A stretch of DNA of 64,000 bases from Clostridiales bacterium (GTDB taxonomy: Bacteria; Bacillota; Clostridia; Oscillospirales; CAG-272). The notes under the pieces are model-generated. The model saw only the letters and a list, made by a program, of their open reading frames with translations, was not told where the DNA came from and did not search any database. The translations under genes and the position numbers were made by a program. Numbering within the stretch: the stretch's first letter is position 1; every line of letters starts with the position of its first letter. The stretch covers positions 1-64,000 of the forward strand of contig JAAZAV010000023.1 of the NCBI GenBank assembly GCA_012514145.1, written 5' to 3'. Positions 1 to 64,000 of the stretch are shown one piece after another.

Positions 1-117
1 ATATCTTCTCACCTGTATCCTACAGAATCAACCTCGTCAGACCTGCGATAAAATAACAGGCAATAAGAATTAACACCCGACATCTTCTGAACTGTTCCGA
101 CAGAAAATGATGATGTA

Positions 118-157
118 AAACCGGCGCTCCCGTGCAAACGGGGGCGCCGTGTTTTTA
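118..157 (+). terminator. Rho-independent terminator of an upstream gene
   Basis: An 11-bp GC-rich stem (122-132 with 139-149, one G-U pair) and a 6-nt loop are followed by a T-rich run and preceded by A residues. It probably ends a gene lying left of the window. Bases 1-117 could contain the tail of that gene, but three short frames are open and I cannot choose between them. Confidence 0.75.
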
Positions 158-219
158 TTTTACATCCCAAACCGGAAACGGATAATCCGATACCCCGCCG
201 CCGAAAACGCAAAACGGTG

Positions 220-248
220 TTTACATATGTGATCCGGCGGTGTATAAT
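220..248 (+). promoter_or_regulatory. Sigma-A promoter of the first SBP operon
   Basis: TTTACA (220-225), a 17-nt spacer and a perfect TATAAT (243-248) lie about 27 bases before the ATG at 275, so the 5' leader is very short. Confidence 0.75.
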
Positions 249-274
249 GAGAGTATGAAGGGGGTATTTACCTT

Positions 275-1774
275 ATGAAAAACTATAATTATCCAAGCAT
301 AAGCACACGGATTGCCGCTGTACTTCTTCTGTTCTGTTTTGCTCTGGGACTGGCGGCATGCGGCGGAGGAGGTTCGGGGGGTTCTCCCGATACCCTTCCC
401 GCCGCGAGCGATACCGCCGACAGCGTACCCGACGCCGGAGCGGCAGAAACCCGCACGCCGCTGAAAGCCCCGGTAAAAGATTTCGGCGGATATGAGTACC
501 GCATACTCGAATATAAGCAGACCGAAACGGGACACCGTCAGTTTCTCGATTTCGGCTGGAGCAGCGATCGGGCGGGGGATCTCATCAACGACGCGGTCTA
601 TCAGCGCAACAGCGTGGTTGAAGAGCGGCTGAACATTGAAGTTAAGTGCGTTGAGGTTGCCAACGTCAACAGCAACGCACGGACAGCCATACTTGCCGGC
701 TCGGACGAATTCGACATGGCAATGGACTATATTAACCTCGCTCTTGCGATGGCTCAGCAGGGGATGCTTATTGACCTGTATGACGTGGACATTATATCTC
801 TCTCGGAGGACTGGTGGGATCAGGCGGCAATACGCGATCTTGCCGTCGGCGGCAGGATGTACTGCGCCACCGGCGACATCACCATGGCGGACGAGGAGTT
901 GAATTACTGTATATTCGCCAACAAAACCGTGTGGAACGAATACGATGTGGGCGACCTCTACGGTATCGCGCGGGACGGCAAATGGTGCCTTGACATCATG
1001 TATAACGCGGCAAAGGATGTCACCCGCGACCTTAACGGCGACGGCGTACTGGACGAGCATGACGTTTACGGAATCCTCACCTCGGTGAGCGTCTCCAATC
1101 TCTGGTTCTTCTCTGCCGGAGGACGCGCCGCCGAGCTTGACGCCGACGGCATACCGGTACTGGTGCTGAATACGCCCAAGAATATCGAACGTATTGAAGC
1201 CCTGCATAAACTCTTCAATGACACCGAGGTGCTGCTTGAGTGCACCAGGTGCTCAAACACGTGGAAGACATTCAACGAGATGCTGATGGAGGACCGCGCC
1301 CTATTCCGTGCGGGCTCGGTTTATAACATCCAGCAATATCGCGGCATGGTGAACGATTTCGGAATCCTCCCGTACCCGAAACTGGACGAGGCGCAGGAGA
1401 ATTATCAGCACCTCATAGCAACCAACAATTTCTGCGCGTCGGTAACTCTGCCGGTAACCACAAAGGACCTCGACCTCAATGGTATTATTTTGGAGTATTT
1501 AGCCTATGAGTCGAAGGAGACAATCACCAAGGCATACTACGACATCAACCTCTACACAAAGGTCTCCCGTGACGAGGATTCGGGTGATATGTTCGACATC
1601 ATCTTCGCCACGAAGCTCTACGACATAGGCAAGGTATTCAACTGGGGCGGTCTGGAAGCTATAATCAACCAATCGATTGGCAGCGGCGATTTTGCCTCCC
1701 GCTATTCCGCCGCCGAAAGCAGAATGTTATCAGAACTCGAAGCCTCCTACGAGTATTTTGCGGGTTTGGAGTGA
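275..1774 (+). CDS. Extracellular solute-binding lipoprotein, paralog 1
   Basis: This 499-residue surface lipoprotein is predicted to bind a sugar or oligosaccharide for an ABC importer; the ligand is unknown. A lipoprotein signal ends in LAAC with the acylated Cys at about residue 29, followed by a Gly/Ser-rich linker. Family blocks are visible in order: a DFGG strand near residue 69, an NDAVYQRN block, a WWD block, a DxNxDG calcium-loop-like motif starting near residue 252, an FGILPYPK-DEAQ block near 361 and an F-WGG block near the C-terminus. An AGGGGG-type ribosome site precedes the ATG. It is the first of two tandem SBP genes, with no permease or ATPase beside it. SBP fold is confident; substrate is not assignable. 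Confidence 0.9.
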   Translation: MKNYNYPSISTRIAAVLLLFCFALGLAACGGGGSGGSPDTLPAASDTADSVPDAGAAETRTPLKAPVKDFGGYEYRILEYKQTETGHRQFLDFGWSSDRAGDLINDAVYQRNSVVEERLNIEVKCVEVANVNSNARTAILAGSDEFDMAMDYINLALAMAQQGMLIDLYDVDIISLSEDWWDQAAIRDLAVGGRMYCATGDITMADEELNYCIFANKTVWNEYDVGDLYGIARDGKWCLDIMYNAAKDVTRDLNGDGVLDEHDVYGILTSVSVSNLWFFSAGGRAAELDADGIPVLVLNTPKNIERIEALHKLFNDTEVLLECTRCSNTWKTFNEMLMEDRALFRAGSVYNIQQYRGMVNDFGILPYPKLDEAQENYQHLIATNNFCASVTLPVTTKDLDLNGIILEYLAYESKETITKAYYDINLYTKVSRDEDSGDMFDIIFATKLYDIGKVFNWGGLEAIINQSIGSGDFASRYSAAESRMLSELEASYEYFAGLE

Positions 1775-1807
1775 TGAGTGATTGAGTGATAAAGAGAGGT
1801 GTATATC

Positions 1808-3274
1808 ATGAAGCGAACAATTTCCGCACTGTTGGCCGTTCTTACGCTGGTTGCGCTGTTTTCGGCGTGCGGAGGCGGTTCGGGCGGCGGTGAGAGCAAT
1901 GAAAGCGGCAACACAACGGCTGTTACAGCCGATGCCGGGGGCGAAACAGCAGAATCAACCCGGGCAATGCACGGCGTACCCGATGCGCTGGACTTTGACG
2001 GCGGCGAATACCGCATATTGATTCCTATATTATGGCAGGGATATGCTTATTACTTCTTCGCCGAAGAGCTGAACGGCGACGTTATGAACGACGCCCTCTT
2101 CGACAGGCAACGAACCGTTGAGGAAGCTCTCAACATAAAAATGGCGAAGGTCGAGGTAGGCTCGATAATCGATGTTCCGGCTGCGGTTCAGAAGACGGTG
2201 CTGGCGGGGGAGGATGCCTACGACTGCGCCCTTTTCCACTGCATAAGCGGCATATCCGACGCGGCATCAAACGGCTATCTATACAACCTGGACACACTGC
2301 CCCATATCGACATGGCCGCCGAATGGTGGAACACCGAGCAGATGGGCGTGCTTCGGCTGGGCAAGAAAACATATTACGCGGTGAACGACTATATGATCCC
2401 CTGCCCGTATCTCATAAATTTCAACCGCAACATGGTAAAGGATTACGGGCTTGATGACCCGTATGAACTGACCTTCGCGGGGGAGTGGCTGCTTGATGAC
2501 TTTGCCGAGATGTGCCGGGCGGTATCGGGCGACGCGGACGGCAGCGGCACTTATGACATAAACGACCGCTACGGGGTCACCGGCAGCGACGCCTCGCTTT
2601 ACATCAGCTTCGTGCCCGGCGCGGGGCAGTTTATGACCGACCGCGACGCGGACGGCAAGGTTCAAATGGCGCTGAATACCGAGCGCATGGTGAAACTGGT
2701 GGAGCTGTTCGCCGGACTTATGACCGAAAACTGCGTCATGTACCCATATAACAAGGAGCTGAACCTCGATACCGGCAGACTGCTGTTTGAATTAGGTTCG
2801 CTGTCGACCGCGGAAGTCATGCGCGAATACGATGTGGCGATAGGCTTCCTGCCCTTCCCGAAATATGACGAGAGCCAGGATGATTACCACACTCTTGACT
2901 GGGGAGGGCTGATGGCTGTGCCGCTGACTATAGGCAATCCCGAACTGGTGGGCGCCGCAATGGAGCTGATGGCATATGAAGCCGAGAACGGTGTCATTCC
3001 CACATATTATGACACAGTTTTGTCGGGCAAGATGGCGCGGGACGAGAATGCCGAGAGGGTACTTGATATACTCTTCGATACGATATGCTACGAGATAGGC
3101 GGCAATTACTTCGGCTTCGCGGCGGGCTTCGGCGATCTCTTCTACACTCTGCCGCGGCTGTCGCTGGAAAAGAAGTCAACCGACTTCGCCTCCTGGTATT
3201 CGGCAAGAGAGGCAACCGCCGTCGGCGTGATAGACAAATTCTATACGGCTCTTGAGGCTTCCGAGGCGGAGTAA
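1808..3274 (+). CDS. Extracellular solute-binding lipoprotein, paralog 2
   Basis: A 488-residue lipoprotein of the same family as the gene just upstream, separated by about 30 bases and very likely co-transcribed. The ATG at 1808 is preferred over a GTG nine bases earlier because GAGAGG sits 8 bases before it. The signal peptide ends FSAC with Cys at residue 21. A DADGSG loop near residue 242 is a variant of the calcium-loop motif of the other copies. The F-I-P-PK-DESQ block is present (GFLPFPKYDESQ). Sequence between blocks is well diverged from paralog 1, so the pair is an old duplication rather than a recent one. Two different SBPs in one transcript could bind different ligands or different parts of one glycan. 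Confidence 0.88.
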   Translation: MKRTISALLAVLTLVALFSACGGGSGGGESNESGNTTAVTADAGGETAESTRAMHGVPDALDFDGGEYRILIPILWQGYAYYFFAEELNGDVMNDALFDRQRTVEEALNIKMAKVEVGSIIDVPAAVQKTVLAGEDAYDCALFHCISGISDAASNGYLYNLDTLPHIDMAAEWWNTEQMGVLRLGKKTYYAVNDYMIPCPYLINFNRNMVKDYGLDDPYELTFAGEWLLDDFAEMCRAVSGDADGSGTYDINDRYGVTGSDASLYISFVPGAGQFMTDRDADGKVQMALNTERMVKLVELFAGLMTENCVMYPYNKELNLDTGRLLFELGSLSTAEVMREYDVAIGFLPFPKYDESQDDYHTLDWGGLMAVPLTIGNPELVGAAMELMAYEAENGVIPTYYDTVLSGKMARDENAERVLDILFDTICYEIGGNYFGFAAGFGDLFYTLPRLSLEKKSTDFASWYSAREATAVGVIDKFYTALEASEAE

Positions 3275-3298
3275 CATTCAACAGGCAATAAAAATCAT

Positions 3299-3336
3299 CC
3301 GACCGGCGATTTATATTCATCGCCGGTCGGTATTTT
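3299..3336 (+). terminator. Rho-independent terminator after the tandem SBP genes
   Basis: A perfect 12-bp stem (3299-3310 with 3319-3330) with an 8-nt loop is followed by a T-rich stretch. It separates the rightward SBP pair from the leftward gene at 3435. Confidence 0.85.
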
Positions 3337-3434
3337 ATGTCGTTATGTTGTTATACAGGCGCCTATACACATCTGTTTCGGGAGTGTCTGCTCAAATCGG
3401 AGACGGCGCGCGTTCATTCGCATGCGATTTACCC

Positions 3435-4325
3435 CTATCTTACCCGCCCCTGTTCGTCGTGGAAGAATATCCCGTAGCCAGAGCCGGCGGGCTTGCCCGA
3501 GAGCAGCCATTTCTTATAGGCGCGGCGAAGCCCGGTATCCTCGGGCCACTGCTCGAGAGGCAGTTTTGAGGCAGGACCGAACACGCGCCAGGCATTGCCG
3601 AATGTCTCGGAGGTGGAGGAGCTTATCATATCGAAGTCGTCGATGAAGCCGACGATATTTGATGTTTGGGGCAGCATCTCCTTGTGAGCGGGGTAGAGCA
3701 GCCAGGAGGAGCAGGAGATCGGAACCACGCCGTTCCAATTCAAACGTTCGCGGTTGAACTCATACGCGCGGCGGTAGGAGTCATGGCGCAGTTCGCGGGT
3801 CAGAGGGCCGGAGGAGGGAATGTGTATGCGCAGCGCCGGCTCGCCCTTGCGGATAACATGACCGCCCCGTTCGTATATCTCGCCGTCAAAGGCGGAGTAG
3901 TCGTACTGCAGCCGTCCGTGGGCGAAGCGGGTCAGATGATAGAAGGGCGCGTGCCAGGCGGCCGCCGAGGTGCCCCAGATACCGTCATTGGCGCGGCATT
4001 CCTCCAGCTTGCAGCGGTAGTCTACCGTCATGAACCAGAAAAGCTCCTCGTCTATATTGTTGGCGCGGTATTTGTCGAGCAGCAGTTCCGAGGCATTGAG
4101 GTAAAACGCCAGATAAAGCGAATACTTATAAACCCCGAATTCGGGCGACATGGAGTCGAGAACGGCGATAAGTTCCGAAGAATCCGAGTAATCGTGGTCG
4201 ATAAGACGCCGGCTCAGCGTCTCGTAACGGCTGTCGGCGGCAAGGCGGCGGCAGAGGTCGGTGAGAAATCCCCTCGATTCCTCAGGGAAATTCGCTTTTT
4301 CCATCAGCAGTTCGACGTGTGACAT
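3435..4325 (-). CDS. Acyltransferase-like protein (NAT_N / GNAT_C type)
   Basis: A 296-residue cytoplasmic protein without signal peptide or membrane segments. It resembles Firmicutes proteins annotated as acyltransferase domain-containing, with an N-terminal helical NAT_N-like domain (about 1-130) and a C-terminal GNAT_C-like domain. The region LEECR-NDGIWGTSAAAWHAPFY and the following RFAHGRLQYD are what I recognise. The substrate is unknown. The start is taken at the ATG at 4325 because GGGGAGG lies 7 bases upstream; a TTG 24 bases earlier has no ribosome site. The stop is TAG. It stands alone between two rightward units. The family call comes from memory of the pattern, so it is moderate. 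Confidence 0.6.
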   Translation of the reverse strand: MSHVELLMEKANFPEESRGFLTDLCRRLAADSRYETLSRRLIDHDYSDSSELIAVLDSMSPEFGVYKYSLYLAFYLNASELLLDKYRANNIDEELFWFMTVDYRCKLEECRANDGIWGTSAAAWHAPFYHLTRFAHGRLQYDYSAFDGEIYERGGHVIRKGEPALRIHIPSSGPLTRELRHDSYRRAYEFNRERLNWNGVVPISCSSWLLYPAHKEMLPQTSNIVGFIDDFDMISSSTSETFGNAWRVFGPASKLPLEQWPEDTGLRRAYKKWLLSGKPAGSGYGIFFHDEQGRVR

Positions 4326-4788
4326 ATATTTCCTCCCCGGTTGGGTCAAATTTCATTTGATACCGCCATATTTGCGGAGCGCTCATTTGTAAATAACTTT
4401 GATATTATTCGCAGAATAACGCAAAGGACAGCGTAATTCCGACAAGGCAGCTGCAGCAGTCGCAGGCAGTCTTTACCGTACCGATCTTGAAGCCGTAACG
4501 GCGGGATACCTTATTACATCTGTTTCTCACCGTGCGCCGGCATTATACCACAGACGACTGATTTTTTCAAGTGGAACAATTAATATGCCACCCGCCCGCC
4601 GATGCGGATTTCGTTCTCGCCCGACCCGAAAGAAGGAAAGGACCTTTTTTGAAATCAGCCATTTTTATATCTATTGTCCATGCCTGCCTTTCATGTTGTT
4701 TTGCCGTTATAACATCATGACCGTTGCCCGAATGCAACAGCATCTGCGGATTTTTGCCGTCTCCACATGTTGCGGCACGACACACGCC
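4326..4788. other. Intergenic region between divergent genes
   Basis: About 460 bases separate the leftward acyltransferase-like gene from the promoter of the rightward transporter. I see no convincing ORF, RNA gene, repeat or strong hairpin, and no clear leftward promoter for the gene at 4325. Confidence 0.5.
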
Positions 4789-4817
4789 TTGACATCGAAC
4801 GCGTGATTGGCTATAAT
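4789..4817 (+). promoter_or_regulatory. Consensus sigma-A promoter of the DMT transporter
   Basis: A perfect TTGACA (4789-4794), a 17-nt spacer and a perfect TATAAT (4812-4817) lie 44 bases before the start codon. Confidence 0.85.
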
Positions 4818-4861
4818 ACACGAACACAAGCCTGTATAATGAAAATCGGACATATATATAA

Positions 4862-5821
4862 ATGAATATAAAACTGAAAAAAGCCCTCCCCGCGCTCTCG
4901 CTGATAAGCGCCCTGTTCTGGGGTCTCTCCTATCCGCTGGTGAAGATGAATCAGACGGCGTTCGGCGCTTCGGACATCCCCTCGCTGATGCTCATAGCCG
5001 GCATCCGCTTTATAATCTCCGGCGGCATAATCGCGGTATGGAACCTTTTCCGGCACCGTAAAAATCCCGCAATACCCGCATACCCCGGAAGGGGCAGCAT
5101 ATGGCATGTGCTCATCCTCGCCCTCACCATGACGGCGGTGCACTATCTCTTTATGTATATGGGGCTGGGCATCTGCACCGGTTCGAAAAGCTCGATAATA
5201 AAGCAGACCAGCGTGCTGATAGTCATATTCCTGTCGGGGCTGTTCTTCCCGGAGGACAAACTGAACCTGCCTAAGGTTGCGGGATGTCTGTTGGGCTTCG
5301 CCGGGGTAGTGGTCTGCAGTATGCCGCTGTCCGACTTCGATTTCGTGCCTGCCGGAGATATACCCATCTTTCTCGCGGCCGTCTCGGTAGCCGCGGGCGA
5401 CCTTTATTCCAAGCGCGCCACCCGCAGTATAGACCCCATATTCCTCTCGGGCTGGCAGCAGCTCGCAGGCGGAATTATTCTCACCGCCGCCGGACTGATT
5501 GCCGGGGCGGCAGGGGGCAAATTGCCGAAACTCACCGTAACACCCTACGCGGTGGGAGTGCTGCTGGCGGTATGCGGCGCTTCGATTGTCGCCTACACCC
5601 TCTACATGGTGCTGACAAAGTACTGCGATCTGTCAAAGCTCTCTATGTTCAAGCTCACCATCCCGGTTTTCTCGGTGCTCACCTCCGGACTTCTGCTGGG
5701 TGAGGATATGACAAAGCCCCAGTACTGGGCGTCTATCCTGCTGGTTTCAGCCGGCGTGGTCATTGCCAACCTGAGCATACGCCCCCCCGGCAGCCACTCC
5801 CGAGCCGGCTTCGGCGGATAA
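4862..5821 (+). CDS. DMT-superfamily transporter (EamA family)
   Basis: A 319-residue polytopic membrane protein with about ten hydrophobic segments arranged as two EamA repeats. The first repeat begins with SALFWGLSYPLVK, the EamA N-terminal signature, and the second begins near residue 160. Such proteins export amino acids or other small metabolites; this substrate cannot be inferred. The ribosome binding site is weak: the bases before the ATG are AT-rich, with no clear AGGAGG, although the promoter upstream is a consensus match. The gene is monocistronic and followed by a terminator. The last 15 residues are hydrophilic and probably cytoplasmic. Confidence 0.85.
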   Translation: MNIKLKKALPALSLISALFWGLSYPLVKMNQTAFGASDIPSLMLIAGIRFIISGGIIAVWNLFRHRKNPAIPAYPGRGSIWHVLILALTMTAVHYLFMYMGLGICTGSKSSIIKQTSVLIVIFLSGLFFPEDKLNLPKVAGCLLGFAGVVVCSMPLSDFDFVPAGDIPIFLAAVSVAAGDLYSKRATRSIDPIFLSGWQQLAGGIILTAAGLIAGAAGGKLPKLTVTPYAVGVLLAVCGASIVAYTLYMVLTKYCDLSKLSMFKLTIPVFSVLTSGLLLGEDMTKPQYWASILLVSAGVVIANLSIRPPGSHSRAGFGG

Positions 5822-5836
5822 AGGATGATAAAATGA

Positions 5837-5877
5837 TAAGCCTCTCCGACGCGGATAATTTCCGCCGGGGAGGCTTA
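5837..5877. terminator. Bidirectional terminator between convergent genes
   Basis: Stem arms starting TAAGCCTC and ending GAGGCTTA, with G-U pairs and a small bulge, lie between the ends of the rightward transporter and the leftward oxidoreductase. Confidence 0.65.
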
Positions 5878-5905
5878 ATATATGTGTTTGTGTTGCCGGT
5901 TAGGA

Positions 5906-7213
5906 TTACACCGGATACGCACCTGCAGCCGACAGCCGTTCGCGCAGTTCGCCGCATAGCGAGGCGGAGGAACCGATGTCCGCGGCGGAGCAGCCTTTAT
6001 CCAGAGCCAGCGCAGCGGCAATGCCTGCAGCCTGACCCGTGAGATAACAGCAGGGAATGACCCGCGCCGAAGCCTGCATGGCACGGTCGGAGCCTATACA
6101 GCGTCCGGCGGTCAGCAGATTATCGAAGCCGACAGGCAGAAGGCAGCCGTAGGGAATACCGTAGGACTCGCCGTCGCCGTGACGGATGTTCACTGATTTG
6201 GCGAAGCCGCGCATTCCCTCCTCATCGGCGGTCATGGGATGGATATCAACAGGGTAGGAATAGCGTCCGATTTCGTCCGGCCAGACATAGCCGTCGGAGA
6301 AATGGTCGGCGGTCAGCGTTTTGACACAGCGCACCCGCCAGGACTCGCGGATACCCAAGAAGTCGGCAGTGCGCAGCAGTACCACAGATTCGCAGCCCTC
6401 CACATAGTCCCGATAGTATCGCTCATATTCGGCGAGACTGCGGCGGCCGAGGAGCAGCGCATCGGTGATGCTTTCACTGGTGCGGTCGTCGGCGGCAAAG
6501 ACATGCCCCACATTGCCGCCGCCCACCCCCGCATCGGGATAGTTGGGCTTGATCCCCGGGAGCATGGTGTCAAACTCGGAGAGTACACCGTCGCTGTAAG
6601 CTTGCCTCAGGTAAGCCCCGTCGGCGCGTTTACGATCGAAGTCCACGCCGCCCCAGAGACTGCATAACGTGGCGGGCATGGTGATTCCGCCCTCATCTCC
6701 CCAGTCGCACCCGGCACCCGCAAGCCGGCATAGGGCAGCCGAACCGGTGCAGTCGATATACACCTTTGCGGATACGGCAAAAAGCCCCTCCTGACCCGAG
6801 AAAATCGCGCCGGTAATATGTCCGCCTGACATTATTACATCGGTGAGCCGGGTGCATAGCAGCAGTTTTACCCCGGCTTCGGTCACCGTATTGTCGTACC
6901 AGCGCTTGAGCGGTTCGGGCTTTGTCACCTGCCAGACGCGGCGGTAGGCGCATTCTCCGAAAAGCGAGTCGTGCAGCTCGCGCCCGAAGCCGCCGGAGAG
7001 GAAATGAACGCCGTCGTCGAAGTTCATTATCTCGGGCACCATGGCAAGCACGCTTGCGCCGCCAAGTGAGCCGGTCTGCTCGGTTAATATGACCGACGCC
7101 CCCTGACGGGCACACATGACCGCCGCGGCGATACCCGCGGGACCTCCTCCGGTAACCAACACGCCGCACTCGTATTTTACCGGAATCTCCCGGGAATAAG
7201 CAATAGTTTTCAT
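5906..7213 (-). CDS. FAD-dependent oxidoreductase
   Basis: A 435-residue flavoprotein with an N-terminal Rossmann motif GGGPAG at residues 22-27, preceded by a hydrophobic strand and followed by the acidic end of strand 2 (ILTE). The C-terminal part has the second FAD-contact block NLLTAGRCIGSD and the helix GQAAGIAAALA. This matches the FAD_oxidored (PF12831) type, found in bacterial polysaccharide-utilisation regions and believed to oxidise sugar-like substrates, although few have been characterised. It lies 42 bases behind the SBP gene at 7256-8725 and is probably its second cistron. The ribosome site (AAGAAATAAG) is poor, which suggests coupling to the upstream gene. Confidence 0.82.
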   Translation of the reverse strand: MKTIAYSREIPVKYECGVLVTGGGPAGIAAAVMCARQGASVILTEQTGSLGGASVLAMVPEIMNFDDGVHFLSGGFGRELHDSLFGECAYRRVWQVTKPEPLKRWYDNTVTEAGVKLLLCTRLTDVIMSGGHITGAIFSGQEGLFAVSAKVYIDCTGSAALCRLAGAGCDWGDEGGITMPATLCSLWGGVDFDRKRADGAYLRQAYSDGVLSEFDTMLPGIKPNYPDAGVGGGNVGHVFAADDRTSESITDALLLGRRSLAEYERYYRDYVEGCESVVLLRTADFLGIRESWRVRCVKTLTADHFSDGYVWPDEIGRYSYPVDIHPMTADEEGMRGFAKSVNIRHGDGESYGIPYGCLLPVGFDNLLTAGRCIGSDRAMQASARVIPCCYLTGQAAGIAAALALDKGCSAADIGSSASLCGELRERLSAAGAYPV

Positions 7214-7255
7214 ATTCTTATTTCTTATGCCTCAGATACAATACAGTTTTGCGGC

Positions 7256-8725
7256 TCAGTCAAGCGACAGCCACCCCTCAACGATTTTATCAAAATTGGC
7301 GCTCAGCGATTTCTGCTGTGCCTCAAAGCCCGAGACTACCGGTTTTTTGTTCTGTATACACTGCGCCATGAACTGGGTTATCATAGGATATTCGAAACTG
7401 ACGCTCGAAAGGATAATGTCAAGCATGTCTTTTGTGTCGGCATCCCGGGAATACTTCTCCTTCAGTGCGATCTCGAAATATACGGGCGACAGATCTTTGT
7501 AGCCTGAGATCGAGAGCGTCTCCAGTACCGCGCCGGCAAGGTCAAGGTTTGCGGTGGGTGCGATGCCAAGAACCGTTACATTCTCGAGTATGAATGTGAT
7601 GTAGTTCTCCTGATGGTTGTCGTTCTTTGGCATTGGCAGTACACCGAAATCAAAGTCGCAGTCGCGCAGCTTTTGAGCGGTGGAGAGCACCTGGGGCATG
7701 AAGAGAGTGTTGCCCGCCGACCATATGCGCACCAGATTCTCGGTTGCAACAAGGGCGTTGTTGGCGGTGTCGTTGTAATGATATGTGGCGTCCAGATCGT
7801 TCATGAATCCTTCGACCTTGTTGTATACCTCTAAGTCCCGCTCGCTCAGCGCCTCTTTGAAGCGCAGTACGCCGTCAGCGCCACGTTCGATGTATCGCTG
7901 ACCCATGCCGAAGAGCTGGGCGTTTATCATGTTGTTGTAGGTCAGATAGCCCAGCCGGTCGCCCTCGCTTACATCGCCGCTGCCGTCAAGATCCGAGTAG
8001 GAGTCCTTGACAAGCGCATTTAGCTTATCGAAGGTCCAGGCACCCTTTCTGACATCCTCATATGGCATATCATGCCCCAGGTCTGTAAGCAGATCGCGGT
8101 TAAAGAACATGACGCACATGTTTTCAAGCAGGTTTATTGATGCCGATCCGGCAACCAGATATATGTGCCCGTCGATTGTCAGATTGTCGATATAGCCCTG
8201 CGAATACCAGGGTGAATCGATTGTAATATACTTGTTGCCGATAAGGTTCGAGAAGTAGCCCTCAGCTGACAGTGCAAGGAGATAGTTTGCCGCCGCAGCC
8301 ACCAGCCCGTAGGCGTTGTCGTTGGCGAGTACGCTGCCGGTATAGGTTGACATAAAAGCGGCTTTTGTCGAAAACGAGCCCGACTGAGCAACGTATTCAA
8401 GGTCGGCGTTCAGCAGTTCCTCCGTCTTCAGATTGCGGGCGTAGACGGCATCGTTGACTACTTCGCCGTTTTCGCTTTCGGCGATGAATTCATAATCGAA
8501 CTCTGAGCGCACCAGCATTGTTATCTGCTCACCGCCGAAATCTAATTCCCTAAGTGCCGCATAACTGTCGGCGGTGGTGACCACGGTTGTCTCACACGGA
8601 GCGGCGTCATCAGCGCCGCCAGAATCTGCGGCAATATTGCCGCCGTCCCCCGAACAGCTATGCAGGGCAAATCCCGCAGTTAGAACCATACTCAATGCCA
8701 GTATCAGCGATATAAGACGTTTCAT
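7256..8725 (-). CDS. Extracellular solute-binding lipoprotein, paralog 3
   Basis: A 489-residue member of the SBP family. The signal peptide ends ALHSC with Cys at about residue 24, then a Gly/Asp/Ala-rich linker. It has an LDFGG strand, NDAVYARN, a DLDGSG loop near residue 245 and FGVLPMPKNDNHQ, a variant of the usual DEAQ block. The ribosome site GGAGGG is good. It is first in a leftward unit with the FAD-dependent oxidoreductase and is divergent from the glycosidase-like gene at 8903. The two promoters are about 25 bases apart, so one regulator could control both. Confidence 0.88.
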   Translation of the reverse strand: MKRLISLILALSMVLTAGFALHSCSGDGGNIAADSGGADDAAPCETTVVTTADSYAALRELDFGGEQITMLVRSEFDYEFIAESENGEVVNDAVYARNLKTEELLNADLEYVAQSGSFSTKAAFMSTYTGSVLANDNAYGLVAAAANYLLALSAEGYFSNLIGNKYITIDSPWYSQGYIDNLTIDGHIYLVAGSASINLLENMCVMFFNRDLLTDLGHDMPYEDVRKGAWTFDKLNALVKDSYSDLDGSGDVSEGDRLGYLTYNNMINAQLFGMGQRYIERGADGVLRFKEALSERDLEVYNKVEGFMNDLDATYHYNDTANNALVATENLVRIWSAGNTLFMPQVLSTAQKLRDCDFDFGVLPMPKNDNHQENYITFILENVTVLGIAPTANLDLAGAVLETLSISGYKDLSPVYFEIALKEKYSRDADTKDMLDIILSSVSFEYPMITQFMAQCIQNKKPVVSGFEAQQKSLSANFDKIVEGWLSLD

Positions 8726-8759
8726 AATAATCCCTCCGCTCGGTTTATACTTTGATGTG

Positions 8760-8788
8760 ATTATACCCCAAAGCCACGTTTATGTCCA
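8760..8788 (-). promoter_or_regulatory. Leftward sigma-A promoter of SBP paralog 3
   Basis: Read on the minus strand: TGGACA (8783-8788), a 17-nt spacer and TATAAT (8760-8765). The -35 has one mismatch to consensus. Confidence 0.7.
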
Positions 8789-8812
8789 CCATAAACTTTG
8801 ACAAAAATCGGC

Positions 8813-8841
8813 TTGACGGAAAGAGAAATATGCCATATAAT
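8813..8841 (+). promoter_or_regulatory. Rightward sigma-A promoter of the glycosidase-like gene
   Basis: TTGACG (8813-8818), a 17-nt spacer and TATAAT (8836-8841), back to back with the leftward SBP promoter. The 24-base gap between the two -35 boxes leaves room for a shared operator. Confidence 0.75.
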
Positions 8842-8902
8842 GAAGTCAGGCTCAGAACCATGTACGAAAACACAGAAATACAACAGAGAAAAGGAGCAGG
8901 TT

Positions 8903-11065
8903 ATGCCAAACATCGTCATTGAAAACAAGATGCTGCGTCTTACCGTGTCGGAAGACGGCATTGCGAAGAGCCTCATCTGTCTTGCCACCGGCGAGGAGTG
9001 CCTGAAAGCCGACGAGGAGATATCGCTCTTCTCGGTGACCCAGGACAGACCATTCAACAACGAGGTCAAATTAGCCCATCCCAACAAGCGCACCACCTAT
9101 CAGGCGAACGCACTCCGTCTTGAGGGCAATCGCTTCATCGTCGGCTTCGAGATAGCGCCTTACGAGGCGGTTATCGAGATGAAGCTTGCCGACCGCTACC
9201 TCACCTTCACGCTGGTGGACTTCATCTGCCCGCCCGAGGCATACGGCGGACTCAGGATGACCCCGCCGCCGGTTGCCGAGCTGCGTCTGCTGCAGCTGCC
9301 GGTGAAGAATCGCAAATACTTCGGCGAGTGGCTGAACGTCAGCTGGGACGAGAAAGCCGGCGTCTGTGTGCTTGCCGCCTCCCCCTTTGCCCGCATCGAG
9401 TCGGAACGCCGGGTGGGCTGCCGCATCATGACCGCCGACGCTGTCCGCGGCATCAAGCTGAAGAACAATCCCGCCGCTCTGATCTGCGCGCCCGGCGACC
9501 GGATTCTTGACTGTATCGCCGACCTTGAGGAGGATTACGACCTGCCCCGCGGCGTGGAGAGCCGCCGCAGCGACTTAATCAACGCCTCCATCTACTGGAC
9601 AGCGGCAATAAATCTGGACAACGTCGACGAGCATATCGCCTACGCGAAGGCGGGCGGCTTCCGCATAATGGTCATCTACTACACCGCCATATGCAAGGAA
9701 ATCGGCAGTTACGGACTGAACGGCAACTACGACTACCGCCCCGATTACCCCAACGGCAAGGAGGATGTCATCGCGCTGGTCAATAAGATCAAGGCTGCCG
9801 GCATAATCCCGGGTCTCCACTTCCTTCAGACGCATATCGGCTTAAAGTCCCGCTATGTGGTGCCCCACGCCGACCACCGTCTTGGCAAGACCCGCATATT
9901 CACCCTTGCCAAGGCAATCGAGGAGGGCGACACCGAGCTGTTCGTGGAGCAGAACCCCGAGGACACCGTTATGGATGAACGCTGCCGCATTCTCCAGTTC
10001 GGCGGCGAGCTTATCTCCTACGAGAGCTATGTAACCGAATACCCCTACCGCTTCATAGGCTGTCAGCGCGGTGCCCTTTCCACCGAGCTCGAGGATCATC
10101 CCAAGGGTCAGATGGGCGGCATTCTGGACGTCTCCGAGTTCGGCGGCGGCAGCTGCTATGTCGACCAGAACACCGACCTTCAGGACGAGGTAGCCGAAAA
10201 GATAGCCGAAATTTTCAACTGCGGCTTCCGCACCGTCTACTTTGACGGCTCCGAGGGCACCAATATACCCTACGAAATTCACGTTCCCAATGCCCAGTAC
10301 CGCGTCTGGAAGAAGCTGACTCCGGCTACTCTCTTCACCGAGGGCGCTGCAAAGGCTCACTTCAGCTGGCACTTCCTCAGCGGCGGCAACGCCTTCGACG
10401 TCTTCGGCCCGGCGGTCTTCAAGGAGAAGATTGACCAGTATCCCGCCGAGGAGGCGCCCCGCATGCGTCAGGACTTCACCCGTCTCAACTTCGGTTGGTG
10501 GGGCTACTGGGCGCCCGGAGGATGGGGACCCACGGGTATTCAGGCCGATATGTACGAGTACGGCACCAGCCGCGCTGCCGGCTGGGACTGCCCGATTACC
10601 GTTCAGACCAGAATGGACAACTTCAAGATTCACCCGAGAACGGCAGACATTTTTGAAGTCATACGCCGCTGGGAGGATGTACGCGCCAGGAAGTGGCTCA
10701 CGGCCGAGCAGAAGCTGATGCTGCGAGAGCTGGGTCAGGAACATCATCTTCTCATAAACGAGAAGGGCGAGTATGAGATTGTACCCATCGCCATGGCTGC
10801 CGTTCCCGACGAGACCACACTGCGCGCCTTTGTGTTCGAGCGCAACGGCGAAGCGTGGGCAGCCTACTGGCATCCCACCGGAGAGGGCACACTAAAGCTG
10901 AATATCCCCGCCGCCGCTCTCATGGACGAGTTGAATACGGGCGAGACGGTGCTTGACGCAGTTGACGGCGCGGTGACCCTGCCCGCCTGCAAGCGCCGCT
11001 ACATCCGCACCAAGCTCACCGCCGCAGAACTTGCCGCAGCCTTCGCGGGCGCTGTGGTCGAGTAA
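8903..11065 (+). CDS. Large glycoside hydrolase-like protein of unassigned family
   Basis: A 720-residue protein without signal peptide. The first ~220 residues are strand-rich, like the beta-sandwich of many glycosidases. From about residue 225 (INASIYWTAAINLDN) there is an apparent TIM barrel with GFRIMVIYY, IIPGLHFLQTHIG and a strand end carrying YFDGSEG, whose Asp or Glu are candidate catalytic residues. A smaller C-terminal beta domain follows (about 620-720). I do not recognise a CAZy family. The start is the ATG at 8903, with AAGGAGCAGG just before; the frame stays open upstream to 8798 but only across the promoter. GH89 follows in the same direction, and the SBP operon is divergent. 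Cytoplasmic oligosaccharide hydrolysis is an inference from fold and context. Confidence 0.65.
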   Translation: MPNIVIENKMLRLTVSEDGIAKSLICLATGEECLKADEEISLFSVTQDRPFNNEVKLAHPNKRTTYQANALRLEGNRFIVGFEIAPYEAVIEMKLADRYLTFTLVDFICPPEAYGGLRMTPPPVAELRLLQLPVKNRKYFGEWLNVSWDEKAGVCVLAASPFARIESERRVGCRIMTADAVRGIKLKNNPAALICAPGDRILDCIADLEEDYDLPRGVESRRSDLINASIYWTAAINLDNVDEHIAYAKAGGFRIMVIYYTAICKEIGSYGLNGNYDYRPDYPNGKEDVIALVNKIKAAGIIPGLHFLQTHIGLKSRYVVPHADHRLGKTRIFTLAKAIEEGDTELFVEQNPEDTVMDERCRILQFGGELISYESYVTEYPYRFIGCQRGALSTELEDHPKGQMGGILDVSEFGGGSCYVDQNTDLQDEVAEKIAEIFNCGFRTVYFDGSEGTNIPYEIHVPNAQYRVWKKLTPATLFTEGAAKAHFSWHFLSGGNAFDVFGPAVFKEKIDQYPAEEAPRMRQDFTRLNFGWWGYWAPGGWGPTGIQADMYEYGTSRAAGWDCPITVQTRMDNFKIHPRTADIFEVIRRWEDVRARKWLTAEQKLMLRELGQEHHLLINEKGEYEIVPIAMAAVPDETTLRAFVFERNGEAWAAYWHPTGEGTLKLNIPAAALMDELNTGETVLDAVDGAVTLPACKRRYIRTKLTAAELAAAFAGAVVE

Positions 11066-11124
11066 GCGTGTAAGCTGAAGAAACGCCCCGATTCGGGCAT
11101 TAAACTGACGAATAAGTGACTGAA

Positions 11125-11160
11125 GCGGCGCCCGTGTATTAAATCTTATACGGGCGCCGC
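11125..11160 (+). other. Intercistronic hairpin without U-tract
   Basis: A 14-bp GC-rich stem (arms starting GCGGCGCCCG and ending CGGGCGCCGC) lies between the glycosidase-like gene and GH89. No T-run follows. It may be an attenuating or RNA-stabilising structure within one transcript rather than a true terminator. Confidence 0.55.
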
Positions 11161-11185
11161 GCAATTCTGTCCGGGAGGAATGACA

Positions 11186-13597
11186 ATGTTAAAAATACTG
11201 CTGCCATCGGGCGGCGAAATCGCCTATAAACGCGCCGGAGAAGCCTTCCGCGATATGTGGCAGGCGGTCACCGGAAGCCTTACCGAGCTGCTCTGCGAGA
11301 GCGAATATTCGGGAGAGGGAGACGACCTGGTACTCATCGGCAGCGACGCGGTGAACGACCGCACCGCCTCGCTTTTTGCCCGGGATATCATTGAAAGCCT
11401 GGGCATACGCTACGGCACAGACGACTACGCCATCCGTTCCGCCCGGTGCGGCGACGTCACCTGTCTCGTGTTGGCGGGCGGACGGGGACGCAGTACCCTC
11501 TACGCCGTTTACGACTATTTCGAGCGGGCGGCGGGCTGCCGCTACTTCTGGGACGGCGATGTAATACCGCATCACGATACATTGCCCCTTGCCGGGTTTG
11601 ATGTGTGCGAGAAGCCTCGGTTCGAATACCGCGGACTGCGCTACTTCGCCCACCGCGGACTGCACCGTTTCCAGGCGGAACACTGGTCGCTTGCCGACTG
11701 GAAGAGGGAAATCGACTGGATGGTGAAGCGCCGCCTCAACTACTTCATGCTGCGCATCGGTATGGACGACGTGTTCCAGCGCGCCTTCCCCGATGTCGTG
11801 GACTACCCGTCCGCCTCGAAGAAACTGCCCGAGGCAACCGCCGGGTACGACGACCGCTCCCTCTTCTGGCCGCTTGAATACCGGAGCACGCTGCGCAAAA
11901 AGCTGCTTGAATACGCCAGAGAGCGGGATATAATGCACTCCGAGGACTGCGGCACCATGACCCACTGGTACTGCCGCACGCCGATACAGTTCCTCGAGAA
12001 AAAGAAGCCCGTCCTGCTCTCACAGACCAGCGGCGGCTACTCCGAGCAGACCGGACTTGTATGGGATCCGCGGATAAAAGAAAATCTTGACAATTATCTG
12101 AAAATAACTGATGTCTACGCCAATTATTACGGCACTCCTCAGCTTTTTCATACCATCGGACTTGCCGAGCGGAACATCTCCGCCGACCGCCGGGAGAATC
12201 TGAAGATAAAACTCTTTACCTACCGCCGCATACTGCAGAATATCCGCGAGAAATACCCCCAGAGCAAGATGCTAATCGCCGCCTGGGACTTCATCGGTTG
12301 GTGGCGCAAGGAGGAAATTCAGCAGCTGATAAACGAGCTTGACCCGCAGCGCACCATCATTCTCGACTACATGTGCGAGCACGACGACCCGGAGCAGGCG
12401 TTTTTGAGCTGGGGCGTGGTGGGTAAATTCCCCTGGATTATAGGCATGTTCCACGCATACGAGTCGGAGAGCGACATACGCGGCCCCTACGACCGCACGA
12501 AGGAGCGGCTGAAGATCGCAGACGCCGACCCCATGTGCAAGGGTATGGTTATGTGGCCGGAGCTGAGCCACAGCGACACGCTGGCGCTGGAGTACCTGGC
12601 GCGCAACAGCTGGCGACCGGAGGAGGATACCCTGACCATTGAGACGCTTGCCGGGAACTTTGTGACCTCCCGATACCCCGCAGAAGACGTTCCGCTGATG
12701 AACGATATATGGCAGACCTATCTGCCCATGGTGAAGTTAGTGGAGTGGGGACACTACAGCCGCCGCACTCCCGACGACCCGGATTACGTCAAATACTGTC
12801 ACAACTGGTGGGACAATCGGGTATTCCTCTACGACATGCTGGGCGTGGGCTGCATACAGAAGCTGAGGGACAGCGACATGCTGCGCTGGGATTACCTGCT
12901 TGGCAGAGTGAGAGAAGAAGGCTGTGCCGAACGGGGCGCGGCGATACTCGCAAAGTTAGCCGGACGGGCGAAGGGCTGCGGTGCCGACGGATGTAATCAG
13001 TTCCTGCGCCGCGATATGTATGATATCGCCATCTCGATTATCGGCCGGCTGTCTCACTGGGGGATCATGCGTCTCTGCCTGCTGCGCAGCCGCTTTGAAA
13101 AGAGTGAAACCAGTCTCGGCGGAGAGATGATAAGCCTTGTTGCGGCGCTTAGAGAGCTGGCGGAGCTGCTCTGCGGCATTGTATGCGGGCACGAGGATTA
13201 CTCCATGTACGCCACGCTTAAGGGCATGGACGAGGTGTCTCCGGTCAGCGCCCGGTTTGAGGAGACGCTGAAGCAGAACCTTGTCAACGGCTACTGCCGC
13301 CAGGCCTGTTCCGAAGCTTACCGCTATCTCTTCCTCGACGAGCAGAGGGTTTACTTCGACTGGGTAGAGGAGAATGTCCGCGCCGGCATGCAGGTATTGG
13401 CCGGAAGTGAGCCTCAGCCCTGGACTGCCGATTTCGGCGCGAAGAAGCGCGAGCTGTTCGAGGACTTCATGGCGCGTCCCCTTGCAGAAATGGCGTGCGC
13501 TGTCAGGACATGCGGCGAAACGGCATCTGACAAATCCTGCGATTACGCCGACTGCTGCGAAAAGGCTGCGGCGCTTGTCAGCCGTCTCGGTCTTTAA
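11186..13597 (+). CDS. Alpha-N-acetylglucosaminidase, GH89 (NAGLU-like)
   Basis: An 803-residue enzyme predicted to release terminal alpha-linked GlcNAc, a residue of gastric-type mucin O-glycans and heparan. The N-terminal NAGLU domain carries AGGRGRSTLYAVYDYFER near residue 95. The TIM barrel starts at about residue 140 with RFEYRGLRYF and WKREIDWMVKRRLNYF, the pattern of human NAGLU. By alignment from memory the two catalytic glutamates are about E328 (GLAERN) and E459 (MWPELSHS, equivalent to the human APEGISQN region). A helical C-terminal domain follows. No signal peptide is present, so it should act in the cytoplasm, unlike many secreted bacterial GH89 enzymes. The ATG at 11186 has GGAGG 8 bases upstream; an ATG at 11180 is too close to it. 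Confidence 0.85.
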   Translation: MLKILLPSGGEIAYKRAGEAFRDMWQAVTGSLTELLCESEYSGEGDDLVLIGSDAVNDRTASLFARDIIESLGIRYGTDDYAIRSARCGDVTCLVLAGGRGRSTLYAVYDYFERAAGCRYFWDGDVIPHHDTLPLAGFDVCEKPRFEYRGLRYFAHRGLHRFQAEHWSLADWKREIDWMVKRRLNYFMLRIGMDDVFQRAFPDVVDYPSASKKLPEATAGYDDRSLFWPLEYRSTLRKKLLEYARERDIMHSEDCGTMTHWYCRTPIQFLEKKKPVLLSQTSGGYSEQTGLVWDPRIKENLDNYLKITDVYANYYGTPQLFHTIGLAERNISADRRENLKIKLFTYRRILQNIREKYPQSKMLIAAWDFIGWWRKEEIQQLINELDPQRTIILDYMCEHDDPEQAFLSWGVVGKFPWIIGMFHAYESESDIRGPYDRTKERLKIADADPMCKGMVMWPELSHSDTLALEYLARNSWRPEEDTLTIETLAGNFVTSRYPAEDVPLMNDIWQTYLPMVKLVEWGHYSRRTPDDPDYVKYCHNWWDNRVFLYDMLGVGCIQKLRDSDMLRWDYLLGRVREEGCAERGAAILAKLAGRAKGCGADGCNQFLRRDMYDIAISIIGRLSHWGIMRLCLLRSRFEKSETSLGGEMISLVAALRELAELLCGIVCGHEDYSMYATLKGMDEVSPVSARFEETLKQNLVNGYCRQACSEAYRYLFLDEQRVYFDWVEENVRAGMQVLAGSEPQPWTADFGAKKRELFEDFMARPLAEMACAVRTCGETASDKSCDYADCCEKAAALVSRLGL

Positions 13598-13617
13598 TGT
13601 AAGAATATCTGTAAATT

Positions 13618-13658
13618 ACATCCCCGTCTCCGATTCACTCGGAGACGGGGATGTGATT
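13618..13658. terminator. Bidirectional terminator, GH89 versus kinase gene
   Basis: A perfect 16-bp stem (13618-13633 with 13639-13654) and 5-nt loop, followed by a short T-run, lies between convergent genes. Confidence 0.85.
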
Positions 13659-13675
13659 TTGTCGATGTGTTCACG

Positions 13676-14887
13676 CTATTTTCCCGTGCCCACGCCGTCG
13701 GCGGTACCGCAGAAGGTTAACTCGTATTTACCTTCCAGCGCCGGGAATTCCCTGAGATAAGCCCTTTTGAGAGAGTCGGCAATGCTCTCGGTATACGCCG
13801 GGTCGGCTATGGCTATACAGCTTCCCTTGAAGCCCGCCCCCGAGAAGCGGCCGCCGTATATGCCCTCGGTGTTTGCCATCAGCTCGCAAAGGTATCTAAG
13901 CTCCGGCGAGCCGGTCTCCCAGCTAACCATGGAGGAACGGGCGCTTTGATTCATGAGCATTCCGAAGGCGGCAAGGTCTCCCCTGCGCCATGCCTCAACA
14001 CCCGCCTCGACCCGCTCCGACTCGCTGTAATAGTGCTCGGCTCTCCGCCGCCAGCTGCCGGGGAGTTTTTCGCCGTAATGTTCGAATATCTCGCGGGGTA
14101 CGTTCCGCAGAAACGCCTCGTCAAACTTTCCGTATTCCACACCCGCCCAGGCCTGCAGGGCGTATGCCGCCGACTTCGCCTCATCCACCCGCATGTTATA
14201 ACGGGAGCCGACAAGCGAACGCTCCACGCCCGAGAAGATCACCGCCAGGGTGTAATCGGGCATATCGACGGGCGGGGCGATGTTCTCGTAACTGTCGTCC
14301 AGCATATCCATATATAGCAGGTGTTCGGCGCGGCAGAAGACCTCGCAGGACTGATCCAGCTTGCCGCAGGCGACGCCCACATAGCTGTTCTCCGCCTCCC
14401 GGGCTATGGTGATAAGCTCCCGGTCGCCGAGAGCTATGCCGCCGGTTACGCCTGTCGGAGACTCCCTGCCCTGGGCGGCACAGAGGGCGTTGAGGAAGGA
14501 TATAATCACCGCCGCCGAGCTTGAAAGCCCGCCGATGGGCAGTTCGCCGTCGATAAGCACGTCTATGCCGGTGTGAAGCTCATACCGCTTCCCCAGTGAA
14601 AGAACAGCGCCGCGCAGATGGTCAGCCCAGTCGCCAACGCGGATGGACGGGATATCATTAAGGGAAAACTCCGCCTGGGTGTCGAACTGGCGGGAGACGA
14701 TGGCAAATCCGCCGTCCTCCCGTCTGCGCCAGGTGCAGTATATGCCTTTGTCTATGGCAAAGCCGGTGATTTTTCCCTGCTGATGATCGATATGGGCGCC
14801 TAAGGGACATACCCGGTAGGGTGTGAAGGTCTCGCCGTCGGGCGCGGCGCCCCGAAAGGCGGTTTCAAAAAGTTCGCGGTTTTTCAT
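13676..14887 (-). CDS. GHMP sugar kinase, galacturonokinase-like
   Basis: A 403-residue GHMP-family kinase. Motif 1 (residues 23-38) is PYRVCPLGAHIDHQ rather than the galactokinase form with GEHTDYN. CPLGAHIDHQ is the form I remember from plant galacturonokinase. Motif 2, the ATP loop GGLSSSAA, is at 119-126; the catalytic Asp is in GKLDQS (D178); motif 3 is FSGAGFKGSC. The stretch RRAEHYYSESERVEAGVEAW also mirrors the plant enzyme. A likely reaction is ATP-dependent 1-phosphorylation of D-galacturonate or a related hexose. AGGAG precedes the ATG, and the stop is TAG. It is a single leftward gene, divergent from the GH130-like operon. Galactokinase is the main alternative. Confidence 0.78.
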   Translation of the reverse strand: MKNRELFETAFRGAAPDGETFTPYRVCPLGAHIDHQQGKITGFAIDKGIYCTWRRREDGGFAIVSRQFDTQAEFSLNDIPSIRVGDWADHLRGAVLSLGKRYELHTGIDVLIDGELPIGGLSSSAAVIISFLNALCAAQGRESPTGVTGGIALGDRELITIAREAENSYVGVACGKLDQSCEVFCRAEHLLYMDMLDDSYENIAPPVDMPDYTLAVIFSGVERSLVGSRYNMRVDEAKSAAYALQAWAGVEYGKFDEAFLRNVPREIFEHYGEKLPGSWRRRAEHYYSESERVEAGVEAWRRGDLAAFGMLMNQSARSSMVSWETGSPELRYLCELMANTEGIYGGRFSGAGFKGSCIAIADPAYTESIADSLKRAYLREFPALEGKYELTFCGTADGVGTGK

Positions 14888-14977
14888 GATTTCTCCTGAT
14901 ACTGCATATTTAATATGTTTGACACTATTTTAGCCTGCGGCGGCGTCTCTGTCAAGGGCAACTTTCATAAACCGCCG

Positions 14978-15007
14978 TTGACAGAAGCCTTTGCGGTGAG
15001 ATATAAT
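14978..15007 (+). promoter_or_regulatory. Sigma-A promoter of the GH130-like / SBP / Gfo-Idh operon
   Basis: TTGACA (14978-14983), an 18-nt spacer and TATAAT (15002-15007). The core CCGTTGACAGAAGC is identical to that of the promoter at 41923. Confidence 0.75.
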
Positions 15008-15045
15008 CAGACCATAAGAATCGAATTTCGAAATGAGGTAAAAAT

Positions 15046-16200
15046 ATGTCCGGGCAAAAGACAAATACGGGCAGCGGCATATTCGACTGGCAGTTCGAGC
15101 GCCCAGACAGGCGTTACGGCTACAACGCCGATACACAGTGGGGCGGCTTCTCGAGAGACGCCGAACTGCGTTCCCGCCCGGCTCCGGAATGGGCGCTTTT
15201 GCCCTTTGAGAAATACGGAGGGAATCCCGTGTTTGCCCCCGACAAGGAGAGCTGGGACTGCGGGCGCTATGGCGGCGGCGTGCACAACGGCGCGCTGGTC
15301 AAGCGCGGCGGCGAGATATATTACATATACCGGGGTGAGTTCCGCACTCCGGACGACGACAGACTGGCGGCTCAGCGCGCCACCGGCATAAACTATCACT
15401 GCGACATCGGCACGGCGGTGCTGCGGCGAAAGACCATTGCCGACGGCGAAAAAATGTATTTCGAGCGGGTCGCCGGCCCCTTCTTCCGTCACGGAGAGGA
15501 CTTTATATACAGCTTCGAGGACGTCTGCTGTGTGGACGCCGGTGAATCTGTGTCACATCCCCGCTACTGCATCTACCTCAACCGCTGGGATTGGGCGCGT
15601 ATGAACGACCCGTCGGTGAGCGGCATCATCTGCTGTACCTCGGACGACCTGATACACTGGGAGAATCACGGTCTGCTCTTCCCGGACGCCGGGAGAATCC
15701 ACCGGAACCCCTGTGTGCTGCAGGACGCCGATAACCGACCGGTGAAGGACATGTCGGGACGTTATGTCATGTATATAAACAACGGACTTATCGCCTTCTC
15801 CCATGACCTTATGCACTGGGAATCGGAGGAGACCGGATACGACTGGCCGGGCGGAGAGGGCTGCTTCGCCCTGAGCCGCGGCGAGGATATCATACTGTTC
15901 ACAGGCGGCAATCACTCGGGGCATTTCTACGCGGTGGGCGAGGTGCTCTTCTCCCGTGAGAACCCGAAAAAGCCGCTGGATTATCTGCAGAACCCGGCGC
16001 TCACCGCAGACCCCGCTATACCCTGGGAAGACGGACGGCTTGCCGACCCGCCTCACGATTACTGCTCGGAGTTTTCCGACACCATATTCTTCACCGGCAT
16101 TACAAGGTCAGGCGACCGGCTTTATGTCAGCTACGGGGGCAGCGAATACTACACCTGCCTCGCCACAATAAAATATAACGAAAAGGAGACAGAAAAATGA
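15046..16200 (+). CDS. GH130-like five-bladed propeller glycosidase or phosphorylase
   Basis: A 384-residue cytoplasmic protein with the repeated Asp-rich blades of five-bladed beta-propeller enzymes. Blade motifs visible include GGGVHNGALVKRGGEIYYIYRG, SDDLIHWE, SHDLMHWES and the C-terminal block FTGITRSGDRLYVSYGGSE--TCLATI. That last block is typical of GH130 (mannoside phosphorylases and hydrolases, DUF377-like). Whether this one is a phosphorylase or a hydrolase, and on which linkage, cannot be told from sequence alone. Its stop codon overlaps the ATG of the next SBP gene (ATGA), so the two are translationally coupled. It heads an operon with an SBP and a Gfo/Idh oxidoreductase, consistent with import and breakdown of one glycan. 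GH43 or GH32 are alternatives. Confidence 0.72.
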   Translation: MSGQKTNTGSGIFDWQFERPDRRYGYNADTQWGGFSRDAELRSRPAPEWALLPFEKYGGNPVFAPDKESWDCGRYGGGVHNGALVKRGGEIYYIYRGEFRTPDDDRLAAQRATGINYHCDIGTAVLRRKTIADGEKMYFERVAGPFFRHGEDFIYSFEDVCCVDAGESVSHPRYCIYLNRWDWARMNDPSVSGIICCTSDDLIHWENHGLLFPDAGRIHRNPCVLQDADNRPVKDMSGRYVMYINNGLIAFSHDLMHWESEETGYDWPGGEGCFALSRGEDIILFTGGNHSGHFYAVGEVLFSRENPKKPLDYLQNPALTADPAIPWEDGRLADPPHDYCSEFSDTIFFTGITRSGDRLYVSYGGSEYYTCLATIKYNEKETEK

Positions 16201-17699
16201 AATACGGAAAAATTATTGCCGCATTCCTTGCGGCGGCGCTGCTGCTCTCGTTTGTCCTGACAGCCTGTTCGGGCGGAGGCGGGGAGAACGCCGAAGTTAC
16301 CGCTGCCGCTGCTGATGCGACAGAGACGAATACCGAACCCGCCGAGACCGAGCCCGAACTTGCCGTTCCCGACCTGCCGGACAACGACTTCGGCGGCAAG
16401 GTGTTCAGCGTACTGACCTGGTCCCGGGCTGACACAAAGGTGCAGGACGACTTCATAGCCGAGGAACTGGACGGCGAGCCGCTGAACGACGCGGTTTATC
16501 AGCGCAACTCCACAATTAAGGAGCGGTATAATTTCGAGATAGCCTGTATCGAGGAGACCCGCGCCAACTTCCAGAACACCGCGACCAAAGGCATACTCTC
16601 GGGCGACGACCTGTATGCGGTGATCAACGGCGGCGTCAGTACCGCCTGTACGGTGCTGGCGAGGAGCGGCTATATATTCGACCTCAACTCTCTGAACTAC
16701 ATCGACCTGGAAAATCGCTGGTGGGATCAGCGCTGCAACAGCGACCTTTCGGTCGGCGGCAGGCGGTATATCGGCATGGGCGACATCTGCACCATGGACA
16801 ACAGCCAGACCTGGGCGTTCATCTTCAACCGCAAGCTGGCGGAGGATTTCTCTCTGGGCGATATGTATAAATTGGTATATGACGGCGGCTGGACGCTTGA
16901 CGCAATGTACGGCATGATGCAGAAGTCGGCTGCCGACCTGAACGGCGACGGCGTATTTGACCAGCTCGACCGCTGGGGGCTGATGACCGAGAACTATAAT
17001 TACTACATGCAGTTCTTGGGCGCGGGCGAGCTGGTGGCGAAGAAGGACAAGGACGACATGCCCTATCTCACCTTGAACAGCCCCCGCGTGTCGAGTGTGC
17101 TTGAAAAGGTGTATGACATATACCACGGCTCGGCGGGCAGCGCCTTCATCGCCGAGAACTGGATGTTCTTAGCCTCCTCCTCTGTCTGGACCGAATATAT
17201 CATCCCCATGTTCGCCGACGACCGCGCCCTGTTCTACTTCACGGGAATCGGCAACACCTTCAAGCACCTGCGCGACATGGAGAGCGAGTTCGGCATCATT
17301 CCCACCCCGAAATACGATGAGGCTCAGGAGGAATACTACAACGGCATCTCGGCGAGCTGGGCTACCTGCGTGGTCATTCCCGTCACCTGTCAGGCGCCGG
17401 ATGACAGCGCCTTCTTCCTTGAGGCGCTTTGCTGTGAGAGCCTGAACACGGTCACTCCCGCATACTTTGATATAATCTTCGAGGGCAAAGCCGTGCGCGA
17501 CACCGAATCTATCGCAATGGTTGATCTTATACTCAGCACCCGTATCTTCGACATAGGCTACCTTAACAACTGGGGCGGCGTGACGAGTCTCTTCACCGAG
17601 ACGGTCAAAGCCTCATCCTTCGACTTCGCCTCGCGCTACGCATCACTGGAAAGCAAAATACAGGCGGCGCTTGAGGAAGAATACGGTGCACAGTCGTAA
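16197..17699 (+). CDS. Extracellular solute-binding lipoprotein, paralog 4
   Basis: A 500-residue SBP lipoprotein. The signal peptide ends LTAC with Cys at about residue 24; the linker is rich in Ala, Thr and Glu. Family blocks are an NDFGG strand, NDAVYQRN, WWDQ with SVGGRRY, a perfect DLNGDG loop near residue 247, FGIIPTPKYDEAQ and NNWGG. It is second in an operon, overlapping the GH130-like gene by four bases and 41 bases before the Gfo/Idh gene. Because of the tight coupling to a glycosidase, this copy gives the best hint that the family binds oligosaccharides. Confidence 0.9.
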   Translation: MKYGKIIAAFLAAALLLSFVLTACSGGGGENAEVTAAAADATETNTEPAETEPELAVPDLPDNDFGGKVFSVLTWSRADTKVQDDFIAEELDGEPLNDAVYQRNSTIKERYNFEIACIEETRANFQNTATKGILSGDDLYAVINGGVSTACTVLARSGYIFDLNSLNYIDLENRWWDQRCNSDLSVGGRRYIGMGDICTMDNSQTWAFIFNRKLAEDFSLGDMYKLVYDGGWTLDAMYGMMQKSAADLNGDGVFDQLDRWGLMTENYNYYMQFLGAGELVAKKDKDDMPYLTLNSPRVSSVLEKVYDIYHGSAGSAFIAENWMFLASSSVWTEYIIPMFADDRALFYFTGIGNTFKHLRDMESEFGIIPTPKYDEAQEEYYNGISASWATCVVIPVTCQAPDDSAFFLEALCCESLNTVTPAYFDIIFEGKAVRDTESIAMVDLILSTRIFDIGYLNNWGGVTSLFTETVKASSFDFASRYASLESKIQAALEEEYGAQS

Positions 17700-17746
17700 T
17701 ATATCATAAAGGAAACGGAACACACCGATAACGGGAGGAAATGACA

Positions 17747-18769
17747 ATGGCTAAAGTCAGAATAGGAGTAATAGGCTGCGGCGGCATGGGCAGAGGGATT
17801 CATCTCCCCTCGCTGACTTCCATACCCGATTGCGAGGTCTGTGCGGTCTGCGACCTGGTGCATGAGAGAGCCGATGCCATGGCAGCGAAGTATAACATCC
17901 CCCGCACCTATTATATGCATACCGATCTTATCGCGGGTGAGGCGGGGAAGCTTGACGGCGTGGTCTGTCTGGTGGAGCCCGATCGCATGTACCGGGTGGT
18001 ATACGATTGTCTTAAAGCCGGCTTCAATGTCATGATGGAGAAGCCCGCCGGCATCAACTCGTACCAGTCCGACTCGCTTGCCCGCACGGCAAAGGCGATG
18101 AATCTCAAACTGGCGGTGGCGATGAACCGGCGCCACATCCCCCTTGTGCGGGAGGTCATGCGCATAATGAGCGAACTGACCCAGATAAACGAGGTGGACG
18201 GCGTGTTTATCAAGCACAGCAATATCGCGGACTGTTGGCACTATATGGACGCCTATGTGTCGGATATCATTCACGCGGTGGATCTGGTGCGCTGGCTCTC
18301 GGGCGGCACAAAGCTTGCGAAGGCGGCGACCGTCTCACGCGCCATAAATTCACCGGTGACCAACTCATGGCTCAGCGTCTTTACCATGGACAACGGCGTG
18401 GCGGGCACGCTGAGAGCAAATTACCAGACTGCGAGCCGGGTCCACACCTTTGAGGTTCACGGTCCCTCGGCGTCAGCCTATATCAGTCTCGGCTTCGCCG
18501 AACAGGTCTGCGAGGCGACAATCCTCACCTCCGCGTCGGGCAGCATATATTCCCGTGCCGCGTCGGGTTACGCCCTGCCCGGCATTAAAAAGCTGGACGG
18601 CATCGCCCTTGCCGGCGGAAAGGAGTATTACGAATACTACGGCTACAAGTCGGAGAACGAGGATTTCGTGGCGGCGCTGCGGGACGGCCGCGACCCGCTC
18701 TGCACAATCGAGGACGCAGCTCTCTCCATGCACATGGCGGAGGAGCTGTTAGCCGCCGAGATAGTGTAA
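17747..18769 (+). CDS. Gfo/Idh/MocA family oxidoreductase
   Basis: A 340-residue NAD(P)-dependent dehydrogenase. The N-terminal Rossmann motif is GVIGCGGMG (residues 7-15), and the conserved EKPAG of the family lies near residue 100. The C-terminal alpha/beta domain contains DIIHAVDLVRWLSGG, where the His is in the usual catalytic position. Family members oxidise or reduce sugars, inositols and sugar derivatives; the substrate here is unknown. The ATG at 17747 is preferred over the one at 17741 because GGAGG is 9 bases before it. It is the third gene of the GH130-like / SBP operon, so it probably acts on the monosaccharide released. Confidence 0.88.
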   Translation: MAKVRIGVIGCGGMGRGIHLPSLTSIPDCEVCAVCDLVHERADAMAAKYNIPRTYYMHTDLIAGEAGKLDGVVCLVEPDRMYRVVYDCLKAGFNVMMEKPAGINSYQSDSLARTAKAMNLKLAVAMNRRHIPLVREVMRIMSELTQINEVDGVFIKHSNIADCWHYMDAYVSDIIHAVDLVRWLSGGTKLAKAATVSRAINSPVTNSWLSVFTMDNGVAGTLRANYQTASRVHTFEVHGPSASAYISLGFAEQVCEATILTSASGSIYSRAASGYALPGIKKLDGIALAGGKEYYEYYGYKSENEDFVAALRDGRDPLCTIEDAALSMHMAEELLAAEIV

Positions 18770-18832
18770 TGATGTGACCCATATATAAAAGAATTACGGA
18801 ACCGCCGAGGTTCTGTAATCCTGACATAAAAC

Positions 18833-18868
18833 AAAGCGGATTCGGGAACAGCAGCCTGAATCCGCTTT
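18833..18868 (+). terminator. Terminator hairpin after the Gfo/Idh gene
   Basis: A 14-bp stem (18833-18846 with 18855-18868, one G-U pair) has an AAA/TTT base. A weaker hairpin precedes it at about 18793-18819. The T-tract is short. Confidence 0.65.
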
Positions 18869-18929
18869 ATCATCAGTCGGAAATAAACCGTCAGTTGATT
18901 ATTTCAACCGCCAATCAACGCTGCGGTTA

Positions 18930-18957
18930 TTGCAAAAGCTCAATAAACTTGTATAAT
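18930..18957 (+). promoter_or_regulatory. Promoter of the XRE regulator
   Basis: TTGCAA (18930-18935), a 16-nt spacer and TATAAT (18952-18957). Confidence 0.6.
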
Positions 18958-19003
18958 AAAGTCAGAACAAGCGCTTGTTACTTTATAAACGAGGTGAATA
19001 TCA

Positions 19004-20047
19004 ATGGATATCAGAATAACGGAAAACTTAAAGTCTTTCCGAAAGAAAAACGGAAACACACAGGAGGAGCTCGCAAATCACTTAAATATCTCTGTTCAGG
19101 CTGTTTCAAAATGGGAGCGCGGCGAGGGTTATCCGGATATAACCTTGCTGCCTTTAATTGCTGCATATTATAACAAGTCAGTGGATGAGCTGCTGGGATG
19201 CGATGAAATTCAAAAAGCCCAAAAGATAAATGAATACCTCTGTCAATATGACAAAAACGGCAATTGCGGGAAAATACAGGACAATATCGAATTGATGAAA
19301 AAAGCGCTCAAAGAATTTCCGAACGATTTAACACTGATGTTCAAGCTTTGCAATGCTTTGCTGTTTGTTGATAAGGCTGAATATCTTGATGAGTGCATCC
19401 GGGTCGGCGAGAAAATCCTGACAAGCTGTGTCGACGATTCAATACGGTTTCCCACAATTCAGCATCTCGTATATGCTTATAACTCGAAAAATGAACGGGA
19501 GAAGGCAAAGGAATATGCCGAAAAACTGCCGGACTTGCACTGTTCGCGGAATACCGTGCTTGAGTGTGTTGTAAAAGGCGAGGAACTTCGCAAGCTTACT
19601 CAGGGCAATATCGCACAGCATGTTGCGCTTATCGACTCATCGGTTACGTGGATGCTGCGTTCAAAAGATTATACGGCGGAAGAGAGAATTTTCGCGTATG
19701 AAACCGTGGATAAACTGTATAATTTATTCTTATATGATGGTAATTACGGAACCGAACATTGTGCGCTTCATATGCTTTGGATGAACATTTCCGGTGAATA
19801 TGCCAGGCTGAAAGACACGTCAAACACTATATCGGCACTTAAAAAAGCCTATTATCATGCATATGAAATGGATAATTTTAAGGAAGGTAAATACTCCTCA
19901 TTGTTTGCGGACACCGGAGAATATTCAAAGAAAAGCTTTTTGAAAAACTTTGAAAAAAGCTATGTTGAATGGCTGAAGTCGGTTATGCAGGAGAGCGTGT
20001 TTGATTTTATCCGGGATACGGAAGAATGGAACAGCATTATGAATTGA
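19004..20047 (+). CDS. XRE-family regulator with C-terminal helical (TPR-like) domain
   Basis: A 347-residue protein. Residues 1-60 form a helix-turn-helix of the HTH_3 type (TENLKSFRKKNGNTQEELA, then ISVQAVSKWERGEGYPD), common in Clostridia. The remaining ~280 residues are helical, with a pattern resembling TPR repeats as in Rgg/PlcR-type peptide-responsive regulators; I cannot define repeats exactly. GAGGTG precedes the ATG. The gene is clearly more AT-rich than its neighbours, and it sits alone between terminators, which suggests horizontal acquisition. Its targets are unknown; nothing adjacent looks like a controlled operon or a signal-peptide gene. Confidence 0.85.
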   Translation: MDIRITENLKSFRKKNGNTQEELANHLNISVQAVSKWERGEGYPDITLLPLIAAYYNKSVDELLGCDEIQKAQKINEYLCQYDKNGNCGKIQDNIELMKKALKEFPNDLTLMFKLCNALLFVDKAEYLDECIRVGEKILTSCVDDSIRFPTIQHLVYAYNSKNEREKAKEYAEKLPDLHCSRNTVLECVVKGEELRKLTQGNIAQHVALIDSSVTWMLRSKDYTAEERIFAYETVDKLYNLFLYDGNYGTEHCALHMLWMNISGEYARLKDTSNTISALKKAYYHAYEMDNFKEGKYSSLFADTGEYSKKSFLKNFEKSYVEWLKSVMQESVFDFIRDTEEWNSIMN

Positions 20048-20171
20048 CAATATCTTGCTTCGAAAGAAGCAGGCAGCTGTGCGGATAACCCGGCAAAACC
20101 GACGAACGAAACAACCTGCTGTCAATCTCACCGCAGAACAGTATGACGCTGTAATCCATACATACATAAAT

Positions 20172-20210
20172 AAAGAAAGACGGAGCCGCCCGGGTTCCGT
20201 CTTTCTTTTG
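20172..20210. terminator. Bidirectional terminator, regulator versus amidohydrolase
   Basis: A 16-bp stem starting AAAGAAAGACGG and ending CCGTCTTTCTTT, A-rich on one side and T-rich on the other, serves both convergent genes. Confidence 0.85.
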
Positions 20211-20220
20211 TTTATAAAGA

Positions 20221-21138
20221 TTATTCAATATACACCCGCTTCACCGGCGCGGCGAGGCGTTCGGCGTTCCCGTGATAGACAAGCTCACGCACCTTGTCGG
20301 GCAGCTCAAGGCTTTCGAGGAAGGCGAAGAGCCGTCCGTCGTAATAGTCCCGGGCAAAGACGAAGCGGTCGGGGTGAGCTGAAATCAGGGCGCGGCTGTA
20401 ATCCCGGTCGCGGGAAATGGCTGTCAGACAGGAGCCGGCGGAGCAGTCGCAGTAGAGGTTGGGATATTTGTCAAGCAGCACCTCTATCCTGCCGCCGGGA
20501 ACCACGGGACCGGTGGGGTATGCGATAGTCTCGCCGAGATTGTCATTCGAGATATGGCACCAGAAGCCGGGGGCGTGGCCGAGGAAGTTGGTCTCGGGGC
20601 AGAGTTTAAGCACCCGCTCAAAGGTGTCGATATCGCCGCCGTACCACCATGAGGGACGGGGGAATGCGCTTCTGCTGCGCTGCGCTCCTGAATTGTCGAA
20701 GTGCAGGGTGACGGGCAGACCGTTCTCGCCGCAGAAACGGAACATCTCTATTGCGTCGGGGTTGTCATACATCATGCGCAGTTTGATCTCGCCGCAGACC
20801 TGAACATTGTAGTTGGCGATGGCGGAACGCATGCGCTGGATGGAGTCGGGGCGGCGGGGGTCGGGCGCGTAGCCGAGAATGAAGCGATCGGGCGCCTTCT
20901 GCTTGTACTCCCAGCAGAGGCGGAAGGAATTCGGCGCCGAATCGTCAACAGGCAGCGCCATTGCGAATATCGAGTTGGGGTCATACTCGTCCCGGGGCGT
21001 ATCCCACGCCAGAAGCCAGGCTGCGGCAATGCCGTTCCTGTCCATGTTTTCAATAGAACGCTCGAAATTGTGACCGTGAAAATCGGGGTGACTGTGGGCG
21101 TCGATTATCCTGATGCCCTTGTCGGCGATATTAGACAT
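20221..21138 (-). CDS. Amidohydrolase family metal-dependent hydrolase
   Basis: A 305-residue TIM-barrel hydrolase of the amidohydrolase_2 (PF04909) type. The first strand gives DAHSHPD (metal-binding HxH near residue 15). Later ligands appear as LHFD, GHAPGFW and the C-terminal Asp in FARDYYDG, where many relatives have FGSD. The family includes decarboxylases and lactonases such as those acting on dicarboxypyrones or sugar lactones. It follows the DegT-type aminotransferase by 18 bases in the same operon. The ribosome site GGAAGGG is rather far (about 13 bases) from the ATG. The specific reaction is unknown. Confidence 0.8.
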   Translation of the reverse strand: MSNIADKGIRIIDAHSHPDFHGHNFERSIENMDRNGIAAAWLLAWDTPRDEYDPNSIFAMALPVDDSAPNSFRLCWEYKQKAPDRFILGYAPDPRRPDSIQRMRSAIANYNVQVCGEIKLRMMYDNPDAIEMFRFCGENGLPVTLHFDNSGAQRSRSAFPRPSWWYGGDIDTFERVLKLCPETNFLGHAPGFWCHISNDNLGETIAYPTGPVVPGGRIEVLLDKYPNLYCDCSAGSCLTAISRDRDYSRALISAHPDRFVFARDYYDGRLFAFLESLELPDKVRELVYHGNAERLAAPVKRVYIE

Positions 21139-21156
21139 AACGCTGTGCCCTTCCTT

Positions 21157-22485
21157 TCACTCGTTTGTGGTGCCGTACCAGCGGCCGCCCTGCTTCGAGC
21201 CGTCTATACCCCCCTCGATGAGCTCGCCGTGGTTCTCCGCCACCTTGCGGAAGCCCTCGGCATAGCGCTCGATCCACTCGGGCATGTAATGCTTGAACCA
21301 TGGAATAGAGTAGCAGTATTTCTCCTCCGATGGACGGCAGAGCGCATCGTCCGCCCGGGCGTCGCGGTCGCTGAAAGCGATGCGGCTGGGCTTGCCGATG
21401 TTATAAAGGTCGAAGGTCTGGAAGAACTTGTGGGTGTGCAGGCAGTAGTTGCCTCCCGGCCAGCAGATACCGCCGATCTCAGCCCTCACTGCCTCGCAGA
21501 AGCGGTTGACCGGCAGTCCGTGCAGCTCTTCGGGGTGATAGGTGCCGTGGGGCGCATACCATCCCGCCATGTTGGAGCCGGTGGATTCGTCCACACGTAT
21601 GGCGCGTATACCCGGCACCCCTTCAAGCAGGTCCCAGAAATAGTTCATGGCGCGGCGTATCTCGGCGCAGCGCTCGTCGTAGTATTTAAGCTGTCCCCGT
21701 GCGAGGACGGAGCAGAGCTGATTCGCCCGCCCCTTGACGCCGCCCAGAGGTATGTGGAAATAATCCTTCAGCTCGGGGGAATCTGTGATATACGTGGCGT
21801 TGTTGCGCTCGTAATGGGCGAAAGCCATGGCGCGCTCGTAGAGACGGCGGTCGTCGGTGACCAGCATGCCCAGCTCGCCTGCCGCGAAGGATTTTCCGCT
21901 CATCAGCGACATGGCGGCAATGTCGCCGAAGGTGCCCAATTTCTTGCCCTTATACAATCCGCCCTGGGCGTGGGACACGTCCTCGATGACGTAAAGGTTG
22001 CGGCGGCGGGCGATCTCCATGATAGGGTCCATGTCGGCGGGATAGCCGAAATAATGAACCACCATTATAGCCTTGGTTTTGGGCGTGATGCAGCGCTCGA
22101 TGTCGTTCGGATCCATGCTCAGCATATCGTCGATATTGCAGAACACGGCGGTGGCGCCGAAGTTGATCGCCTGTGAAATACTGGCCCAGTAGGTTTTGGT
22201 GGTACAGATGATCTCGTCTCCCATGCCCAGCCCTATGGCGAACATGGCGGAGGTCAGCGACATTGTGCCGTTGCAGTAGGCTATGGCGTACTTCCGTCCC
22301 TGCCACTCGGCGAATTCGCGCTGCAGCTGTTCGGTGATGTCTATGCCCGAGAATCTGTTATTGCGTATCACATCAAGCGCCGCGGCTTCATCCTCCTCGG
22401 TGAGGATAGGCCATTTGAAAAGCGATTCCGGCGGATTCCCGGCTACTGCCTTCGGCCCGCCGTTTATTGCAAGCTTGTTACCCAT
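21157..22485 (-). CDS. DegT/DnrJ/EryC1/StrS-family PLP aminotransferase
   Basis: A 442-residue PLP enzyme. The opening LAINGGPKAV and the block YCNGTMSLTSAMFAIGLG are typical of the DegT family. The PLP lysine is about K198 in SGKSFAAGE, and EDVSHAQGG carries the aspartate that contacts the cofactor. These enzymes transaminate keto-sugars or, in subfamilies, myo-inosose-like cyclitols. The SH-xG form and the 442-residue length fit the StrS/AHBA-synthase-like branch rather than short sugar-nucleotide aminotransferases. GGAGGG precedes the ATG, and a promoter lies about 50 bases upstream. It pairs with the downstream amidohydrolase; no nucleotide-sugar genes are nearby, so free-sugar or cyclitol catabolism is possible. 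Confidence 0.85.
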   Translation of the reverse strand: MGNKLAINGGPKAVAGNPPESLFKWPILTEEDEAAALDVIRNNRFSGIDITEQLQREFAEWQGRKYAIAYCNGTMSLTSAMFAIGLGMGDEIICTTKTYWASISQAINFGATAVFCNIDDMLSMDPNDIERCITPKTKAIMVVHYFGYPADMDPIMEIARRRNLYVIEDVSHAQGGLYKGKKLGTFGDIAAMSLMSGKSFAAGELGMLVTDDRRLYERAMAFAHYERNNATYITDSPELKDYFHIPLGGVKGRANQLCSVLARGQLKYYDERCAEIRRAMNYFWDLLEGVPGIRAIRVDESTGSNMAGWYAPHGTYHPEELHGLPVNRFCEAVRAEIGGICWPGGNYCLHTHKFFQTFDLYNIGKPSRIAFSDRDARADDALCRPSEEKYCYSIPWFKHYMPEWIERYAEGFRKVAENHGELIEGGIDGSKQGGRWYGTTNE

Positions 22486-22533
22486 AGTTTACCCTCCATG
22501 CGTGAAAATGTGAATTTTACTTACCTCTATCTT

Positions 22534-22562
22534 ATTCTACGCTGTAATTCCGCCCGCGTCAA
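22534..22562 (-). promoter_or_regulatory. Leftward promoter of the DegT / amidohydrolase operon
   Basis: On the minus strand: TTGACG (22557-22562), a 17-nt spacer and TAGAAT (22534-22539). Confidence 0.7.
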
Positions 22563-22675
22563 CAGTGTTTTTATAAAGATGTGAGATGTTTATCAGCGCA
22601 GGCTTTCGATGTCGGCGGGCAGTCTGCGTTTGCCTGTTCATTATACATCCTGCCCGCTGTTTTTTCAAGGCATAA

Positions 22676-22704
22676 TTGACATAAAGGGCGAAATGTGTTA
22701 TTCT
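22676..22704 (+). promoter_or_regulatory. Rightward promoter of the GH29 operon
   Basis: TTGACA (22676-22681), a 17-nt spacer and TATTCT (22699-22704), 41 bases before the fucosidase ATG. Confidence 0.7.
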
Positions 22705-22744
22705 TTCACGGAAGAACAACGTTAATACCGAAAGGACGTGCAAT

Positions 22745-24052
22745 ATGGCAAAGAATCCCGACATCAAAAAGTGGCGAAGCTACAAATTCGGCATGTTCCT
22801 GCACTACGGTCTTTACTCGGTCATAGGCGAGGGCGAATGGGTGATGTTCCAGAAGCCGATCGACAAGGACGAATACGCCCTGACCATGAAAGATTTCACG
22901 GCGGAGAACTTCGACGCGGCGGGTCTGGCGTCGCTGGCGCGGGGCGCCGGCATGAAGTACATGGTGCTCACCGCCCGGCATCACGACGGATTTTGTCTGT
23001 TCGACAGCAAACATTCCATCGGCGACTATACGGTCATGAACACGCCGGCTCAACGCGACCTGATAAAGGAATACACCGATGCCTGCCGCGCCGCGGGGCT
23101 GGGAGTCGGCATCTACTATTCGCCCATGGACTGGCGCTGCGAGGGATTTTTCCTGCCCGGCATGTACCGCAAGTCAGCAATGGCGATGCGGGAACAGTGC
23201 CACCGGCAGGTGCGTGAATTAGTCACCGGCTACGGTACGCTTGACGTGCTGTGGTACGACGGAGGCGAGGATTACTGGCTTGCCCACGGCGTCGACCTGC
23301 GCAAGGGCTGCCGCCCCGAGGACTTCCGGGAGAATCCCCCAATAGAGGAATTCTGGGGCGAATTAGAGCTTGACGAAATGGTGCGCGAGGCACAGCCCGG
23401 CATAGTGGTGGGCAACCGGCTGGGTATGCGGCGCACCGGCGACTATCTGACCCCCGAACGGGTGGTAGGCGGCTTCAATCCCTATGAACCCTGGGAGACC
23501 TGCGACACACTGTCCGAGACCTGGGGCTGGACGCCCGGGGGCAGGCTCAGACCGGCGAAGGATGTTATTCGTCTGCTAATCAATGTTATAACCGGCGGCG
23601 GCAACCTGCTGCTGAATCTAAGTCCACGTGGCGACGGCTCCCCCGATCCAACCCACGCGAAGCGGCTGAGGGAGGTGGGCAGCTGGCTGGCGCCCTACGC
23701 CGACGCGGTTTACCCCACCGACGGCGGCCCCCTGCGCAACTCCAAGGACAGGGGCGGCTTCACCTCCGACGGCTGCAGTCTGTTCTGCTGGCTTATGGAT
23801 GCCGAAAGCGCCCGAATCCCCCTCATTTCGCCGGCAGGGCGTGAGGCGGGAAAGACACCTGCCCGGATATGCGACGTCATAAGCCGCAGCCGTGACACCG
23901 AATACACAATAGACGGCGACATTCTGACGGTTACCCGCACGGACGGCGGCGACGGAATAGCATCGCTCACCGAAATAGTATTCGACAGTGAGGTCAGCCG
24001 GGTATACGACGACATAAATTGGTGCTCTGATTACGACGCCTTCGGGCAGTGA
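22745..24052 (+). CDS. Alpha-L-fucosidase, GH29
   Basis: A 435-residue enzyme predicted to remove alpha-L-fucose from oligosaccharides. The barrel begins KFGMFLHYGLYS, the GH29 hallmark, followed by ARHHDGFCLFDSKHS and GIYYSPMDW. The nucleophile is D172 in VLWYDGGE. A short beta-domain (about 330-435) follows the catalytic domain. There is no signal peptide, so activity should be cytoplasmic and on imported fucosylated oligosaccharides. Its stop codon region contains the ribosome site of the next gene, so the two are an operon. Length and motifs are normal for the family. Confidence 0.93.
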   Translation: MAKNPDIKKWRSYKFGMFLHYGLYSVIGEGEWVMFQKPIDKDEYALTMKDFTAENFDAAGLASLARGAGMKYMVLTARHHDGFCLFDSKHSIGDYTVMNTPAQRDLIKEYTDACRAAGLGVGIYYSPMDWRCEGFFLPGMYRKSAMAMREQCHRQVRELVTGYGTLDVLWYDGGEDYWLAHGVDLRKGCRPEDFRENPPIEEFWGELELDEMVREAQPGIVVGNRLGMRRTGDYLTPERVVGGFNPYEPWETCDTLSETWGWTPGGRLRPAKDVIRLLINVITGGGNLLLNLSPRGDGSPDPTHAKRLREVGSWLAPYADAVYPTDGGPLRNSKDRGGFTSDGCSLFCWLMDAESARIPLISPAGREAGKTPARICDVISRSRDTEYTIDGDILTVTRTDGGDGIASLTEIVFDSEVSRVYDDINWCSDYDAFGQ

Positions 24053-24063
24053 GGAGGGCAGGT

Positions 24064-25050
24064 ATGCTCAAAGACTACAACGCGCGGTTGAAAACCGCAG
24101 TTCTGGGAGCTCACAACAGGAAGCTCGCCGTGAAGCGGGGAACTCTCGCCATCAGCGTGGTGGAGACCACCCCGGTGGTGTGGCAGGGCAGGCTTCTGCG
24201 CTTCGAATGGGTTCGCCCGGATAATCGCGTCTGTCCCTTCCCGGAGCACCCGGGAGTTGAAACCGGCTGTTACCGCTTCACCGACATGGGGGAGGAGCTT
24301 AAGGGCAATTGCGGCATTCACTGGCCGGACTTCGCCTTCGACCACTCCTTCGGATGCTGCTATAATAATCCGGATGACGGGAAAATGTATGTTTTCGGCA
24401 CCCGCGGAGGGGGAAACGGCAGGTATATCGACGCCTTTGTCTCCTCCGACCTTGTGCATTGGGAAGAACATGAAGCGTTGTCCTTTCCCGAGGATATGGG
24501 AACATTCAACACCTCGGTGTGCCGCGGAGACGGGAAATATATAATGGCTATCGAGATAGGCGGCACGCATCCGGCGGTGGGAAGCCCCTTCACCTGCGTC
24601 TTTGCACAGTCTGAGGACCTCGTCCGCTGGGAAATGCTGGACATGATGAAATACAGCTACTCACGCGACCGCTACACCGCCTGCCCGATGATACGTTTTT
24701 ATGACGGCATGTATTATATAATCAACCTTGAAAGCGCGCCTATGCACCGCTGGCTGCCCTACATAGTGCGCACCCCGGATTTTGTCGAATTTGAAATAGG
24801 TCTTGTCAACCCCGTAATGTACCCGAGCGAGGAGGACAGGCAGCCCGCCCTGCCCGGGAAGTTCACCCCGGAGCAGCTTGAATATATCAACTCCTGCCCG
24901 AATAACAACAACAGCGATTACGACACCTGCGAATACAACGGAAAAACCATCATCCTCTACAGCTGGGGCAACCAGTGGGGCAGGGAGTTCTTAGCCATGG
25001 CGGAATACGACGGCGGCGAGGAAGAATATCTCAAATCCTTCTTTGAGTAA
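24064..25050 (+). CDS. Five-bladed propeller glycosidase-like protein (GH43/GH32-like)
   Basis: A 328-residue protein without signal peptide. Repeated blade motifs are visible: DHSFGCCYNNPDDGKMYVFGT, FVSSDLVHWEEH, FAQSEDLVRWEML and RTPDFVEFE, the substrate-side pattern of GH43, GH32 and GH130-like propellers. I cannot place it in one family. The start is the ATG at 24064, since GAGGAGGGC lies directly before it; an in-frame GTG at 24049 overlaps the stop of the fucosidase and would include the ribosome site in the coding region. It is second in the GH29 operon, so it probably works on the same fucosylated glycan. Confidence 0.7.
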   Translation: MLKDYNARLKTAVLGAHNRKLAVKRGTLAISVVETTPVVWQGRLLRFEWVRPDNRVCPFPEHPGVETGCYRFTDMGEELKGNCGIHWPDFAFDHSFGCCYNNPDDGKMYVFGTRGGGNGRYIDAFVSSDLVHWEEHEALSFPEDMGTFNTSVCRGDGKYIMAIEIGGTHPAVGSPFTCVFAQSEDLVRWEMLDMMKYSYSRDRYTACPMIRFYDGMYYIINLESAPMHRWLPYIVRTPDFVEFEIGLVNPVMYPSEEDRQPALPGKFTPEQLEYINSCPNNNNSDYDTCEYNGKTIILYSWGNQWGREFLAMAEYDGGEEEYLKSFFE

Positions 25051-25138
25051 GGGCGTTTTATAAAGAGAGTTTTACCGGGCGGGTCACGAAAACCGGGGCG
25101 AAGGCATTGACACCTTGTTTCTTTGTGAATTGCCGACA

Positions 25139-25184
25139 AAAACCCTCCCGATGCGTCTGTCTCGGACGCGTCGGGAGGGTTTTA
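25139..25184. terminator. Strong bidirectional terminator
   Basis: A 19-bp stem (about 25139-25157 with 25165-25183, one G-U pair), with AAAA and TTTT at its base, lies between convergent genes. Confidence 0.88.
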
Positions 25185-25211
25185 CTTATGTCTTAATACT
25201 GAAACAGCCGA

Positions 25212-26048
25212 TTACTTTCTCTTCTTGAGGGAGAGAGCGGCGCCGGAAACGGCAGCCATCGAAACGATGGCGCAGAGCACCGACATGTCAGCGGTCTGAG
25301 CAGCGGCGGCGGGAGCCTTGTCTGCGGCTTTTGCGGCAGCGGTGGTCTCAACCGGAACCTTGACTACATTTGCGTCGAGGGTGAGGAAGTCGTACTTGTC
25401 GGCGGAGCCCTTGGACTCCTGAGAGGAATAGGCGTTGTAGACCGCACGGGTCTCGGCGCCGTTCTTCTTGTACATATCGTTGATCTGGAGATCGAAACCG
25501 ATATTCATGCCGGCGGAGATCTTCTCCTTGTACGCCTTGATCTCGAACTCTACGGCGTAGCCGTCGTCGGTAATCTTGGAACCCCAGGCGGTGAAGCCGT
25601 AGTCGCCGAGCTTCTCGGTTATGGTGGAGGTGGCGTAGTAGGTGCCTACATTGGCGACGTCAACACGATACTGGTCGCGGGTACGGGCGTTTTTGTTGGA
25701 GTAGTCGATGAATACTTCAACAGAATCCTTGTCCCAGGCGTTTGCCGACGCGGTGGTCTTGAGAACCTCCTTGTCAACTACGGTGCAGTAGACATAGAGA
25801 GTATCGGTGCCGTTCCAAAGAACATAGCCGACGCCGTTGGCGCCGGTGGTGGCGTCCGCATTGAAGGGCAGACCCATCTTGATCTGAAGACCGAGGGCGT
25901 AAATGGGATCCATCTCGCCGTCGATCTTTATGGGATCACCGGCAACCGGAACCTTGCCCCAGGATTTAGCGTTCTCGGCAGCGCCTGCCGGAACAGTCAT
26001 GGCGACTACAAGCAGAGCGATTACGAGAACGGTAAGGAGCTTTCTCAT
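25212..26048 (-). CDS. Secreted CBM9-like carbohydrate-binding protein with C-terminal anchor
   Basis: A 278-residue exported protein. A signal peptide (about residues 1-23, cleavage after AGA) is followed by a beta-sandwich (about 28-225) of the carbohydrate-binding CBM9/DOMON type: IKIDGEMDPIY near the start and WDKDSVEVFIDYSNK in the middle are characteristic. An Ala/Thr-rich linker leads to QTADM, a hydrophobic segment and KKRK. This has the tripartite layout of a sorting signal, although the motif is not LPxTG. No catalytic domain is present. A near-consensus promoter and strongly biased codons (Ala as GCG/GCC, Lys as AAG) suggest abundant expression. It could hold polysaccharide at the cell surface. 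It stands alone. Confidence 0.75.
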   Translation of the reverse strand: MRKLLTVLVIALLVVAMTVPAGAAENAKSWGKVPVAGDPIKIDGEMDPIYALGLQIKMGLPFNADATTGANGVGYVLWNGTDTLYVYCTVVDKEVLKTTASANAWDKDSVEVFIDYSNKNARTRDQYRVDVANVGTYYATSTITEKLGDYGFTAWGSKITDDGYAVEFEIKAYKEKISAGMNIGFDLQINDMYKKNGAETRAVYNAYSSQESKGSADKYDFLTLDANVVKVPVETTAAAKAADKAPAAAAQTADMSVLCAIVSMAAVSGAALSLKKRK

Positions 26049-26106
26049 ATGAAAACACCTCTTTTAAGTATTTCTTCGGCGGTGAGGGGCGCCGAAAGAT
26101 AGTTTC

Positions 26107-26135
26107 AGTATAGCACCAAGCTGATAAAAAGTCAA
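26107..26135 (-). promoter_or_regulatory. Leftward promoter of the CBM9-like surface protein
   Basis: On the minus strand: TTGACT (26130-26135), a 17-nt spacer and TATACT (26107-26112). The leader to the ATG is about 60 bases. The rest of the 26136-26365 intergenic region is AT-rich, and I see no clear polA promoter in it. Confidence 0.75.
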
Positions 26136-26365
26136 TAGTCATTTTTATTCTTAATATAATGGCAATTCATGGTTCCTGTCGATAAAAATTCAAAATTCGT
26201 TAGTACCGATGCAACAATATAGAAATATAATATTGACAGAGGTGCTTCCGTACTGCGGTTTTACTTAAATACGGAGGATGATGTTGTTTATAAAATGAAA
26301 ATAAACACCATCGAGGTACAAAGCATCTGAGAGCAGTAAACACAATTTCGGATAAACGGTATTAT

Positions 26366-28987
26366 ATGAAAAAACTGGCGATATTTGACGGCAACAGCCT
26401 CCTGAACCGGGCATTCTACGGTATACGGCCGCTTAACACCCGGGACGGACTCAACACAAACGCGCTTCACGGGCTTGCAAACATGCTGGTGAGGCATATT
26501 GAACAGATTTCTCCCGACTACGCCGCCATATCATTTGACCTGCCCCAGCCCACCTTCCGGCACAAAGCCTACGAGGGCTACAAGGCGACCCGCAAGGGCA
26601 TGCCGCCCGAACTTGCCGAACAGCTGCCCTATGCGAAGGAGCTGGGAGCGGCGCTGGGACTTGCGGTTCTGGCTCTTCCCGGCTGGGAGGCGGACGATAT
26701 TTTAGGCACATTAGCCCGTACGGCAGGCAGTCAGGAGGTCATGACCTACATAGTCTCGGGCGACCGGGACCTGCTGCAGCTGATAAATGACACAACACAT
26801 GTGCTCTATGTGCGTGGCGGCGATGCGGACGAATACGACGAGAACCGCTATGTGTCGGAATACGGCGTGCGTCCCCCCAGGCTTGTAGACGTGAAGGCGC
26901 TGATGGGCGACACATCGGACAACATCCCCGGCGTTGCGGGCATAGGCGAAAAAACCGCCTTCAAGCTGATAGCCGCCTTCGGCTCGCTTGACGGCGTATA
27001 TGAAAATCTCGACGACAAGAGTATAACAAAATCGGTGCGCGCCAGACTTGCCGCCGGCGAGGAATCGGCGCGGCTCTCCTACTCGCTTGCCAGAATCGAG
27101 ACGGAGGTGCCCTTCGATCCGCCCTTTGAGCTGTCGGACGCTGCATACACCGGATATCGCCGCCAGGAACTGTCCGAGCTTCTGACAAGTCTGGAGTTTT
27201 CAGCCCTCAGCAGGCGGCTGGGGCTTGACAAGCTGCGCGGCGGGCTTGCGTCGACGGGCGGCGCTGCCGGAGCGCAGACCGAGCCGACCAGACACGTGAC
27301 CCGCATACCCCCCGAGGAGCTTGCCGACCGCATAAACGTGAATACGCCGGCGGCGGTGTCGATAACCTTCGGCAGCTCAGGCGGGGATCAGAGCGGCGTT
27401 ATTACGGCGGCAGCCTGCGAAGGCGGCGCCGAACCTGTGTTTTACAGCAGCGAATTCCTTTCTCTGACCCAGCTTCGTGAGTTCTTCGCCTCCGGGCGGG
27501 AGCTTTGGGTGCACGACAGCAAACGTCTCGTCACCCTGCTGACCGGCGCGAGAGTCGATGTGAACTGTAATTTTACCTTCGACGCACAGCTTGCCGGCTA
27601 TGTGCTGGATTCATCGGGCGGATACTCCCTCGCAGAGCTGTCCTCGAAATACCTGGGCGAGGCATATTCAGAGGATGAACAGCAGGCGGCGGGCGGTGAA
27701 GCGGAGCTTATCTGCCGTCTGCGCCCGGTAATGCTGAAACGCCTTGAAGAGGAGGGGTCGGCATCGCTTTACTCCGATATCGAGCTTCCCCTTTCGGCGC
27801 TGCTGCTTAGAATGGAGCGCATCGGCTTCAAGGTGGACACCGACGCGCTTGCTAAATGGTCGCGCGCCCTTGACGAACTCAGCAATGCCCACGCCGAGCG
27901 GGTATTCGAACAGGTGGGTTATACCTTCAATCTCAACTCTCCGAAGCAGCTGGGCGAGGCGCTCTTTGAAACCCCCGGCCGCGATGAGCCGCTGCTTCCG
28001 CCGCCGAAACGTGGCAAGACGGGCTACTCCACCTCCGCCGAGGTGCTTGAAAAACTGCGCCCCTACAGCCCGGTTATCGAAAACATACTTGAATACCGGC
28101 AGGCGGCAAAACTGAAATCAACATATGCCGACGGGCTGCTTCGCGCCGCCGACAGCGAGGGTAGGATACACACCACCTTCACCCAGACGGTCACCGCCAC
28201 GGGCAGGCTCTCCTCGATTGAGCCGAACCTGCAGAATATTCCCATACGCACCGAGCTGGGGCGGGGCCTCAGGCGCTGCTTCATCCCGGGCGATGAAAGC
28301 CGTATGCTTATCGACGCCGACTACAGTCAGATCGAGCTCAGACTGCTTGCCCATATCGCGGAGGATGAGGCGATGATCGCCGCCTTCCTTTCGGGGGAGG
28401 ATATACACACCTCCACCGCATCAAGGATTTTCGGAATTCCGACGGACAAGGTTACCTCCGAGCACCGTAAGCGGGCGAAGGCGGTTAACTTCGGCATCGT
28501 CTACGGCATCGGCGACTTCTCGCTGGCGCAGGACATAGGAGTTTCCCGCGCCGCCGCCGCCGGATATATCAAGAGCTGGCTTGCCGAATACAAGGGTGTG
28601 GCAAAATACATGGAGAATATCGTCGAGGCGGCAAAACGCGACGGCTATGTCACCACGATTGCGGGCAGAAGACGCTACATACCCGAAATCAAGGCAGCCA
28701 AAGCCTCACTCCGCGCTTTCGGTGAGCGGGTCGCCATGAATTCTCCGATACAGGGTTCGGCAGCCGACATCATCAAAATCGCAATGCTGCGGGTAGACGA
28801 GGCGCTTGAAAAAGCCGGGCTTGACGCGAAGCTGATACTGCAGGTTCATGACGAACTGATTCTCGAATCTGCCCGCTCCTGCGCGGACGAAGCCGCAAAT
28901 ATACTGCGCACGGCAATGGAAAACGCCGTATCCCTGTCGGTGCCGCTGACGGTTGATGTCACGGTGGGCGACTGCTGGGGCGGGTGA
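26366..28987 (+). CDS. polA: DNA polymerase I
   Basis: An 873-residue DNA polymerase I for Okazaki-fragment processing and repair. Residues 1-290 are the 5'-3' exonuclease (MKKLAIFDGNSLLNRAF, SGDRDLLQL, GVAGIGEKTA). The middle domain has the position of a 3'-5' exonuclease but lacks the DxE start motif (SITFGSSGGD stands where it should be), so proofreading is probably absent, as in Thermus and many Firmicutes enzymes. The polymerase domain shows motif A DYSQIELR (D652), motif B KRAKAVNFGIVYG and motif C QVHDELILE (D829). The ribosome site is weak. A terminator follows. Nothing links it functionally to its glycan neighbours. Confidence 0.96.
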   Translation: MKKLAIFDGNSLLNRAFYGIRPLNTRDGLNTNALHGLANMLVRHIEQISPDYAAISFDLPQPTFRHKAYEGYKATRKGMPPELAEQLPYAKELGAALGLAVLALPGWEADDILGTLARTAGSQEVMTYIVSGDRDLLQLINDTTHVLYVRGGDADEYDENRYVSEYGVRPPRLVDVKALMGDTSDNIPGVAGIGEKTAFKLIAAFGSLDGVYENLDDKSITKSVRARLAAGEESARLSYSLARIETEVPFDPPFELSDAAYTGYRRQELSELLTSLEFSALSRRLGLDKLRGGLASTGGAAGAQTEPTRHVTRIPPEELADRINVNTPAAVSITFGSSGGDQSGVITAAACEGGAEPVFYSSEFLSLTQLREFFASGRELWVHDSKRLVTLLTGARVDVNCNFTFDAQLAGYVLDSSGGYSLAELSSKYLGEAYSEDEQQAAGGEAELICRLRPVMLKRLEEEGSASLYSDIELPLSALLLRMERIGFKVDTDALAKWSRALDELSNAHAERVFEQVGYTFNLNSPKQLGEALFETPGRDEPLLPPPKRGKTGYSTSAEVLEKLRPYSPVIENILEYRQAAKLKSTYADGLLRAADSEGRIHTTFTQTVTATGRLSSIEPNLQNIPIRTELGRGLRRCFIPGDESRMLIDADYSQIELRLLAHIAEDEAMIAAFLSGEDIHTSTASRIFGIPTDKVTSEHRKRAKAVNFGIVYGIGDFSLAQDIGVSRAAAAGYIKSWLAEYKGVAKYMENIVEAAKRDGYVTTIAGRRRYIPEIKAAKASLRAFGERVAMNSPIQGSAADIIKIAMLRVDEALEKAGLDAKLILQVHDELILESARSCADEAANILRTAMENAVSLSVPLTVDVTVGDCWGG

Positions 28988-29016
28988 TACATTGCGGCAG
29001 ACAAGATAAATCAGCA

Positions 29017-29052
29017 GGAGCTGCATCAAAATTTGTGTTTTGATACAGCTCC
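29017..29052 (+). terminator. Terminator after polA
   Basis: A 15-bp stem (29017-29031 with 29038-29052, one C-A mismatch) has AAAA/TTTT at the loop side and a weak T-rich tail. Confidence 0.6.
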
Positions 29053-29083
29053 ATTTAGTTGGCTGCCTCCGTCGCGGGGGGTA

Positions 29084-29212
29084 CTCCCTCCGTCACAGGG
29101 GCTGTGCCGCCTCCATCGGAGAGGGAGGCTTTTTGAGTGTCTCAAAAGCCGTGCGCTATACAGGCTCACTCTTCGAGGGAGCTGTCAGCTACTGACTGAG
29201 GGAGTTAAGATT
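29084..29212. repeat. Dispersed palindromic repeats (CTCCCTCCGTCACAG family)
   Basis: The block starts CTCCCTCCGTCACAG (29084-29098), then has a hairpin GCCTCCATC-GGA-GAGGGAGGC (29109-29129). A second unit at about 29163-29212 has the layout GAGGGAGCTGTCAG...CTGACTGAGGGAG. The first 15 bases are identical to the left arm of the element at 47954. Elements of this type are common intergenic palindromes in gut Clostridia; the similarity is from memory. Confidence 0.6.
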
Positions 29213-29260
29213 TCGACCGTCCGGTATCTTATATTATAGCCTGAAAATCATGGTCCGCGC

Positions 29261-30757
29261 TTACTTCTGAGCGTTTGCGTATGCATCGCGTATCTTCACA
29301 AGACCCTCTTCGAATTTTGTCTCCTGAGCGGCGTACTTGGAGGCGAAGTCGGGGGTGGAGGAAGCTTCCAGCACGCTCTGCAGGAGAGTGCCGATGGAGT
29401 TCATCGGAACCGAGTGAACCCACCCGAAATCGAACATTATAGAGTCGCGGATCAGGTCTATCATAGCCTCGGAGTCGGTGTCCCGGGCGTACTTGGTCTT
29501 GAGCGCCACCTCGTAGAAGGCGGGCTTGACGGTGTCGTAGCTCGCGGCGCAGAGCGCTTCGGTCAGGATGCCGCCGAACTCGAGATCGGTAAAGGTTATC
29601 GGGAAGCAGAGCATGGTGACGCTGTTGTGGGGAGTGGTGTAATATGAATCCTGGGATTCGTCGAACTTTGCGCGGGGGATGACGCCGAAGTCTGTGTCCA
29701 TATCGCGGAGCACGCTGACCTGACCGAGGAAGCAGTCGAGAATAAGCGCGCGGTCCTCGGCGAATATGACCGGGGTGCCGCTGGCTATCGGCTCACCCAC
29801 TTCGGAACACTTGCGGAAGGTGCTGTCCGCCCAGTGGAGCCGGGAGGCTTTCTCAACGACGTTCAGCGTGCGCTCGGAGTTGAAGCAGAGCACCGGGTAG
29901 CCGGTGTCGTCCATCTCGGTTATGGGACAGACATTGGTGACGAGATATGCGCGGAGATGGTTGCCGCCGGGGGTGGCGAGACCGTAGAGGTCGGCTGCGC
30001 CGAGAACCCCGTCGCCGTCCACGTCGCCCGACACCTTGGAGGTGATCTCATACTCCTTGTCAACGGTCCAGCCGCCGTCAAGCACTAACTTGTTCAGGTC
30101 GCCTATCTGGTACTTTTCGGCAAGCGCTTTGTTGTAAAGGTTGACATAGAGATTCTCCCAGAAGGTGAGCGTAATGTCGCCGGTGGCAAGATAGAGACAG
30201 CCGTCGACCGTCAGAGTGTCGTTGGCGAGCTTCGACCACCAGGGTTTCTCAAAGTCCAGGTATGGAATTGTCAGCAGGTTGTGGAAATAGCCCTCGATGG
30301 CAGGTGAGACCATGTACGCCTGATAGGACGCCACCATGTCATAGGCGCCGTCGCCCGCCATGATGCTGGATTTGACGGTATTTGTAAAGGCTGCGTTTGC
30401 GTTCCAGGAGCCGGCGATGTCGATGAAGTTCAGCACGGCGTTGAAGCGGTCCTCAACGGCGCGATTGCGCTGAAGCACTGCGTCGTTGACCACGTCGCCC
30501 GTCTCTTCGGTAATCTTGAATTCGTATGCCCATTCGGTGCGGATGAGGACTTTGAAGTCCCTTCCGCCGAAATCCTTCTCGGGCAGATTGTCGGTAAGTT
30601 CGGTCTCGGCGGCGGTTGTCTCCTCCGCCGCGGTTGTCGCTTCGGCTGCATCCGATGCAACCGCGTCCAAGCCGCCCCCTCCGCAGCCCGCGAATATACC
30701 GGCGGCGAAGATAATAGCGAGCAGCAGACTTAGAATTTTGAATGATGTGTTTTTCAC
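29261..30757 (-). CDS. Extracellular solute-binding lipoprotein, paralog 5
   Basis: A 498-residue SBP lipoprotein. The start is a GTG at 30757 with AGGAGG 9 bases upstream; the frame stays open 60 bases further but without a ribosome site. The signal ends FAGC with Cys at about residue 25. It has a KDFGG strand, a GDVVNDAVLQRN block, PWWSK, a perfect DVDGDG loop near residue 245 and FGVIPRAKFDESQ. It is a single leftward gene, convergent with polA and divergent from mtnA. This is the only SBP copy in the window without an adjacent carbohydrate gene or second SBP, so its substrate context is missing. Confidence 0.88.
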   Translation of the reverse strand: MKNTSFKILSLLLAIIFAAGIFAGCGGGGLDAVASDAAEATTAAEETTAAETELTDNLPEKDFGGRDFKVLIRTEWAYEFKITEETGDVVNDAVLQRNRAVEDRFNAVLNFIDIAGSWNANAAFTNTVKSSIMAGDGAYDMVASYQAYMVSPAIEGYFHNLLTIPYLDFEKPWWSKLANDTLTVDGCLYLATGDITLTFWENLYVNLYNKALAEKYQIGDLNKLVLDGGWTVDKEYEITSKVSGDVDGDGVLGAADLYGLATPGGNHLRAYLVTNVCPITEMDDTGYPVLCFNSERTLNVVEKASRLHWADSTFRKCSEVGEPIASGTPVIFAEDRALILDCFLGQVSVLRDMDTDFGVIPRAKFDESQDSYYTTPHNSVTMLCFPITFTDLEFGGILTEALCAASYDTVKPAFYEVALKTKYARDTDSEAMIDLIRDSIMFDFGWVHSVPMNSIGTLLQSVLEASSTPDFASKYAAQETKFEEGLVKIRDAYANAQK

Positions 30758-30799
30758 GGTGATGTAACCTCCTGAGAAGCCCTTTACGGCAAATAATTG

Positions 30800-30828
30800 T
30801 TGATTTCGGCGGGGCAATGTGCTATAAT
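30800..30828 (+). promoter_or_regulatory. Promoter of the mtnA / aldolase operon
   Basis: TTGATT (30800-30805), a 17-nt spacer and TATAAT (30823-30828). The leader to the mtnA ATG is about 100 bases. I see no known riboswitch fold in it. Confidence 0.65.
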
Positions 30829-30934
30829 CGAAACGGAGCCGGTGACATGCTTATGCTCTTATTATATTATACGGGCGCGGACCGGCTCTGTCAACCGGCT
30901 TTTTCAGAAACAAATCGGGAGTGTCATATTTAAA

Positions 30935-32023
<1,089 letters not shown>

Positions 32024-32061
32024 TAGCGTTTGATAATTAAAGGGAATTTACAGGTAAAACC

Positions 32062-32721
32062 ATGACAGACAGTGAAATCAGAAATTCCATAATCGATATT
32101 GGCAGACGGCTGCACGACGGCGGTTATGTGGCGTCAAACGACGGAAATATCTCGGTGCGCGGCGGGGACGGGGGAATCTGGATGACCCCCACCGGCGTTT
32201 CCAAGGGCGATATGACCCCGGACATGCTGATTAAAGTAGACCTTGACGGTAGAATGCTTGAAGGGAACAGACGCCCCTCCACCGAATCGGCGATGCATCT
32301 GCGGCTGTATAAGGAAAACAAAAACATCATGGCGGCGGTGCACGCCCACCCGACGGCAGCCACCTCCTTTGCCATAGCCGGCATACCCCTCGACCGCCCG
32401 ATATACCCCGAGGCGGCGGTGAACCTGGGTACGGTGCCGGTGGCGCCCTACGCTCAGCCGGGCACTCAGGAGGTGCCCGACTCGATAGCGCCCTTCTGTC
32501 ACAGCCATGTGGCGGTGCTTCTGGGATTCCACGGCGCTCTGACCTGGGGCGCCAACCTCACCGAGGCGTGGTACCGCATGGAGGCGCTGGAGAACTACGC
32601 AAAGATAACCCTTAATGTCTGCTATCTGATGCGCTCGGACGCGGTTCTCACCCGCGAGCAGCTTGAGCGCTGTACCGGAGGTCTGACCCCTGCCGACAGA
32701 CTTAACGGCAGAATCGGGTAA
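32062..32721 (+). CDS. Class II aldolase, probably of the DHAP shunt (FucA-like)
   Basis: A 219-residue zinc aldolase of the class II aldolase/adducin family. The catalytic Glu is E75 in STESAMH, zinc ligands are H94 and H96 in HAHP and H157 in GFHGAL, and the N-terminal SNDGNISVR loop that binds the phosphate is present. By sequence alone it resembles L-fuculose-phosphate aldolase. Its position directly after mtnA suggests cleavage of 5-deoxyribulose-1-phosphate or 5-methylthioribulose-1-phosphate to DHAP plus an aldehyde, as in the DHAP shunt of some bacteria. A role in fucose catabolism is the alternative, since GH29 is encoded 8 kb away. Confidence 0.82.
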   Translation: MTDSEIRNSIIDIGRRLHDGGYVASNDGNISVRGGDGGIWMTPTGVSKGDMTPDMLIKVDLDGRMLEGNRRPSTESAMHLRLYKENKNIMAAVHAHPTAATSFAIAGIPLDRPIYPEAAVNLGTVPVAPYAQPGTQEVPDSIAPFCHSHVAVLLGFHGALTWGANLTEAWYRMEALENYAKITLNVCYLMRSDAVLTREQLERCTGGLTPADRLNGRIG

Positions 32722-32741
32722 TCCCGTACAGCCGGCGGCAG

Positions 32742-32797
32742 GCATCAAGAATCATCAGGAATCAGGTATCAAGTATCAGGCATACAAGCAATCATAA
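32742..32797 (+). repeat. Degenerate ATCAGG-type short repeats
   Basis: Between the aldolase and nrdR, the units ATCAAG, ATCAGG, ATCAGG, ATCAAG and ATCAGG occur within about 40 bases. No hairpin or promoter is evident. Its meaning is unknown. Confidence 0.4.
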
Positions 32798-32824
32798 AAT
32801 CTTACGAAAGGAAGGCAGAGTGCC

Positions 32825-33277
32825 ATGAAATGTCCAACCTGCGGTTACACCGAAAGTAAAGTAATCGACTCACGCCCCTCAGACAACGCAAGCATACGCC
32901 GCCGCCGGGAATGCATAGCCTGCGGAAGGCGCTTTACCACATATGAGACAATCGACACTGTGCCGCTTGTCGTCATCAAGAAGGACGGACGGCGTGAGAT
33001 ATTCGACCGCAACAAGATTCTGACCGGTCTTGTCAAATCGGCATACAAGCGGCCGGTTAAGCTGGAGGAGCTGGAAAAACTCGCCGCCGAGGTTGAAAGC
33101 GAGCTTCAGGGAAGGCTGCGGGGCGAGGTGGCATCCGAAGAGGTGGGCGAGCTGGTAATGGAGAAGCTCAAGCAGCTTGACGAGGTGGCATATGTCCGCT
33201 TCGCTTCGGTCTACCGGGAGTTTAAGGACGCCGAGACCTTCCGGCAGGAACTCGAGAAGATGAAATCCGGAAAGTAA
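32825..33277 (+). CDS. nrdR: Transcriptional repressor NrdR
   Basis: A 150-residue NrdR. The N-terminal zinc ribbon has CPTC at residues 3-6 and CIAC further on, with the invariant SRRRRECxxCGRRFTTYE-type block. An ATP-cone (about 45-140) senses ATP/dATP and represses ribonucleotide reductase genes. GGAAGG lies upstream of the ATG. Length is normal. No nrd gene is present here, which is common. It is followed after 52 bases by an SGNH hydrolase gene in the same direction. Confidence 0.95.
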   Translation: MKCPTCGYTESKVIDSRPSDNASIRRRRECIACGRRFTTYETIDTVPLVVIKKDGRREIFDRNKILTGLVKSAYKRPVKLEELEKLAAEVESELQGRLRGEVASEEVGELVMEKLKQLDEVAYVRFASVYREFKDAETFRQELEKMKSGK

Positions 33278-33329
33278 ACTCCCCCGATGTCCGTATCGCA
33301 TACAGAGAAAAGAGAAAGGATATATAACC

Positions 33330-33881
33330 ATGAAAAAAGTTGCGCTTTTGGGCGACTCCATACGGCTCATCGGCTACGGCAAGCGTGTCGCCGAACTGCT
33401 AAGCGGCGAATACGAGGTCTGGCAGCCCGCCGACAACTGCCGCTACGCGAAATATACCCTCTGGGGTCTTAGAGACTGGAAAAGCGCCATGGAGGGCGCC
33501 GACATAGTCCACTGGAACAACGGTCTTTGGGACACCTGCAATGTGCTGGGCGACGGCGCCTTCTCCACGCCGACCGAGTATGCCGATGCCCTTGAGCGTG
33601 TGGCGAAGGTGCTTCTCTCCCGCCATCGCAGAGTGATTTTCGCCACCTCCACACCGGTGCTTGAAAGCAAAACCGACAACGACAACGTGACTATCGTCAA
33701 GTATAACGGTCTGGCGATCGAACGCCTCTCCCCCATGGGCGTCATAATCAACGACCTGCACAATGTGGTCTGGCCGAACCTCGGGGAGTACATCTCGGAG
33801 GACAAGATTCACCTCTCGGCCGCCGGTATCGAAGCCTGCGCCGAGGCGGTGGTTAAGGCGATACGGAACGCGGATAACTGA
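33330..33881 (+). CDS. SGNH/GDSL-family hydrolase
   Basis: A 183-residue small esterase-like protein. Block I is GDSI near residue 8 (nucleophile Ser); the Asn block appears as HWNNGLWD; and the catalytic Asp/His pair is in DKIHLS near residue 165. All four SGNH blocks can be placed. No signal peptide is present, so it probably deacylates a cytoplasmic substrate such as an acetylated sugar. An AAAGGA-type ribosome site precedes the ATG. It lies behind nrdR and ahead of a terminator. Confidence 0.8.
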   Translation: MKKVALLGDSIRLIGYGKRVAELLSGEYEVWQPADNCRYAKYTLWGLRDWKSAMEGADIVHWNNGLWDTCNVLGDGAFSTPTEYADALERVAKVLLSRHRRVIFATSTPVLESKTDNDNVTIVKYNGLAIERLSPMGVIINDLHNVVWPNLGEYISEDKIHLSAAGIEACAEAVVKAIRNADN

Positions 33882-33910
33882 TAACTGACAGCTCAAAGAA
33901 CAGAAACACA

Positions 33911-33950
33911 CAAAGGGTACCCTTTCGACATTCGGAGGGTACCCTTTTGT
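33911..33950. terminator. Terminator, SGNH hydrolase versus GH20 operon
   Basis: A perfect 12-bp stem (arms AAAGGGTACCCT and AGGGTACCCTTT) with a 12-nt loop and T-rich tail lies between convergent genes. Confidence 0.85.
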
Positions 33951-34015
33951 GCGTTTATGTGTCCTTTGTCAGCTCATTGCGTCAAGAGATGTCTGAATCT
34001 GTGCCTCATATCCCG

Positions 34016-36457
34016 TCATTTCCCGGCAATATTGACGCCGCTCACCGCAAGCAGTGCGATTTTGGCGCCGGTGTCCTCAGAGCCGCGGCATATAATGCGC
34101 TCGACGGGCTTATCGGGATGAGGGTTCATCCAGACATAGCCGAGGACGGTAACAGGGCGGCCGTCATGTGTATACGTTTCGATTATCGGGTCGGAGAAAT
34201 ATGTCGCGGTGTAGCCCTGATGGCGGTAATACTGCTGGGGCATAGGCTCGCCGTATCGCCGCGGCCAGGCGGTGATATTGCCCGCGTATTCGACGGGAAT
34301 CTCAACATCCTCCGCCGCGCTGCCGTCGTAGCATACGGTGTAGCTGCCGATCCGCTTCAGCGGCTTCCAGGCAACCCGCGCCTCGCCCATGGTGGCTGCA
34401 TGCAGGAACACGAGACGCTCGAACTTCTGTCCGCCCGCCGCTATCGCAATGTCGCCGTCAACGACAATCGGGTGCGATGCATCAAAGCGCGGGTCATCGC
34501 AGTCTGCCGCCGCGGCCTTCAGCTCGCAGGGAATACAGCCGCGGGATGTCTCGGTTTTACACGGTGACAGATGGCTGTAAACAAGCGTGTGAGCAGCATC
34601 GACAATGCAGCCCCGCAGTTCGTCACGCACCCGGGGAATCAACTCTTTGCCGATTATCTCATTGTATACAGGTCTGGCAAGTGACTTGTAATCGGGGTTC
34701 CAGAGCATTTCGGCGGTATAGATAAGGTCGAAGAACTTGCCCTTTTTTGCAAGGGTGTATTCGTCAAAGACGCACCATGTGGACACCTGACCGCCGAGCA
34801 TCCCCTCTTTCGCGGCGCGGCTCTCGTAGCGGGGATAGTGGCTTGAGTAGAGGTTGCCCATAATAACATTGTAGCCGTAGGGCAGAAGATGATCCTCCAT
34901 GTCTAAATCGAAATGGAAGTACCATATGAAGTCCAGCATGAGGATATCCCGAGGCAGCATATCCCGGGCGGGATTTGTGCGGTATCGCTTCTCGGTGGGC
35001 TGCAGCATGTCCGACCATATAGCCATTTTAAGTCCCTTAGCCTTCAGATAGTCATACATGCGCTTTACATGGATTGTGTATAGCTCCGCATGGTCGCGGT
35101 CGCGGCAGCGGGGACATAGCCCTATCTGATAGACTTCGTCGTGACCCATGTGGACATAGCGCTCGGGTCGCACCACCTCGATAATCTCGTCAATGATGTC
35201 GAAGATGATCTTATAACTGTCCTCGTTGAGAGGGCAGTAGGAGTGGTGATAAAAAACATCGGGCGGCTGGTCGGCGGTGCGGGTGTCTTTCAGTTCGTTC
35301 TGCCGCTCCTCGGACAGTTCGGCTATCTCGGGGTGGGAGTAGGTGATATACTGCACATGGCCGAAGGACTGCACCTCGGGGATGACCTCGAAGCCTAACT
35401 CCTTCGCATACTCCACAAGGGCTCTGACCTCGCTTTTTTCAAGCAGACCTCCCCCGGCAACACTCCCGTGGGGGAAGGGCGGCTGACGCCCTTCGGCGGC
35501 GGCGCGATTGCCCTCAAGCCACCCTTCGCTTATCTCGGGGTGACGGTCGAAGCGCATGCCGCCGGCGAACTCGATGAATATTATGTTGTAACGCAGGGGC
35601 AGAAGCACATATCTGAACACCCGGCGGGCGAAGTCTAACTGCTCCCGCGGCGGCAGCATCATGTGGAAGCCCCGCATTTCTTTATACGGCTCGTCGGAGA
35701 TTTCGCAGAGCCTTACCCCCGGCGTTTCGCCGCTTATAAGTGAAAAGAAGGTCTCGCAGCCGTAGAGCAGCCCCCGTCTTGATGAAGCGCACAGCGATAT
35801 GCCGTCATTTTTGACGCTCAGCCGATAGCCGTCGTGGGATATGCCGTCATCGCTGAGAGACATGGCAAAGGGAATCCCTCCGCCGTTAAAACATCCGCTG
35901 CCGTAATATTCCGACACACGCCGGCGCAGATGATCGGTGGCATATTTCAAATCGCGGTTGTCGGCATGGGTGATTTCACCGATTTCCCCGAGGAGCAGCC
36001 GCCCCTCGCCGAAGACAACCGACTTCGGGGCGGGAAACAGCCCGTCAAAAAGCGGCGAACCTGAGGCGGCGCACCCCTCGGCTCCTATGATCTGCAGTTT
36101 TTCTACCGAGATATCAAGCAGACAGGCATTCAGCCGCAGGATAAGGCAGCGTGCGGAAGCTCCCACCGTGATTTCAAGCCGTCCCGATGCGGTCTTTCCC
36201 GTTTCGGCGTCATAGCGCCCCGAAGGTCTGCCGTCGCAGAAAATCTCGGCGGAGGATATCGCAGAGCGGGGGGCGAGAGTGATTTCGGCACACCCTACGA
36301 ACATGGGTTTGTCAAAACTGTAAACTATGTCAACGCCGGTGTCCATAAGCGTCGCCCAGCGCCAGGACATCTCCCCCGATTCGGAGGGCAGGGCGCATTT
36401 TGTTCCCCGCCGGTAAAAGGCGGGCTGCGCCAGCTTTGTCAGGTCAAGGACAGTCAT
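34016..36457 (-). CDS. Beta-N-acetylhexosaminidase-like glycosidase, GH20
   Basis: An 813-residue enzyme. Residues 1-130 look like a galactose-binding beta-sandwich; a GH20b-like alpha/beta domain follows (about 145-250); the catalytic TIM barrel starts near residue 265 (EMRGFHMML). The paired catalytic residues are D440-E441 in HMGHDEVYQ, the GH20 signature. Before it, EVIPEVQSFGHVQY marks barrel strand 3-4. A C-terminal beta domain completes the protein. There is no signal peptide, so it should cleave imported beta-linked GlcNAc or GalNAc units in the cytoplasm. AGAGGAGG precedes the ATG. It is the last gene of a leftward operon, 30 bases behind an SBP. Confidence 0.85.
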   Translation of the reverse strand: MTVLDLTKLAQPAFYRRGTKCALPSESGEMSWRWATLMDTGVDIVYSFDKPMFVGCAEITLAPRSAISSAEIFCDGRPSGRYDAETGKTASGRLEITVGASARCLILRLNACLLDISVEKLQIIGAEGCAASGSPLFDGLFPAPKSVVFGEGRLLLGEIGEITHADNRDLKYATDHLRRRVSEYYGSGCFNGGGIPFAMSLSDDGISHDGYRLSVKNDGISLCASSRRGLLYGCETFFSLISGETPGVRLCEISDEPYKEMRGFHMMLPPREQLDFARRVFRYVLLPLRYNIIFIEFAGGMRFDRHPEISEGWLEGNRAAAEGRQPPFPHGSVAGGGLLEKSEVRALVEYAKELGFEVIPEVQSFGHVQYITYSHPEIAELSEERQNELKDTRTADQPPDVFYHHSYCPLNEDSYKIIFDIIDEIIEVVRPERYVHMGHDEVYQIGLCPRCRDRDHAELYTIHVKRMYDYLKAKGLKMAIWSDMLQPTEKRYRTNPARDMLPRDILMLDFIWYFHFDLDMEDHLLPYGYNVIMGNLYSSHYPRYESRAAKEGMLGGQVSTWCVFDEYTLAKKGKFFDLIYTAEMLWNPDYKSLARPVYNEIIGKELIPRVRDELRGCIVDAAHTLVYSHLSPCKTETSRGCIPCELKAAAADCDDPRFDASHPIVVDGDIAIAAGGQKFERLVFLHAATMGEARVAWKPLKRIGSYTVCYDGSAAEDVEIPVEYAGNITAWPRRYGEPMPQQYYRHQGYTATYFSDPIIETYTHDGRPVTVLGYVWMNPHPDKPVERIICRGSEDTGAKIALLAVSGVNIAGK

Positions 36458-36487
36458 ATTGCCTCCTCTGTTACTTTAACTATGGAG

Positions 36488-37978
36488 TTACTGGAGCTCC
36501 TCTATGGTTGTGGCTATGGCGGCGACAATCTTCTCCTCGCTTGCCGCCATTTTCGACATGAAATCGGTGGAATTGCCCGAGATGAAGCCCGACAGGATCC
36601 CGTTCAGCCCGCCCCAGTCGTAGAGAGCCGCGATATCGAAGGTGCGGTTGGCGTAGATTATCTCAAGCATCTCCTCGGTGTCGGTGTCGCGTATGGTTTT
36701 ATTGGTTATGGTTTTGTCGATGAGCGCCGTGTGAATATATTCCTTGCCGTAGTAGCCCAGGGCGTCCATTATATGACCCGTATAGTCGGTGTCGGTAACG
36801 GTTATCGGCACGACCGCGTAGGCTGTCCAGGACTCGGAGGCGGGCACATAATAACTTTCCTGAGACTCGTCGAACTTGGGCGGCGGCAGTATGCCGAAGT
36901 CCGAATCCATTTTGCGCATTTCAAATGCCACCGACATCCAGTTGTTGAGATAGAGCAGTTTGTCGGCAATAAACTGGGGCACTAAGAACTGGCTGAAAAC
37001 ATGGGAATACTTGCTTGAGAAGTCGCCGGTGTAGAGGGTGGTGGCTTTGTCGCGCCACAGGGGCACTATCTTCTCGATGACCGAGGCGGCGCGGGCGGTG
37101 TTGCCGGCGGAGCCCACAAGGCTGTAAACCGGGTAGTCGTCGCTGTCCTTCTCGGTGAGGGTCACGCCGCAGGAGCGCAGCACCACCGAGGTCAGAGCCT
37201 CGCTCGACATGCCGAAGCGGTCTTTGTCGTCCATTACGCCGTCGCCGTTGAGGTCGGCGGCAACCGTCTTTGCGTGTTCCTCCATGACATCAACCGTCCA
37301 GGTGCCGGACCGCACCTCGTCATAGGGATTCGAAAGATTAAAGCTCTCGACCATATTCTTGTTGACATAGGTGGTAAACACCGACAGGGCGTCAAAGGAG
37401 CCTATGTTGCCCGGCGCGAAGAACAGCTTGCCGCCGATGGTAAGCTGGTCGGTGGCGGTCTGATTCCACCAGGATTTGGTGAGGTCGAGGGTTTCTATCG
37501 TGAAAAGGTCAAGGCAAAGCTGACCGCTCACCACCTTGGGGATAGCGCCGCCGTCAAGCAGCACCGTGTCGGCGTAGTGGTCGCCCGCCATGGTGGAGTT
37601 CACCATTTCGCCGCCGGATTTGTATTTTCTCGGCACAATGGTGATCCCGAAGGACTCTTCAACCGCAAGCCGGCGGTCATATATAGCGTCGTTGATAATG
37701 TCGCCGTTCTGCTCCTCGGAGGTGATTTCACAGTAGGAGGTGGCTACCCAGTTGGGGCTGTCGGTAGCCCAGGCGCTGAATATGAACTCTCTGCCGTTAT
37801 AGTCAACGTCGGGACGCTTGTATTCAGGCTCGGTAACCGTTTCGGTCACTTCGGCTTCGGCAGCAGTTCCGCCGTCGGGAGCGTCCGACTTTGAGCCGGT
37901 ATCCCCGGCACAGGCGGTAAAGAACATGCATAACACCGCCGCGAGACAGAGGATTTTCAGTACTGTTTTGTTTTTCAT
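36488..37978 (-). CDS. Extracellular solute-binding lipoprotein, paralog 6
   Basis: A 496-residue SBP lipoprotein. The signal ends FTAC with Cys at residue 23. The usual DFGG strand is VDYNG here, followed by NDAIYDRR; a perfect DLNGDG loop starts near residue 242; FGILPPPKFDESQ and YDWGG complete the pattern. It is fourth in a leftward operon (interrupted SBP, P1 peptidase, amidohydrolase, this gene, GH20), with 90 bases separating it from the amidohydrolase. Two SBPs in one operon with GH20 suggest a hexosaminide ligand, by inference. Confidence 0.88.
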   Translation of the reverse strand: MKNKTVLKILCLAAVLCMFFTACAGDTGSKSDAPDGGTAAEAEVTETVTEPEYKRPDVDYNGREFIFSAWATDSPNWVATSYCEITSEEQNGDIINDAIYDRRLAVEESFGITIVPRKYKSGGEMVNSTMAGDHYADTVLLDGGAIPKVVSGQLCLDLFTIETLDLTKSWWNQTATDQLTIGGKLFFAPGNIGSFDALSVFTTYVNKNMVESFNLSNPYDEVRSGTWTVDVMEEHAKTVAADLNGDGVMDDKDRFGMSSEALTSVVLRSCGVTLTEKDSDDYPVYSLVGSAGNTARAASVIEKIVPLWRDKATTLYTGDFSSKYSHVFSQFLVPQFIADKLLYLNNWMSVAFEMRKMDSDFGILPPPKFDESQESYYVPASESWTAYAVVPITVTDTDYTGHIMDALGYYGKEYIHTALIDKTITNKTIRDTDTEEMLEIIYANRTFDIAALYDWGGLNGILSGFISGNSTDFMSKMAASEEKIVAAIATTIEELQ

Positions 37979-38070
37979 ATGTGTTTCCTTTCATACAGTT
38001 GATAATCTCAGTGAGCCGTGCTGGAATATATATTTAATGTCGCTTTACAAATTCAGCCGCCGCCGTTGTC

Positions 38071-39144
38071 TCAGCCTCTTAAATCATCGAGAGCGAAGCG
38101 GCAGAATGCGGCGGGTATCTCCTGTTTCGGGTCGTTTCGCAGATGATCGGCAATCTCGGCGCCCGCCAGGTAGATGGGGTCGTATGGCTCGCTTTCCAGG
38201 TCGTGAAGGATCCGTTCACAGCAGCCGCAGAGCATTTCGGTGTCAACCGGTTTGATTTCCTCTCCGACGAAATCGATATAGTTGCCGTAACAGATGCGCT
38301 CCACCGTCTCGGGCGGCAGTTCAAGACCGCGCACCGTGAAATCTCTGCCGTAGCAGCGCTGGGTGAAGAAATCCCGACTTTCGGTGAGTTTGCGGTAGAC
38401 CAGCTTCACCAGTTCGGTGTTGCACTTCTTCATGGAGTTGCAGTCGGTGCCGAACAGAATCCTGTTCTGATATTTTATGAAGAAATCGTGCCAGTAATCA
38501 ATCTTCTCGTCGAAGTTCCAATACATCTCAACTCCGGGAGTCAGGTCAAAGCGCACATTGGGATAGGTCTCCATGACCCGTTCCGCCTCCTCGGGCATGC
38601 GCGAGAGGAAGAAGAAGTGGGCGAAGACTACCCGCAGTCCCGGGTGACGGTCGAGCACCCGGAAAATCTCGTCGTATAGCTGCTGTTTTGTGGGGTAACT
38701 GCCGTCGCCGTAATTCGCCCCCTTGTCCCAGAACTCCTCCGGGTCGGCTGCATGGATGTTTATCGGCGTGCCTTTTTCCTCGAACAACGCGAACATGTCG
38801 TAATAGCGGGGGTCGTCGTAACCGTGGCGCATGTAGCGGCGGGTGGAGGGCGCGCACATAATCTTGAAGCCGTCGCAGCCCATTTTAAGCAGCGCGGCGG
38901 CGACCTTTTCCGGGGGCTTCATGGCGTAGCGGTCGGTGAGATGCAGCCCGCCGAAGGCGCGGAGGGCGATTTTGTCATATTTTATCTTGCAGTAGAGCGC
39001 CGCAAGATTCTCGGAGCTGCCGTGATATGGCAGAGCCAGGAGACTTGCGTCGGTCACTCCGACCCCGGCGAGATCGTCAAGCATCCTGCATATTTCGGGG
39101 TAGCGCGTAAAGCGGATATGCACGTGCGAATCGGCTATTCTCAT
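38071..39144 (-). CDS. Amidohydrolase family protein
   Basis: A 357-residue metal-dependent TIM-barrel hydrolase of the amidohydrolase_2 type. It begins MRIADSHVHIRF (metal-binding HxH at residues 7 and 9); NIHAADP, FAHFFFL and LFGTD mark the later metal ligands in order. The C-terminal ~50 residues are Cys- and Glu-rich and not typical. It starts four bases after the stop of the P1 peptidase gene, so translation is probably coupled. The substrate is unknown; the other amidohydrolase in this window (20221) is a distant relative, not a recent duplicate. Confidence 0.8.
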   Translation of the reverse strand: MRIADSHVHIRFTRYPEICRMLDDLAGVGVTDASLLALPYHGSSENLAALYCKIKYDKIALRAFGGLHLTDRYAMKPPEKVAAALLKMGCDGFKIMCAPSTRRYMRHGYDDPRYYDMFALFEEKGTPINIHAADPEEFWDKGANYGDGSYPTKQQLYDEIFRVLDRHPGLRVVFAHFFFLSRMPEEAERVMETYPNVRFDLTPGVEMYWNFDEKIDYWHDFFIKYQNRILFGTDCNSMKKCNTELVKLVYRKLTESRDFFTQRCYGRDFTVRGLELPPETVERICYGNYIDFVGEEIKPVDTEMLCGCCERILHDLESEPYDPIYLAGAEIADHLRNDPKQEIPAAFCRFALDDLRG

Positions 39145-39148
39145 TGTC

Positions 39149-40246
39149 TTATTCCTTTCGATTCAGGGCAAGATATCCGGGCAGAAATTCGTTCAGGCTG
39201 CAGAGCACCTTGCCGCTGTATCCGACAACCCGATCGGCAGCCGTCATTGAGTTGAGCACAGCCTCCTCCACCGATTCGGCGGCGGCGCGGAAGACGGTCT
39301 CGATGTATCTGTCATCAAGCGCCCCGGTGACGCGGTATTCGTTATGTTCATCACCTTTACCGCTGTTGTCAAGGTTTCGGGGGAAGGTGGTAAAGCCTAA
39401 TACAATGTCGCCGCTGCCGTGCCCCACATAAGAGCCGGTGCGCGCCAGACCTATGACAGCCCGGCGAAACACGCGCCTCAGCTGGATTTCGGAAAGAGGC
39501 AGGTCGCAGCCGATTACTATCATCACCGACCCCCGGTCGACGGCGGCGGGTTTAATATCCTCACTGCGGCGGCGCATCTCGGAGACGATATATTCGCCCA
39601 CCGGCATGCCGGCTATCATCAGATCGGCGGTGACGCCGAAGTTGGTCTGAACCAGAGCGCCGAGAGTATATTTCCCGCCGCCCAATGTGAAAACCCGGGA
39701 CGCCGAGCCTATCCCGCCCTTCAGTCCGTAGCAGAAGGTGCCCTTTCCGGCGCCCACATCCCCCTCGTCGAAGTCCTCGCATGCCGCTTCAACCGCGGCG
39801 AAAACCTCGGCTTCACCGATTATACGGTCGGAGACGTCGCTCATAGAGGCGTCGTTGTTCTCGCCCACCACGGCGTTAACCGATGTGCATTCCACCCCGT
39901 CCTCACTGCAGCGGGCGAGGGTCAGCCCCACCAGCCCGTCGGCGACCTTTCCCACATTGAGAGTGCTCGTCAGCGCGATGGGAGTTTCAAGAGAACCCAA
40001 CTCGTCAAGCTGCACCGTGCCGCAGGTCTTGCCGAAGCCGTTTATGACATGGGCGGCGGCGGTGACCTTATTGGTGAACAGATTGCCCTCGTGGGGGAGG
40101 ATGACGGTGACTCCGGTGCGGTGCCGCTCGTCGCAGAGGGTGTAATGACCCACCTTCACCCCCGGCACATCGGTGATTTTATTTAGCCGCCCTGTCGGCA
40201 GACTGCCGATTTTAATTCCGTAATCGCGTATTTGTTTGCAATTCAC
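39149..40246 (-). CDS. P1-family peptidase (DmpA-type, self-cleaving Ntn hydrolase)
   Basis: A 365-residue protein of the DmpA / L-aminopeptidase D-esterase family. ITDVPGVKVGHYTL near residue 25 is the family opening, and VTVILPHEGN and GGIGSASR follow. DRGSVMIVIGCDLPL is the self-cleavage site, where the Gly-Ser bond is cut to expose the nucleophilic Ser. RRAVIGLARTGS after it is also conserved. Family members release N-terminal amino acids, including D-residues or beta-linked ones. It follows the interrupted SBP by 4 bases and precedes the amidohydrolase by 4. Together with the amidohydrolase it might process an amide-containing ligand such as a peptidyl or amino-sugar conjugate; that is inference. 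Confidence 0.87.
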   Translation of the reverse strand: MNCKQIRDYGIKIGSLPTGRLNKITDVPGVKVGHYTLCDERHRTGVTVILPHEGNLFTNKVTAAAHVINGFGKTCGTVQLDELGSLETPIALTSTLNVGKVADGLVGLTLARCSEDGVECTSVNAVVGENNDASMSDVSDRIIGEAEVFAAVEAACEDFDEGDVGAGKGTFCYGLKGGIGSASRVFTLGGGKYTLGALVQTNFGVTADLMIAGMPVGEYIVSEMRRRSEDIKPAAVDRGSVMIVIGCDLPLSEIQLRRVFRRAVIGLARTGSYVGHGSGDIVLGFTTFPRNLDNSGKGDEHNEYRVTGALDDRYIETVFRAAAESVEEAVLNSMTAADRVVGYSGKVLCSLNEFLPGYLALNRKE

Positions 40247-40250
40247 TGTT

Positions 40251-41729
40251 TTACTCCATAGCCTTGTAGCTTTCGATGGTTTTCTCCAGCGCGGTCTGAG
40301 CCTTCTCGGCTATAGACTCCCAGCGGGAGGCAAAGTCGGTCTGTTTGGCTTTTGTCATGTTGTTGATAAGATTGCCCACGCCGCCCCAGTCGTAGATCAT
40401 GCCCAGGTCATATATGCGGTTGGCAAGAATGACGTCAAGCATTTCCTCCGACTCGACATCGCGGGCAAACTTGCCCTGAATGGTGGCTTCATAGTAGGCG
40501 GGGCGTATGGTATCCATTGAGGCGTAGCAGATATACTCGGTGATTATGCCGGTGCGCTCAGGCTCGGCGGTTATGGGTACGACAAGACCCGAGGATATCC
40601 AGGGGCTGGTCCAGGTGCAGTATTCCTCCTGCTGCTCGTCATATTTCGGCATGGGCAGCAGACCGAAGTCGGTGTCCATGTTGCGCAGCTTCTTAACGGT
40701 ATACATGACGATGGAGTAGAAAAGCCCCCGGTCGTCGGTAAAGATGTCCACAAGTCCCTTCCAGACATCGGGCTGGGAAGCTATAAACTTATCGGAGACG
40801 CTTACCGTGACACTCGGATTGTTCATAAAGGCGAACGCCTTCTCAAGGGTGGCGATGCCCCGCTCGGAGGATATGGTGATTATCGGGTAGTTCTCATCGT
40901 CCTTGGAGATGACCAGATTCCCCGCGCCGAAGAACATGCCGAGAGTGTTGGAGCTCTCGGTGATAAGGCCGTAGCGGTCATGCTGATCCATAATGCCGTC
41001 GCCGTTTACATCGGCGGAAATGCCTGTCAGCATCTCGGAGAGCTTGTCAATAGTCCAGCCGCTTGTACGCACCAGCTCATAGGGATCGTCGAGCTTGAAA
41101 TCGACTATCATCTGCTTGTTGAAGCAGTATATCCAGGAGGCGTTATATGTGCGGAAGGAGAAGTCGCCTGTGACGAAATACTGACGGCTTCCGATGGACA
41201 GGTCGCGGACAGAGCTCTCGTCCCACCAGGGGTTGGTGAAGTCCAGGTGTTCAAGGGTATTCAGGTCAAGCGCCAGATCGGCCTGTGCGATGGCGGTGGT
41301 GTCAAATAGGGAGGCGGCGTATTGGTCGTATACATGGTCGCCCGCCATAATGGTCTTTTTCGCGGTGTCAGCAACGCTTTCGGCGTTGGTCTAAACGATG
41401 GAGATGTTGTATGCCTCCTCAACGAGACGGTTGCGCTCGGCTATCGAGTCGTTGAGCACCTCGCCGTTGATCTCTTCAACCGCCATCTCGAAGTTGCCCC
41501 AGGGGTCGGTCCCCGACGCTTTGCGGACAACAATATTGAACTCGTATCCGTTGTAGTCGGCTTCCGGCAGGTCGGGTTTCAGTTCGGTGACGACTGCTTC
41601 GGTAGTTTCGGCGGTATCGGCTGCCAAAGTTGTGACCTCTGCTCCGGTTCCTCCCGAGCCGCAGGCAGCCAGGCAGATTATTCCCTGACAGATAATGAGC
41701 AGTGCGCAGACAATTCTTCTTGATTTCAT
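40251..41729 (-). pseudogene. Extracellular solute-binding lipoprotein, paralog 7, interrupted by an in-frame TAG
   Basis: The reading frame encodes a full SBP of 492 residues if codon 113 (TAG at 41391-41393) is read through. Upstream part: signal peptide ending LAAC with Cys at residue 23, then an ADYNG strand and NDSIAERN. Downstream part, in the same frame: MAGDHVYDQY, PWWDESSVRDLSIGSRQY, a perfect DVNGDG loop near residue 240, FGLLPMPKYDEQQ and YDWGG. Nothing else is damaged, so the change is either very recent, a base-calling error, or suppressed. The most economical origin is CAG to TAG. It heads a five-gene leftward operon, and translation of the next gene, 4 bases away, may suffer if ribosomes stop early. 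The start is the ATG at 41729. Confidence 0.8.
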
Positions 41730-41785
41730 TATAAGTGCCCCCATGTTGTTTTTTCGGTAAATCTCATTGATTCGCCGCTGTGATT

Positions 41786-41830
41786 ATTATAGCCTATTCA
41801 CGGCAATGTTTCAAGAGCAATATTGCCGTG
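41786..41830 (-). promoter_or_regulatory. Promoter of the SBP/peptidase/GH20 operon with overlapping operator
   Basis: On the minus strand: TTGAAA (41809-41814), a 17-nt spacer and TATAAT (41786-41791). An inverted repeat CACGGCAAT (41799-41807) and ATTGCCGTG (41822-41830), 14 bases apart, puts one arm inside the promoter spacer and the other just upstream of the -35. This is a classical position for a repressor operator. Confidence 0.65.
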
Positions 41831-41922
41831 TTGTGAATATTCGGGTCGAAAAAGAGCCGGCAAACCCGCGGAAGCGTGCGTTTTTCAAATGCTGATATTT
41901 TTCAACGTGAAAATATTTACCG

Positions 41923-41951
41923 TTGACAGAAGCGCCGGCAGGGTGTAAAAT
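41923..41951 (+). promoter_or_regulatory. Promoter of the sialate O-acetylesterase gene
   Basis: TTGACA (41923-41928), a 17-nt spacer and TAAAAT (41946-41951). A near-palindrome around TTTCAACGTGAAA (about 41901-41913) lies just upstream and could be an operator. Confidence 0.65.
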
Positions 41952-42044
41952 CAGAAAAGCATCATATTTATAATGATGCGCTGATTGAGATACCCGCCGC
42001 AGACAAGGGCGGCGGCAAACCGAGAACGGAGGAGATACACAAAA

Positions 42045-44072
42045 ATGGAATTTCTGCAGAAAATATTCGCAAAGGGCGACGGCGCCCTCTTTCAGGCAAA
42101 CGCGGCGCTGACGATAGACGGAAGCTGCTGCGCCGGATCGGATATAAGAACTGCCATATGCGGCGGCAAAGACACTGTTATCTTTGAGACAAAGACGACA
42201 GTCGACGACAAAGGCGGTTTCTCGCTGACACTGCGCACTCCGGCGCCGTCCTTTGAAGAGCGGCGAATCGAGATTATATGCGCCAAATGCGGTGCCAGAC
42301 ATATTTTGAAGGACGTTCTGTTCGGCGAACTGTGGCTCGGTTCGGGACAGTCAAACATGGAACTGCCCAACAGCGCATTAACCGACTGGCCGCTGCTTGC
42401 AGAAGAGGTTAAGGACAAGGCTATCCGGGTTTTCCATGTGGCTTACCCTCCCTACGGCGGTGAAGGGAACTTCCCCTGGGAGCCCGACCGCGCCATGGAC
42501 GGCTGGTGGATGAACTCGGGCGACACCGATAAGCTGGGCGGCGTATCTGCCGTGGCGCTGAAGTTTGTCTCGGAGATATACGATAAACTCAATGCGGGAG
42601 ACAAGGACATCCCGGTGGGCTTCCTCAACGCCACTTGGGGCGGCACCTCCATGCCCTCCTGGTTCCCCTATGACGAACTGGAAGCCGACGAATATCTATC
42701 CGGCAGAATGAAGAAACTGGGTAATTTCCCCCTCCGCGAGAGCTGGAACACCCGGGGCATCGGCAATTTTCAGCAGACATGCTCCCAGTATAACGTAAAA
42801 ATCGCCCCGCTGGAGGGCGTAAAGGTGCGCGGCGTGCTGTGGTATCAGGGCGAGAACGAGACGGGCGGCGAATACCACAACCGCGTGTATGCCGACTATC
42901 TGCGCTTTTATCAGCGCACCTATGCAAAGCGCTTCGGAGCCGATCCCGGGAATTTCATGATGATCTCATCGCTCATATATCCCTGGACCTACGGCGGCAG
43001 CGGCGAGTGCAACGTGGGCTATATCAACGACGCCTTCATCGAGACGGCACTGGAATCGCCCGACCGCTTTATCGCGGTGCCTATCTGCGACCTTGAGCCC
43101 TCCTGGGCATTCCATCAGTCGAACCATCCGATTCACCCCACCAATAAGTACCCGCTGGGCGAGAGTATGGCGCGTCTGGCGCTGATAAATGTCTACGGCT
43201 TCGGCGAGAGCGGCATACAGACCGCTCCCGCGTATCTCGTCTCCTGCGCAGCCGAGGGCAGCCGGCTACGCCTGAGTTTCGCTTCGACGGGCGGCGGGCT
43301 CTTTGTCGACGGGAACTCAAATGCTCCTGTTGGTCTCTATATCGCCGGCAGCGACGGCGTTTACCTGCCCGCCGAGTGCGATATAGTGAGCGGGTCGGAA
43401 CTTGTCGTCTTTAACGAGGCGATAGCCGAGCCGGTGCATGCCGCGTATGCCGTGCAGTCTATGGAGCCCTGCTGCAGTCTGTGGGCGGGGGATTATCCGG
43501 TGCTGCCATTCCATACTGATAAGGAAAACCGGATCAGCATCGAGGCGAAGCCCTGGTTCGATACTAGCCGGCTCACGGTCTGGGGTTCCCGGATGCGCGG
43601 CGAGCTGCTCGACCTGTTCTGGCGCCCCGTATGGCTTGCGGAACCGGGCAGCGAAGTCTGTCCCGACAGCGCCTTCAGCCTTGAGGGTCATAGCAGGAGT
43701 CTTCGCGTGCAGGCGGAATACGGCGCAGACGGTGAGCCGAACAGCGAATTCGGCTGCTTTGTCAGAGCCTACCCCTACAACCGCTTCGAGCTTTCGAAAT
43801 TCTCGCGGCTGCGCGTAAACCTCTACAACACCAGGGAGTTAAATGCGGCGATAGTCGTTAAATGGCAGGACGGCGGGAAGCGGATTCCCCTCAGCCCCAC
43901 CGGAGATGAATACGCGGGCAGGATAAAAATGCGCGGCGGCTGGGCGGTATATGAAGCGGATCTTAGCGGTCTTCCCGCCGACACTGAGGCAAATGAACTG
44001 CACTTCGTCTTTACAAACGGCGGCAACCGCTTCAGGTTCGTCAATCTGGAGCATGTAAGACTGTATAAGTAA
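42045..44072 (+). CDS. Sialate O-acetylesterase-like SGNH hydrolase
   Basis: A 675-residue enzyme without signal peptide. An N-terminal beta domain (1-90) precedes the SASA-type SGNH core: GSGQSNMELP with nucleophile S103, then DKAIRVFHV, NATWGGTS and GVLWYQGENE. The conserved NHPIHPTNKYPLGE with the catalytic His ends the core near residue 380. The C-terminal ~270 residues form further beta domains, the last (about 540-675) resembling a carbohydrate-binding jelly roll. It probably removes O-acetyl groups from sialic acids or other acetylated sugars, intracellularly. GGAGGAG precedes the ATG at 42045; an upstream extension to 41985 has no ribosome site. It is monocistronic and divergent from the SBP/GH20 operon. 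Confidence 0.83.
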   Translation: MEFLQKIFAKGDGALFQANAALTIDGSCCAGSDIRTAICGGKDTVIFETKTTVDDKGGFSLTLRTPAPSFEERRIEIICAKCGARHILKDVLFGELWLGSGQSNMELPNSALTDWPLLAEEVKDKAIRVFHVAYPPYGGEGNFPWEPDRAMDGWWMNSGDTDKLGGVSAVALKFVSEIYDKLNAGDKDIPVGFLNATWGGTSMPSWFPYDELEADEYLSGRMKKLGNFPLRESWNTRGIGNFQQTCSQYNVKIAPLEGVKVRGVLWYQGENETGGEYHNRVYADYLRFYQRTYAKRFGADPGNFMMISSLIYPWTYGGSGECNVGYINDAFIETALESPDRFIAVPICDLEPSWAFHQSNHPIHPTNKYPLGESMARLALINVYGFGESGIQTAPAYLVSCAAEGSRLRLSFASTGGGLFVDGNSNAPVGLYIAGSDGVYLPAECDIVSGSELVVFNEAIAEPVHAAYAVQSMEPCCSLWAGDYPVLPFHTDKENRISIEAKPWFDTSRLTVWGSRMRGELLDLFWRPVWLAEPGSEVCPDSAFSLEGHSRSLRVQAEYGADGEPNSEFGCFVRAYPYNRFELSKFSRLRVNLYNTRELNAAIVVKWQDGGKRIPLSPTGDEYAGRIKMRGGWAVYEADLSGLPADTEANELHFVFTNGGNRFRFVNLEHVRLYK

Positions 44073-44127
44073 GCGAACTAGATAACGGGGAGCAACCGGG
44101 CAGACGTGCGGTAATGAATTCCATAAA

Positions 44128-44165
44128 ATACGGCGGGATAGAGAGCTATCCCGCCGTATATATTA
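44128..44165 (+). terminator. Terminator after the acetylesterase
   Basis: A perfect 13-bp stem (44128-44140 with 44147-44159) and 6-nt loop, with an AT-rich tail. Confidence 0.8.
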
Positions 44166-44205
44166 TGATTATGGCTGCTCAAACTCCCCTGTTAGCCGGA
44201 AGTTG

Positions 44206-44838
44206 TCATGCCTTTTTAATCGGATGTCTGATTACCGTCTTCAATTTCTCGGGAGCCACCTTTCGTGCATCGCTGAGATAGATTTCATGATGCATACGCT
44301 TGTCAGAAATATCGAGGACATAGCCCTGACTCTCCATATATTCGTGCATGAGTGCGACGGTGGCAGGCTCATCATCGTAGGAGCCGATGTGCATGCACTG
44401 AACACACAGTCCTTCGTCATAGGTCATAAACTCCGTCTTGGAGAAGTCTGTTTTCTTTTTCCGCGTTGCCTCCGCGACAGCCCAGTCAAAATCCGCTTTG
44501 GTGACGAAATCGGGCAAACGAATGACGGAAATCCACTTGAAATCTTCTTTATGCCCGTAATCGATTCCCTGAATGCCGTCCTGCCACCAGAAACCTTCAA
44601 GCGGAGGGACGACATAATCAAAATACCCCTCAATCTGACGGGTTCCCATTTTGCTCATCTTAATAGTAAATGCGATGCCATACAGCAAACCGATTGACTG
44701 CCTGTATTCGCCATCCTCAATATTGTTGTCACCCTGCCCCCGGACCGCTATGTAGTTCATGCTCGGCACGGCAACAATATTGGGCTTGTTCTTCGGCATA
44801 TAGAACTCTTTGTATTCCTTCTTGAAATCGAAAGCCAT
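44206..44838 (-). CDS. GyrI-like small-molecule-binding domain protein
   Basis: A 210-residue stand-alone GyrI-like domain protein, related to the effector-binding halves of AraC/BmrR-type regulators. Recognisable parts are the opening FDFKKEYKEFYMPK, PNYIAVRGQGDPN-like SMNYIAVRGQGDNN, and the ending DARKVAPEKLKTVIRHPIKK. No DNA-binding domain is present. Such proteins bind, and in some cases hydrolyse, small toxic molecules. GGAGGGGC just before the ATG at 44838 sets the start. The gene is more AT-rich than average here and monocistronic. Confidence 0.82.
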   Translation of the reverse strand: MAFDFKKEYKEFYMPKNKPNIVAVPSMNYIAVRGQGDNNIEDGEYRQSIGLLYGIAFTIKMSKMGTRQIEGYFDYVVPPLEGFWWQDGIQGIDYGHKEDFKWISVIRLPDFVTKADFDWAVAEATRKKKTDFSKTEFMTYDEGLCVQCMHIGSYDDEPATVALMHEYMESQGYVLDISDKRMHHEIYLSDARKVAPEKLKTVIRHPIKKA

Positions 44839-44944
44839 TTTGCCCCTCCGCAAATTTCAATTTTATCGTTTAGTCTTTAAGCTTATTACAGCAAATGTCC
44901 GATCGCTCCCCGAGTGTCCGGATTTTATGCCGAAGGCACTTTAC

Positions 44945-44996
44945 CGCCGAAAACAGGAGACAGGATTTAAAATTCTCTCCCGCTTTCGGCGGTTTC
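44945..44996 (-). terminator. Possible long hairpin downstream of immA
   Basis: Arms ACCGCCGAAA and TTTCGGCGGT enclose an inner GGAGA/TCTCC pairing. No clear T-run follows in the leftward direction. The surrounding 44839-45108 intergenic region shows nothing else. Confidence 0.35.
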
Positions 44997-45108
44997 TTAT
45001 AAATGCTTAACAGTCTGCGCTGCGGCGGATGTGCCGTGACAGCTTGGACAGATGTGTATGCGGGCAACGGCATGTTTGCACAAAGTCAGCGGCATATATA
45101 CACCCATA

Positions 45109-45648
45109 TCAGCGCCGGCGGGCGACCCTGCCCATAAAATCTGCGCGGGGAAGGTGGGGCAGCCTGATGCGGCGCCCCATCCGCTCGGCCTCGTGAAGCT
45201 TGATAAGCATAAGGCTGACGCTGACGTTAAGGGCGGCGGCGAGCGAGACTATATTGTCCGCGCCGCCGTTCAGCGCCTCGTCAAGCTCCCCGTCGTCGAT
45301 TAGCAGATGAGCGGCGAAGGCATTCGCCTCGTATTCGGCTTCGTCGCAGAGACGGCTGCGGGAATACTCGCTGAAGAAATCGCAGGTGTCTATCAGCTCC
45401 CGGTGGAAGCAGTCGTGTCCGATTTCGTGGGCGCAGGTCATCTGCATAACCACCGGCTCCATGCGGGAATTCAGAATAATATGCCGCTCGCCATTCATGC
45501 GGGTATAAAGCCCCGGCAGCTCGCCGAAGTTGTCGCGGTAGCTGACGTAGATACCGATCATTCGGGCTATGCGCAGAGCGTCGCGGGTGCGGCATTCGCG
45601 CACCAGTTCCTCCGCTTTTTCATGCAGAACCTCGGGTTTTAACAGCAT
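45109..45648 (-). CDS. ImmA/IrrE-family metallo-endopeptidase
   Basis: A 179-residue zinc protease of the ImmA/IrrE (COG2856) family, with HEIGH at about 74-78 and a downstream CDEAEYEANAF helix supplying the third ligand. In ICEBs1, ImmA cleaves the repressor ImmR; in Deinococcus, IrrE cleaves the XRE repressor DdrO after DNA damage. The gene lies 28 bases behind an XRE repressor gene in the same operon, exactly the arrangement of such pairs. No integrase, excisionase or conjugation gene is nearby. The divergent target is a Y-family polymerase. GGAAGG precedes the ATG, somewhat distant. Confidence 0.9.
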   Translation of the reverse strand: MLLKPEVLHEKAEELVRECRTRDALRIARMIGIYVSYRDNFGELPGLYTRMNGERHIILNSRMEPVVMQMTCAHEIGHDCFHRELIDTCDFFSEYSRSRLCDEAEYEANAFAAHLLIDDGELDEALNGGADNIVSLAAALNVSVSLMLIKLHEAERMGRRIRLPHLPRADFMGRVARRR

Positions 45649-45676
45649 GGCTCGTTACATTCCTTCCGCGGAGGGC

Positions 45677-46159
45677 TTACCCGGCGTTTTCCGCAGTATT
45701 GTTGTCGGTGTCGTTTTCGGCTCCGGCATCAGTATTGGTATCGGCGTCCTTCTTTTTGCGGCGGCCGCGGAGAGACTTGCGGCGCACGCTGCGCCCCTTG
45801 GACTCCCAGTAGATATCCTGCATGGCCTGCATGACGGCGTCCTTGTCCTCGTCGGACAGCGACCCGCCGGCGAAAAGCCCGTGAATGCCGTCAACCAGTT
45901 CCTCGGCCTGCTTGCGGGCGTCCTCGCCGTACTGCTCGCTGACCCGGACAACGAAATCCTCGTCGTCCGAAAGGAGGTAATTGAAGTCAACGCCGAATAG
46001 TTCGGCGACCCGCTTGTAGGCCTCGCGGTTGCGGGGATGGGCGGCACCCGTTTCGTAGCGGGTGATCATGTTTCTGCTGACTCCCAGTTTGGCGGCGATC
46101 TCGGCCTGAGAAAGCCCCAGCTTCTCCCGCTCCGCTCTGAACTTTTCTCCGAATTTCAT
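45677..46159 (-). CDS. XRE repressor partner of the ImmA/IrrE protease
   Basis: A 160-residue repressor with an N-terminal HTH_3 domain (about 4-60; KFRAEREKLGLSQAEIAAKLG, then SRNMITRYETG). A middle region (60-115) is probably involved in dimerisation and cleavage. The C-terminal tail of about 45 residues is first strongly basic (KGRSVRRKSLRGRRKKK) and then Asp/Asn/Thr-rich low complexity, unusual for ImmR or DdrO. The ATG at 46159 has GAAGAGG 8 bases before it. The gene is divergent from the dinB-like gene, and TTTGCA/TGCAAA repeats lie between them. Cleavage by the adjacent protease is inferred from family knowledge. Confidence 0.87.
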   Translation of the reverse strand: MKFGEKFRAEREKLGLSQAEIAAKLGVSRNMITRYETGAAHPRNREAYKRVAELFGVDFNYLLSDDEDFVVRVSEQYGEDARKQAEELVDGIHGLFAGGSLSDEDKDAVMQAMQDIYWESKGRSVRRKSLRGRRKKKDADTNTDAGAENDTDNNTAENAG

Positions 46160-46189
46160 AAAAACAAAAACCTCTTCGTTCACAAAATG

Positions 46190-46270
46190 TTTGCAATAGA
46201 AGTGTGCAAAACGTCTTGACAAGAACACTTGTGATGTGTAGAATTTAATTGTACATCGCTGATGTGCAAA
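46190..46270. promoter_or_regulatory. Operator region and promoter between the XRE repressor and polymerase genes
   Basis: A rightward promoter TTGACA (46216-46221), 17-nt spacer, TAGAAT (46239-46244) is flanked by related sites: an inverted repeat TTTGCA-N9-TGCAAA (46190-46210), a further TGTGCAAA at 46263-46270 matching that at 46203-46210, and a near-palindrome GTACATC-GCT-GATGTGC (46251-46267). They are candidate binding sites for the XRE repressor. Confidence 0.6.
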
Positions 46271-46310
46271 CGGATTCTACAATATAAACGGCTGCTTGTC
46301 AATAGGGAAA

Positions 46311-47582
46311 ATGAAAATGAATGGAAAGTTTACAATTAAAGACAATAATATACACCGCGGCTCCGAGCGGGCGATACTCCACGTGGATATGAACAACTTC
46401 TTCGCATCGGTGGAGTGCATGCTTGACACCACGCTGCGGGATAAGGCGGTGGCGGTCTGCGGCTCGGTGGAGGAGCGTCACGGCATCGTGCTGGCGAAAA
46501 ACTACCGCGCCAAGGCGTACGGGGTAAAGACCGGCGAGGCGGTGTGGCAGGCGAAGCAGAAGTGTGCCGGGCTGGTCACAGTGCCTCCCCACTACGACCG
46601 GTATGCCAGATTCGCGAAGCTGGCGCGGGAGATATATTCGCGGTACACCGACATGATTGAGCCATACGGAATGGACGAATGCTGGCTGGACGTGACCGGC
46701 AGCGCCCTGATGGGGAGCGGGTACGAGATAGCCGAAGAGATACGCCGCACGGTAAAAGAGGAGCTGGGGCTGACCGTGTCGGCGGGGGTGAGTTTCAACA
46801 AGGTCTTCGCCAAACTGGGCAGCGACCTGAAAAAGCCGGACGCCGTCACCTGCATCACCCGGGAGAACTTCCGCGAACAGATATGGAATCTGCCTGCCGG
46901 CGAACTGCTTGGAGTGGGACCCGCCACCGGACGGACGCTGGCGAAATTCGGCATTATGACGATAGGCGACCTGGCGAAGGCGCCCGATGAGTTTCTGCAG
47001 CGGCGGCTGGGCATATGCGGACTGCGTCTGAAACTCTGCGCCAACGGTATGGACAACTCATCCGTGCTGGCGGCGGAGAGCGAATATCCCATCAAAAGCG
47101 TGGGACACGGCACCACTACGCTGCAGGATCTGGAGAACGGCGCCCAGGTCCGGTGCGTCATGCTTGAATTGGTGCAGGATATCTCCTCGCGGCTTGCCGA
47201 GAGCGGAAAAAAAGCCTGCAGCGTCGCCATTGCCATCCGCGACAACAATCTGGACTGGGAGCAGCATCAGTGTCCGCTGCCCATGCCCACCCGCAGCCCC
47301 TCCTGCCTGGCGGAGACCGCCTGGCATCTGTTTGAGGCGAAGTATAGAATAAGACGCCCAATACGCTCGGTGTCGGTGCGCGCCATCAACCTGGTAGATG
47401 AGGACATACCCATGCAAGTAGACTTCTTCACCGATTTTGAACGCATTGAAAAGCGGGAAGCCCTCGACCGCACGGTGGAGCTGCTGAGGGGCAGGTTCGG
47501 GCGGAACATCATACGCAGCGCCGTGCTCTTCGGGGACATACACATGCCCGCGCACAACGGCGTGCCCGCGGTGACGATATGA
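46311..47582 (+). CDS. Y-family DNA polymerase (DinB/UvrX-like)
   Basis: A translesion polymerase of about 423 residues. The first metal-binding Asp is D26 in HVDMNNFFASVE, and the second pair is D122-E123 in YGMDECWLD; this replaces the SIDE of housekeeping Pol IV and is typical of the YqjW/UvrX branch. Helix-hairpin-helix (LLGVGPATGRTLAKFGIMTIGDLA) and little-finger domains follow. No C-terminal beta-clamp peptide is obvious. The start is uncertain: ATG at 46311 or 46317, with AGGG just before, or a TTG at 46296. It is divergent from the XRE/ImmA pair and followed by a small conserved gene. Expression after DNA damage through repressor cleavage is inferred. Confidence 0.9.
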   Translation: MKMNGKFTIKDNNIHRGSERAILHVDMNNFFASVECMLDTTLRDKAVAVCGSVEERHGIVLAKNYRAKAYGVKTGEAVWQAKQKCAGLVTVPPHYDRYARFAKLAREIYSRYTDMIEPYGMDECWLDVTGSALMGSGYEIAEEIRRTVKEELGLTVSAGVSFNKVFAKLGSDLKKPDAVTCITRENFREQIWNLPAGELLGVGPATGRTLAKFGIMTIGDLAKAPDEFLQRRLGICGLRLKLCANGMDNSSVLAAESEYPIKSVGHGTTTLQDLENGAQVRCVMLELVQDISSRLAESGKKACSVAIAIRDNNLDWEQHQCPLPMPTRSPSCLAETAWHLFEAKYRIRRPIRSVSVRAINLVDEDIPMQVDFFTDFERIEKREALDRTVELLRGRFGRNIIRSAVLFGDIHMPAHNGVPAVTI

Positions 47583-47641
47583 TCCGCAGAAACGCAATAA
47601 ACGCAATGACAGAAAAACCGTGAAGGGAGGAACGCCTGAAT

Positions 47642-47917
47642 ATGGAACGAAAAAAGGTATATGTCCGGGTCGCGCTCGAAGTTGACCCGGAGGGCAAGGT
47701 ATATCCCCGAAAGATAATCTGGGCGGACGGTCAGGTGTATGAGGTGGACCGCATATCGCGGGTCTGCCCGGCGGCTTCGACCAAGGTGGGAGGCTGCGGC
47801 ATGCGCTACACGGTTCGGATATGCGGCAGCGAGACCTTCCTCTTTAACGAGGACGGAAGATGGTTCGTCGAGGCGAAGGAGGGTGTTCGGATACCCGACG
47901 GCGGGGAGATATTATGA
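47642..47917 (+). CDS. Small conserved protein next to the Y-family polymerase
   Basis: A 91-residue protein, mostly beta, with features I associate with small Firmicutes proteins encoded beside UvrX-type polymerases: KVYVRVALEVDPEGKVYPRKIIW at the start, then GGCGMRYTVRICG and GRWFVEA. No catalytic motif is visible. The position is the one occupied by YolD-like proteins in Bacillus yqjW-yqjX pairs, so an accessory role in translesion synthesis is a reasonable guess, without direct evidence. GGGAGG lies about 10 bases before the ATG. Confidence 0.7.
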   Translation: MERKKVYVRVALEVDPEGKVYPRKIIWADGQVYEVDRISRVCPAASTKVGGCGMRYTVRICGSETFLFNEDGRWFVEAKEGVRIPDGGEIL

Positions 47918-47953
47918 AAAAATGTGGGGCGGGATAAACCCGTCGCGGTTTTT

Positions 47954-48029
47954 CTCCCTCCGTCACAGTTGCCGTTCCACAGCCTCCCTCGGAGAGGGAG
48001 GCGGCACAGTTATACTGTGACGGAGGGAG
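47954..48029. repeat. MITE-like palindromic element
   Basis: Perfect 15-bp terminal inverted repeats CTCCCTCCGTCACAG (47954-47968) and CTGTGACGGAGGGAG (48015-48029) enclose a perfect 9-bp inner hairpin GCCTCCCTC-GGA-GAGGGAGGC (47982-48002). The 76-base unit has no ORF. It shares its left arm and inner hairpin with the block at 29084. It lies between convergent genes and may also act as a terminator. Confidence 0.75.
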
Positions 48030-48047
48030 TTACCTGATTAAGATATC

Positions 48048-48953
48048 CTAAATTCCAAGTATAATCTCGCGCACCACATTTGCCCAGGAGCCGCCGAAAG
48101 ACTGGAGCGCCACGACCCGGTTCTGCGAGGGGACCATGATAAGCTGCTGACCGTACATGCCGCCCTTTGAGAAGAATCTGCCGCTCTTGTCCCAATCGAG
48201 GGCGTAGCCGCGCTCTATGGCAAGCGAAGTCCACTCCCGGGAGAGCAGCGGTTTGCCGTTTGTACATTCGAACGGCGCTTTACAGAACAGCGCGCCGAGA
48301 CGCGCCATGTCGTCGGTGTGGATATACAGCCCTGTGGCGCCGATGACATGACCCATGGGGCAGCGGCTCCACGCCATCTCCCGGCAGCCGAGAGGGTACA
48401 TCAGCTCGCTCCAGAGAAAACTGTCCATACCGCCGGGAGAACCCTGTTTGACGGGAATCTTAGCCTCTGCGACCCGGGCGAGAAGATAGAACGCGCCGTC
48501 GGTGTAGACAGATTTTTCGCCGGGAGTGTAGGACATGGGATGTGACAGCATATAGCCGAGAAAATCCTCGCCGAATGCCCCCGCCGGGTTCACGTCGATG
48601 TCGAGGAAGCCCCCGGGCAGTCCGATGCTGTGGCTCAGCGCCAGGTCGACGGTGACGCTCTCCCAGCGTCTGTCCATGTCGGCGGGCAGCCTTACGCCGC
48701 TTTCCCGCAGGATATCGCAGACCTTCTCGTCTGGGGAGAGCAGTCCCCGGTCATAAAGCAGCCCCAGCGCCGTCATGGTAAAGGTCTTCGCCACCGAGTA
48801 GACGTTCTGACAGGCGCTGATTTTCATGAATTCGGCGCACTCCGGCTCATATTTGCAGGCGGAGGGTGTGACATACAATTCGGACAGGCGAATAAGCCCC
48901 TCGCTTCCGTGGGTTTCGGTGTATTTCTTTAGTTGTTCGATTACTTCCGCCAT
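48048..48953 (-). CDS. Serine hydrolase of the beta-lactamase (class C / esterase) family
   Basis: A 301-residue protein with the penicillin-binding fold. The active-site SxxK is SVAK at residues 53-56 (QNVYSVAKTFT); the Tyr-motif position has SVYTDGAFYLL; and the third motif region appears as FSKGGMYGQQL near residue 265. It has no signal peptide, so it is more likely an esterase or amidase than a drug-resistance enzyme. The stop is TAG. It is the last gene of a leftward operon behind the UroD-like gene, with a 20-base gap and a good GGAAGG ribosome site. Confidence 0.82.
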   Translation of the reverse strand: MAEVIEQLKKYTETHGSEGLIRLSELYVTPSACKYEPECAEFMKISACQNVYSVAKTFTMTALGLLYDRGLLSPDEKVCDILRESGVRLPADMDRRWESVTVDLALSHSIGLPGGFLDIDVNPAGAFGEDFLGYMLSHPMSYTPGEKSVYTDGAFYLLARVAEAKIPVKQGSPGGMDSFLWSELMYPLGCREMAWSRCPMGHVIGATGLYIHTDDMARLGALFCKAPFECTNGKPLLSREWTSLAIERGYALDWDKSGRFFSKGGMYGQQLIMVPSQNRVVALQSFGGSWANVVREIILGI

Positions 48954-48973
48954 GGCGATTCCTTCCTTAATAA

Positions 48974-50224
48974 TTAATCTGCTCCGTAGTATTCGTCAAG
49001 TACCTCGGACACCGTCTTTGCCCATATCATAAGGTTGCGCGGGTCGTAGTTCACGGTGCTGATATCCTTGAGTGTGATATCGCAGGGACAGCCGTATTTC
49101 AGGCAGATGCGGGCGGTCTCGCTTATCTCGTCGCGTATGATCTCCGGGTCGGCGGTCAGCGCCACATAGGCGGGATTGGGCTTGCGCGAGAGCACATACC
49201 GATTTCCGATAGCCTCGGCGCTGGCTTCAAGGTCGGCCCAGGGCGTCACGCCTATCTTGCGCAGATTGGGGTAGCGCATGATAACATCAAGCCGGTCGTG
49301 AAGCGGCTCGCAGCAGCCGTAATAGGTGTAGGCGCAGCGCTCGGCGAGGGGCAGACTGTATGCCACGTCGAACTCATAATGCGCCGCCGGTGAGACCATC
49401 GAGAACATCTGAGCCATGGTGCGGAACCAGATATCCCTGCAGCTGTATTTGCCCTCCGACGCGCCGTCCGACGGCTTCGGCGGAGTTACATAGGCGGGAG
49501 TGCAGTGAAGGTTGATCCCACGGGGGTCGTACATACCCAGCGCCTCCATCTGATCCATCTCGCACTTCATGGCGCGGGTGAAGAGACCGATTATCTTGTG
49601 CAGATGCTCGGGGCGCTCGTACATGTCGATGCATATCGGCTCGACGCCGCGAAGCATGGCTATCCGATCCCAGGGGGCGTAGTAGATATAGTTGCCCCGC
49701 AGTTCCACCGGCATGACGCCGCCGAGTATCTCCTCCATACGGGCGACGCGGGCGGCATCGCCTTCGGGGTCGGCGGTGATAACCGGGTCGTGATAGGCTT
49801 CAAGCGCCGCGTCGTCGGCAAGCACGTCCTCATATCGGTGGGAGACGATATGGTTGCGGGCGTCAACCGCAAGCCGCTTCTCGGTTATCTCGAAGCCCAT
49901 GCCGGTGGATCGATAGGCTTTATACACAACCCAGACCGGCTCGATGAAGTTGTCGCAGGCGAGATATTTATCGCGCAGCAGCGCCACCCGCAGCCCGTAT
50001 TCCATGCCCCGCAGAGAGGCGTCCTTACAGACGCAGTCAAGGGCGCCCTCATAATTCATCTCATGCCAGGGGACCTCCTCGATTATGACGGGAGGTCTCA
50101 CTATTTTTAAGTCATTGCTGTCGCGGAAGCGCTTTCTCATGCGCACATAACGCTCCGATTGAGCGATTTCCATGTAGCGCTTTGCCAGCTCCCGCACGAC
50201 CGATATGTCGCTGCTTATGCTCAT
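48974..50224 (-). CDS. Uroporphyrinogen decarboxylase (URO-D) fold protein
   Basis: A 416-residue TIM-barrel protein of the UroD/methyltransferase superfamily. It is longer than HemE and lacks HemE's N-terminal RPVWFMRQAGRY motif, so heme synthesis is unlikely. Similar proteins occur in carbohydrate and demethylation loci of Clostridia; some relatives are corrinoid-dependent methyltransferases. The stretches YYGCCEPLHDRLDVIM and LRKIGVTPWADLE are typical of this subfamily as I remember it. No corrinoid protein is nearby. It is the middle gene between a glycosidase-like protein and a serine hydrolase, with gaps of about 20 bases. Confidence 0.75.
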   Translation of the reverse strand: MSISSDISVVRELAKRYMEIAQSERYVRMRKRFRDSNDLKIVRPPVIIEEVPWHEMNYEGALDCVCKDASLRGMEYGLRVALLRDKYLACDNFIEPVWVVYKAYRSTGMGFEITEKRLAVDARNHIVSHRYEDVLADDAALEAYHDPVITADPEGDAARVARMEEILGGVMPVELRGNYIYYAPWDRIAMLRGVEPICIDMYERPEHLHKIIGLFTRAMKCEMDQMEALGMYDPRGINLHCTPAYVTPPKPSDGASEGKYSCRDIWFRTMAQMFSMVSPAAHYEFDVAYSLPLAERCAYTYYGCCEPLHDRLDVIMRYPNLRKIGVTPWADLEASAEAIGNRYVLSRKPNPAYVALTADPEIIRDEISETARICLKYGCPCDITLKDISTVNYDPRNLMIWAKTVSEVLDEYYGAD

Positions 50225-50241
50225 TTGTTCACCCCTGCCGC

Positions 50242-51924
50242 TTATTTCAGCGACTCAAACACGCCGCGTACATAGTCGTTGGGATTTTCGATGGCGGCGG
50301 CGCTTCCGGCTCCGATGGTGGGAAGCGAGCCGTGCTCGGCGTTCACCCGGCAGCGTATGACCTCCTCGGGCGTATTGCCTCCCATGCCGCTGTAACCGAA
50401 GGATTTGCATATCCTGCCGAACATGAACTGATTGAGGTCGCATTTGCCGGTGCGCTCCAGCGGCTCGCCGTTGAGATTGAAATCAAAGAGATGCACCTGT
50501 GCGAAGGACTGATGCTGCATTGTGATCTCGTTGAGACCCTCGCCCCCCACAGCCAGCCCGCCGTGAATAAGGCGTATCTGATTTATCAGCCGGTTCATGC
50601 CCTGCATGGTGGTGGTATTGTCCACAAGGGCGTTAGCCAGGTTATACATGCAGAGGGTGACATCCAGGAAGATGAGGTCGGCGGCGCCCGCGCCCTTGAG
50701 CGCGGACATGGCCTTTTCGATGTTTTCGGCAAGTATGGTGCGCCAGAGCGCCAGACCCGGATGTATCTTCACCATAACATTGTCGGCGCGGTGCTCGACG
50801 AGAGCCTTGTTTGATGCGGGCATGCCTATCTTCCAGCCCCAGCCCATGAGGGTGCCCCGCTCCAGTTCGCGATACTTGAAGTCGGATATGGGCAGATACT
50901 CGGGCATGGAGGGGTCCATATCGACGCTGTTGGCGTGGGGCATGCAGCGGAAGCCCAGATCGGAGGCGTGTTTGTAGAAGCGCAGGAATTCGGCAGAGGG
51001 TGTAAAGTCGGGATAGCACTGGTCGTACTTCGCATTTCTCCAGTGGGGCAGATGAAGCAGAACATTCTTCGGACTGATTGAGGTGGCTTTCAGCTTATCG
51101 GCGAGGGCGTCAACCAGAGCTGTTTCCGACGGACACCAGGTCATGGCGAGCCGGATATCCTCAAGCCAATCGGGGCGCAGCGCCTCCTCCTGCTTCAGGT
51201 CATAAGCCTCCCACAGCCAGTCGCGGTAGACAGCCGCCGGCACATGCCAGCTGCCCTCGTAGACATTGATACGCCAGCCGAGTCCGCCCGCGGCAAGGGA
51301 GCGTTCGACAGGCCCCCAGGTCTCGCTGTCGAGAGAAAGGGAGGGCCCGGATTTTAACAGTATAGCCTTGCTGCGGTATTCCCGGTCGCGGCAGTGCACC
51401 CAGAAGCCGCCCCTGTCGCCGTCACGGTAGATGCAGAGCCCCGCCTCCCAGGAGTGGGGCCAGATGCGGCGGCGGTTTACCAGCAGCTCATCCTCCGGGT
51501 CCATATCCACACCCTGGAAGAAAGGAGCGACGACTCTCAACCCCGGTGCTATGCCGCCCAGTGTCCAGCGCGCCGCCATGACCCCGTAACGCGCAGATGC
51601 TACTTCGGGCTCGATTATGAGGTCGCCGGTCTCTTCGTCCTCCGATACGATGATTACGCCGTTGCCGGTGAGGGCGTCAATGCGGATGAATGCGCAGGTG
51701 GGCGAGAGGGATACCGTTCTTATCTCGGCGCAGTTGGCATCCTTCAGCGGCACCGCCTCGTTGTGGGTGTAGAGCAGCTCCAGCACCGGCGATGCGGCGG
51801 CTTTGTCGGGGACGAGATACTCCCTGCCGTCCTTTGCCTTGAGCGAGATCAGCGCGCCGTCACGGATTTCGGCGTCAAGCGTTTTTGTTGATACTGCGAT
51901 TGTGTTTCCCGATACGGTTAACAT
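50242..51924 (-). CDS. Glycosidase-like TIM-barrel protein (possibly DUF6259)
   Basis: A 560-residue protein without signal peptide. Residues 1-230 are strand-rich, like the N-terminal beta-sandwich of many glycosidases. A barrel follows from about 250: ISPKNVLLHLPHW, GFRCMPHANSVDMDP and LIFLDVTLCMYNL near residue 420, whose Asp could be catalytic, then GGLAVGGEGLNE with a second acidic residue. I think this corresponds to DUF6259-type proteins but cannot confirm it. GGAGGT sits 8 bases before the ATG. It is the first gene of the operon with the UroD-like protein and serine hydrolase, divergent from SBP paralog 8. Confidence 0.62.
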   Translation of the reverse strand: MLTVSGNTIAVSTKTLDAEIRDGALISLKAKDGREYLVPDKAAASPVLELLYTHNEAVPLKDANCAEIRTVSLSPTCAFIRIDALTGNGVIIVSEDEETGDLIIEPEVASARYGVMAARWTLGGIAPGLRVVAPFFQGVDMDPEDELLVNRRRIWPHSWEAGLCIYRDGDRGGFWVHCRDREYRSKAILLKSGPSLSLDSETWGPVERSLAAGGLGWRINVYEGSWHVPAAVYRDWLWEAYDLKQEEALRPDWLEDIRLAMTWCPSETALVDALADKLKATSISPKNVLLHLPHWRNAKYDQCYPDFTPSAEFLRFYKHASDLGFRCMPHANSVDMDPSMPEYLPISDFKYRELERGTLMGWGWKIGMPASNKALVEHRADNVMVKIHPGLALWRTILAENIEKAMSALKGAGAADLIFLDVTLCMYNLANALVDNTTTMQGMNRLINQIRLIHGGLAVGGEGLNEITMQHQSFAQVHLFDFNLNGEPLERTGKCDLNQFMFGRICKSFGYSGMGGNTPEEVIRCRVNAEHGSLPTIGAGSAAAIENPNDYVRGVFESLK

Positions 51925-51960
51925 TCTGTTACCTCCGTTTATTGGTTTTAACTTTCACTG

Positions 51961-51989
51961 TTGACGAAAGGGGGAAAATGCGGTAGAAT
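51961..51989 (+). promoter_or_regulatory. Promoter of the SBP / SDR / Gfo-Idh operon
   Basis: TTGACG (51961-51966), a 17-nt spacer and TAGAAT (51984-51989), 37 bases before the SBP ATG. I could not find a clear leftward promoter for the divergent gene at 51924. Confidence 0.7.
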
Positions 51990-52026
51990 ACAGGCGTGAC
52001 AGTATTTTACTGAAAGGAATATCGAT

Positions 52027-53520
52027 ATGACTTGCAATAAAAGATTTATCAAAATAATCTCTCTGCTGCTTATTCTCCTTGCGGCGGCTGTTCCCGTGCT
52101 GTCCTCCTGCTCGGGAAGAGGCGGCGGAGAGGGCAATTTGCCCGGCGGAGAAACCACCGGGACGGCTGCAGCCGAAACCACCACCGAAAAGCCGCTCTAT
52201 CCCGAGTATGAACTTGACCTTGAGGGCGCCGACTTCAACATGATATATTATGACGCTGTTGAAGCCTGCGGCTGGTCGTCCGAAATCCCCTGCGATATCG
52301 ACGTGGACGAGCAAACCGGCGACATCCTCGCCGACGCGATATATCTGCGCAACAGCAAGATAGGCGAGATGTACAATACCAATATCGTCGGCATTCAATA
52401 CGCCAAGTGGGATCTGCAAGTCTATGTGGCGAAGTCGGTCTTAGCCGGCGATTCTGCGTATGACGCCATGTTCCCCAACTGGCAGATAATGAACGGCGTC
52501 ATCTCCCAGGGGCTGGCGGTAAGGCTTGACGGCCTGTTCGATATGTCGATGCCCTGGTGGGATGAGAAGGCGGAGGAAGCCTTCAAGGTGGCGGGCAAGA
52601 CCTACGCCGCCTGCGGCGATCTCACCTTTATGGACAAACTCTGTGATATAGTCATATTCTTCAACAAGCAGATGGTTGAGGACTACAATATCGGCGACAT
52701 CTACAAGTTAGTCGTGGACGGCAAATGGACATTCGATAAACTGATCGAGCTTTCCGAACTGGTGTCCGCCGACCTGAACAACGACGGCAAATACGACAGG
52801 AACGACCGTTACGGCTTCTCGGCTCAGAACGACGGCTTCTATGAACTTTATAACTCCGCAGGAGAACGATTCTGCGCCATAGGCGACGACGGCATACCCT
52901 ATCTCTCTGCCACAGGCGAGCGGGCGATAAGCGTCATGACCGATATCTACACCTTTATGAACCGGGTGGAGCACTACTTCAACCGCCAGACTCAGGGACT
53001 TACTGTGGGCGAATGCATCGAAATGTTCAGGGCGAATCAGGCGCTCTTCTTCATGCGCCCTCTGCAGACTGTCATGGAGCTGCGCTCAATGGACGCCGAC
53101 TTCGGAATAATCCCCACCCCGAAATACGACGAGGCGCAGGAGAGCTACCATACCTCAATCGGCTACACGGTCGCCATTGCAACCTGCATCCCTTCGGACG
53201 TTAAGAGCATAGACAATTCGGTGGCGGTGCTTGACACCCTTGCGGTCGAGTCATACTACAATGTAAACGAAGTGCTCTACGACATGGTGTTGGGCTCAAA
53301 GGTCACCCGCGACGAGAACTCCACCGAGAACCTTGACATCATCTTCAATAACCACCTGCTTGACCCGGGCGAGATATTCCAGTTCGGCGGCTTCGCAAAC
53401 GGCATGATGGCAAACTGGAAGGGCGCCGCCGACAAGGTGGTCTCAACAATAGCGGGTTATGAGTCCAAGATAAACGCCGATATCGAAAAGTTCCTCGAGA
53501 CCCTTGAATCGCTTGAATAA
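52027..53520 (+). CDS. Extracellular solute-binding lipoprotein, paralog 8
   Basis: A 497-residue SBP lipoprotein. The signal ends LSSC with Cys at about residue 28 and is followed by a Gly/Thr-rich linker. The first block is LDLEGADFNMIYY, then ADAIYLRN, PWWDEKAEEAFKVAGKTY, a DLNNDG loop near residue 249, FGIIPTPKYDEAQ and FQFGG. It heads an operon with an SDR (gap 77) and a Gfo/Idh oxidoreductase. Its ligand may therefore be a polyol, uronate or inositol-type compound, or a glycan yielding one; the sequence alone does not say. Confidence 0.9.
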   Translation: MTCNKRFIKIISLLLILLAAAVPVLSSCSGRGGGEGNLPGGETTGTAAAETTTEKPLYPEYELDLEGADFNMIYYDAVEACGWSSEIPCDIDVDEQTGDILADAIYLRNSKIGEMYNTNIVGIQYAKWDLQVYVAKSVLAGDSAYDAMFPNWQIMNGVISQGLAVRLDGLFDMSMPWWDEKAEEAFKVAGKTYAACGDLTFMDKLCDIVIFFNKQMVEDYNIGDIYKLVVDGKWTFDKLIELSELVSADLNNDGKYDRNDRYGFSAQNDGFYELYNSAGERFCAIGDDGIPYLSATGERAISVMTDIYTFMNRVEHYFNRQTQGLTVGECIEMFRANQALFFMRPLQTVMELRSMDADFGIIPTPKYDEAQESYHTSIGYTVAIATCIPSDVKSIDNSVAVLDTLAVESYYNVNEVLYDMVLGSKVTRDENSTENLDIIFNNHLLDPGEIFQFGGFANGMMANWKGAADKVVSTIAGYESKINADIEKFLETLESLE

Positions 53521-53597
53521 GCGAAGGGAAAATACAGGCGGGAATGAATTCTGCGAAAAGCAAATAATATAAAATATTGTATAAAAGGGAGAAAATC

Positions 53598-54362
53598 ATG
53601 GAATATCCGGAATTTCAGGGCAAGACTGCAGTCATAACCGGCGGCGCGTCGGGTATGGGTCTGCTGTCGGGCAAGAACTACGCCAAGAACGGCGCCAACG
53701 TGGTGCTGGTAGATATAAACCGAGAGGCGCTTGACGAGTGCGTGAAGGAAATCGAGGCGTACCCCGCCAACGTACTGGGCGTATGCATCGACATCCGCGA
53801 CTACGACAAGGTCTGCGAAGCCCGCGACAAGGCGGTTGAGCGCTTCGGAACCATTGATATCTTAATAAACGCAGCCGGCGGCGCCGAATGCCGCATATGC
53901 AAGGCTCCTGCGGGTCCCTTTTTCGACATGCCCATAGATATTTACGACTTCGGCATCGACGTGAACTTAAAGGGCGCCCTGTACTTCGACCACGCCTGCA
54001 TGAAGGTAATGGCGGCGCAGAAGAGCGGCGTTATTGTCCACTTCGGCTCGATAACCGGCGAGGAGGGCTGCGGCAAGAACATAGCCTACTCGGCTTCCAA
54101 GTGCGCCCTTATGTACGGCATGAACAAGTCAATAGCCCAGGCCGGGGCGCCCTACAACATCCGCAGCGTAGCCATCGCCCCCGGACCGGTACTCACCCGT
54201 CCCGCCATGGCTAACATGAAGACCATGGTCGGCAGGGCGGCGGAGGTGCAGGAGATAGTCGATATGATCCTCTATGTCACCTCAAAGAAAGGCGCGTTCA
54301 TCAACGGCACCCATATTCTCATGGACGGCGGCAGAGCGGCATGGCAGCACTCGGGCAATTGA
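53598..54362 (+). CDS. Short-chain dehydrogenase/reductase (SDR)
   Basis: A 254-residue classical SDR. The cofactor motif TGGASGMG is at residues 14-21, NAAGG follows strand 4, and the catalytic Tyr and Lys are Y164 and K168 in YSASK, with the Ser in FGSITGEEG. The Asp at the end of strand 2 (LVDINRE) favours NAD over NADP. The ATG at 53598 follows GGGAG; an in-frame ATG at 53577 lacks a ribosome site. It lies between an SBP and a Gfo/Idh enzyme, a typical pairing for stepwise sugar or polyol oxidation. Confidence 0.9.
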   Translation: MEYPEFQGKTAVITGGASGMGLLSGKNYAKNGANVVLVDINREALDECVKEIEAYPANVLGVCIDIRDYDKVCEARDKAVERFGTIDILINAAGGAECRICKAPAGPFFDMPIDIYDFGIDVNLKGALYFDHACMKVMAAQKSGVIVHFGSITGEEGCGKNIAYSASKCALMYGMNKSIAQAGAPYNIRSVAIAPGPVLTRPAMANMKTMVGRAAEVQEIVDMILYVTSKKGAFINGTHILMDGGRAAWQHSGN

Positions 54363-54429
54363 TTTGCCGGCAGTTTTAACACGGATTCTGAATATTACAG
54401 ATTAAAAAAATACAAAGGGGGATAACACT

Positions 54430-55590
54430 GTGAAAGAGTTGAATTTCGGACTTGTGGGCTACAAATTCATGGGCAAAGCCCATTCCAACGCGCTGGCAAG
54501 ACTGGGCATGTTCTTTGACTGCGACGCGGTCGTAAATAAGAAATGCATCTGCGGCAGAGACGAGGAATGGGTGGCGCAGGCGGCTGTCAAGCTGGGCTGG
54601 GAGGGTTACGAGACCTCCTGGGAAAAGCTTGTGAGCCGGAAGGACATCGACGTTATCGACATCACCGCGCCCTCCAACATGCACAAGAGCATCGCCATAG
54701 CCGCCGCCGAGAACGGCAAGCATGTATTCTGCGAAAAGCCGCTGGCGCTGAATCTTGCCGACGCCCGTGAGATGCTGGAGACGGTGAAGCGCGCCGGCGT
54801 GAAGCATCAGATCGGCTTCAACTACCGTTTCGCGCCGGCAATACAGCTGGCGAAACAGATTATAGACGCCGGCAAGTTAGGCGCCATACGCCATGTCAGG
54901 GCGTCATATCTGCAGGACTTCATCACCGACCCCGAATTCCCGCTGGTTTGGCGGCTGCAGAAGTCCATATGCGGCTCGGGCTCACTCGGCGACCTGGGAG
55001 CCCACTTCATCGACCTCTCCCGCTTCCTTGTGGGCGATTTCAAGTCGGTCATGGGCATTCAGAAGACCTTCATCAAGAGCCGCCCCCTGGTGGAGCGCAT
55101 GGAAGGTCTTACAGCCAACGCCAGGGCGGACGCGCCCCGGGGCGAAGTGGATGTTGACGACGGCACGGTATTCATATCCGAGTTTGAGAACGGCGCTCTC
55201 GGAGTGTTCGAGGCGACCCGCTTCTCCGCCGGTCACAAGAACGACCTCTTTATCGAGGTTTCGGGCGACCGGGGCAGCGTCCGTTTCTCCTTTGAGCGCA
55301 TGAACGAGCTGCAGTTCTATTCGGCTGACGACGAGGAAGGGCTGCAGGGCTTCCGTCTCATCCAGGCCAGCGAAGGCGGCCATCCCTACATGTCTCACTG
55401 GTGGCCGGTAGGTCACGTCATCGGCTACGAACACACCTTCGTCCACGAGATGTACGAGTTCGTGCAGGCGATAGCCAATGATACGCCCACCTGTCCCGAT
55501 TTCTCGGACGGCGTTGAATGCTCGCGCATCATCGAGGCGGTGGAACTCTCCGCCCAGCGCCGCGCCATGGTGGACATAGCCGCGCTGTAA
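54430..55590 (+). CDS. Gfo/Idh/MocA family oxidoreductase
   Basis: A 386-residue NAD(P)-dependent dehydrogenase starting with GTG, preceded by AAAGGGGG. The Rossmann turn is unusual: GLVGYKFMGKAHSNA, with Tyr-Lys in place of the common second Gly region. CEKPLALN carries the family EKP motif, and LGDLGAHFIDLSRFLVG holds the catalytic Asp/His helix. This resembles the myo-inositol-dehydrogenase-like branch with the YKFMGKAHS signature. It is the last gene of the SBP/SDR operon and is followed by a terminator. It shares little with the other Gfo/Idh enzyme at 17747. Confidence 0.88.
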   Translation: MKELNFGLVGYKFMGKAHSNALARLGMFFDCDAVVNKKCICGRDEEWVAQAAVKLGWEGYETSWEKLVSRKDIDVIDITAPSNMHKSIAIAAAENGKHVFCEKPLALNLADAREMLETVKRAGVKHQIGFNYRFAPAIQLAKQIIDAGKLGAIRHVRASYLQDFITDPEFPLVWRLQKSICGSGSLGDLGAHFIDLSRFLVGDFKSVMGIQKTFIKSRPLVERMEGLTANARADAPRGEVDVDDGTVFISEFENGALGVFEATRFSAGHKNDLFIEVSGDRGSVRFSFERMNELQFYSADDEEGLQGFRLIQASEGGHPYMSHWWPVGHVIGYEHTFVHEMYEFVQAIANDTPTCPDFSDGVECSRIIEAVELSAQRRAMVDIAAL

Positions 55591-55615
55591 TGCTGTAATA
55601 ATATCGCTGTAAGTC

Positions 55616-55651
55616 AGAGCCGCTCCGGTTTATTTCGGGGCGGCTCTTTGC
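55616..55651. terminator. Terminator after the SBP/SDR/Gfo-Idh operon
   Basis: A 12-bp stem (arms AGAGCCGCTCCG and CGGGGCGGCTCT, one G-U pair) is followed by a modest T-rich tail. It lies between convergent genes. Confidence 0.75.
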
Positions 55652-55700
55652 TTTCGGGGTATTATATTTCCCCCGCTGAAAATCAATTCTTTTTAATATA

Positions 55701-56975
55701 TTAATATCCTATGGCGTAGAGATAGGCGTCGCACAGTGTTACCCGCATCCGCAGCGGCCTGCCCGTCAGTGACGATAGGTCAACGGGCGCGTCAAGCTCG
55801 TTGCCGAAGAGCTCGAAGGACATGCCCTCGACAGGGCTGCCGTCGGGGTTCAGCAGGTCGACGAAAAGCGAGCCGAGAGCCGAGGTGTTGTAGTTGAAGG
55901 TGAGCTTTCCGCCCTCAAGCCGGAAGGTCTTTGTGACAAAGTATCCGTCGGCGGAATAGGCGTATCCCAGCCTCATGCGGGGAACGGCGTAACGCACCAT
56001 GGAACAGTCGTCCCAGCAATAGTGGTCGGAGATGTAGACCGAGAAGCTGTCGTTTTTGTCGACAATACCTGCCGAGACTATGAAATTGCGCTGAGTCCAC
56101 TGGCGTTTGTCAAGCCCGGGGTAGATCCAGGGGCGGGCGTCACGCATGAGCCAGTCGTGACCGTCGCGGCTCGAGAGCAGCACGCAATCGGACACGCCGA
56201 CATTCGGATGCTCGTCCACCTTCTTTCGGGCGGGATTGAAGCGCATGGGTATCGAGACATACATATGCTCGGCGCCGGGTATGGGGCGGGTGGCGTTGGT
56301 GTAGAAGTGCATTGTCGGCTCACAGCCCGAGTAGCTGTTGGGCTGCTGGGGCGACCAGTTTATGAAATCCGTTGAGGTGCAGCCCTGAATGGCGCGCAGT
56401 CCGCTGTACCCGTCCCCCGTCCAGTAGCGGGAATAGCAGCGATAGACGCCCTTGATATTGTCGAAGAACACCGTATTGAGCGAGTCGAAAAGACCGTCGG
56501 TTATTACCGGTTCGTCGCGCATCAGACGCCATTCGATGCCGTCGGGCGAAACATAGGCTAAAAGGGTCTCATTAGGTCCCAGTCCCAGCGCCTTGAAGCG
56601 CTCATCCTCCCGGCAGGCGGGATTGGTGTCATAGAAGGGGGCGAAATTGTGGCATGAGGGACTGTCCTTGAGCACGATGTTGCGGTCGCCCGTCTCGGCG
56701 CGGGTGAAGTGTATGCCGTCGTCGCTGAGGGCGAGACAGGTATACTGCTTCGAGCAGTCCCAGAGAGGCGCGCCCCGGTAGTAGAGATAGACCTTCCCGG
56801 TGACGGGATGCTGTATCGCCGTCTGATAAGTGCAGGCGATGCCCTCCCAGGGCATGTCCATCGGCAGCGAGACCTCCATCCTCTGCGGACGGTTCAGGTC
56901 AAGGGTGATGCCGTGCGAATATTCAAACAGAAAATCGTCCAGCAGCAGCTCGTTTTTGTTCCCCAGTGTCAGCAT
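55701..56975 (-). CDS. Five-bladed propeller glycosidase-like protein (GH32/GH43-like)
   Basis: A 424-residue cytoplasmic protein. The opening LLLDDFLFEYSHGI and the blade motifs ALSDDGIHFTRAE, AYVSPDGIEWRLM, SRDGHDWLM and YAYSADGYFV form the repeated Ser/Asp box of glycosidase propellers. A C-terminal beta-sandwich (about 335-424), like that of GH32 enzymes, carries SLFVDLLNPDG. I cannot assign a family number. GGGAGGA lies before the ATG. The HIT-family gene is 70 bases upstream in the same direction, so they may share a transcript. Confidence 0.65.
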   Translation of the reverse strand: MLTLGNKNELLLDDFLFEYSHGITLDLNRPQRMEVSLPMDMPWEGIACTYQTAIQHPVTGKVYLYYRGAPLWDCSKQYTCLALSDDGIHFTRAETGDRNIVLKDSPSCHNFAPFYDTNPACREDERFKALGLGPNETLLAYVSPDGIEWRLMRDEPVITDGLFDSLNTVFFDNIKGVYRCYSRYWTGDGYSGLRAIQGCTSTDFINWSPQQPNSYSGCEPTMHFYTNATRPIPGAEHMYVSIPMRFNPARKKVDEHPNVGVSDCVLLSSRDGHDWLMRDARPWIYPGLDKRQWTQRNFIVSAGIVDKNDSFSVYISDHYCWDDCSMVRYAVPRMRLGYAYSADGYFVTKTFRLEGGKLTFNYNTSALGSLFVDLLNPDGSPVEGMSFELFGNELDAPVDLSSLTGRPLRMRVTLCDAYLYAIGY

Positions 56976-57045
56976 TATATTCCTCCCGTTGTTAATTTAT
57001 CGTGTGGAAAGCATGTATGCGGCGTTCCGGATCGATACGCCCGGG

Positions 57046-57384
57046 TTATGCCATGCGGTCGGAGAGCTGCGCGCCGCCGAGAATGTGGAAATGCAGATGC
57101 TTCACCGACTGGCAGGCGTCGGGGCCGCAGTTGGTGATGACGCGGTAGCCCTTCTTCAGCCCGCAGGCGGCGGCGATTTCGGGAATCTTTACGAAAATAT
57201 GCGCCACCGATGAGGAGTTTGAGGGATTTACCTCGTCAGCCGAGGCGATATGCGCCTTGGGTACAACCAGCACATGAACCGGCGCCTGGGGGTTGATGTC
57301 GCGGAAAGCGAAGATTATGTCGTCCTCGTAAACCTTCGACGAGGGGATATCGCCGGCGATGATTTTACAGAAAAGGCAGTCCAT
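57046..57384 (-). CDS. HIT-family nucleotide hydrolase
   Basis: A 112-residue histidine-triad protein that probably hydrolyses adenosine-5'-phosphoramidate-type compounds (HinT group). CLFCKIIAGDIPSSKVYED is the family opening, VVPKAH is conserved, and the triad HLHFHI is at residues 96-101. The frame is open well upstream of 57384, but AAGGAG directly before that ATG and the normal family length of about 112 set the start. It has its own near-consensus promoter, divergent from dihydroorotase. Confidence 0.92.
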   Translation of the reverse strand: MDCLFCKIIAGDIPSSKVYEDDIIFAFRDINPQAPVHVLVVPKAHIASADEVNPSNSSSVAHIFVKIPEIAAACGLKKGYRVITNCGPDACQSVKHLHFHILGGAQLSDRMA

Positions 57385-57453
57385 TTTGTTCTCCTTGTTT
57401 AGTTGTTTCGTTTCGGGCGGGGCTTTCACGCCCTGAATCGTTCTTACGGCTAT

Positions 57454-57482
57454 ATTATAGCATTGTGCGGCGGGCATTTCAA
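57454..57482 (-). promoter_or_regulatory. Leftward promoter of the HIT gene
   Basis: On the minus strand: TTGAAA (57477-57482), a 17-nt spacer and TATAAT (57454-57459). Confidence 0.72.
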
Positions 57483-57500
57483 CACCGAACGAAAAAACTG

Positions 57501-57529
57501 TTGCAATCGGCGGCGGAACGGGATATAAT
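57501..57529 (+). promoter_or_regulatory. Rightward promoter of dihydroorotase
   Basis: TTGCAA (57501-57506), a 17-nt spacer and TATAAT (57524-57529). Confidence 0.7.
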
Positions 57530-57586
57530 GAGCAAAACAATGAATTCGGAAGCATATACCGATATTGCAGGGAGGCATATACCGAA

Positions 57587-58891
57587 ATGGTAATAAGAGG
57601 AGTCACCGCGCTGTTCACCGGCGAGGACGCGGCAAAGGGCTGCGATATACGAGTTGAAAACGGCAGGATAGCCGAGGTGGGCGAGATTGCACGCACCCGG
57701 GGCGAGAGGTGCATTGAGGGGGGAGGTCTCTACGCCGCTCCGGCGCTGGTTGACCTTCATGTGCATCTGCGGGAGCCGGGTTTTGAGCATAAGGAAGATA
57801 TCGCCTCGGGCACGCTTGCGGCGGCGGCGGGGGGATTCGGAAGCGTGGTTGCCATGCCCAACACAAAGCCGGTGACCGACAATCCCGAAACGCTTAACTA
57901 TGTTCTTGACCGCGCCGCCAAAGTCGGGAGCTGCCGGGTATTTCCGGCTGCCGCCATAACGGTAGGGCAGGCGGGCAGAGTTCCCGTGGATTTCAAAGCG
58001 CTGCACGAGGCGGGAGCGGTGGCATTCAGCGACGACGGCCATCCGGTAGCCGACTCGGCGGTAATGTATGAAGCAATGAAAATCTGCGCCCGGCATGATT
58101 ATCTTATAATCACCCACCCCGAGGAACTTTCCCTCTGCGGAGTCACCATAAATGAAGGCAGAATTTCAAAACGGCTCGGGCTGAGGGGCACGCCCAACAT
58201 AGCCGAAGACCTGATGATCGCCCGGGATATCATGCTCGCCGAGGCGACCGGCTGCCGGCTGCATGTGGCGCATATATCCACCGAGGGGGGAATGCGCCTT
58301 GTGCGGGAGGCGAAGGCGCGGGGAGTGCGGGTCACCTGCGAGACCTGTCCCCACTACTTCACGCTCACCGACGAGGATGTGCTCTATCACGGTCCCGACG
58401 CAAAGATGAACCCGCCGCTGCGCTCCCGCGCCGACCGGGATGCGGTTATAGCGGCGATTGCCGACGGCACGGTGGACTGCATTACCACCGACCACGCCCC
58501 CCACGCCGAACGGGAGAAGTATCCCCGGGGAAAGGGAATCATACCCGACGACGGCAGTCTTGTGGACGGCAAAGCCTTCTCCGAGGCGCCCAACGGCATC
58601 ATAGGGCTTCAGACCTCATTTGCCCTCGGCATGACATTCTTAGTGGAGGCGGGGCATATCACCCTCGAACGGCTGATCGAACTGATGTCTGTCAATCCCG
58701 CCGGGATAATCGGTCGGGAGGCGTCTCTCAGAGCAGGCGCCGATGCCGATATCGTGGTATTCTCACCGGATGAGAACTTCGTGCTCAGCCGTTCACTCCT
58801 GCGAAGCAAATCTTCCAACACGCCCTTCATGGGTCTGCCCCTTCGCGGCGCGGTGCGGAACTTAGTCGTCGGCGGTCGGAGAGTGATATAA
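57587..58891 (+). CDS. pyrC: Dihydroorotase
   Basis: A 434-residue class I dihydroorotase for pyrimidine synthesis (carbamoyl-aspartate to dihydroorotate). The metal site begins DLHVHLREPG (H58, H60), and GFGSVVAMPNTKPVTD carries the substrate Asn. The later metal ligands are in THPEE, LHVAHIST and TTDHAPH. Length and motifs are normal. GGGAGG lies upstream of the ATG. It is a single gene between its own promoter and a terminator; no other pyr genes are in the window. Allantoinase or hydantoinase is a less likely alternative. Confidence 0.9.
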   Translation: MVIRGVTALFTGEDAAKGCDIRVENGRIAEVGEIARTRGERCIEGGGLYAAPALVDLHVHLREPGFEHKEDIASGTLAAAAGGFGSVVAMPNTKPVTDNPETLNYVLDRAAKVGSCRVFPAAAITVGQAGRVPVDFKALHEAGAVAFSDDGHPVADSAVMYEAMKICARHDYLIITHPEELSLCGVTINEGRISKRLGLRGTPNIAEDLMIARDIMLAEATGCRLHVAHISTEGGMRLVREAKARGVRVTCETCPHYFTLTDEDVLYHGPDAKMNPPLRSRADRDAVIAAIADGTVDCITTDHAPHAEREKYPRGKGIIPDDGSLVDGKAFSEAPNGIIGLQTSFALGMTFLVEAGHITLERLIELMSVNPAGIIGREASLRAGADADIVVFSPDENFVLSRSLLRSKSSNTPFMGLPLRGAVRNLVVGGRRVI

Positions 58892-58896
58892 ATAAC

Positions 58897-58930
58897 CGGC
58901 AGCCCGCTGATGCGGGCTGCCGTTATTATA
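58897..58930. terminator. Bidirectional terminator, pyrC versus RNA methyltransferase
   Basis: A perfect 11-bp GC stem (CGGCAGCCCGC, loop TGAT, GCGGGCTGCCG) is flanked by ATAA and TTAT. It lies between convergent genes. Confidence 0.82.
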
Positions 58931-58945
58931 TCATCCGTCAGCCGG

Positions 58946-59755
58946 TCAATGAATATACTGGCGCACTTCTCCGCCGGTTCTTCGGGTGACCTCAAAAGCC
59001 AAAATCGCCGTCGCCGATGCGGCGGAGAGGGAGGCGTTGTACTGCCTGCCGTAGTCGATGCGGACAATAGTATCGGCGCGGTTAAGCAGGGCGGAGGAAA
59101 TTCCCCGCCGCTCGCCGCCCACCACAAGGAAAATCGGGCGGGACATGTCGGCATCGGCTAAGGGGACGGAATTCTTGACATCGGCGCAGACTGTGCGCAG
59201 ACCGTAAGACTTCAGATATTCGGACGCCGCCGCGCCCTCGGAGACATACATGGGCATAAGCTCGGAGGCGCCCGCGGAGGAGCGGCAGACAATGCCCGCG
59301 GCGCTCATCCAGCTTCGGGGAGGCAGAATCACGGCGTCCGCTCCCGCCGCCCAGAGCGAACGCAGGGCATAGCCGAAGTTATAGGGGTCCTCAATACCCT
59401 CAAGCATGGCGGCGAAGCAGCCCTCGCCGGGCTTGAAGTCGGTGATTGGCGGTATGGTGCGCCCGGTACAGAGCGCCAGCAGTCCGCCGTGGGATGAGCC
59501 AAGCGCAAGAGCCTCTACATCGGCTGTGGGCAGGGTCTCGACAGTAAAGCCCTGTTCCTCGGCGCGGTGCCGCAGCCACCCGAGCTCCCCTTTGCGGGCG
59601 GAGGTTTTCGCCTCGTCGCAGTAGATTTTAGTAATCTTCCGATCGCTCAGCCCGGTGGCGGCGGCCTCGATAAGTGAACGTATCGAGGTTATGCCTTCGA
59701 ATACCGTCTCGCCCGATGTCATACCGGCTTCGATTTTTTCGGTTTCTTTTTTCAT
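58946..59755 (-). CDS. SpoU/TrmH-family RNA 2'-O-methyltransferase
   Basis: A 269-residue methyltransferase of the SPOUT class. An N-terminal substrate-binding domain (about 15-100) is followed by the knotted catalytic domain: motif 1 EGIEDPYNFGYALRS with the conserved Asn, motif 2 FLVVGGERRGIS and motif 3 YNASLSAASATAILAFE. Relatives methylate ribose in 23S rRNA or tRNA; the exact target is uncertain. The start codon overlaps the stop of the upstream decarboxylase gene (ATGA), so the two are co-translated. Confidence 0.88.
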   Translation of the reverse strand: MKKETEKIEAGMTSGETVFEGITSIRSLIEAAATGLSDRKITKIYCDEAKTSARKGELGWLRHRAEEQGFTVETLPTADVEALALGSSHGGLLALCTGRTIPPITDFKPGEGCFAAMLEGIEDPYNFGYALRSLWAAGADAVILPPRSWMSAAGIVCRSSAGASELMPMYVSEGAAASEYLKSYGLRTVCADVKNSVPLADADMSRPIFLVVGGERRGISSALLNRADTIVRIDYGRQYNASLSAASATAILAFEVTRRTGGEVRQYIH

Positions 59756-61116
59756 GTCTTTTCTATAATTTCATATCCCCGGCGGACGACGTTAATTTTG
59801 TCTATGCCGAAATATTCAAACAGCTTTACGGCGCCGGCAGTGACAATCTCGCCGCAGACGGCTATGGGTACGGCGGGCGGGCAGGACACGGCGGGGTCGG
59901 AGAGAACTCGCCCCTCGCCCTCGGCGGCGGGTATGGTCTCGGAGGGGGCAAGCAGCGCCTCCCGCGGCGACATTCCTGCGGCGAGGACGGGCAGGTGCAA
60001 AGCCGGCATCTGCCGCCGCAGCGGTTCCCGCGCTCCGATTTTAAGCAGTGCATCGGCGGCGCGGTCAATATCCCCGGCGTTGTTTGAAGGGGTGAACATC
60101 ATTACAAGATTGTCCCGATCCGCCATCTCGCAGACTATCCCGTCAAGTGAGGCGGCAAGCGCGTTCCCGTCCCGGCCGGACGCGGGGGCGTCTATCGTGA
60201 TGCGCAGCGGGTCGCCGCCATACAGAACAAAACCGCCCTCCGACAGCCGGGCTTTTGCCTTGCTTACATCGGATACGCAGTCGGAAAGCTCCCGCCGGTA
60301 GGAGCCTGTAAGCGATGAATTTAACAGGTCGAGGGAGCGCAGCAGCAGATAAGAAGGGCTGGTTGTAGCAAAGAGCGCCATCGCGCGTTCGGCATTATCC
60401 GCAAACAGTCCGGCCGCCGCGCCGTCGCCGATATGCAGATATCCGCATCCGGTGAGGGCATGGAGCGTCTTATGAGCCGAGTCGCAGCAGATATCCGCGC
60501 CGAGAGCTATGGGGTGCCGGGAAGGTTCGAGGAAAGCAAGATAAGCGCCGTGGGCGTTGTCGACGGCTAACAGAACGCCGTGACACCGGCAGACCTCACT
60601 CAATCCCGCTATGTCGGCTATGCTGCCGAGATAGTCGGGGGAGGTGATAAACACCGCGGCGGGAGGATTATCCGCCCGTTCGCTTAGCAGGCTGTCCAGC
60701 CGTTCGGGGGTCAGGCGGCAGGTGAGAAAACTGCAATCGGTCGGATATATCCAATCAACACCGATATCCAGCAGCGCACAGGCGGTAATAAATACCCGGT
60801 GGGCGTTGCGGCAGGCGAGCAGCCGGCAGGGCTTTCCCAAAGACTCAGCGTACAGGCGTATCAGAAAGAGCATCCCCCGTATCGAAAGAGAGGAACCCTC
60901 GGTGGAGTAGACGGTGCGCCGGCTGCCGAACAGCCGTGCGGCGTTCTCCTCGCTTTCCCGGATTATGCCGCGGGATGAATATAACACATCGGCGCCGGGA
61001 ATCTCGGTTATATCGAGAGCCTCAATATCCCCTTTTCCCTTGTGACCGGGCATATGGGCGCGGATTGTCTGCTTTTTTGCGTATTCGTCGATAAAATCGG
61101 CTATGGGAGTGTTCAT
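59752..61116 (-). CDS. Orn/Lys/Arg decarboxylase-family PLP enzyme
   Basis: A 454-residue PLP-dependent decarboxylase of the SpeA/YaaO type. MPGHKGKG near residue 22 and the PLP lysine in SAHKTLHALTG (around residue 215) are family signatures; DNAHGAYL precedes it. The C-terminal decarboxylase domain (about 370-454) is present. Such enzymes make agmatine, cadaverine or putrescine; which one is not decidable here. At 454 residues it is in the short class seen in Firmicutes. It starts six bases after the stop of the SBP-like gene and overlaps the methyltransferase, so three unrelated functions are chained in one transcript. Confidence 0.87.
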   Translation of the reverse strand: MNTPIADFIDEYAKKQTIRAHMPGHKGKGDIEALDITEIPGADVLYSSRGIIRESEENAARLFGSRRTVYSTEGSSLSIRGMLFLIRLYAESLGKPCRLLACRNAHRVFITACALLDIGVDWIYPTDCSFLTCRLTPERLDSLLSERADNPPAAVFITSPDYLGSIADIAGLSEVCRCHGVLLAVDNAHGAYLAFLEPSRHPIALGADICCDSAHKTLHALTGCGYLHIGDGAAAGLFADNAERAMALFATTSPSYLLLRSLDLLNSSLTGSYRRELSDCVSDVSKAKARLSEGGFVLYGGDPLRITIDAPASGRDGNALAASLDGIVCEMADRDNLVMMFTPSNNAGDIDRAADALLKIGAREPLRRQMPALHLPVLAAGMSPREALLAPSETIPAAEGEGRVLSDPAVSCPPAVPIAVCGEIVTAGAVKLFEYFGIDKINVVRRGYEIIEKT

Positions 61117-61122
61117 TTTAAC

Positions 61123-62565
61123 TCAGAATCCGTTGTGCATGGATATCTCGACCGCCCATTTCGCCGAAGCCTTTTCGTAGAAGGCGGTGAATGAAGCTCC
61201 CACCCGTTCGGGGTCGAGAATATCGTGGGGCGGCGTGTCGTAGAGCCGCGACCAGAGGGCATCGTATGATGCGGTGACCGAGGAGGCGGCAAGGTTCAGC
61301 ATCTCCCGGGTGTCGGCATCCCGTGCGGTGCGCCCAAGCAGGGCGTTTTCCAGATACACCGGGTTCACCGCGAGACTGCCGTAGTGGCAGAGTGCGGTAA
61401 TGGTTGACGCCGAAAGTTCAAGCCCGTCGCCGCTAACATTGGCGGGGACAAAGAGCCCAACCGCCGAGAAGGGCAGCTGACCGGCATAGCCGTCCTCATA
61501 TTCGGCGTACTTCGGATAAGGCAGAACGCTCCAGTCGATGTCCGAGTGGCGCAGCGTTTCGGTATAGCTTAGAGACGCGCCGCAGAAGAGGGAACGCCCC
61601 TCGGTAAAGGGCGCGTTCGCGGCGGTTTTGGAGCCCATGGAGACCCAGCTTATACGCGCGTCGGCGGTGAGGGCTTCAACCTTTTCGTATATGTTGATCA
61701 TACGCTCATCGGCGGGAAGAACAACAACCCTTCCGCCGTCGCAGACCAGGGCGTGGCAGTCGGCGGAGCCGAGAAAGGCGCGGTTTATTGAGTGCACCGC
61801 CACATAGCCGAAGCGGTCGATCTCGGGATCGGCTTCGCCGTCGGCGTCAAGGTCGGAGGCGGCGGCGCGGGCATAGTCAAGCATGCTGTCAAGGGTCCAG
61901 GCGCCCTTCCGCACGAGCGGCGCGGGATTGTCAAGCCCCAATATCTCCAGCATTCCCCGGTTGATGAAGAGAGCGTAGGCTTCGCGCACGGCAGATAGAC
62001 TGCCGCCGCCGATAAGCCCGTAGAGCCTGCCGCCGGGTGTGGCATCGCAGAGCCCGGGCACGGCGAATTTCAGCGCGTGGTCGATGTAGGGCAGCGGCAT
62101 GAGGTCGAGCCACAGTTCCTCGGCGGCAAGGGGATGACAGAAGCCGGACACGCCCGCCGCCAGGTCATAGCCCTGACCCGCGAGCACCGAATTTCGCACC
62201 TCCGAGCAGTAGACGTCATAGTTTTTCGATGAAGCGCCGGGGCGGGTGACCGATTCAACAGAGATTTCAAGCTCCTGTTCGACTTTCAGAAGACGGTTGA
62301 ACACCGCGTCGTTCACCGCCTCGCCGTTAAGTTCCTCCGAGACAAATTCGAAGTTATGGCTCTCCTCGGTGAGCATGGTAAGGGAAGCGCCTCCGAAGTC
62401 GGGCATATCGGGCAGCGAAGGGATGTTGTCCTCCGTCTCGGCAGGGGGGCGGTGAGCCGAGGCGGCAGCGATTACCGTTACGGTGACCGCCGCCGCCAGC
62501 AGGATAAGCGCGATTACGGGCGCCGTGAATGTTTTGCGGCGCGTCGGGTGATTTTCTGACTGCAT
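61123..62565 (-). CDS. Membrane-anchored SBP-like protein, paralog 9
   Basis: A 480-residue member of the SBP family that differs at the N-terminus. A basic stretch (RRK) and a hydrophobic segment (about residues 14-36) have no Cys-containing lipobox, so it is probably anchored by an uncleaved transmembrane helix or cleaved by signal peptidase I. The core is otherwise standard: PDFGG, NDAVFNR, DLDADG loop near residue 238, and the proline block VLPYPKYAEYE in place of DEAQ. No clear ribosome site is visible. It lies 18 bases after the large membrane protein at the right edge, so the two may form a surface pair. Confidence 0.8.
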   Translation of the reverse strand: MQSENHPTRRKTFTAPVIALILLAAAVTVTVIAAASAHRPPAETEDNIPSLPDMPDFGGASLTMLTEESHNFEFVSEELNGEAVNDAVFNRLLKVEQELEISVESVTRPGASSKNYDVYCSEVRNSVLAGQGYDLAAGVSGFCHPLAAEELWLDLMPLPYIDHALKFAVPGLCDATPGGRLYGLIGGGSLSAVREAYALFINRGMLEILGLDNPAPLVRKGAWTLDSMLDYARAAASDLDADGEADPEIDRFGYVAVHSINRAFLGSADCHALVCDGGRVVVLPADERMINIYEKVEALTADARISWVSMGSKTAANAPFTEGRSLFCGASLSYTETLRHSDIDWSVLPYPKYAEYEDGYAGQLPFSAVGLFVPANVSGDGLELSASTITALCHYGSLAVNPVYLENALLGRTARDADTREMLNLAASSVTASYDALWSRLYDTPPHDILDPERVGASFTAFYEKASAKWAVEISMHNGF

Positions 62566-62583
62566 ATGTTTATATCAATTATG

Positions 62584-64000
62584 TCAATGCTTGCGGACGG
62601 GTATGTCGTCGTGTCGGTTCATGCGCCTTATCACCAGTATGGTGGAGCAGACTAAAATGACAACCGCCAGGGCGATGACATGGTTCGTGTTGATTTCGGC
62701 TTTCTGGGAGCGGATATATGCCGCCTTCTGCTCCCACAGGTATTCGGAAAGCTGGCTCGAATCCAACAGGTTCGAGGATACTCTGACCGGACTGATATAC
62801 AGGGTGGGAGTTCCGAAGTCACCGGCGGCGCCCCGGACATAGAGATTTATGCTCTCGATCCTGCCTACCGGCGGGAAGGTGCTCAGGTCTGCGGTCAGCT
62901 CACTCGGTATGCCGTTTGACAGCCTGCCCGAATAAGCGGCGATATCACTGCCCGAACGGAAGACGATGAGCAGTTCTATGTCGGACAGGTTCGGAGATTC
63001 GCCTGTCAGGCTCAGCTCCAGCGTTACATATGGCGCGGAGGTCAGGTTCAGAGGGTATGAGAAGCTGCCGGTCACATACCGCCAGCCCGAACCGTCGGGA
63101 GGGCTTCCCAGTTCGGCGGCGAAGGTGCCCGAGCCGTCCTCGGACGAGGCAAGCGAAACACAGCCCGCTCCCGGCTTCCACACCGACAGCCCCAGATCGC
63201 TGTCAAAGCTCAGCAGCTCAGCGGTGCCGGTGTAGGAGGAAACCGGGGTCAGCATGTCGGGTTTCAGACTGTCGGTGACGATATTCCGAACGGCTGCGCT
63301 GCCGGGGGTGTAGCCCTCGATAAGGTCGCTCCAGGCGCGGCCGATTATCCGTTTTTCGGTGACATACTTGGATTCTGCGGTGTCGATGCGCTCGATGAGC
63401 CGTCCGCTGTCGGGCAGATAAGCGGTGATATATGCCTTCACTATGTCAAGCGATACCGCTTTCAGATAGGCGTAGACATACTCGTCATATCGGGCGGAGA
63501 CGGTGAGCGTCTTTTCCGCTCCGGGCGTGAAGAAGCCGGTGTCACGCAGTATTACGGGATGGGAGCCGCCCAGAGACTCGAGATATCCGGTGAGTACCGA
63601 AAGATTCGCGGGGGTCACCCTTGACGCCAGCAGAGAATTGCACTCCGCGGCTTCAATCGAGCTGTAAAGGCTGTCCGAACAGGGATAGGGATTGTACATC
63701 AAGCCCCAGGCTATATCGCCCGCCGAGCGGACATATTCGGAGAAGGCTTCAAGGAAATCGCGGACATCGAAACGCCCGGTCTCATTCGAAACGCTGCTCC
63801 CCTGCCAGCTTCCGCAGCCCAGTGAGATGAAGACTTTTGGAGTGCCGGCTGCCGATTTCACGGCGTTATATATGGTTCTGAAGGCTTCGGCGTAAGCGGA
63901 TACGGTACGGCGCAGGTCGGCGCCGCCGAGATTGTAGTTGACGGCGGCGTTCTGCACCTCATGCCCCACGACATAGTTGACGATTCGCCCGTGGGCTGCC
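62584..64000 (-). CDS. Large membrane-anchored protein, partial (DUF5722-like)
   Basis: The C-terminal ~470 residues of a protein whose start lies beyond the right edge; the frame is open to the last base. The visible part begins HGRIVNYVVGHEVQNAAVNYN and continues with a TIM-barrel-like region (KVFISLGCGSW, then WGLMYNPYP) that I associate with DUF5722. A beta-sandwich (about residues 230-400 of the visible part) follows, resembling a carbohydrate-binding module. Near the end are a transmembrane helix (VIALAVVILVCSTILVI) and a short basic tail. An extracytoplasmic glycosidase-like protein held by a C-terminal anchor is the likely picture. The family name is from memory. Confidence 0.6.
   Translation of the reverse strand, partial: AAHGRIVNYVVGHEVQNAAVNYNLGGADLRRTVSAYAEAFRTIYNAVKSAAGTPKVFISLGCGSWQGSSVSNETGRFDVRDFLEAFSEYVRSAGDIAWGLMYNPYPCSDSLYSSIEAAECNSLLASRVTPANLSVLTGYLESLGGSHPVILRDTGFFTPGAEKTLTVSARYDEYVYAYLKAVSLDIVKAYITAYLPDSGRLIERIDTAESKYVTEKRIIGRAWSDLIEGYTPGSAAVRNIVTDSLKPDMLTPVSSYTGTAELLSFDSDLGLSVWKPGAGCVSLASSEDGSGTFAAELGSPPDGSGWRYVTGSFSYPLNLTSAPYVTLELSLTGESPNLSDIELLIVFRSGSDIAAYSGRLSNGIPSELTADLSTFPPVGRIESINLYVRGAAGDFGTPTLYISPVRVSSNLLDSSQLSEYLWEQKAAYIRSQKAEINTNHVIALAVVILVCSTILVIRRMNRHDDIPVRKH

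Follow-up and report, generated by a model that had tools for sequence, protein, structure and literature searches.

Free galacturonate usually serves bacteria as a carbon source, via the uronate isomerase pathway. A kinase gene in a 64,000-nucleotide stretch of DNA from a Clostridiales bacterium (the whole stretch analyzed, referred to here as the window) raises the question of whether some bacteria also activate this sugar by phosphorylation. A pair of kinase and pyrophosphorylase would recycle free galacturonate, e.g., from pectin, directly and unbroken into surface polysaccharide, as plants do. In the open literature as far as our searches covered it, we found a plant galacturonokinase and an animal glucuronokinase and no bacterial galacturonokinase. 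On balance we favor the reading that the window gene encodes a GHMP kinase of the galacturonokinase (GalAK) group, most likely phosphorylating galacturonate, and that the kinase of its relatives belongs to a UDP-uronate cassette.

The kinase gene lies on the minus strand (Table 1). On the plus strand, frame 1 across the gene contains stops, and the other frames hold shorter overlapping ORFs of at most 140 aa. In Pfam, the product matched the galactokinase signature domain as well as the two GHMP domains. The gene stands by itself, flanked on the opposite strand by a GH89-like gene and by a gene for a putative glycosidase; the putative glycosidase ORF lies 158 bp from the kinase start and gave no match in a Pfam scan. 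A catabolic role together with the adjoining glycoside hydrolases was considered, and the evidence speaks neither for nor against it. Elsewhere in the window, four ORFs of about 490–500 aa each are without Pfam match (7256-8725, 16197-17699, 36488-37978 and 52027-53520). The first two have lipoprotein-like starts; lying next to glycosidase genes, they may encode divergent sugar-binding proteins. An ORF at 39149-40246, adjoining an amidohydrolase gene, matches peptidase family S58 strongly (351.8 bits).

Table 1. Positions of the kinase gene, its motifs and its neighbors in the window
Feature	Position	Strand	Basis
GHMP sugar-1-kinase of galacturonokinase type, ATG start	13676..14887	-	Intact ORF, 403 aa
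Motif 1, CPLGAHIDHQ, residues 27-36	14780..14809	-	Translation and alignment to 1pie
GHMP phosphate-binding loop, PIGGLSSSAA, residues 117-126	14510..14539	-	Invariant in 6-row alignment
LDQ with presumed catalytic Asp D178	14351..14359	-	Aligned with LDQ aspartate of galactokinases
Tyr230, position of AtGalAK Tyr250	14198..14200	-	Alignment; reconstructed plant sequence
Second stretch, RRAEHYYSESERVEAGVEAW, residues 281-300	13988..14047	-	Translation and conserved columns
C-terminal motif, RFSGAGFKGSC, residues 347-357, with A351	13817..13849	-	Translation and alignment
NAGLU/GH89-like glycoside hydrolase, 805 aa, convergent neighbor	11180..13597	+	PF05089, 63.4 bits
Putative glycosidase, 384 aa, divergent neighbor	15046..16200	+	Weak PDB match 4onz, E 0.00052

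A preliminary description of the locus had recognized a GHMP kinase by its motif 1, and the intact minus-strand ORF, the Pfam GHMP domains and the exchange of Glu for Ala bear this out. Aligned to Lactococcus lactis galactokinase (1pie), the window kinase has identical residues at R25, H32, D34, D178 and Y230. A31 occupies the position of the galactokinase motif-1 glutamate, i.e., GEH has become GAHIDHQ with H32 and D34 kept. This glutamate is E42 of the L. lactis enzyme. Alanine at this position would leave room for a substrate carboxylate. Residue counts were made over 36 aligned family rows, with the window included and Lactococcus garvieae left out. The A31 column holds Ala in 35 rows and one gap, the D178 column Asp in all 36, and the A351 column, at the position of Ala368 in Arabidopsis GalAK (AtGalAK), again Ala in 35 rows and one gap. 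The second stretch had also been read as a GalAK signature, which stands in part. Galactokinases read, e.g., KRARHVVTENQRV at this position and the frame [KR]RAxH...E..RV is common to both groups; what distinguishes the family among the sequences compared is W300 together with an aromatic residue following AxH.

Motif 1 did not serve as a diagnostic at the DNA level. The pattern GAHxDHQ occurred in 30 of 398 genomes compared with 3 of 398 for a reversed control (control rows counted by eye). Of the 30 loci fetched, from 32 places, 27 were without kinase match and three, the window's own included, encoded the kinase. The heptapeptide was rejected as a diagnostic motif, and the kinase assignment therefore rests on whole-protein evidence.

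To compare the family with the plant enzyme we used a single AtGalAK sequence (424 aa) that was reconstructed rather than taken from a database. Ala, Tyr and Ala stand at its positions 41, 250 and 368, those of the published mutants; this agreement is a consistency check on the reconstruction and no independent proof. The AtGalAK mutants reported by Yang in 2009 were A41E, Y250F and A368S, and A41E reportedly abolished activity. In BLAST, the reconstructed AtGalAK sequence matched the window protein with 188 bits (34% identity over 404 aligned columns) and the other 35 family rows with 145–295 bits and up to 40% identity, versus 165 bits or less for the 11 matching galactokinases. The sole family row under 165 bits (145 bits) is truncated.

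Phylogeny gave the same grouping. In one tree, 34 bacterial kinases, window included, together with AtGalAK (reconstructed sequence) were separated from 11 galactokinases with support 100/100. The same split was found against six galactokinases in a second tree (100/100, AtGalAK again as reconstructed), from which five divergent galactokinases had also been removed. Both trees were calculated without the truncated L028_G020 and L138_G622 and without three wrong-frame galactokinase ORFs (L009, L013 and L016). The plant branch was long (1.87 and 2.53 in the first and second tree), and in the best trees the reconstructed AtGalAK sequence joined the kinases of genomes G411 and G229 (99/97 and 96/99). 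A nesting of plant GalAK within the bacteria, which would give a direction of transfer, was not upheld, as bacterial monophyly was not rejected in the AU test (p 0.475). The end branch of the window protein was long as well (0.92 and 0.76), and the protein carries an insertion of about ten residues around residue 145; its specificity may therefore have shifted. It departs from only 2 of the 55 columns that are invariant in 33 other members and hence looks functional despite the long branch. The likeness to plant GalAK put forward in the preliminary description is thus upheld by several lines: in phylogeny with GalK and GalAK (reconstructed plant sequence) the kinase falls outside the galactokinases, the motif-1 alanine and two further GalAK positions agree, the galactokinase score stays below cut-off, and the relatives carry uronate nucleotide-sugar genes. 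The window kinase itself combines the motif-1 Ala, a Tyr at the 250 position and the grouping with AtGalAK (as reconstructed).

We then compared 36 kinase loci besides the window, i.e., 32 from the set of the window's order and those of G018, G411, G229 and L. garvieae. A gene counted as a neighbor when it lay no more than 6 kb from the kinase and shared its strand. A UDP-glucuronate-4-epimerase-like gene (EPI) and a UDP-glucose-dehydrogenase-like gene (UGDH) were counted at 60% identity or more to a reference; weaker matches (G003, G555, G524 and others) were left out. All neighbor counts are lower bounds, and several contigs end near the kinase. A nucleotidyltransferase gene (NT) was found beside the kinase at 29 of the 36 loci, and at 24 of these the distance was no more than 100 bp. 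EPI was a neighbor at 23 loci and UGDH at 13, and all three accompanied the kinase at 12. Of the order's 394 genomes, 27 had both kinase and NT, six the kinase only, two NT only and 359 neither (Fisher p about 1e-33, kinship ignored). In two of the 27 co-occurring genomes (G555 and G662) NT was on a different contig from the kinase. The kinase-only genomes are G000, which is that of the window, G015, G622, G633, G704 and G766; PF03721 was above cut-off in three of these six. In the two NT-only genomes, G643 (L159) and G726 (L160), NT adjoins EPI and UGDH without a kinase. NT may hence also serve the de novo route and, for the same reason, could simply make UDP-glucose.

The surroundings of the relatives' kinase point to polysaccharide synthesis. 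In L. garvieae it sits within an annotated exopolysaccharide gene set, in G003 it adjoins a Pfam glycosyltransferase, and at other loci among the 11 inspected we judged ORFs near the kinase by eye to be glycosyltransferase- and flippase-like. The isomerase UxaC was present in seven of the eight kinase-bearing genomes tested, the exception being the window's own. Because the kinase is accompanied by nucleotide-sugar genes, at some loci within polysaccharide gene sets, and because UxaC is found in seven of eight genomes, it looks in the relatives like an enzyme of biosynthetic salvage beside catabolism. The suggestion in the preliminary description of an alternative to the catabolic isomerase pathway hence did not hold up for them.

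From these gene contents we propose the following route. Using the γ-phosphate of ATP, the kinase would phosphorylate free D-galacturonate at its anomeric hydroxyl and yield galacturonate-1-phosphate. In the relatives, NT would convert this with UTP to UDP-GalA, EPI would interconvert UDP-GalA and UDP-GlcA, and UGDH would replenish this pool de novo from UDP-Glc via UDP-GlcA. The gene order in the relatives suggests that this UDP-uronate pool may feed surface polysaccharide. Somewhat more tentatively, bacteria of the window's order and the Lactococcus plasmid lineage may possess full salvage of free galacturonate to UDP-galacturonate by a galacturonokinase and a new small UDP-uronate pyrophosphorylase, leading with EPI and UGDH into surface polysaccharide, and the plant enzyme could derive from the bacterial group.

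The cassette NT has about 245 aa and the Pfam NTP_transferase domain. For three cassette NTs scanned, no NCBIfam family was above cut-off; the glucose-1-phosphate uridylyltransferase AglF was the best match for two and the second for the third, far below cut-off. In L. garvieae (CP066001.1, 13193-13858) NT is unannotated and, with 221 aa, shorter than in the relatives. Distant NT relatives with about 31–33% identity occur in Natrinema pellirubrum, Natronorubrum bangense and Halopiger xanaduensis; in the two annotated stretches around haloarchaeal NT relatives, no kinase is annotated beside them. A further stretch, from Rhizobium, carries no annotation. The L. garvieae UGDH was most similar to UDP-glucose 6-dehydrogenase PRK15057 (583.8 bits, cut-off 757) and passed the general nucleotide-sugar dehydrogenase model TIGR03026. 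For the cassette EPI (L112), the closest structure was 5u4q, named dTDP-glucose 4,6-dehydratase in the PDB (374.7 bits, covering almost the entire length). It also matched 6zl6, the UDP-glucuronate 4-epimerase BcUGAepi, with 131.1 bits. EPI carries the motifs SSSVYG and RPDMA. The former, placed by motif, has Ser where UDP-GlcA decarboxylases have a Glu, a position whose role is described in PMC7984243. Counting along the sequence puts the Arg in RPDMA roughly at BcUGAepi position 185; in UDP-glucuronate 4-epimerase an Arg is assigned to the UDP-GalA carboxylate (PMC7984243, PMC12338863).

Galacturonate is not the only conceivable substrate. The kinase could be a glucuronate-preferring or broad uronate 1-kinase with the same chemistry and pathway, acting on D-glucuronate or on both uronates, which we consider unlikely. 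The Y230 column bears on this: it holds Phe in 27 of the 36 rows, Tyr in eight, the window among them, and Leu in one. The Y250F exchange reportedly let AtGalAK use glucuronate, and relatives with Phe at this position may thus use glucuronate also, or mainly. The cassette EPI would in any case equilibrate UDP-GlcA and UDP-GalA. Moreover, a glucuronokinase fused to a bacterial-type nucleotidyltransferase is described from zebrafish (PMC3938481). Against this reading, the window copy has Tyr like AtGalAK (reconstructed sequence), and known glucuronokinases form a different GHMP subfamily, very diverse from GalAK in sequence (PMC3938481).

A galactokinase paralogue, phosphorylating galactose while NT makes UDP-galactose or UDP-glucose, is improbable in our view, despite an evident overall likeness. 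The best NCBIfam model for the window kinase was galactokinase TIGR00131, with 188.7 bits against a cut-off of 226.65, and galactokinase models were matched at E 0.001 or better by all 15 family members scanned. Automatic annotation thus probably gives galactokinase or nothing for this family. The nearest solved structures by sequence were galactokinases, too (E 7e-32). An AlphaFold2 model built from 15 aligned family members (mean pLDDT 92.4, pTM 0.91) had galactokinases as its best Foldseek and VIA-align matches. It superimposed on 1pie, a complex with galactose, with Z 45.6 and 2.4 Å over 379 residues at 25% identity; Z was 45.6 for 1wuu and 42.6 for the GalNAc kinase 2a2c. The predicted GHMP fold accordingly places the window kinase in the galactokinase branch, and both the catalytic Asp and the phosphate loop are present. 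As modeled, this fold does not separate sugar substrates, therefore residues, tree and context must decide. Here, the motif-1 Ala in 35 of 36 rows with one gap, the sub-cut-off TIGR00131 score, the position outside the galactokinases in both trees, the UDP-uronate genes beside the relatives' kinase and a separate galactokinase-domain gene in the window genome all speak against a plain galactokinase. In vitro, galacturonate may also serve as a substrate for some galactokinases.

We likewise give little credence to a 1-kinase that acts on a different galacto-series sugar of surface polysaccharides, acidic or otherwise unusual, e.g., N-acetyl-galactosaminuronate or a 6-deoxy sugar: an RbsD/FucU-type mutarotase gene lies near the kinase at two of 36 loci (best NCBIfam match L-fucose mutarotase, sub-cut-off), G003 has a TviC-like UDP-HexNAcA 4-epimerase gene (299.8 bits, sub-cut-off), a dehydrogenase with just 26% likeness to the cassette UGDH and an ORF resembling UDP-GlcNAc 2-epimerase (by eye), and G555 shows similar weak matches, but the commonest partners are of the UDP-GlcA 4-epimerase type, the L. 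garvieae dehydrogenase is most like UDP-glucose 6-dehydrogenase and the kinase groups with plant GalAK (reconstructed sequence).

With a profile built from six relatives and a limit of E 1e-75, the GalAK-type kinase was found in 33 of 394 genomes of the window's order (weakest accepted E 2.8e-127). Among 398 genomes sampled across the phylum, nine passed the same limit, of which three, the window genome, G229 and G411, were true. The other six (E 3.9e-76 to about 1e-78) were ordinary galactokinases with GEHTDYN and were not counted. Two of ten genomes of G411's order had the kinase. A single-sequence scan of genome contigs for the kinase returned one galactokinase only. The L. garvieae kinase is encoded on plasmid CP066001.1, where its gene is broken into a pair of annotated ORFs; both pieces (12001-13177, L023) are annotated as 'hypothetical protein'. 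Among IMG/VR records, one contig carries the kinase, and NT matched ten loci, with the best match (55%) on this kinase-bearing contig. There (L150), kinase and NT lie at 3819-7460 with a transposase-like ORF between them (by eye). A reverse-transcriptase-like ORF at 892-1749 of the same contig, also judged by eye, may belong to a diversity-generating element. Phage records searched with NT gave no match at 1e-20. The patchy distribution of the kinase suggests horizontal transfer.

The window genome (G000; 2.82 Mb, 69 contigs) departs from the cassette pattern. In this assembly, which is 85% complete, we detected neither the cassette NT at E 1e-50 (best 22% identity) nor EPI at 1e-20, nor a PF03721 match for a UDP-sugar dehydrogenase, nor the uronate isomerase UxaC, each absence being uncertain because about 15% of the genome is missing. 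UxuA is present, with two partial matches on one contig. The partner pyrophosphorylase that the preliminary description proposed to look for was thus not found there, at least none of the relatives' kind in the 85% of the genome at hand. The window kinase is hence an orphan form of the cassette kinase, located outside such a cassette. In this genome, without detected UxaC, replacement of the isomerase pathway is possible. The separate galactokinase-domain gene of this genome lies on contig C49 (15061-15207, L001), belongs to a very divergent branch with the motif GNHTDH and stands, in the tree, well apart from galactokinase of the E. coli type.

One closely related known system is plant GalAK (At3g10700, EC 2.7.1.44), with which the family shares the GAH motif 1 and, in the window kinase, the Tyr and Ala at the Y250 and A368 positions. 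The plant route runs from GalAK to the pyrophosphorylase SLOPPY (PMC8636097), and this kinase-then-pyrophosphorylase logic is the one we propose for the relatives. In contrast to the bacterial kinases, AtGalAK (reconstructed sequence) has a short insert after the sugar-binding motif. Its partner is a UDP-sugar pyrophosphorylase, whereas that of the relatives' kinase is a small bacterial-type nucleotidyltransferase, and the relatives' genes form an operon-like cassette, unlike plant GalAK. With the galactokinases GalK (1pie, 1wuu and 2cz9) the window kinase shares the fold and the aligned Arg25, His32, Asp34, Asp178 and Tyr230, but it differs in Ala31 for the motif-1 Glu and lies on a separate side of the tree. 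The cassette EPI resembles UDP-glucuronate 4-epimerase (6zl6, 5u4q) by sequence. Zebrafish DrGKUP realizes the same two-step idea of a uronate 1-kinase and a bacterial-type nucleotidyltransferase, the latter of about 260 aa, for which its authors found only trace pyrophosphorylase activity (PMC3938481). The stand-alone prokaryotic homologues named in that paper, from Ruminococcus, Clostridium, Butyrivibrio, Dorea and haloarchaea, include haloarchaeal species in which the cassette NT also has relatives (PMC3938481). Unlike the bacterial kinase, however, the kinase domain of DrGKUP belongs to the glucuronokinase subfamily and is fused with its partner in one protein (PMC3938481).

Follow-up and report, generated by a model that had tools for sequence, protein, structure and literature searches.

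Inducible error-prone DNA synthesis is normally credited to RecA and LexA. In Deinococcus, translesion cassettes are reported to be LexA-controlled (PMC8072749). A different type of regulation is provided by pairs consisting of an XRE-type repressor and an M78 (COG2856) metalloprotease. The protease IrrE cuts the repressor DdrO in the loop connecting helices 7 and 8 (PMC8072749), and in ICEBs1 it is ImmA that inactivates the ImmR repressor, as part of a damage response that depends on RecA (PMC10233336). Activation by single-stranded DNA has been reported for PprI and CapP (PMC10904395, PMC13373217). Xre-COG2856 pairs have also been proposed as candidate toxin-antitoxin systems (Makarova 2009, PMC2701414).

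The window analyzed here is a stretch of 64,000 nucleotides from a Clostridiales bacterium (assembly GCA_012514145.1, contig JAAZAV010000023.1, positions 1 to 64,000). It contains a further variant of the XRE/M78 repressor-protease pairs, a kind of system that is itself already known, with a translesion polymerase as the predicted target. A literature search, mostly outside of subscription papers, yielded no account of such an XRE-M78/Y-polymerase unit. In our view the unit is probably a switch that replaces LexA, in which cleavage of the repressor by the protease would free translesion synthesis, probably after DNA damage.

Genes of the unit

The unit consists of four genes, all of which lie where an earlier note on this DNA had placed them.

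45109-45648, minus strand: M78 (COG2856, ImmA/IrrE/CapP-type) metalloprotease, 179 aa; Pfam PF06114, E 4.9e-14; HEIGH motif
45677-46159, minus strand: XRE repressor, 160 aa; Pfam HTH_3, E 9e-13
about 46311 to 47582, plus strand: Y-family DNA polymerase; PF00817, E 3.4e-43; PF11799, E 1.1e-17
47642-47917, plus strand: SML (name given here), 91-aa ORF, all-beta, second gene of the polymerase operon

As the note had described, the repressor and protease genes share a single operon, and that of the polymerase and SML lies back to back with it. The unit is flanked directly by genes for a GyrI-like protein and a beta-lactamase-fold protein. An upstream GTG was rejected as the start of the repressor gene in favor of the ATG at 46157-46159. 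The polymerase was classed as such by its IMS domain, its catalytic carboxylates D25, D121 and E122 are intact in the alignment, and its C-terminal region contains the sequence QVDFF, which resembles a clamp-binding motif. M78 proteases and Y-polymerases are each represented by a single gene in the genome, which spans 2.8 Mb at 85% completeness. Directly past SML lies a palindromic repeat with 16-bp perfect arms (47949-48035). It belongs to a dispersed repeat family, having 60 BLAST matches on both genome strands that are often clustered, and it possibly doubles as a terminator at the SML end.

The protease is a catalytic domain only. The additional domain present at the C-terminus of IrrE and of CapP is lacking, as is any recognizable sensor domain. 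The H74-E75-x-x-H78 sequence and E105 are invariant in an alignment of 48 relatives. Its best PDB profile match is CapP (7t5t), with IrrE (3dte) also matched, and the closest PADLOC models are capP for the protease (8.5e-13) and capH for the repressor (3.7e-10).

The model of the repressor (pLDDT 87.8) comprises eight helices, of which five belong to the HTH domain and the rest to the C-terminal domain. The FAGG sequence at residues 96-99 falls in the loop predicted to join helix 7 to helix 8, the position at which DdrO is cut by IrrE. In an alignment of 49 sequences, F96, G98 and G99 are nearly invariant, and FAGG is kept in 61 of the 66 XRE proteins with an M78 gene nearby. From the model, this is the predicted cleavage loop. 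Structural matches, including that to the ImmR fold (7t8i), are confined to the HTH domain; the likeness of the C-terminal domain to that of DdrO lies in the order of the helices, not in an alignment. Note that in one orphan paralogue encoded in the genome of the window (L199:5994-6428, minus strand, contig C6), which has no M78 gene nearby and adjoins apparent secG and RNase R genes, LFVGD replaces FAGG.

SML is predicted to contain six strands (pLDDT 85.8). The window ORF matched no Pfam, NCBIfam or PHROGs family, and across 53 members no Pfam or NCBIfam match rose above threshold. The single weak match was to DUF6504 (E 0.02), and none of the members was recognized as UmuD or YolD. A Foldseek search revealed no PDB match at E <0.6, and VIA-align reached a Z of 3.2 at best. 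The gene adjoins either the polymerase or the protease, the latter in the order SML-M78-XRE in Oscillibacter, Papillibacter and Sporobacter loci, and it is also the first gene in XRE and M78 units with no adjoining polymerase. At six loci (L075, L143, L146, L147, L154, L157) a Y-polymerase and SML adjoin a gene that by eye is SRAP-like (YedK/HMCES-type), and several of these have a LexA box; SML is thus part of damage-repair operons independently of the switch. On an Oscillospiraceae plasmid (L237, CP141730.1 38285-50512), a Y-polymerase-SML pair with a LexA box lies near Ku and DNA ligase genes.

Recurrence of the unit

Eighty named loci, nearly all from Clostridia, were chosen as having the polymerases closest to that of the window. 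A divergent XRE gene of the same subfamily is present at 36 of these, mostly with an adjoining M78 gene. Cultured species that carry the unit include Hespellia stercorisuis and Papillibacter cinnamivorans. The M78 gene adjoins the polymerase in five of 59 relatives (G007, G020, G038, G042, G048), and in another, G006, it lies near a longer Y-polymerase. The four-gene unit that the earlier note had suggested looking for in related genomes is therefore widely recurrent, and these loci do not follow the pattern by which the pair would always be part of an element with the polymerase absent.

Control region

The predicted elements between the two operons, the region having been scored for two consensus promoters, are as follows.

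46188-46211: half-site-like TGTTTGCAA and GTGTGCAAAA, upstream of the polymerase promoter, near chance alone
46216-46244, plus strand: predicted polymerase-operon promoter, TTGACA-17-TAGAAT
46225-46239: operator candidate O1, ACACTTGTGATGTGT, within the spacer of the polymerase promoter
46249-46269: operator candidate O2, TTGTACATCGCTGATGTGCAA, an imperfect palindrome between both -10 boxes
46274-46302, minus strand: predicted repressor-protease promoter, TTGACA-17-TAGAAT, facing the polymerase promoter

As can be seen, the two predicted promoters face one another, with 29 bp separating their -10 boxes, an arrangement absent from the description in the earlier note. Two near-consensus facing promoters (both >11 bits, 20-80 bp between the -10 boxes) are found in 47 of the 50 units with an extractable control region versus one of 36 other divergent gene pairs taken from the same loci, and the arrangement is reached by 2% of shuffles. 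The promoters overlap in a manner suggesting that either transcript would exclude the other. In coliphages 186 and P2, the promoters of the switch likewise lie face to face.

Operator-like repeats with z >2 occur in 43 of 49 cores, where they occupy the spacers of the promoters and the stretch that separates the -10 boxes. O1 resembles ACACTTAAAATGTGT of the related unit L174, which is the sister row of the window in the polymerase tree (support 87). O2 is weak by itself (z 1.6), and its position matches that of strong palindromes in other units. In a set of 40 non-redundant units, cores are more alike the more identical the recognition helices of their repressors (rho 0.27, Mantel permutation p 0.0005), a correlation that is partly phylogenetic; the Mantel figure includes general relatedness.

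The TTTGCA/TGCAAA repeats to which the earlier note had drawn attention are indeed present (46189-46196, 46203-46210 and 46264-46270). Taken by itself, the window region has repeats at close to chance level (z 1.5 for direct and 1.6 for inverted ones), and the hexamers as such were rejected as the operator, O1 and O2 being the likelier ones.

LexA boxes

The independence from LexA that the earlier note had proposed agrees with the distribution of LexA boxes. A perfect GAACN4GTTC lies upstream of 22 of 66 related Y-polymerases without the unit versus one of 53 with it (Fisher p 9e-6), a contrast partly tied to descent because the unit state is strongly clustered on the polymerase tree, where four independent supported pairs fall below what a sign test needs. 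Nineteen changes of the unit state are counted on that tree, and supported branches account for at least four of them. The sole exception is L120, in which the LexA-box match overlaps the operator pattern of the unit itself. A first count had given 21 of 64 without the unit and two of 57 with it, against shuffle expectations of 0.2 and 0.1, respectively. In the viral set, a LexA box occurs at five of 23 polymerase loci without the unit and at one of 13 with it; one viral unit, L239, has a divergent XRE gene together with a LexA box. In some other relatives, S24 repressors adjoin the Y-polymerase.

No GAACN4GTTC with zero or one mismatch was found near the polymerase promoter of the window, a result to be read with the caveat that the LexA site of this lineage may differ, since the regions upstream of the lexA and recA genes in the genome also gave no box with one mismatch or less. 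A degenerate GAACACTTGTGA with two mismatches overlaps the promoter and coincides with the operator candidate that the window shares with L174. The sole protein in the genome with a LexA DNA-binding domain (contig C50, 197 aa, L069:198-791, minus strand) shows no S24 domain match and no visible GDSM serine. The one strong S24 match in the genome lies on contig C20, ∼2 kb from a serine recombinase. At 85% completeness, the assembly could have missed a true LexA.

Mobile elements and phages

Two tyrosine integrases and a serine recombinase are encoded in the genome of the window, all of them outside the 106-kb contig of the window. The claim of the earlier note that mobile-element genes are absent thus holds for integrases on this contig, but many relatives reside in integrative elements and phages, where the switch may work for the element, which makes a damage response of the host one of two possible readings. 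Units adjoin xis and tyrosine or serine recombinase genes at eight loci (L083, L085, L086, L088, L089, L092, L098, L111) and phage replication genes at four (L103, L112, L114, L124). The unit is also found in annotated temperate gut phages and, in viral contigs scanned with the polymerase alignment, at 13 of 36 scored loci. Approximately 15 further units have no element marker in the examined flank, the marker set being small so that association may be undercounted. In a separate group of element-borne loci (L192-L196, L202, L236), an XRE-M78 pair lies divergent to SML and to another M78 protease, which is longer; recombinases follow in several, and the polymerase is either lacking or encoded elsewhere.

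In the polymerase tree, the window sequence falls within a supported clade comprising 14 rows, all with the unit. Because several of these are element-borne, a mobile origin followed by chromosomal retention is likely for the window copy. Its intact genes argue that the copy is still functional.

Proposed mechanism and alternatives

At rest, the XRE repressor would sit on the repeated operators inside the facing promoters, thereby keeping the polymerase-SML promoter off and probably also tuning its own. Once activated, the M78 protease would cut the repressor in the FAGG loop of the dimerising C-terminal domain, the cut repressor would come off the DNA, and the polymerase promoter would fire. 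Given the head-on overlap of the promoters, such firing would suppress new synthesis of the repressor, and the Y-polymerase and SML would be released in an all-or-none manner. We infer that cleavage and release are triggered by damage because the relatives PprI, CapP and ImmA are reported to respond to it; the signal is likely to be single-stranded DNA or RecA filaments.

The many units adjoining xis, recombinase or phage replication genes, their occurrence in temperate phages and at 13 of 36 viral-contig loci, and the element-borne rows in the window clade would also suit an immunity switch of mobile elements (ICE or phage lysogeny), with the polymerase simply the first early gene and the window copy a left-over having no role in host repair. 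We consider this rather unlikely given that the contig is free of integrases, that some 15 further units lack element markers, and that the window copy has kept both promoters, open reading frames throughout and its conserved catalytic residues. A polymerase under LexA control after all, with the XRE-M78 pair governing only itself, is very improbable. LexA boxes are frequent at those Y-polymerases of the family that lack the unit, and the degenerate GAACACTTGTGA does lie at the window promoter, but this site deviates at two positions and falls on the L174-like operator candidate. Furthermore, the boxes are excluded from unit-bearing loci, and an S24-bearing LexA was not found in the genome.

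The pair could also be thought of as a toxin-antitoxin or anti-phage module beside an unrelated polymerase, in keeping with the listing of COG2856-Xre as toxin-antitoxin candidates (PMC2701414) and with the PADLOC capH/capP match. This we regard as scarcely credible: at tens of loci the polymerase and the pair are divergently arranged with a conserved control region in common, and beside the pair there is no defence effector, RelE or PIN toxin.

If the proposed switch, in which cleavage of the repressor releases the polymerase, does govern translesion synthesis, the supply of mutations would be inducible without LexA in many gut Clostridia, their elements and their phages. It provides a testable explanation for lineages in which LexA is absent or degenerate, and it would give the widespread COG2856/XRE pairs a concrete target that is neither immune nor related to transfer. 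A broader proposal is offered only tentatively, namely that in Clostridia, mobile elements and phages, a metalloprotease damage switch has repeatedly replaced LexA, that its facing promoters are bistable, that SML is a new polymerase partner, and that the switch is a main route of inducible mutagenesis in genomes without a working LexA, possibly including that of the window.

Comparison with known systems

Like the umuDC and UvrX-type operons, the unit combines a Y-polymerase with a small partner, its inducibility here being predicted, and relatives of its polymerase have LexA boxes or adjoining S24 repressors. It differs in that its repressor is not self-cleaving and SML is not a recognized UmuD or YolD. 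With DdrO/IrrE (PprI) it shares an eight-helix repressor, a conserved loop between helices 7 and 8, an M78 protease and, by prediction, DNA repair as the output. DdrO/IrrE, however, controls a global regulon through a GAF-bearing protease, whereas the unit comprises one local operon and a protease with the M78 domain only.

ImmR/ImmA of ICEBs1 is likewise a two-gene operon with a small, sensor-less protease and a common HTH fold (7t8i), and its role matches that of the element-borne copies of the unit. ImmR and ImmA control excision and transfer, whereas the first divergent gene of the unit encodes a Y-polymerase, even where element genes are absent. In CapH/CapP, as predicted here, a separate XRE-type repressor and an M78 protease govern an adjoining operon. 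The targets differ, being CBASS or other immune operons for CapH/CapP and a translesion polymerase with SML for the unit. The CapP chain contains 291 residues versus 179 in the window protease, and the facing promoters are a feature of the unit.
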